Below are positions 1 through 16,754 of a DNA stretch of 16,754 nucleotides, one piece after another. The notes under the pieces are model-generated. The model searched no databases. It saw nothing but the letters and a program-made list of their open reading frames with translations, and was not told the DNA's origin. Position 1 is the first letter of the stretch. Each line of letters starts with the position of its first letter. The position numbers and the translations under genes are program-made. The DNA is from an uncultured Brachyspira sp. (GTDB taxonomy: Bacteria > Spirochaetota > Brachyspiria > Brachyspirales > Brachyspiraceae). The DNA is taken from assembly GCA_934725525.1 (NCBI GenBank), contig CAKVCG010000022.1, positions 1-16,754 on the forward strand, given 5' to 3'.

Positions 1-62
1 TTAATCAAAAATTACATACAATAACTAAAGTAAAAAATAATACAATTCATAAAATTAAAATA

Positions 63-91
63 TTGACATTATAAAAAATTTAAAATAAAAT
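63..91 (+). promoter_or_regulatory. sigma-70-type promoter of the peptide-binding lipoprotein gene
   Basis: A consensus -35 TTGACA (63-68) is followed after 17 bp by TAAAAT (86-91). It lies about 55 bp upstream of the start codon at 146, and an AGGA ribosome binding site sits at 135-138. Nothing else is visible in 1-145 apart from AT-rich sequence. Confidence 0.6.
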
Positions 92-145
92 TATCGCCTA
101 TAAAATTAAAATAAAATTTTAAAAGTTTAAAAATAGGATTTACAA

Positions 146-1759
146 ATGAAAAATTTATTGATTTTAATAACTTTATTTTTATTGGTTTTTGTTTCATGCG
201 ATAATCAAAAATCTAAAAATTCTTTTAAGGAAGGAGAGATAGCGATAACTTTGGGAGGCGAACCGAGAACATTAGACCCGACTTTAAACTCTTTAAGTTT
301 CGGCTCTGTTTATATGATTCATTTTTTTGAAGGTTTGACTAAAAAAGACAGCTCTGACAATATTGTAGAGGGAATGGCGGAAAGTTGGGATATATCTAAA
401 GACGGATTAAAATATACTTTTCATTTAAGAACAAACGCTAAATGGAGCGATGGAAAATCCGTTATCGCTTCCGACTTTGAATACGCTATAAAAAGAGCGG
501 CTAATCCAGAAACGGGAGCGTCTTATTCGCATATGCTTAATGTGATAAAAAACGCGAGTTTGGTAATAAGCGGAAAAGCTGAAGTTGACGATTTACAAGT
601 TAAGGCTTTAGACGATTATACTTTGGAAATCGTTTTGGAAAATCCAGCGCCTTATTTTTTGGAATATATATCCGTTAGCAGTCCTTACTTTCCCGTGCGA
701 AAAGATATTGTCGAAGAGTTTGGAGACGAATGGAGCAGAAAACCTGAAACATATATAGTAAACGGACCTTATATTATGACTGAAAGAAAAACCGATGAAA
801 AAATAGTTATGGAAGTTAATCCGAATTATTACGCTAAAGACGATATTGTAGCGAAAAAAATAACGGTTGTCATAATGAGCGATTCCAATACCGCTTTGGC
901 TGCGATTAGAGAAGGCACTATATTATTTTCATATTTGGAAGCTCCAATGGGAGAGATTCCGACTTTATTAAAAGAAAATTATCTTCTTCAAGAACGCGGA
1001 TACGGAATATTCTTTTTAGAAATGAATACTTTAAAAGGAGTTTTGACAAATAAAAATATAAGAAGAGCTTTGGCTATAGCTTTCGACAGAAATTATATAA
1101 TATCGAATGTAATTAAAATGGACCAAATACCCGCTGGGGCTTTCGTTACTACGGGAATGAAAGATTATGACGGCGGAGATTTTAGAGAAAACGGCGGAAA
1201 TTATATCGATGTCGATAATTATCAAAAAAATATCGAAGAAGCTAAAAGATTATTTGCGGAAGCGGGCTACCCGAACGGAGAAGGTTTTCCCGTTTTGGAA
1301 TTGAGAAGCACTCCGGGATATTTTACGATTATATGCGAGGCGATACAGGAAATGTATAAAGATAATTTAGGAATAGATATATTTATAAAGTCGGAAGAAT
1401 ATAATACGACTTATCAAGCTATGGTTCAGAAAGATTACGATTTGGCAAGAAGCGGATGGAACGCAGATTTTAGCGACCCTATGTCCGTTCTTAATTTCTT
1501 TTCAAAGACAAGCGCGGTAAATCATACGGGATTTGCAAACGATGAATTTTATAGTTTAATGGAATTTGCCTCAAAAACTCAAAATCAAAAAGAAAGAATG
1601 GAAGCCTTGCATAAAGCGGAAGATATATTATTCGATTATATGCCCGTAATACCTTTAATTTATAAATTAAATCCTTATATGATAAATCCAAAATTGAACG
1701 GAGTAGTATTTAGCCCTTTGGGAAGATATAGATTTAATTACGCTTATATTGAAAAATAA
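146..1759 (+). CDS. Family 5 extracellular solute-binding lipoprotein (oligopeptide ABC transporter, OppA-like)
   Basis: This is a periplasmic or surface substrate-binding protein of the SBP_bac_5 family, which captures oligopeptides (sometimes nickel or other solutes) and delivers them to an Opp/Dpp-type ABC importer. The 537-residue length is typical. The N-terminus is a lipoprotein signal peptide with a lipobox ending FVSC, so Cys18 should be lipidated. The early segment with GGEPRTLDP (about residues 38-46) and the following FEGLTKKD...GMAESWDISKDG block are hallmark N-terminal features of the family, as is the later NIRRALAIAFDR motif. The start codon has an AGGA site 7 nt upstream and a consensus promoter. 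No permease or ATPase genes adjoin it, so it is an orphan binding protein that must share a transporter encoded elsewhere. Peptide specificity is inferred from family only. Confidence 0.9.
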   Translation: MKNLLILITLFLLVFVSCDNQKSKNSFKEGEIAITLGGEPRTLDPTLNSLSFGSVYMIHFFEGLTKKDSSDNIVEGMAESWDISKDGLKYTFHLRTNAKWSDGKSVIASDFEYAIKRAANPETGASYSHMLNVIKNASLVISGKAEVDDLQVKALDDYTLEIVLENPAPYFLEYISVSSPYFPVRKDIVEEFGDEWSRKPETYIVNGPYIMTERKTDEKIVMEVNPNYYAKDDIVAKKITVVIMSDSNTALAAIREGTILFSYLEAPMGEIPTLLKENYLLQERGYGIFFLEMNTLKGVLTNKNIRRALAIAFDRNYIISNVIKMDQIPAGAFVTTGMKDYDGGDFRENGGNYIDVDNYQKNIEEAKRLFAEAGYPNGEGFPVLELRSTPGYFTIICEAIQEMYKDNLGIDIFIKSEEYNTTYQAMVQKDYDLARSGWNADFSDPMSVLNFFSKTSAVNHTGFANDEFYSLMEFASKTQNQKERMEALHKAEDILFDYMPVIPLIYKLNPYMINPKLNGVVFSPLGRYRFNYAYIEK

Positions 1760-1786
1760 GAAATTTATCATCTATTGTAATACAAT

Positions 1787-1825
1787 AAGACGATGCGATT
1801 ATGCATCGTCTTTATTATTTTTTTA
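1787..1825 (+). terminator. Rho-independent terminator after the peptide-binding lipoprotein
   Basis: A perfect 10-bp stem (AAGACGATGC / GCATCGTCTT, 1787-1796 and 1803-1812) with a 6-nt loop is followed by a T-rich tract. It begins 27 bp after the stop codon and separates the gene from the convergent - strand gene ending at 1834. It could also work weakly on the other strand. Confidence 0.85.
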
Positions 1826-1833
1826 CTTAAAAT

Positions 1834-2265
1834 TTAATCGTCCGTTTTTTGTCCCATAAGCTGTCCGCTGCCAGATATAAACAACTCCATCATATTGTTT
1901 AATTTTATTTTGTAATTGCCAAATTCTTTTTCAATATCCGTAATTAAAGCCTTAGGATAAGAACTTTTAAGCGTATTTTGGACGGCGTTTGGCAAAACTG
2001 TCGGCGGAATCGGAGTATAATCGCTGTCTATACTTTCCCATTCTCCGTTTGGAAAAAATTTTACTTCCACTCCGTTATTTAACTTCGCTTTGAATTTTCC
2101 ATCGTCTCTTTCCACTTTGAATATTTGAGCGTTTGGAAAAGTATTTTGTATAAAACTTTGAGCGGGTTGAGGCAAAGCGGAAATTGGCACTACCATATCG
2201 GCAAACAAAACCGAAGCGAATAATAAAGCGACCAACAATGCAAATATTTTTCTTATTTTTATCAT
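1834..2265 (-). CDS. Secreted PepSY-like domain protein with two tandem repeats
   Basis: This is a small exported protein of 143 residues. Residues 1-22 form a signal peptide (basic start, LLVALLFASVLFA core, likely cleavage after FA). The mature part holds two similar units. The first is about residues 28-80 (VPISALPQPAQSFIQNTFP...KFKAKLNNGVEVKFFPNGEW) and the second about 90-137 (PTVLPNAVQNTLKSSYP...NYKIKLNNMMELFISGSGQ). This LP..vq..i...yP...i....(6-8)..y.v.l.nG.e..F...G pattern is that of PepSY-like (formerly DUF2874) proteins, which are small periplasmic proteins of unknown ligand. A strong AAGGAG site (2274-2279) lies 8 nt upstream of the ATG and a consensus promoter lies further upstream, so it is probably transcribed alone. 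Its molecular function is not known. Confidence 0.8.
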   Translation of the reverse strand: MIKIRKIFALLVALLFASVLFADMVVPISALPQPAQSFIQNTFPNAQIFKVERDDGKFKAKLNNGVEVKFFPNGEWESIDSDYTPIPPTVLPNAVQNTLKSSYPKALITDIEKEFGNYKIKLNNMMELFISGSGQLMGQKTDD

Positions 2266-2291
2266 AATGAAATCTCCTTAATTTTTATTTT

Positions 2292-2320
2292 ATTATATAT
2301 AATAACAAATATTTTGGCAA
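2292..2320 (-). promoter_or_regulatory. Promoter of the PepSY-like gene
   Basis: On the - strand TTGCCA (2320-2315) and TATAAT (2297-2292) are separated by 17 bp, upstream of the AAGGAG site and the start codon at 2265. This is a close match to the sigma-70 consensus and suggests that the gene is a separate transcription unit from the lipoprotein gene ending at 2399. Confidence 0.6.
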
Positions 2321-2398
2321 TATATAAAATATTTTCCGCTTATTTCACTTATTAATTCTTACATATTTAACAATAATAAAGCATATGAATTGTTTTTA

Positions 2399-3250
2399 TT
2401 AATTAAAATCATAATATAAACTATATCTATCAATCGAATATTTTGCGCCGTAAAATACCAAAGCTATATAGTATTTATCCTCGCTTTTGAAATCGATGGG
2501 CAATTTATTTTTTGATTCTTTAATATAATTATAATCTTTATCGAATAAAATTATATCAATATCTTTTTTGTATTCTACAATAATATTTATCGAGGCGTCT
2601 ATATCGGTTTTATTTTCTATCAAATAAAAATCTATATCGATTATATTTTCGTTTTTCAAATAAGGTTTAATATTTTCGTCTATTGCGATTTTTTCGTTAT
2701 AATTTTTAAGAAAATATCCGTAAATAATTTGTTTCGGATAATCAATCGTATTTGTGCTTTGAAAATTGTCGTTAATTTCCGTTTCGGTTTTATTCATATA
2801 TTCGTTTTTGAAACTAAAACTTATATTATAATTGAATTCGTTTTTTGATTCGGAAGTCAATTTGAAAAATAATTTATCGCTTCTTAAAATCAAATCTTTC
2901 ATTTCAATATTGCCGTTATAATTTAAAATATCTTTAGTATTTATTTTGAATAAAGATTTTTCGACGTTTTCGTCCAATATTTCAAAATTGATATTATTAC
3001 GATTTTCCGCTTTTATAGAAAAATCCATGATAAATCCGTTGGTAGGGCTTATATTATAATAATCTTTGTCTTCAAATCCTAAATTCGCCTTTACCAAAAC
3101 ATTGGAATCTATGAATTGGGCGTATTCGGGGCTATCGTTCGATTCTATTTCGTTTTTTTCAATCGTATTATTATTTTTATTGCAAGAAAAGCTTATTAAT
3201 GAAAATATTATAAATATTATTTCTTTTATATATCGTTTTTTAAAATGCAT
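2399..3250 (-). CDS. Lipoprotein with two PPC-like (pre-peptidase C-terminal) domains
   Basis: This is a 283-residue predicted lipoprotein. A basic N-terminus and hydrophobic segment end in the lipobox ISFSC, making Cys23 the likely lipidation site. The mature protein appears to contain two bacterial PPC-type beta-sandwich modules. The first starts at the typical E.ND.pe.A motif (ESNDSPEYA, residues 36-44) and is followed by GFEDKDYYNI, matching the family's D.D.Y/F signature. The second starts near residue 156 (ETEINDNFQST) and is followed near 203-210 by IIDIDFYLI. PPC domains normally accompany secreted proteases or adhesins, but no enzymatic domain is present here, so its role may be a surface binding protein. 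The RBS is weak (AAAGAA). It lies 39 bp downstream of pncB on the same strand, so it is probably the distal gene of that operon. The specific function is unknown. Confidence 0.65.
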   Translation of the reverse strand: MHFKKRYIKEIIFIIFSLISFSCNKNNNTIEKNEIESNDSPEYAQFIDSNVLVKANLGFEDKDYYNISPTNGFIMDFSIKAENRNNINFEILDENVEKSLFKINTKDILNYNGNIEMKDLILRSDKLFFKLTSESKNEFNYNISFSFKNEYMNKTETEINDNFQSTNTIDYPKQIIYGYFLKNYNEKIAIDENIKPYLKNENIIDIDFYLIENKTDIDASINIIVEYKKDIDIILFDKDYNYIKESKNKLPIDFKSEDKYYIALVFYGAKYSIDRYSLYYDFN

Positions 3251-3289
3251 AATTTCTTTTAATTATTTTTCTTAATTTATATTCTATTT

Positions 3290-4489
3290 CTATTCTCGAG
3301 ATACTATTTTTAAATAACGCAAAAATTCTTTATCTTCGCATATAGTTTTGCCTTCGTCATCCGATAATTTAGCGACTGGTTTACCATTAACATTTTGAAG
3401 TTTCATTACTATATTAAGCGGTTTCGCTATAGGATTAAAATCGTTCATAATAAAAGTGCCTATTCCAAAAGTCACATTTGTTTGATTTTTAAACTCTTTA
3501 TATATTTTATAGGCTTTGTCGAAATCTAAACTGTCGCTGAATAATAGAGTTTTCGTCATTGGATTTATTCTTAACTTTTTATAATGATTAATAACTTTAT
3601 AGCCCCATTCTATAGGATTCCCAGAATCATGTCTTATTCCATCGTAGAGTTTTGCAAAATATAAATCGAAATCTTTTAAGAATTTATCTGTTCCCAAAGT
3701 GTCGGATAAAGCTATTCCCAAATCGCCCCTGTATTCATTAACCCATGACTGGAGCATAAATTTTTGACTCTCTGCAAGTCGCACTTTATCCAAAGCTTGC
3801 CCCACTTGATAATATTCATGAGCGTTTGTTCCTACCGCCAATATGCCGTATTTTTTTGCAAAATAAACATTGCTTGTGCCCACAAAACATGACTTTGAAA
3901 TTTTTTTCTTCAAAATATTTATAGCTTTATCCTGCCATTTAAAAGAAAATCTTCTTCTTGTGCCGAACTCCGAAAATTTAAATCCGTTATTTTCTTTATG
4001 CATCGGAATCAATTTATTTTCAATTTTTTCAATTAAATTTTTTTCGCCCTGTTTATAAACTAAATCTTTTTTATTTTTTTTTATAACGGAATAATGATAA
4101 TATATTTCGCTAATCATAGACAAAATTGGAATTTCCCATAATATGGTTTGATACCAAGGTCCCTCTATTTCTACCGTTAGTTTATTATTGTCGAACAAGG
4201 CTTTTATATGCTCTTCCAAAGGCTTATATAATTTTAGAAATTCTATATAGTCTCTTTTTATGAATCTTAAAGAAGACAGATAATCCAATTCTTCTTTATT
4301 GAAAGATATATTGCAGAAAAGTTTTATTTGTTTCAGTAACTCTTTATGCATTTCATAAGTCCAGTTTAATATATTTCTACTTTTAAAAACATAGCGAACC
4401 CATACATTTGAAAATTGTCTTAAAGCGCATTGTTGCATAGTGAATTTATATAAATCCGTATCGAGTAAACTGATTATTATAGGTTTCAT
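3290..4489 (-). CDS. pncB: Nicotinate phosphoribosyltransferase
   Basis: The enzyme condenses nicotinate with phosphoribosyl pyrophosphate, with ATP hydrolysis, to give nicotinate mononucleotide. This is the entry step of NAD salvage (Preiss-Handler pathway) in the cytoplasm. The 399-residue length is normal for PncB. Recognisable family motifs are the N-terminal LLDTDLYKFTMQQ (residues 8-20), FGTRRRFSF (175-183), GTSNVYFAKKYGI (204-216), VGTNAHEYYQ (219-228) and RHDSGNPIEWG. His224 in the TNAHEY motif corresponds to the histidine phosphorylated during the reaction in Salmonella PncB. An AAGGA site about 8 nt upstream of the ATG overlaps the end of the preceding AtpZ/AtpI-like gene, suggesting translational coupling. 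Confidence 0.95.
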   Translation of the reverse strand: MKPIIISLLDTDLYKFTMQQCALRQFSNVWVRYVFKSRNILNWTYEMHKELLKQIKLFCNISFNKEELDYLSSLRFIKRDYIEFLKLYKPLEEHIKALFDNNKLTVEIEGPWYQTILWEIPILSMISEIYYHYSVIKKNKKDLVYKQGEKNLIEKIENKLIPMHKENNGFKFSEFGTRRRFSFKWQDKAINILKKKISKSCFVGTSNVYFAKKYGILAVGTNAHEYYQVGQALDKVRLAESQKFMLQSWVNEYRGDLGIALSDTLGTDKFLKDFDLYFAKLYDGIRHDSGNPIEWGYKVINHYKKLRINPMTKTLLFSDSLDFDKAYKIYKEFKNQTNVTFGIGTFIMNDFNPIAKPLNIVMKLQNVNGKPVAKLSDDEGKTICEDKEFLRYLKIVSRE

Positions 4490-4501
4490 AATAAAAATCC
4501 T

Positions 4502-4720
4502 TCAATCTTTATCATTCTTACTTATGATTTTAGAAATTCTATAAAGTCTATATATGCCTGAAATGAAACCGAAGAACATTCCGATTATAAGAAATAGGGG
4601 GGAGCTGTTTAACTTTTTATCAATATAGTAACCTACTAAACCGAGACCCAATATCATGCTGGCAAATTCGATGCCAAGAGAGGCATATTTTATACCGTTT
4701 TTTAAATCTTTATTTTCCAT
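4502..4720 (-). CDS. Small membrane protein of the AtpZ/AtpI family
   Basis: This 72-residue protein has two predicted transmembrane helices (about residues 14-32 and 41-60) separated by the YYIDKKLNSSPLFLIIGMFFG segment. That segment fits the D...k...sp...liG..lG pattern of AtpZ/AtpI (F-ATPase gene-1/AtpI-like) proteins. Family members assist assembly or cation supply of F-type ATP synthase rotors. The start codon lies inside the end of the upstream LytM-like gene (11-nt overlap), and its TGA stop touches the pncB ribosome binding site. It is therefore translated from a polycistronic message, away from any visible ATP synthase genes. It is the only gene in the window that plainly ends in TGA. 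Family assignment rests on a short sequence. Confidence 0.7.
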   Translation of the reverse strand: MENKDLKNGIKYASLGIEFASMILGLGLVGYYIDKKLNSSPLFLIIGMFFGFISGIYRLYRISKIISKNDKD

Positions 4721-5624
4721 AGTTTTCGTAATTTAAGGGCGTAAAAATTAATGGGTTTGCATTTTCCGAAGCTATTTTTAATTCATATTCGAATACCCCC
4801 GTTTTTGCATTACCTATAACCTCTCCTTTTTTTAAATCTTTATTTTCCGATACAAAAGAAGTTGCGAGCCCTCTGTAAGTGGTTATTATTCCAAGTCTAT
4901 GATAAATTATTATGGTAAAACCGTCATTATTATTGTATGTAATGCTATGAACCGTTCCAGCCGCCGTGCTTCTTATTAAGGTTCCCGCTATAGTTTCAAA
5001 CACTATACCTTTAGATATTAAAGAATCTTTTTGATAGGGCATAGATATGACGGCATTTCTAGAATCTATTGGTAAAATAGACGGTATAGATTCCAAAGCT
5101 CCGTTTTTTGAATTTATATTCGCCATTAGTTCTTCTAAATAATTTTTTAATTTTTCAAATTCTTCTGCTCTTGTATTTATATATACGGATTTATCCGTAA
5201 AGTCGTTATTGGTATTATCGGAGCTATATATTCCGTTATCTCTTTTTACATTGTTAATCATATTTATCATATCATCTCTATAATAATTGTTAGTAATTAT
5301 GGAATTAAATATATTTTCAAAAGAATTTATCTCTTCCAGTTTATCGTTATAACTTCCGGACAGTATTTCTATTTTGTTGGCTATTATGGTATTTTTTGTT
5401 AAAAAAGAAAAAGTTATAAATAAAGCGCCAGATATAATAATTACGAATATAATAATAGAATATACGGGTAAGGATAATGTTTTGGTTTTATTTTTCGAAT
5501 GAGGCACAAACATAAAATAAAGTTTATGAGTAAGAAATTTTTTAAGTTCGTCCGCTTTTTTTGAAAATTTGGATTTTTCTCTTATATATTTATAATTTCT
5601 TTTTTTCTTTTTATTTTTATACAT
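4710..5624 (-). CDS. Membrane-anchored degenerate LytM/M23 domain protein
   Basis: This protein of about 304 residues has a basic cytoplasmic N-terminus, one transmembrane helix (about 52-76), a charged and possibly coiled linker (about 85-175), and a C-terminal LytM/peptidase M23 beta fold (about 183-298). The fold is recognisable by the AAGTVHSITYNNNDGFTIII stretch, TTYRGL and LKKGEVIGNAKTG. The zinc ligands are missing: the HxxxD motif reads S204-K-G-I-V208, and the final HxH reads E279-Y-E281. It should therefore not be an active endopeptidase. In known systems (EnvC, NlpD) such inactive LytM domains activate cell-wall amidases, and the gene directly upstream on this strand encodes one. 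I chose the ATG at 5624. A TTG in the same frame at 5663 would add 13 residues, but it has no ribosome binding site. Confidence 0.8.
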   Translation of the reverse strand: MYKNKKKKRNYKYIREKSKFSKKADELKKFLTHKLYFMFVPHSKNKTKTLSLPVYSIIIFVIIISGALFITFSFLTKNTIIANKIEILSGSYNDKLEEINSFENIFNSIITNNYYRDDMINMINNVKRDNGIYSSDNTNNDFTDKSVYINTRAEEFEKLKNYLEELMANINSKNGALESIPSILPIDSRNAVISMPYQKDSLISKGIVFETIAGTLIRSTAAGTVHSITYNNNDGFTIIIYHRLGIITTYRGLATSFVSENKDLKKGEVIGNAKTGVFEYELKIASENANPLIFTPLNYENYGK

Positions 5625-5737
5625 ATTATAATTTATTTTAACCGCAATATTAAATTTTATCAATATTAGTTAGCGTATGGCTTGTTAATAAATACAAAAT
5701 AAACGAGTAAATTAAGCCTATTTTAACGGTTTATCGA

Positions 5738-6667
5738 TTAAATATATAAATCCAATAGAGCTTCGTATATTTTTTTAGATAATTCTCTTAAAGCTTTGTT
5801 TCCTCCAAGTTTCCAATCATGAATAAATCCCGCTTCAACCACTACGGAAGGCACATCTTTAATAAAATTTTTTTTATTATATTCGAATTCAAATTCATCT
5901 CCCAATACTATTAATCCTCTTATGGATATTCCTTCTCTTATTAAATTATTTCTGTCATAAAAATTCCATACGGTTTCTGGAATATATCTGTCGAAAGCTA
6001 TAGTTGGAGATACTTTATAATTCTCTTTCATTTTTTCCGATATTTTATTTGCTATTTGCATAGAGGCGTTAAATTCTCCATTATAAGGACTTACTATAAC
6101 ATGAAAACCTTCCGTTTTTGCTCTTCTATTCGTATACGGCATATAGTCAAAATGCAAGCTTAATAATAAATCATAATTATTATCTATAGCGTAATTTCTT
6201 ATCGCATATAATTCTATGGTTTGATACTTCGTTAAATTTTCTATTCTATTATTATTATTATGTTTGACTTTTGTGTCGTATATCCCTAAAAGTTTTTCAT
6301 AATTATTGGTCATATATTCTTTTATAGGTCTTGAATAATAATCTCCGTCTCTGCTTAAAAGATACTCAAATCTATCATCTTCATCGAGTATAGCGGTTAA
6401 TTGTTTTGCCAATCTTAAAGTCATATAATATTCATAACCCAACCAGCCCACGTTCCCCTTTGTCGCCGCATTATGTCCTGGGTCTATTAATATTTTAATT
6501 TTATTGTTTTTTAATTTTATATTATTAGTTTTATTTAAATTATTATAGTTTGTAGCTTCGCTTTCTTCCTTAATATTATTGGCTTTAATTATTAAGGAAG
6601 CGAATGCCACTATTATTAGGAGTATAATAACCGCTGAAAAAATTATAAAATGATTTTTATTTTTCAT
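5738..6667 (-). CDS. N-acetylmuramoyl-L-alanine amidase (Amidase_3 family)
   Basis: This enzyme cleaves the amide bond between N-acetylmuramic acid and the stem peptide of peptidoglycan, in the periplasm. The 309-residue protein starts with an uncleaved signal anchor or signal peptide (about 7-28), followed by an Asn/Lys-rich linker and the Amidase_3 catalytic domain (about 56-306). Expected zinc and catalytic residues are present: His65 in ILIDPGHNA, Glu79 in GYEYYMTLRLAKQL, His172 in LLSLHFD, and Glu278 in VVVEAGFIHD. It is the first gene of the - strand group and precedes the inactive LytM-domain protein by about 110 bp, an arrangement like amidase/activator pairs for daughter-cell separation. 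No strong ribosome binding site is visible before the ATG. No AMIN targeting domain is present. Confidence 0.88.
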   Translation of the reverse strand: MKNKNHFIIFSAVIILLIIVAFASLIIKANNIKEESEATNYNNLNKTNNIKLKNNKIKILIDPGHNAATKGNVGWLGYEYYMTLRLAKQLTAILDEDDRFEYLLSRDGDYYSRPIKEYMTNNYEKLLGIYDTKVKHNNNNRIENLTKYQTIELYAIRNYAIDNNYDLLLSLHFDYMPYTNRRAKTEGFHVIVSPYNGEFNASMQIANKISEKMKENYKVSPTIAFDRYIPETVWNFYDRNNLIREGISIRGLIVLGDEFEFEYNKKNFIKDVPSVVVEAGFIHDWKLGGNKALRELSKKIYEALLDLYI

Positions 6668-6713
6668 TATTATTTTAATATTCGGATTTTTTTATAGTAA
6701 ATTTATATATGTA

Positions 6714-6741
6714 TTGACTTTATATTATGATTATATATACT
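6714..6741 (+). promoter_or_regulatory. Probable promoter of the sao cluster
   Basis: TTGACT (6714-6719) and TATACT (6736-6741) are spaced by 16 bp. This is the best sigma-70-like match upstream of saoT. It predicts a start near 6748 and a leader of about 235 nt before the first sao gene, an unusually long leader that contains a small ORF and inverted repeats. The surrounding sequence is AT-rich, so alternative -10 boxes are possible. Confidence 0.5.
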
Positions 6742-6777
6742 TTAATTATATAGAATAATATAATTAGGATATATAAA

Positions 6778-6843
6778 ATGAAACGATATTTATCTAAACC
6801 GATGTTATTTTATAATCAATACTCTTTTCCCGAGCATTCATAA
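6778..6843 (+). CDS. Candidate 21-residue leader peptide upstream of saoT
   Basis: An ATG at 6778 is preceded by AGGA with an 8-nt gap and opens a frame of 21 codons ending at TAA 6841-6843 (MKRYLSKPMLFYNQYSFPEH plus Ser). It lies in the long leader between the candidate promoter and saoT, followed directly by a hairpin. It resembles no protein I know. It may be a regulatory leader peptide, the remnant of a longer gene, or chance. It has no cysteine. Confidence 0.25.
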   Translation: MKRYLSKPMLFYNQYSFPEHS

Positions 6844-6848
6844 TCTAT

Positions 6849-6867
6849 AGTATGCCGTGAGCATATT
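6849..6867 (+). promoter_or_regulatory. Hairpin or operator in the sao leader
   Basis: TATGC (6851-6855) and GCATA (6861-6865) form an inverted repeat around CGTGA, extendable by a G-U and an A-U pair. It stands out as the most GC-rich part of this intergenic region. A GAGCAT hexamer occurs both here (6859-6864) and 27 bp upstream (6832-6837). It could be a metal-sensor operator or an RNA hairpin. No known regulator motif is recognised. Confidence 0.35.
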
Positions 6868-6918
6868 CAAACAAATTGAGAAATAGTAATTTTTATTATT
6901 ATTTTCTTTATTCTTTTT

Positions 6919-6950
6919 ATTATTAATAAAATATTTAATTTATTAATAAT
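6919..6950 (+). repeat. Long AT inverted repeat made of two palindromic TTATTAATAA units
   Basis: A perfect 12-bp inverted repeat (6919-6930 and 6939-6950) with an 8-nt loop lies 33 bp before saoT. Each arm contains the self-complementary decamer TTATTAATAA (6920-6929 and 6940-6949), so the centres are 20 bp apart, about two helical turns. It could serve as a pair of operator sites or an RNA hairpin close to the ribosome binding site. AT-rich sequence makes chance palindromes more likely. Confidence 0.4.
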
Positions 6951-6983
6951 GCAATTATTTAAATTAATTTTTAAGGATTTTAT

Positions 6984-7247
6984 ATGTCTAAAATATTAGT
7001 TGAATTTATAAATACTTGTCCTACCTGCGACAGTTATTCGGAGTATTTAAATGAACTTCAAAAAACATACGAGGATAAAATGGAATTAAGAATATATTAT
7101 GCTGGTAAAGATTTTGATTATATACAAAAATATGGAATTATAGATAGAGGAACATTAATAATAAACGGAAAAAATAGATACGAAATTTTAAATAAAAAAC
7201 TTATAGAAAAAGAAATAAAAGCGGCTATAGAAAATATAAATAATTAG
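6984..7247 (+). CDS. saoT: Thioredoxin-like protein SaoT (Cys form)
   Basis: This is an 87-residue thioredoxin/glutaredoxin-fold protein without signal peptide, hence cytoplasmic. It has the redox motif C12-P-T-C15 after the first beta strand (ILVEFINTCPTCDSY), followed by helix, strand (ELRIYYAG) and a GTLIINGK segment typical of the minimal fold. It is the first gene of the cluster and has an AAGGA site 6 nt before the ATG. It matches what I recall as SaoT, a thioredoxin-like (seleno)protein of the SAO system in which one active-site Cys may be selenocysteine. Here both are Cys codons. Its likely role is thiol/selenol redox service or metal transfer for the other Sao proteins. saoE begins 7 nt after its stop. 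Confidence 0.8.
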   Translation: MSKILVEFINTCPTCDSYSEYLNELQKTYEDKMELRIYYAGKDFDYIQKYGIIDRGTLIINGKNRYEILNKKLIEKEIKAAIENINN

Positions 7248-7254
7248 GTAAAAT

Positions 7255-8346
7255 ATGGTTATGCATTTTTTATATGTATTTTGGGACTTTCTTGTTATAA
7301 GTTCAGAGTGGATAATAATCAGTTTAATTTTATCTGGAATAATACATGCCTTCATAAAACCTCAAAAACTTCAGAAGCAAATAGGAAATAAAAAAATATC
7401 GTCTATTATAAAAACTACGATATCGGGCTGTTTATTACCTATATGCAGTTGCGGAGTTCTTCCTCTTGCTTTAAGTATATATAGAACGGGAGCGTATTTG
7501 GGACCGACTTTATCATTTCTTGTGGCGACTCCTATAATAAATCCAGCGGCTATAATAATGGCTTTCGCTATGCTTGGCAAGGAAATTGCAATTATATATG
7601 TTATATGCGGAGTATCAATTCCAATAATAATAGGAATACTAGGAAATTTATTTGGCGGAGAGGAGTTAATATCGAAAGAAGTTTTGAAATTGCAAGATAT
7701 GAATATCGAAATACCCGAAAATAATTATATTGATAAAACTAAATGGTATAAAAAGTTATATTATGGCATTATTTGGGGATTCAATACGCTTGGTATAGAA
7801 ATAAGCAGGTTTATATTGGTAGGAACTTTTTTAGGAACATTATTAATAATTGTAATACCTCAATCTTTTGTAATGCAATATTTAAGCAATCCAAGACTTG
7901 TGTCTATTGTAGGAATAACAGCCATAGGATGTATAATGTATGTATGCGCGTTAGGACATATTCCTTTTATAGCGGCTTTAATATCTGCTGGAGCTTCGCC
8001 TGGCATAGCAATAACATTTTTAATAACGGGAGTTGCAACGAATATATCGGAATTGATTAGCATATATAAACTTATAGGCAAGAGAAGTTTATTGATATAT
8101 ATTTTATCTATGCTTTTCTTTGGAATATCTATAGGATATATAACGAATATTTTATTATTTGACAATTTTACTCCAATATTTAATTTGTCAAACGCAAAAA
8201 GACAAATAGAGATAGCTAATAATATAAATATAATTTTTCCCGTATGGTTTAAAAATATATGCGCCTTTGCCGTTTTATTTATGGGTATTTATTCTTGGTT
8301 TATAGTTGTAAAGAATAAATTAAAAAGTATTAGAGGAAATATATAA
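7255..8346 (+). CDS. saoE: SaoE: ArsP/DUF318-type permease, probable metal(loid) efflux
   Basis: This 363-residue polytopic membrane protein has roughly eight hydrophobic segments arranged as two homologous halves. The first half contains the signature of the ArsP/YraQ (DUF318) permeases, GCLLPICSCGVLP (58-70), followed by FLVATPIINPAAI (88-100). The second half contains YVCALGHIPFIAALISAGAS with Cys226 and Cys231, followed by FLITGVATN. Characterised ArsP proteins export trivalent organoarsenicals, so export of metal or organometal product through the inner membrane fits. It corresponds to the SaoE efflux component as I remember it. A nearby in-frame ATG (7261) could be an alternative start. 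The gene is tightly packed: 7 nt after saoT, and its TAA is immediately followed by the saoC ATG. Confidence 0.85.
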   Translation: MVMHFLYVFWDFLVISSEWIIISLILSGIIHAFIKPQKLQKQIGNKKISSIIKTTISGCLLPICSCGVLPLALSIYRTGAYLGPTLSFLVATPIINPAAIIMAFAMLGKEIAIIYVICGVSIPIIIGILGNLFGGEELISKEVLKLQDMNIEIPENNYIDKTKWYKKLYYGIIWGFNTLGIEISRFILVGTFLGTLLIIVIPQSFVMQYLSNPRLVSIVGITAIGCIMYVCALGHIPFIAALISAGASPGIAITFLITGVATNISELISIYKLIGKRSLLIYILSMLFFGISIGYITNILLFDNFTPIFNLSNAKRQIEIANNINIIFPVWFKNICAFAVLFMGIYSWFIVVKNKLKSIRGNI

Positions 8347-8799
8347 ATGAGAAATCTATTATTTATAATATTAGGCATATTTATTGTGTGTTGCAAATAT
8401 AATAATAAAAACAATAAAGAGAATTTGGATGGCATAAAAAATATAGAATTATATAAAGAATATTTGAATAAGTATAACGATAAAGAAATATTAACTTTTT
8501 TAGAAGGAGATTTTAGCGGAGATAATATATCAGATTTAATTATTATATACAGAGAATCGAATAATTCAAATAAATTAATAGGAATATATACGGATGAAAA
8601 AGGAAAAATACTTATAACAAATCCTATACCTGCGCCTATAGAAAACTATATTATTAAATTCTACAATATAGACGAAATTGAACCTTGCGAGTTTTTGGTT
8701 TCGGGACAGAAAGGAGCTAATATAGGTTTTGCGGTATATAGACTTGAAAACGGAGAGTTTATTAGTTTATTTGAAAGCGGAATGGAGAGATGTTGCTAA
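8347..8799 (+). CDS. saoC: SaoC: lipoprotein ending in Cys-Cys-COOH
   Basis: This 150-residue protein has a short signal peptide and a probable lipobox around IFIVCC (Cys15/16), so it is likely membrane-anchored outside the cytoplasm. The body is Asn/Lys-rich near the anchor and then has a beta-rich domain with an EF-hand-like calcium-loop look (FLEGDFSGDNISDLIIIY, about 56-73), as in VCBS/FG-GAP-like repeats. The striking feature is the C-terminus, GMERCC followed directly by TAA. This agrees with the family I recall as the Cys-Cys-COOH (seleno)protein SaoC, in which a terminal Cys may be Sec. A C-terminal vicinal Cys pair is well suited to bind or hand over soft metals (compare the flexible Cys-Cys tail of MerA). 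The ATG abuts the saoE stop, with AGAGGA about 9 nt upstream. Confidence 0.8.
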   Translation: MRNLLFIILGIFIVCCKYNNKNNKENLDGIKNIELYKEYLNKYNDKEILTFLEGDFSGDNISDLIIIYRESNNSNKLIGIYTDEKGKILITNPIPAPIENYIIKFYNIDEIEPCEFLVSGQKGANIGFAVYRLENGEFISLFESGMERCC

Positions 8800-8868
8800 T
8801 AATTTGCATATTTATAAATAAGTATGTAATTATAATAAAAAATAATTTTTATAAAAAGGAGATTTAAA

Positions 8869-10074
8869 ATGACACTTTTAAAAAGAAAATTTTGGGAAGT
8901 CCAAAGAGTTTTCGCAGTTTTAACGATTGCATTATTTAGTATTTTTGCAATCGTATCATGCGCAAAAGAAGAAGGCGGTAGCGAAAATGCTATTCCGCAA
9001 GATGTTCAAAGTTTGGTTTCGGGATATAATCTTGAGCCTTTAAGTAAAGAAGATAGCGATTATGTTATCAATTTGGGTTATTATGATTGCGACCATATGA
9101 CTGCGGCTTGCGTTGGAGAAGATACGGGAATATTTAAGGCTTTGGGCTTAAAAGTATCCGTTACGGGAAACGGTAATGTTCCCGAAGCTATGAGCGCGGG
9201 AAAAATGGATATAGCCTACGCTTCGTTTAGGACGACTTTAAATGCCGTAAAAAATAAAGTTCCGCTCTTTATAGCGGCTGAAAATCATACGGGAGGAGCG
9301 GAATATTTTGTCGTAGCTAAAAATATAGATAATCCTCAAGATTTATTAGGCAAAAGAATTTCTATGGGGGCTAATGCCGAAACGGAGAATTTAAATTGGG
9401 CTGAATGGAGCGCAGATTTGAATATTCCGAGAGATACAAAATATTATGAAAATTTTTCAATGAGCGATTCCGATTCTTATTTTGCTTTTAAGTTGGGAAA
9501 GTTGGACGGTTATGGAGCTTGCGACCCTTGGGGTTCTATGGCAGAATATGAAGATACGGGAAAAATATTAGTAAGACAAAATACCGACAGAGAGATAGAC
9601 GGACATGGCACTTGTTGTAAAATATGTATGAATTATAATTTTGCAAAAGCTCATCCTAAATTAGCCGAAAGAATATTGCTTGCTCATGCTATATCCGTAG
9701 AATATATGTATTTGCATCCGTATAAAGCCGCCGAGATATTCGCAAAAAATTATAATGTTCCTTTAGAAGTAGGGCTTATGACTTTATGGAAAAAATTAAA
9801 CGAAGAAGGCAGAACTATTACATGGAAATTAAATAGAGAGTATGTTTATAATCAAATGAAAACAATGAGACGATTAGGAGTGAGAAACGATATTAATCAG
9901 TTAAATATAGACGATTACATTGATTTATCATATTTTAACAACTCTGGCGCTAAAGACTTCGATAAATTTATAGAAGAAGAAGTTAACCCAATATTTCCTT
10001 TAGGTATGAGTTATGAAGAATGGAGATCAAAAGCGGTTGAGATAGATGATATAGTTGAAAAAACTGGAGTTTAA
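8869..10074 (+). CDS. saoX: SaoX: Cys-rich ABC transporter substrate-binding lipoprotein
   Basis: This 401-residue substrate-binding protein is of the NrtA/SsuA/TauA (NMT1-like) type. The lipoprotein signal ends in AIVSC (Cys31). The family pattern is seen in VINLGYYDCDHMTAACVGEDTGIFKALGLKV (about 66-96), then VPEAMSAGKMDIAYASF (104-120), and later EYFVVAKN...DLLGKRISMG. Nitrate and sulfonate binders do not have the six extra cysteines found here: Cys74, Cys81, Cys218 and the cluster Cys249-Cys250-xx-Cys253. This suggests a thiophilic ligand such as an organomercury or other organometal cation. It has a strong AAGGAG site. A 69-bp gap separates it from saoC. It pairs with SaoB as a second binding component for the SaoP/SaoA importer. 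Confidence 0.85.
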   Translation: MTLLKRKFWEVQRVFAVLTIALFSIFAIVSCAKEEGGSENAIPQDVQSLVSGYNLEPLSKEDSDYVINLGYYDCDHMTAACVGEDTGIFKALGLKVSVTGNGNVPEAMSAGKMDIAYASFRTTLNAVKNKVPLFIAAENHTGGAEYFVVAKNIDNPQDLLGKRISMGANAETENLNWAEWSADLNIPRDTKYYENFSMSDSDSYFAFKLGKLDGYGACDPWGSMAEYEDTGKILVRQNTDREIDGHGTCCKICMNYNFAKAHPKLAERILLAHAISVEYMYLHPYKAAEIFAKNYNVPLEVGLMTLWKKLNEEGRTITWKLNREYVYNQMKTMRRLGVRNDINQLNIDDYIDLSYFNNSGAKDFDKFIEEEVNPIFPLGMSYEEWRSKAVEIDDIVEKTGV

Positions 10075-10135
10075 ATAAACTATTAAATTTACAAAAATTA
10101 TAAAATTAAAATATTAAAAAACAGGAGATTAAATT

Positions 10136-10969
10136 ATGAGACACTTAAAAAACATTATTATTGTTATATCGCTAATTATTATGGTCGTTATAATTAACGG
10201 TTTCAATAAAAAAAGCGATTCTGAAAATTTAAAAATAGCTTCAAATATTAATACTAATAAGATAGTTATAGCTTGCGGAACGGACGCTTCTGGTATGTTG
10301 ATGTCCTATATATTAAAAAATAAAAATGCAAATATAGAATTGTCTAATTTCGATTATACCGAGCTTATGGATTGTTGCGGCGCTCAAGCCGAATTTGCGT
10401 TTATGTCAGGTAAAGTCGATATGGCGGTTCTTTGCCCAGATGCATCCGCAAAATTTTTGGGAGTGGACACTAATTATTTTATTGTAGATTCTATAGTCCG
10501 AGGCTCTAATATACTGGTTTATTTTGACGAAAGTTATGAAAATGTAGACCCTAAAAATATAGGATATATGAATAAAAGATTATTGCAAGAATCTATTTTA
10601 AAATCCGTATATCCTAATGCGTCTTACTATCCAATGCTTTCTACCGCTTTGCCTTACGCGTTGGCAAAAAAAGAAGTTGACGCCATATTTACCGATATAA
10701 TTTTGGCTTTAAAAATTAAAAACGCTAAATTTAAAATGATAAATACGGATAAAGTAGATTATTATTTAGTAGCTTCAAAAAAATTAAAAGGCTCAGATAC
10801 GCTTAATAATTTTATTAAAGCTTATAATAACGCCGTTGACGATATTCAAAACGATAATATTTTATCGGATATGATAGGAAGCTATTTGAGTATTTCGGAT
10901 TCTAAAGGAGAAACTGATATATGGAAGAAAATGAAAGTTCGATTCAACAAAATAAAAACAGAACTATAA
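10136..10969 (+). CDS. saoB: SaoB: second ABC substrate-binding protein with vicinal Cys pair
   Basis: This 277-residue protein has an N-terminal hydrophobic segment (about 6-22) that serves as signal or anchor. It lacks a lipobox Cys, unlike SaoX. The mature region resembles a short NMT1/periplasmic binding fold: KIVIACGTDASGMLMSYIL (42-60), LMDCCGAQAEFAFMSGKVDMAVLCPDAS (78-104) and YALAKKEVDAIFTDIILALKI. Cysteines at 47, 80, 81 and 100 lie at the expected ligand cleft, with Cys80-Cys81 the key pair. I recall SaoB as an ABC transporter substrate-binding (seleno)protein whose pair can contain Sec; both are Cys codons here. The gene has an AGGAG site and overlaps saoP by 49 nt, which implies coupled translation. 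Confidence 0.8.
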   Translation: MRHLKNIIIVISLIIMVVIINGFNKKSDSENLKIASNINTNKIVIACGTDASGMLMSYILKNKNANIELSNFDYTELMDCCGAQAEFAFMSGKVDMAVLCPDASAKFLGVDTNYFIVDSIVRGSNILVYFDESYENVDPKNIGYMNKRLLQESILKSVYPNASYYPMLSTALPYALAKKEVDAIFTDIILALKIKNAKFKMINTDKVDYYLVASKKLKGSDTLNNFIKAYNNAVDDIQNDNILSDMIGSYLSISDSKGETDIWKKMKVRFNKIKTEL

Positions 10970-11736
10970 ATTTGGGAAATGCGGGCGGCAGCCCTTTAAT
11001 GAAATTATACAGTTTTTCCGTATTGATTCTCATTATGATTGTATGGTTTTTTCTCGCTAAAAAAATAGATAATAATCTTTTGCTTCCAGATTTTATATTA
11101 ATGTGCAAAGAATTTTTTCGCTCTTGGATTGACCCTGCGACAGTTAGTAATTTATTAATAACTTTGAATAGAGTTTTTAAAGGATTTATTATAAGTTGTA
11201 TTATAGGGCTTCCTTTAGGACTTATAATGGGATATTCAAAGCGAATGCTACTTGCAATATCGCCCGTTATAAATTCTATTAGGCAGATACCAATAATGGC
11301 TTGGGTTCCTTTATCTATAGTGTGGTTTGGACTTGGAGACGGTCCGACAATATTCTTAATAACAATGAGCGCTATATTTCCGCTTATAATAAATACTATA
11401 GACGGAGTTAGAGGCATAGATGTTAATTATATTAATTCGGCAAGAAGTATGGGAGCTAATAATATGAATATAATGATAGATATTATACTTCCTGGGGCAT
11501 TGCCTTCTTTTTTGACGGGATGCAGACTTGCTTTAGGGTTAGGTTGGATGAGCGTTATATGCGCCGAATTTATAGCTACAAGCAAAGGATTTGGATTTAT
11601 ATTAATCGAAGCTCAGCAGAGACTTGAAACGCCAAGATTATACGCTCTTATGATAATATCGGCTATTATAGGATTTACTATGGATAGAATACTTCTGTTT
11701 ATAGAAAAAATACTTACTTCATGGAGATTTAAATAG
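10921..11736 (+). CDS. saoP: SaoP: ABC transporter permease subunit
   Basis: This 271-residue inner membrane permease is of the BPD_transp_1 family, SsuC/TauC/NrtB-like, with about six transmembrane segments. The cytoplasmic EAA-type loop that docks the ATPase is visible as SARSMGANNMNIMIDIILPGALPSFLTG, and the AWVPLSIVWFGLGDGPTIFLI segment is typical of SsuC-type permeases. The start at 10921 lies inside saoB. It is supported by an AAAGGAG site 10 nt upstream within the saoB coding sequence. An internal Met 26 codons later would give a more typical, shorter N-terminus but lacks that signal. Together with SaoA and the two binding proteins it should form an importer. Confidence 0.9.
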   Translation: MEENESSIQQNKNRTINLGNAGGSPLMKLYSFSVLILIMIVWFFLAKKIDNNLLLPDFILMCKEFFRSWIDPATVSNLLITLNRVFKGFIISCIIGLPLGLIMGYSKRMLLAISPVINSIRQIPIMAWVPLSIVWFGLGDGPTIFLITMSAIFPLIINTIDGVRGIDVNYINSARSMGANNMNIMIDIILPGALPSFLTGCRLALGLGWMSVICAEFIATSKGFGFILIEAQQRLETPRLYALMIISAIIGFTMDRILLFIEKILTSWRFK

Positions 11737-11747
11737 GAAATTGATAT

Positions 11748-12518
11748 ATGGCTATTCTTAAAGTTGATAATGTAAGCAAATCTTTTAAATCTAAAAAATC
11801 TCAAAATGTGGAAGTATTAAAGAATATTAGTTTTGAAATAGAAAAAGGCGAATTCGTGACTTTGCTCGGTCCTTCGGGATGCGGTAAAACAACATTGCTT
11901 ACTATGATAGGAGGTTTTCAGCAAGCCACTTCGGGTAATATTTATCTTGAAAATAAAATAATAATAGAACCTTCTTCGGAAAGAGGCTATGTGTTTCAGA
12001 ATTACGCTTTATTTCCTTGGATGACCGTAGCTAAAAATATACTCTATTCTTTAAAATTTAAAAAAATGACTAAAGAAGAAAAGAAAAATAGATTAAAAGA
12101 ATTATTAAATATGTCTCACCTTAACGGGCATGAGGATAAATATCCAATATCTTTATCGGGAGGAATGCAACAAAGAGTCGCAGTAGTTAGGGCTTTAGCG
12201 TCTAATCCTAAAATATTATTACTTGACGAACCGCTTGGAGCTATAGATTTGCAATTAAGAGAGCATATGCAAAATGAATTATTATCTTTAGTGAAAAGCG
12301 GAGACAATACGGTTTTAATGGTGACGCATGATGTTTCCGAAGCCGTATATTTGAGCGACAGAGTTATAATTATGAGTTCAAATAAAGGCTCTATATTGGC
12401 GGATATAAAAATAAATATGAATCATCCGAGAGATAGGGAAAGCAAAGAATATTTAGAATATATTATTGAACTTACAAATAATTTAAAAAAAGCTTTTTCA
12501 AAAAAAGTTATGGATTAA
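11748..12518 (+). CDS. saoA: SaoA: ABC transporter ATP-binding protein
   Basis: This 256-residue ATPase of the SsuB/TauB/NrtD subgroup energises the SaoP channel from the cytoplasmic side. All nucleotide-binding motifs are intact: Walker A GPSGCGKTT (41-49), Q-loop YVFQNYALFPW (81-91), ABC signature LSGGM (136-140), Walker B ILLLDEP (156-162) and the H-loop histidine His194 in MVTHDVSEA. It starts 11 bp after saoP with an AGGA site. A 56-bp gap with AAAGGAG leads to saoD. Confidence 0.92.
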   Translation: MAILKVDNVSKSFKSKKSQNVEVLKNISFEIEKGEFVTLLGPSGCGKTTLLTMIGGFQQATSGNIYLENKIIIEPSSERGYVFQNYALFPWMTVAKNILYSLKFKKMTKEEKKNRLKELLNMSHLNGHEDKYPISLSGGMQQRVAVVRALASNPKILLLDEPLGAIDLQLREHMQNELLSLVKSGDNTVLMVTHDVSEAVYLSDRVIIMSSNKGSILADIKINMNHPRDRESKEYLEYIIELTNNLKKAFSKKVMD

Positions 12519-12574
12519 ATATCGTTTGTTCTTTTAATATAGATAATTTAATTTTAAACAAAGGAGAATAAAAA

Positions 12575-12907
12575 ATGAAAGTAGCTTATGTATTTACAAG
12601 CAAGAATTCGCATTTAATTTTGGATAAGATGATTATTCCTCAATTATTAAGCGACAAGCATGGAGCGGATGTAGTGGGAATGATGTTTTTTGCAGATAAC
12701 ACATTCTTACTTACAAAGGGAAGTAATGTAGGCGATAGATTGCAGGAAGTATTAAAAAAGAAAAAAATACTTCTGATGGCATGCAATATATGCGCTATAG
12801 AAAGAGGTATTCATGAAAAGCTAATAGATGGTGCATGTATAGGATGTTTTCCAGATTTATATAAGGCTTTGGACGGAAGCGGAGTAGAACAAGTTATAAC
12901 TTTATAA
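12575..12907 (+). CDS. saoD: SaoD: DsrE-related protein with two CxxC motifs
   Basis: This 110-residue soluble protein has the DsrE/TusD-like alpha/beta fold pattern: an initial beta strand KVAYVFTSK, an amphipathic helix, then GADVVGMMFFADNTFLL, and a short VLKKKKILLMACNICAIERGI segment. DsrE-family proteins relay persulfide sulfur through a conserved Cys; here the Cys content is raised to two CxxC pairs, Cys70-xx-Cys73 and Cys88-xx-Cys91. This fits transient metal binding or a sulfur/selenium relay. It corresponds to SaoD as I recall it. It has an excellent AAAGGAG site and ends 10 bp before saoL. The biochemical role is not established by sequence. Confidence 0.8.
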   Translation: MKVAYVFTSKNSHLILDKMIIPQLLSDKHGADVVGMMFFADNTFLLTKGSNVGDRLQEVLKKKKILLMACNICAIERGIHEKLIDGACIGCFPDLYKALDGSGVEQVITL

Positions 12908-12917
12908 GGATTTTATT

Positions 12918-13520
12918 ATGTCTGATTTTGGAATATCCGATAAATATCAAAATATATCTAAAGAATTGCAAGAAGCGAGATTAAGGCTTATTGATTTTGT
13001 AATTGAGACGGGGCTTCCCGTTAATAAAAATGAAGCCATAAAAATTTGCGGAAATGAATCTCTATATAAAGAGTTATTAGAAAAAGAGATTATAACCGCC
13101 AACGGAGACGATATTGCATTCTTGTATCCCGTATCGGCGCAGGAAACTAATCATAGAGTAAAATTAAGCGATGGACGAGAATTTTTTTCTATGTGCGCTA
13201 TAGATTCTTTGGGAGCTTATAGTTTGTTTCATAAGGATGTTGAAATTAATTCTATATGTAGCAATACAGGAAATAAGATATATATTAAAATCAAAGATAG
13301 AAAAATATTTGAGCATTACCCAAACGATATTCATGTTATTCATGTAGATTTAAATAAGAATAAGAATTGGGCAAGCACTTGCTGAAATATTATGAATTTC
13401 TTTGGTTCAAAGAATGATATGAATGAATGGATTAAAAATCAAAATCTTAATAACGACACTATTTTTCTTTTAGATTTGAATACGGCTTTTGAAGTTGCAA
13501 CCGCTATATTTAAATTATAA
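12918..13520 (+). CDS. saoL: SaoL: MerB-like organometal lyase, probable selenoprotein (Sec at codon 156, in-frame TGA 13383-13385)
   Basis: SaoL is a homologue of organomercurial lyase MerB, which protonolyses carbon-mercury bonds in the cytoplasm. Residues 88-98 (EFFSMCAIDSL) match the MerB active-site motif: Cys93 and Asp96 correspond to MerB Cys96 and Asp99, and Cys114 in ICSNTG matches Cys117. A conventional reading stops after residue 155 (NWASTC) at TGA and would lack the second catalytic Cys and the C-terminal fold. The same frame continues for 44 codons, with NIMNFFGSKNDMNEW resembling the MerB segment after Cys159 (HVHFFAS...W), then LLDLNTAFEVA, to TAA at 13518-13520. The full length is 200 residues, close to MerB's roughly 212. 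Ungapped alignment places the TGA at catalytic Cys159, next to Cys155. A SECIS-like hairpin follows. A premature stop or a sequencing error is the alternative. Confidence 0.82.
13398..13414 (+). promoter_or_regulatory. Candidate bacterial SECIS element in saoL
   Basis: TTCTTT (13398-13403) and AAAGAA (13409-13414) form a perfect stem closing the apical loop GGTTC; G13404 can also pair with C13408. The loop begins with GG, 18 nt after the TGA, which is the same distance and GGU phase as in the E. coli fdhF SECIS. T13397 can be bulged below the stem, with A13396 pairing T13415. These features fit the general bSECIS rules (stem, small loop with a G in its first two bases, 16-37 nt after UGA). 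Binding by SelB is inferred. Confidence 0.75.
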
Positions 13521-13542
13521 AGATTATAAAGCAAGAAAAATA

Positions 13543-13574
13543 AAAAGAGCTTTATTATAATATAAAGCTCTTTT
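13543..13574. terminator. Bidirectional terminator between saoL and metQ
   Basis: A perfect 13-bp inverted repeat (AAAAGAGCTTTAT at 13543-13555 and its complement at 13562-13574) with a 6-nt loop has A-run and T-run flanks. It can thus stop transcription from both the + strand sao cluster and the convergent - strand metQ. It starts 22 bp beyond the TAA at 13518-13520, which supports that TAA, not the earlier TGA, as the true end of saoL. Confidence 0.85.
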
Positions 13575-13604
13575 CAAAAATATTATTTTTTATTTCAAAA
13601 AATT

Positions 13605-14441
13605 TTACTTCCAAGTAGGCAAATAAGAACCTTTGAAATTATTGGCGTAAACTTCTTCGACAATATCAGATTGATAAGCCTCGATTACTTTTTTATATAG
13701 CTCGTTGTCTTTGTCTTTAGTTCTTGCCGCTATCAAATTAACGAACGATTTTCCGCTATAAATAGCGGGGTCGTCTTTAAATATATAATCCGAACCAGGA
13801 TTCAAATCAAAATCTATAGCGTAATTTCCGTTTATAACCGCGCATGCCACATCTGGTAGCAAACTATATATACTGCCAGCGTCAATTTCGACTATATCCA
13901 AATCTAGCGGATTTTCTATTATGTCGGATACGCTCGGAGTATCTCCCGCTTCTGGACGAACTTTTATAAGTCCCGCCGCTTCCAATACTTTTAAAGCTCT
14001 TCCTCCGTTTGAAGGGTCGTTAGGAATCGCAACTTTATCTCTTCTTTTAACCTCGCTTACATTTGAGATTTTTTGAGAGTAGATATTCATTGCCGATATA
14101 TAAGTGTCCGCTATTGCGACTAAATCGTAGCCTTTATTTGACACTTCATCGTTAAAGTAGGCGTAATGCTGAAAAGCGTTCAAATCTATCTCTCCGTCAT
14201 TTAAAGCCTGATTCGGAATAGTATAATCGGAGAAAGTATATAATTCTACCGTTATTCCTTCGTTGGATAATTTTGAAACTATAGGATTCCAAATTTGATA
14301 ATCCGAATCTCCTGCAAAACCCACTCTAACTACTTTATTTCCTCCGCTACTTGAAGAAGAACCCTCGCCGCATGATACGACTGCAAAAATCGTGAAAATC
14401 ATAATTAATGCAACCGCTAAAATGTTTAAAACTTTTTTCAT
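13605..14441 (-). CDS. metQ: Methionine-binding lipoprotein MetQ (NlpA family)
   Basis: This 278-residue substrate-binding lipoprotein belongs to the MetNIQ methionine importer. The signal peptide ends in the lipobox FAVVSC (Cys24), followed by a Ser/Gly-rich tether. The mature part carries NlpA-family motifs: VRVGFAGDSDYQIWNPI, NAFQHYAYFND (a highly conserved QH.Y segment), RRDKVAIPNDPSNGGRALKVLEAAGLIKVR, the DLDIVEIDAG segment and CAVINGNYA. A strong AAGGAG site and a candidate promoter of its own lie upstream. It is downstream of metN and metI on the same strand, so it may be transcribed both with them and alone, as is common for the abundant binding component. Confidence 0.93.
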   Translation of the reverse strand: MKKVLNILAVALIMIFTIFAVVSCGEGSSSSSGGNKVVRVGFAGDSDYQIWNPIVSKLSNEGITVELYTFSDYTIPNQALNDGEIDLNAFQHYAYFNDEVSNKGYDLVAIADTYISAMNIYSQKISNVSEVKRRDKVAIPNDPSNGGRALKVLEAAGLIKVRPEAGDTPSVSDIIENPLDLDIVEIDAGSIYSLLPDVACAVINGNYAIDFDLNPGSDYIFKDDPAIYSGKSFVNLIAARTKDKDNELYKKVIEAYQSDIVEEVYANNFKGSYLPTWK

Positions 14442-14497
14442 TTTTAATTACTCCTTTTTTAGTTTTTATAATTTTTTTATTTAAAAATTTGAATTCA

Positions 14498-14525
14498 ATT
14501 ATATATTATAAATATAAAATTACAA
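14498..14525 (-). promoter_or_regulatory. Candidate internal promoter for metQ
   Basis: On the - strand TTGTAA (14525-14520) and TATAAT (14503-14498) are spaced by 16 bp in the 151-bp gap between metI and metQ. The rest of the gap is AT-rich with no other feature visible. Confidence 0.4.
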
Positions 14526-14592
14526 ATACTAATTTTTAAATTTTTATGTTTTGATTATTATGTATTTGAATCTAATTTATGATTTTCATGAA

Positions 14593-15273
14593 TTAATGGG
14601 ACGCTTTTTTGACTATAAAATTTCCTATAGCCTGTATTATTCCAACCAATATTACCAAAAGTATAACCGACACATATATTATATCCAATTTATTTCTATA
14701 ATATCCCGATTGAATCGCGTAAGTTCCGAGTCCGCCCGCGCCAACCGCTCCAGCCATCGCTGTTAAACTTATCAAACTTATCGCAGTAATAGTAGTTCCT
14801 CTCGCTATTGGAGCTACGCTTTCTTTCAAATATACTCTAAAAATTATTGCGATTGGAGAAGAACCCATCGACTGCGCCGCTTCTATCAATCCTGAATCTA
14901 CTTCCGATAAAGCGCTTTCCATCTGCCTTGCAAAAAACGGGACAGTTCCAAATATTAAAGGAATTATTGCTCCTTTCACGCCGATTGCCGTTCCCATAAT
15001 GAATCTTGTCAAAGGCACGAGCATCGCAAGAAGAATTATAAAAGGAATAGCCCTGAAAAAATTGATAACTTTGCTTAATACTTCGTATATTATCGCGTTT
15101 TCGAGTATTCCGTATTTTTTTGTGACTACCAAAAGTATTCCGAAGAAACCGCCTATAAAAAACGATATTACTCCCGATTGTATAAGCATTATAAAAGTTT
15201 GAATTATGCTGTCGTAAAGTTTTGGCAAATCGCTCATAACATTTGGAATTAATTTATTTAATATTTCTTGCAT
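14593..15273 (-). CDS. metI: Methionine ABC transporter permease MetI
   Basis: This 226-residue inner membrane permease is of the MetI type with five predicted transmembrane helices. It shows the conserved EAA loop EAAQSMGSSPIAIIFRVYLKES that contacts MetN, the FFRAIPFIILL segment, GAIIPLIFGTVPFFARQMESAL, and AMAGAVGAGGLGTYAIQSGY near the C-terminus, all characteristic of the family. The length is typical. Its start overlaps the end of metN by 20 nt, so the two are translationally coupled. It forms the MetNI channel for D- and L-methionine uptake. Confidence 0.95.
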   Translation of the reverse strand: MQEILNKLIPNVMSDLPKLYDSIIQTFIMLIQSGVISFFIGGFFGILLVVTKKYGILENAIIYEVLSKVINFFRAIPFIILLAMLVPLTRFIMGTAIGVKGAIIPLIFGTVPFFARQMESALSEVDSGLIEAAQSMGSSPIAIIFRVYLKESVAPIARGTTITAISLISLTAMAGAVGAGGLGTYAIQSGYYRNKLDIIYVSVILLVILVGIIQAIGNFIVKKASH

Positions 15274-16306
15274 CTAATATTACCTCCACATCAATATTTT
15301 TTTCTTGTAAAAACATAATCGCTTTTTTTATTCCGTCTTTTTCAAGTTCATGCATTATCACCACCAAGCCCCCCAAATGGCTGTCGTCTACCACTTCCAC
15401 ATTGGCAAAAATAATATTAATGTCAACATTATACTCTCTTGAAATATGCGAAACCATAGGCTCGACTACATTTCCTTTTTTATATCTTAAACGAACTATG
15501 CATTCGTTCGGTTTAAGTTTTGTTAGCTCGTCTTTTTCTTCCACTAAAGAATATATTTTTGAAACATTGGAAGTCGTGTCTATAAAATCTTTCGTTATTT
15601 GATTTTTTGGAGCGGAAAATACATCGAAAATGTTTCCTTCTTCGATTAAAACTCCCTTATTCATAACGGCGACTCTATGGCATAATTCTTTAACGACATT
15701 CATTTCATGCGTTATAACGACAATAGTAAGCCCCAAAGTTTCGTTTAATTTTTTTAATAATTTTAATATCGAGCTTGTAGTTTGAGGGTCGAGCGCGCTT
15801 GTAGCTTCATCGCATAAAAGTATATTCGGTTCGTTGGCGAGCGCTCTTGCAATTGCTACTCTCTGCTTTTGTCCGCCGCTTAATTGCGAAGGATAGGCAA
15901 ACGCTTTTTCTTTTATATCCACAAGTTCGAGCAAAGACATAACTTTTTTTTCGATTTCTTTTTTGGGTAAACCTCCGTATCTTAAAGGATAGGCTACATT
16001 TTTAAATACCGTCCTTGAAGCGAACAAATTAAACTGCTGAAATATCATTCCTATTTTTTTTCTTTTTTCTCTTAACTGACTATTTGATAAAGAAGTCATT
16101 TCAACATCGTCAATATAAACATGCCCCGAAGTCGGACGCTCCAAAAGATTAATGCATCTAACGAGAGTCGATTTACCCGCTCCAGAAAAACCTATTATGC
16201 CGTAGATAGAACCGGTTTCTATTTTTAGCGAAACATCGTTTACGGCGTTTAATTTTTTATTATTTTCGGTAGTAAAGATTTTGCTGACATTTTTTAAAAT
16301 AATCAT
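15254..16306 (-). CDS. metN: Methionine ABC transporter ATP-binding protein MetN
   Basis: This 350-residue ATPase powers methionine import. From the ATG at 16306 the domains are an ABC ATPase (1-240) with Walker A GFSGAGKST (39-47), signature LSGGQ (142-146), Walker B ILLCDE (162-167) and His200, followed by a C-terminal NIL/ACT-like regulatory domain (about 265-350) that in characterised MetN binds methionine and inhibits transport. A TTG at 16336 in the same frame would add 10 residues (MYLKYKVKIK) that resemble nothing in the family. It lies between promoter and ATG without a ribosome binding site, so I rejected it. metN is first in the metN-metI-metQ operon. Confidence 0.95.
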   Translation of the reverse strand: MIILKNVSKIFTTENNKKLNAVNDVSLKIETGSIYGIIGFSGAGKSTLVRCINLLERPTSGHVYIDDVEMTSLSNSQLREKRKKIGMIFQQFNLFASRTVFKNVAYPLRYGGLPKKEIEKKVMSLLELVDIKEKAFAYPSQLSGGQKQRVAIARALANEPNILLCDEATSALDPQTTSSILKLLKKLNETLGLTIVVITHEMNVVKELCHRVAVMNKGVLIEEGNIFDVFSAPKNQITKDFIDTTSNVSKIYSLVEEKDELTKLKPNECIVRLRYKKGNVVEPMVSHISREYNVDINIIFANVEVVDDSHLGGLVVIMHELEKDGIKKAIMFLQEKNIDVEVILDARNIK

Positions 16307-16356
16307 TTTTATTTTAACTTTATATTTTAGATACAATTTTTATTTTTTGAGAATGA

Positions 16357-16384
16357 ATTATACTATATATAATATTTTTGTCAA
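16357..16384 (-). promoter_or_regulatory. Promoter of the metNIQ operon
   Basis: On the - strand a perfect TTGACA (16384-16379) and a perfect TATAAT (16362-16357) are spaced by 16 bp. The predicted start near 16350 gives a leader of about 45 nt to metN. No SAM-responsive riboswitch fits in so short a leader, and no S-box consensus is seen. Confidence 0.75.
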
Positions 16385-16495
16385 TAAATTTGTTTATATA
16401 AAATTATAGCTAGTGATTTTTGTATAAAATGTATTATATTAAACTTCGAATTTAATATAATATGTAAATTTTTAAAATATATGTATATATAACTA

Positions 16496-16523
16496 TTGTA
16501 TTTTTTTTATATTATGCTACAAT
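16496..16523 (+). promoter_or_regulatory. Extended -10 promoter, probably of an rRNA or other stable RNA
   Basis: TTGTAT (16496-16501) is followed after 16 bp by TACAAT (16518-16523) preceded by TGC, an extended -10. No open reading frame follows within the window. The transcript would start near 16530 and run through a boxA-like site and stem-loops, which argues for a stable RNA transcript. Confidence 0.55.
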
Positions 16524-16529
16524 ATAAGA

Positions 16530-16754
16530 ACCTTGATTAGAAATAAAAAATATTTAATCGGGTAAAAGTTCTTTGACAGATATATAAGAGCGTAGATTTT
16601 TTAGAAAGTATTTTTCCAATAAAACGGAAATCGGCATTTAAAAAATCTTCACTAAATAATTAAAATACACAATTAGATTGTGTGTCTTAGAGTAGAAACA
16701 ATAAGCGGAAAGTTACTAAAGAATTAGAAGAAACAGCTTTTTAGCTAAAGTCTC
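16530..16754 (+). other. Probable leader of an rRNA operon (boxA-like antitermination site and structured RNA)
   Basis: The stretch GTTCTTTGACA (16568-16578) resembles the rrn boxA consensus (TGCTCTTTAACA). It is followed by a long hairpin: GATTTTTTA (16595-16603) pairs with TAAAAAATC (16639-16647), enclosing TTTCC/GGAAA (16613-16617, 16626-16630). A second hairpin follows, ACACAAT/ATTGTGT (16667-16673, 16677-16683) with a TAG loop. No coding frame is evident. This fits the transcribed leader of a 16S or 23S rRNA gene starting just past the window edge, but no mature rRNA sequence is visible, so it remains inference. Confidence 0.45.

What the first reader, a model, noticed from the sequence alone, without database searches (positions are those of the whole stretch)
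12918..13520. saoL is probably a selenoprotein: an in-frame TGA replaces the second catalytic cysteine of a MerB-like lyase
Read conventionally, the MerB homologue stops after 155 residues and lacks the second catalytic Cys and the C-terminal part. Past the TGA the same frame runs 44 codons to TAA with clear MerB character (NFFGS...EW...AF), restoring a length of 200. Ungapped alignment places the TGA at MerB Cys159, directly after Cys155. The convergent terminator sits just past the later TAA. A selenolate at this position would be a stronger nucleophile towards mercury or other soft metals. Automated annotation would truncate this gene. I do not know whether Sec in SaoL has been reported.
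Basis: partly seen in the sequence, partly recalled or inferred. Interest (0 to 1): 0.93.

Follow-up and report, generated by a model that had tools for sequence, protein, structure and literature searches.

The report
Selenocysteine MerB-like lyase SaoL in Brachyspira
A gut-spirochaete gene for a relative of the mercury-detoxifying enzyme MerB carries a stop codon exactly where MerB has a key cysteine; cells very likely read it as selenocysteine, as already reported for this enzyme family, and of five such sites compared in its gene cluster it is the only one that is never cysteine in the relatives examined.

Summary

SaoL as a selenoprotein (motif CU, SAO system) is already in print, so this is a new member of a known kind. 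Not found in print: in Brachyspira, of five Sec sites compared, only SaoL's is TGA. SaoT, SaoB and SaoP have TGA in nearly all Firmicutes operons but Cys in all 12 Brachyspira operons. This points to the lyase selenolate as the position that cannot be given up. The substrate is unknown.

The parts
12918..13520 (+). saoL, 200 residues with TGA read as selenocysteine (155 + U + 44)
   Evidence: (NF040728 179.7 bits, cut-off 140)
13383..13385 (+). TGA codon, predicted Sec156; column of MerB Cys159
13380..13382 (+). Cys155, the C of the CU motif; TGT or TGC before the TGA in the saoL genes examined
13398..13414 (+). candidate bacterial SECIS hairpin: arms 13398-13403 and 13409-13414; loop 13404-13408 (GGUUC), with 18 nt between the TGA and the loop
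   Evidence: model constraints in PMC13188914
13194..13196 (+). Cys93 (MerB Cys96)
   Evidence: Cys in 15 of 15 SaoL and 57 of 57 MerB-like rows
13203..13205 (+). Asp96 (MerB Asp99)
   Evidence: Asp in 15 of 15 SaoL and 55 of 57 MerB-like rows
13257..13259 (+). Cys114 (MerB Cys117; that number is recalled)
   Evidence: Cys in 15 of 15 SaoL but only 5 of 57 MerB-like rows
13541..13576 (.). terminator-like hairpin between saoL and the convergent metQ
   Evidence: scored on the minus strand only
6984..7247 (+). saoT, thioredoxin-like; Cys12 here, TGA at that site in 24 of 29 Firmicutes saoT found
7255..8346 (+). saoE, efflux transporter
8347..8799 (+). saoC, Cys-Cys-COOH protein (CC here; Cys-TGA in 4 of 29 Firmicutes saoC found)
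8869..10074 (+). saoX, ABC substrate-binding protein
10136..10969 (+). saoB, ABC substrate-binding protein; Cys80-Cys81 here, Cys-TGA in 28 of 29 Firmicutes saoB found
10921..11736 (+). saoP, ABC permease; Cys214 here, TGA in 31 of 31 Firmicutes saoP found
11748..12518 (+). saoA, ABC ATPase
12575..12907 (+). saoD, DsrE-related protein

Best explanation
saoL carries an in-frame TGA in the column of MerB's second catalytic cysteine, and this codon is very likely read as selenocysteine (Sec156), giving a 200-residue protein predicted to have the MerB fold and to cleave carbon-metal bonds. Inferred mechanism: an mRNA hairpin whose loop lies 18 nt behind the UGA would recruit SelB with Sec-tRNA, so that Sec is inserted. 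In the folded enzyme Cys93 and Sec156 would bind the metal of an organometal and Asp96 would donate the proton that splits the carbon-metal bond, as in MerB. The bare metal would then leave through the system's thiol proteins (SaoT, SaoC, SaoD) and the exporter SaoE, while SaoX/SaoB/SaoP/SaoA would import the substrate. Shown: the TGA, coding past it, register with MerB, the conserved hairpin sequence, the operon, Sec machinery in relatives. Inferred: actual Sec insertion, the fold (a model), catalysis, substrate and the roles of the partners.
Against: The window's own assembly is not held, so its machinery is inferred from relatives. The window's hairpin alone is not unusual against dinucleotide shuffles (z -0.41, 58 of 200 as stable); z of 7 of the 43 sequences runs from -2.33 to +0.59. 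In L035 and L036 it is no better than synonymous recodings (27-56% as stable). Two of five pair measures do not exceed the shuffles (pairs changed on both sides, 107 of 500 as high; further pair types, 500 of 500), relatedness inflates the others, and 4 of 34 distinct sequences do not pair at the innermost position. The regions behind the TGA of GrdA in the same genus fold differently and weakly, so there is no positive control for the hairpin. No Rfam family matches. HMMER's alignment to wild-type MerB gives C160, not C159. I found no biochemical evidence for substrate or catalysis.
Confidence: 0.8

Rival explanations
1. The TGA is an ordinary stop and the functional SaoL is the 155-residue protein; the 44 codons behind it are a fossil of a longer ancestor.
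For: Database proteins end there (20 of 21 relatives are 155-162 aa), and the NCBIfam SaoL model is 159 positions long and ends at the Cys before the TGA. TGA does serve as an ordinary stop in the window (ORF 4502-4720).
Against: The 44 codons stay open, equal in length and under purifying selection (dN/dS 0.05-0.34). The codon is TGA in 44 of 44 genes, never TAA or TAG, although 15 of 16 window genes counted end in TAA or TAG, saoL being the sixteenth (three further ORFs were left out of that count). A truncated form would lack the last 45 residues, among them the Cys159 counterpart and in the model two helices and a strand.
Confidence: 0.04
2. The TGA is read through without Sec, for example as Trp or Cys.
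For: Readthrough itself is strongly supported.
Against: Sec machinery and another gene with an in-frame TGA (GrdA) are in the relatives; a conserved hairpin fits the bacterial SECIS model; the outgroup residue is Cys; TGA also ends genes (saoL of G001; ORF 4502-4720), so it is not reassigned as a whole.
Confidence: 0.02
3. SaoL is a selenoprotein, but its substrate is not a heavy-metal organyl; it works in selenium or methyl-selenium metabolism.
For: One orphan saoL (L162, G038) without any other sao gene found within about 9.5 kb lies beside a double-cubane reductase and an activase (both over cut-off) and XdhA-like and MocA-like proteins (under cut-off). PMC10418091 (passages) names sao genes in the legend of its figure on selenium genes in mlp clusters and calls the double-cubane protein provisionally linked to selenium metabolism.
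Against: One orphan only; the MerB triad positions are kept; the operon has an efflux gene that also matches a Cu/Zn exporter model, under its cut-off (SaoE).
Confidence: 0.12

Closest known systems
[quoted passage not shown] Haft and Gwadz 2023 (paper not held; known here through passages of PMC13188914)
   Same: Family model over cut-off, CU motif with TGA, same operon partners saoTECXBPAD
   Different: Of five sites compared it is the only TGA site of the Brachyspira operon; the review describes a SAO operon with six selenoprotein genes
MerB organomercurial lyase (NF009710, NF033555; PDB 3f2g, 5c17)
   Same: Predicted fold over the whole length, Cys93/Asp96 and the column of Cys159
   Different: TGA (predicted Sec) in place of Cys159; below both MerB family cut-offs (65.4 of 193; 58.5 of 200 bits); lies behind ABC-transport and efflux genes
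Brachyspira selenoproteins GrdA/GrdB and 'redox-active disulfide protein 2' (passages of PMC2897892 and PMC5330540)
   Same: Predicted Sec use in the genus
   Different: Other protein families

Membership tests
SaoL (NF040728) | Score over the curated cut-off | tested here: met
   179.7 bits, cut-off 140
SaoL (NF040728) | CU motif: Cys followed by in-frame TGA | tested here: met
   TGC TGA at 13380-13385; motif CU in the review table
SaoL (NF040728) | Gene lies with other sao genes | tested here: met
   saoT, E, C, X, B, P, A, D all over their cut-offs directly upstream
MerB proper | Score over the MerB family cut-off | tested here: not met
   65.4 of 193 and 58.5 of 200 bits
MerB fold | Fold over the full length | tested here: met
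MerB-type lyase activity | Protonolysis of carbon-metal bonds | not testable with these tools
   Triad positions present by alignment
Bacterial selenoprotein | In-frame TGA with conserved coding sequence behind it | tested here: met
Bacterial selenoprotein | bSECIS: 3-9 nt loop, 4-16 bp stem, G in the first two loop positions, 16-37 nt from UGA to loop | tested here: met
   6 bp, loop GGUUC, 18 nt; constraints from PMC13188914. The lone-sequence fold is not significant
Bacterial selenoprotein | selA, selB, selC, selD in the genome | tested here: inconclusive
   Own genome not held; over cut-off in all 11 saoL-bearing relatives
Bacterial selenoprotein | Selenium in the protein | not testable with these tools
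   needs 75Se or mass spectrometry

The most novel reading that the evidence does not exclude
SaoL is an obligate selenoenzyme: its selenolate does chemistry that cysteine MerB cannot do, which is why the codon is TGA in 44 of 44 genes while the four other sites compared (SaoT, SaoB, SaoP, SaoC) are Cys in Brachyspira. Brachyspira then holds the minimal SAO system, one Sec at the bond-breaking site, and the substrate is an organometal or organometalloid outside MerB's range.
Probability: 0.35. Interest if true: 0.65.

Novelty: new member of a known kind. Interest (0 to 1): 0.45.

Why it matters
The case is a clean example of a gene that automated annotation cuts off: 20 of 21 database relatives end at or about the TGA and so lack the counterpart of a catalytic residue. 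It shows the SAO system in a spirochaete genus with TGA at one site only, of five compared, which would separate the position that must be selenium from those that need not. That turns 'why does SAO use selenium' into a testable question about one residue of one enzyme.

Tried and rejected
Sequencing error at 13383-13385: rejected, since 43 other genes have the same TGA. Wholesale reassignment of TGA: rejected, TGA also ends saoL in G001 and ORF 4502-4720 of the window. Phage origin: no match of saoL in 50,697 phage records. Plasmids: 78 records, all below 60% identity; the 20 rows shown are MerB or alkylmercury-lyase genes, one without annotation. Rfam: nothing at gathering score in the window, only weak unrelated matches at 13300-13600. 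A link of the sao operon to the convergent metNIQ genes: part of metQ is found behind saoL in G001, not in 7 named Brachyspira loci at E 1e-20, so not pursued. The tree of SaoP+SaoA+SaoX (43 rows) has Brachyspira as one clade (100/100), but the root is a midpoint, so whether Cys or Sec is older in SaoT, SaoB and SaoP stays open; with one Brachyspira clade and one mixed Firmicutes operon (L171) the number of independent changes is small. The Sec site of SaoX named in the review was not located here. The Clostridia survey drew 393 genomes from a larger order, with Cys in column 156 of the query rows; Cys forms weaker than E 1e-10 would be missed. The 57 MerB-like outgroups came from a scan for two SaoL peptide patterns and are not a neutral sample. 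The review also cites PMC2398784 for SaoL; its main text holds none of the words MerB, alkylmercury, mercury, lyase. deep-Sep (PMC12013277) has no mention of Sao, MerB or Brachyspira in its main text. The synonymous recodings used the window's codon usage also for Firmicutes sequences and covered 6 of the 43 sequences: L034, L099 and L105 gave 0 to 2.1%.

Full report
What is there. The ORF starts with ATG at 12918, meets TGA at 13383-13385 after 155 codons and goes on in frame for 44 codons to TAA at 13518-13520. It is the last gene of a nine-gene run, saoT-E-C-X-B-P-A-D-L (6984-13520); all nine proteins pass the curated cut-off of their NCBIfam model. The NCBIfam SaoL model is 159 positions long and matches up to residue 155, the Cys just before the TGA; the two MerB models match across the TGA (to residue 197) but under their cut-offs.

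Genus. The window's assembly is not held; the nearest held genome, G001, shares 20% of its sampled words. Named relatives are Brachyspira (B. pilosicoli, B. innocens, B. alvinipulli, sp. G79 and three metagenome bins). G001 is of the same genus as the genomes that hold these contigs.

Which residue? Ungapped alignments with MerB C160S and MerB2 put residue 156 on Cys159 and on the single Cys of MerB2; against wild-type MerB HMMER opens a gap and puts it on C160. In the alignment with 57 MerB-like proteins column 156 is Cys in 56 (one gap), column 155 in 49, Cys93 in 57, Asp96 in 55, but Cys114 in only 5. The catalytic roles of Cys96, Asp99 and Cys159 in MerB are recalled from the literature and come from no call.

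TGA or Cys? Of 29 genomes of the family 11 have saoL, each with TGA. Of 393 genomes of the order of G030 28 have it, 28 of 28 with TGA at column 156 (G030 is the genome of L034). L035-L037 have TGA; L038 has the TGA and the motif behind it in a frame shifted against the first part of its gene. With the window this is 44 of 44. No Cys form of SaoL was seen, nor a full-length one among 21 database relatives.

SECIS. Counting T of the TGA as 1, columns 16-21 pair with 27-32. In 43 sequences (34 distinct; L106 was left out because of its duplication) 97.5% of cells pair; slid versions pair 54-82%. Thirteen cells in two pairs change on both sides (0 of 500 shuffles reach this; the tool warns that relatedness inflates it), while the number of pairs changed on both sides (2; 107 of 500 shuffles as high) and of further pair types (5; 500 of 500) do not stand out. 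The clearest case is column 21/27: Brachyspira and L034 (L122) have TTT with TCA; 26 of the other 27 Clostridia have TTC with ACG or AAG, L149 TTC with TCT; the four Peptoniphilaceae-type loci have TTT with GAT and pair in a shifted register. Thr is encoded by ACG in 23 of 23, although ACG is 49 of 631 Thr codons in long ORFs of 25 of these loci. In 11 Brachyspira sequences codons 160-166 show synonymous variation at 1 of 7 sites, codons 1-155 at 73 of 90, codons 169-200 at 13 of 18 (Fisher p 0.0008). The loop is GGUUC or GGGUC in Brachyspira and mostly UGGAC or UGUAC in Clostridia, with 18 nt between UGA and loop, within the published constraints. Against: the window alone folds no better than dinucleotide shuffles (z -0.41); seven of the 43 sequences were folded, z from -2.33 to +0.59. 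In synonymous recodings 3.4% of whole folds and 1.1% of hairpin regions are as stable for the window, 0-2.1% for L034, L099 and L105, but 27-56% for L035 and L036. GrdA of the same genomes does not fold alike behind its TGA, so the hairpin has no positive control here.

Machinery. All 11 saoL-bearing Brachyspira genomes have selA and selD over cut-off (1 and 2 of 14 control genomes over it). selB and tRNA-Sec are over cut-off in 27 of 29 family genomes, the 11 included (2 and 5 of 14 controls). In G001 a tRNA-Sec with anticodon TCA stands before selA and selB. GrdA with one TGA is in 9 of 11. Sec use in Brachyspira is in print (passages of PMC2897892 and PMC5330540). selA is also in 5 of 5 genomes of L034-L038.

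The other Sec sites. In the window and 11 Brachyspira operons SaoT12, SaoB81 and SaoP214 are Cys (12 of 12 each). In 32 Firmicutes loci: SaoT was found in 29, TGA at site 12 in 24, TGA at site 14 in 4, Cys in 1; SaoB in 29, TGA in 28, Cys in 1; SaoP in 31, TGA in 31; the Cys cases of SaoT and SaoB are both L171. SaoC ends in CC in 12 of 12 Brachyspira and 25 of 29 Firmicutes, in Cys-TGA in 4. So of the five sites compared SaoL's is the only one with TGA in every gene seen. Brachyspira is one clade in the tree, so this is one or two evolutionary contrasts, not 12. The Sec site that the review gives for SaoX was not located.

What is known. The review PMC13188914 (passages) lists SaoL, NF040728, motif CU, citing Haft and Gwadz 2023, and describes the SAO operon with six selenoprotein genes. 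I could not read Haft and Gwadz. I found no paper on SaoL in Brachyspira, or on a single-Sec SAO operon, in five searches (listings, with passages of five papers besides the review). Subscription papers are mostly not in that library, Haft and Gwadz among them, so the point may be in print.

Verdict. Sec at residue 156: about 0.95 by my judgement. Lyase acting on an organometal: about 0.65. Substrate: open. On checking I set the confidence of the best explanation at 0.8 (from 0.85), so that it and its rivals do not add to more than one.

Noticed in passing
L162:9510-10040 (G038): Orphan saoL with TGA and no other sao gene found within about 9.5 kb; neighbours are a double-cubane-cluster reductase and an acyl-CoA dehydratase activase (both over cut-off) and XdhA-like and MocA-like proteins (under cut-off).
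   Followed up: partly
L033:10001-10610 and L106 (G002, B. alvinipulli): saoL is broken by a 10-base tandem duplication that contains the TGA itself and shifts the frame behind it; assembly error or pseudogene.
   Followed up: partly
L038: saoL of the Mediannikoviicoccus vaginalis record has its first part and its TGA part in different frames; error or pseudogene.
   Followed up: no
L152, L157, L161, L164 (saoT): In four Clostridia operons the TGA of saoT sits two codons further on (site 14), with Cys at site 12.
   Followed up: no
L102, L103, L104: No saoD found (tblastn, E 1e-4) in three Brachyspira operons, one of them B. pilosicoli, although the other eight sao genes are there.
   Followed up: no
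window 10921-10969: saoB and saoP overlap by 49 bases in the window.
   Followed up: no
window 13605-16336: Methionine-type ABC transporter genes metQ, metI, metN (best matches, under their cut-offs) converge on saoL; part of metQ is found there in G001 but not beside saoL in seven named Brachyspira loci.
   Followed up: partly
L167, L168: Reduced sao sets with only X, P, A, D and L found, without T, E, C and B, within the stretch held (L167 ends at its contig end).
   Followed up: no
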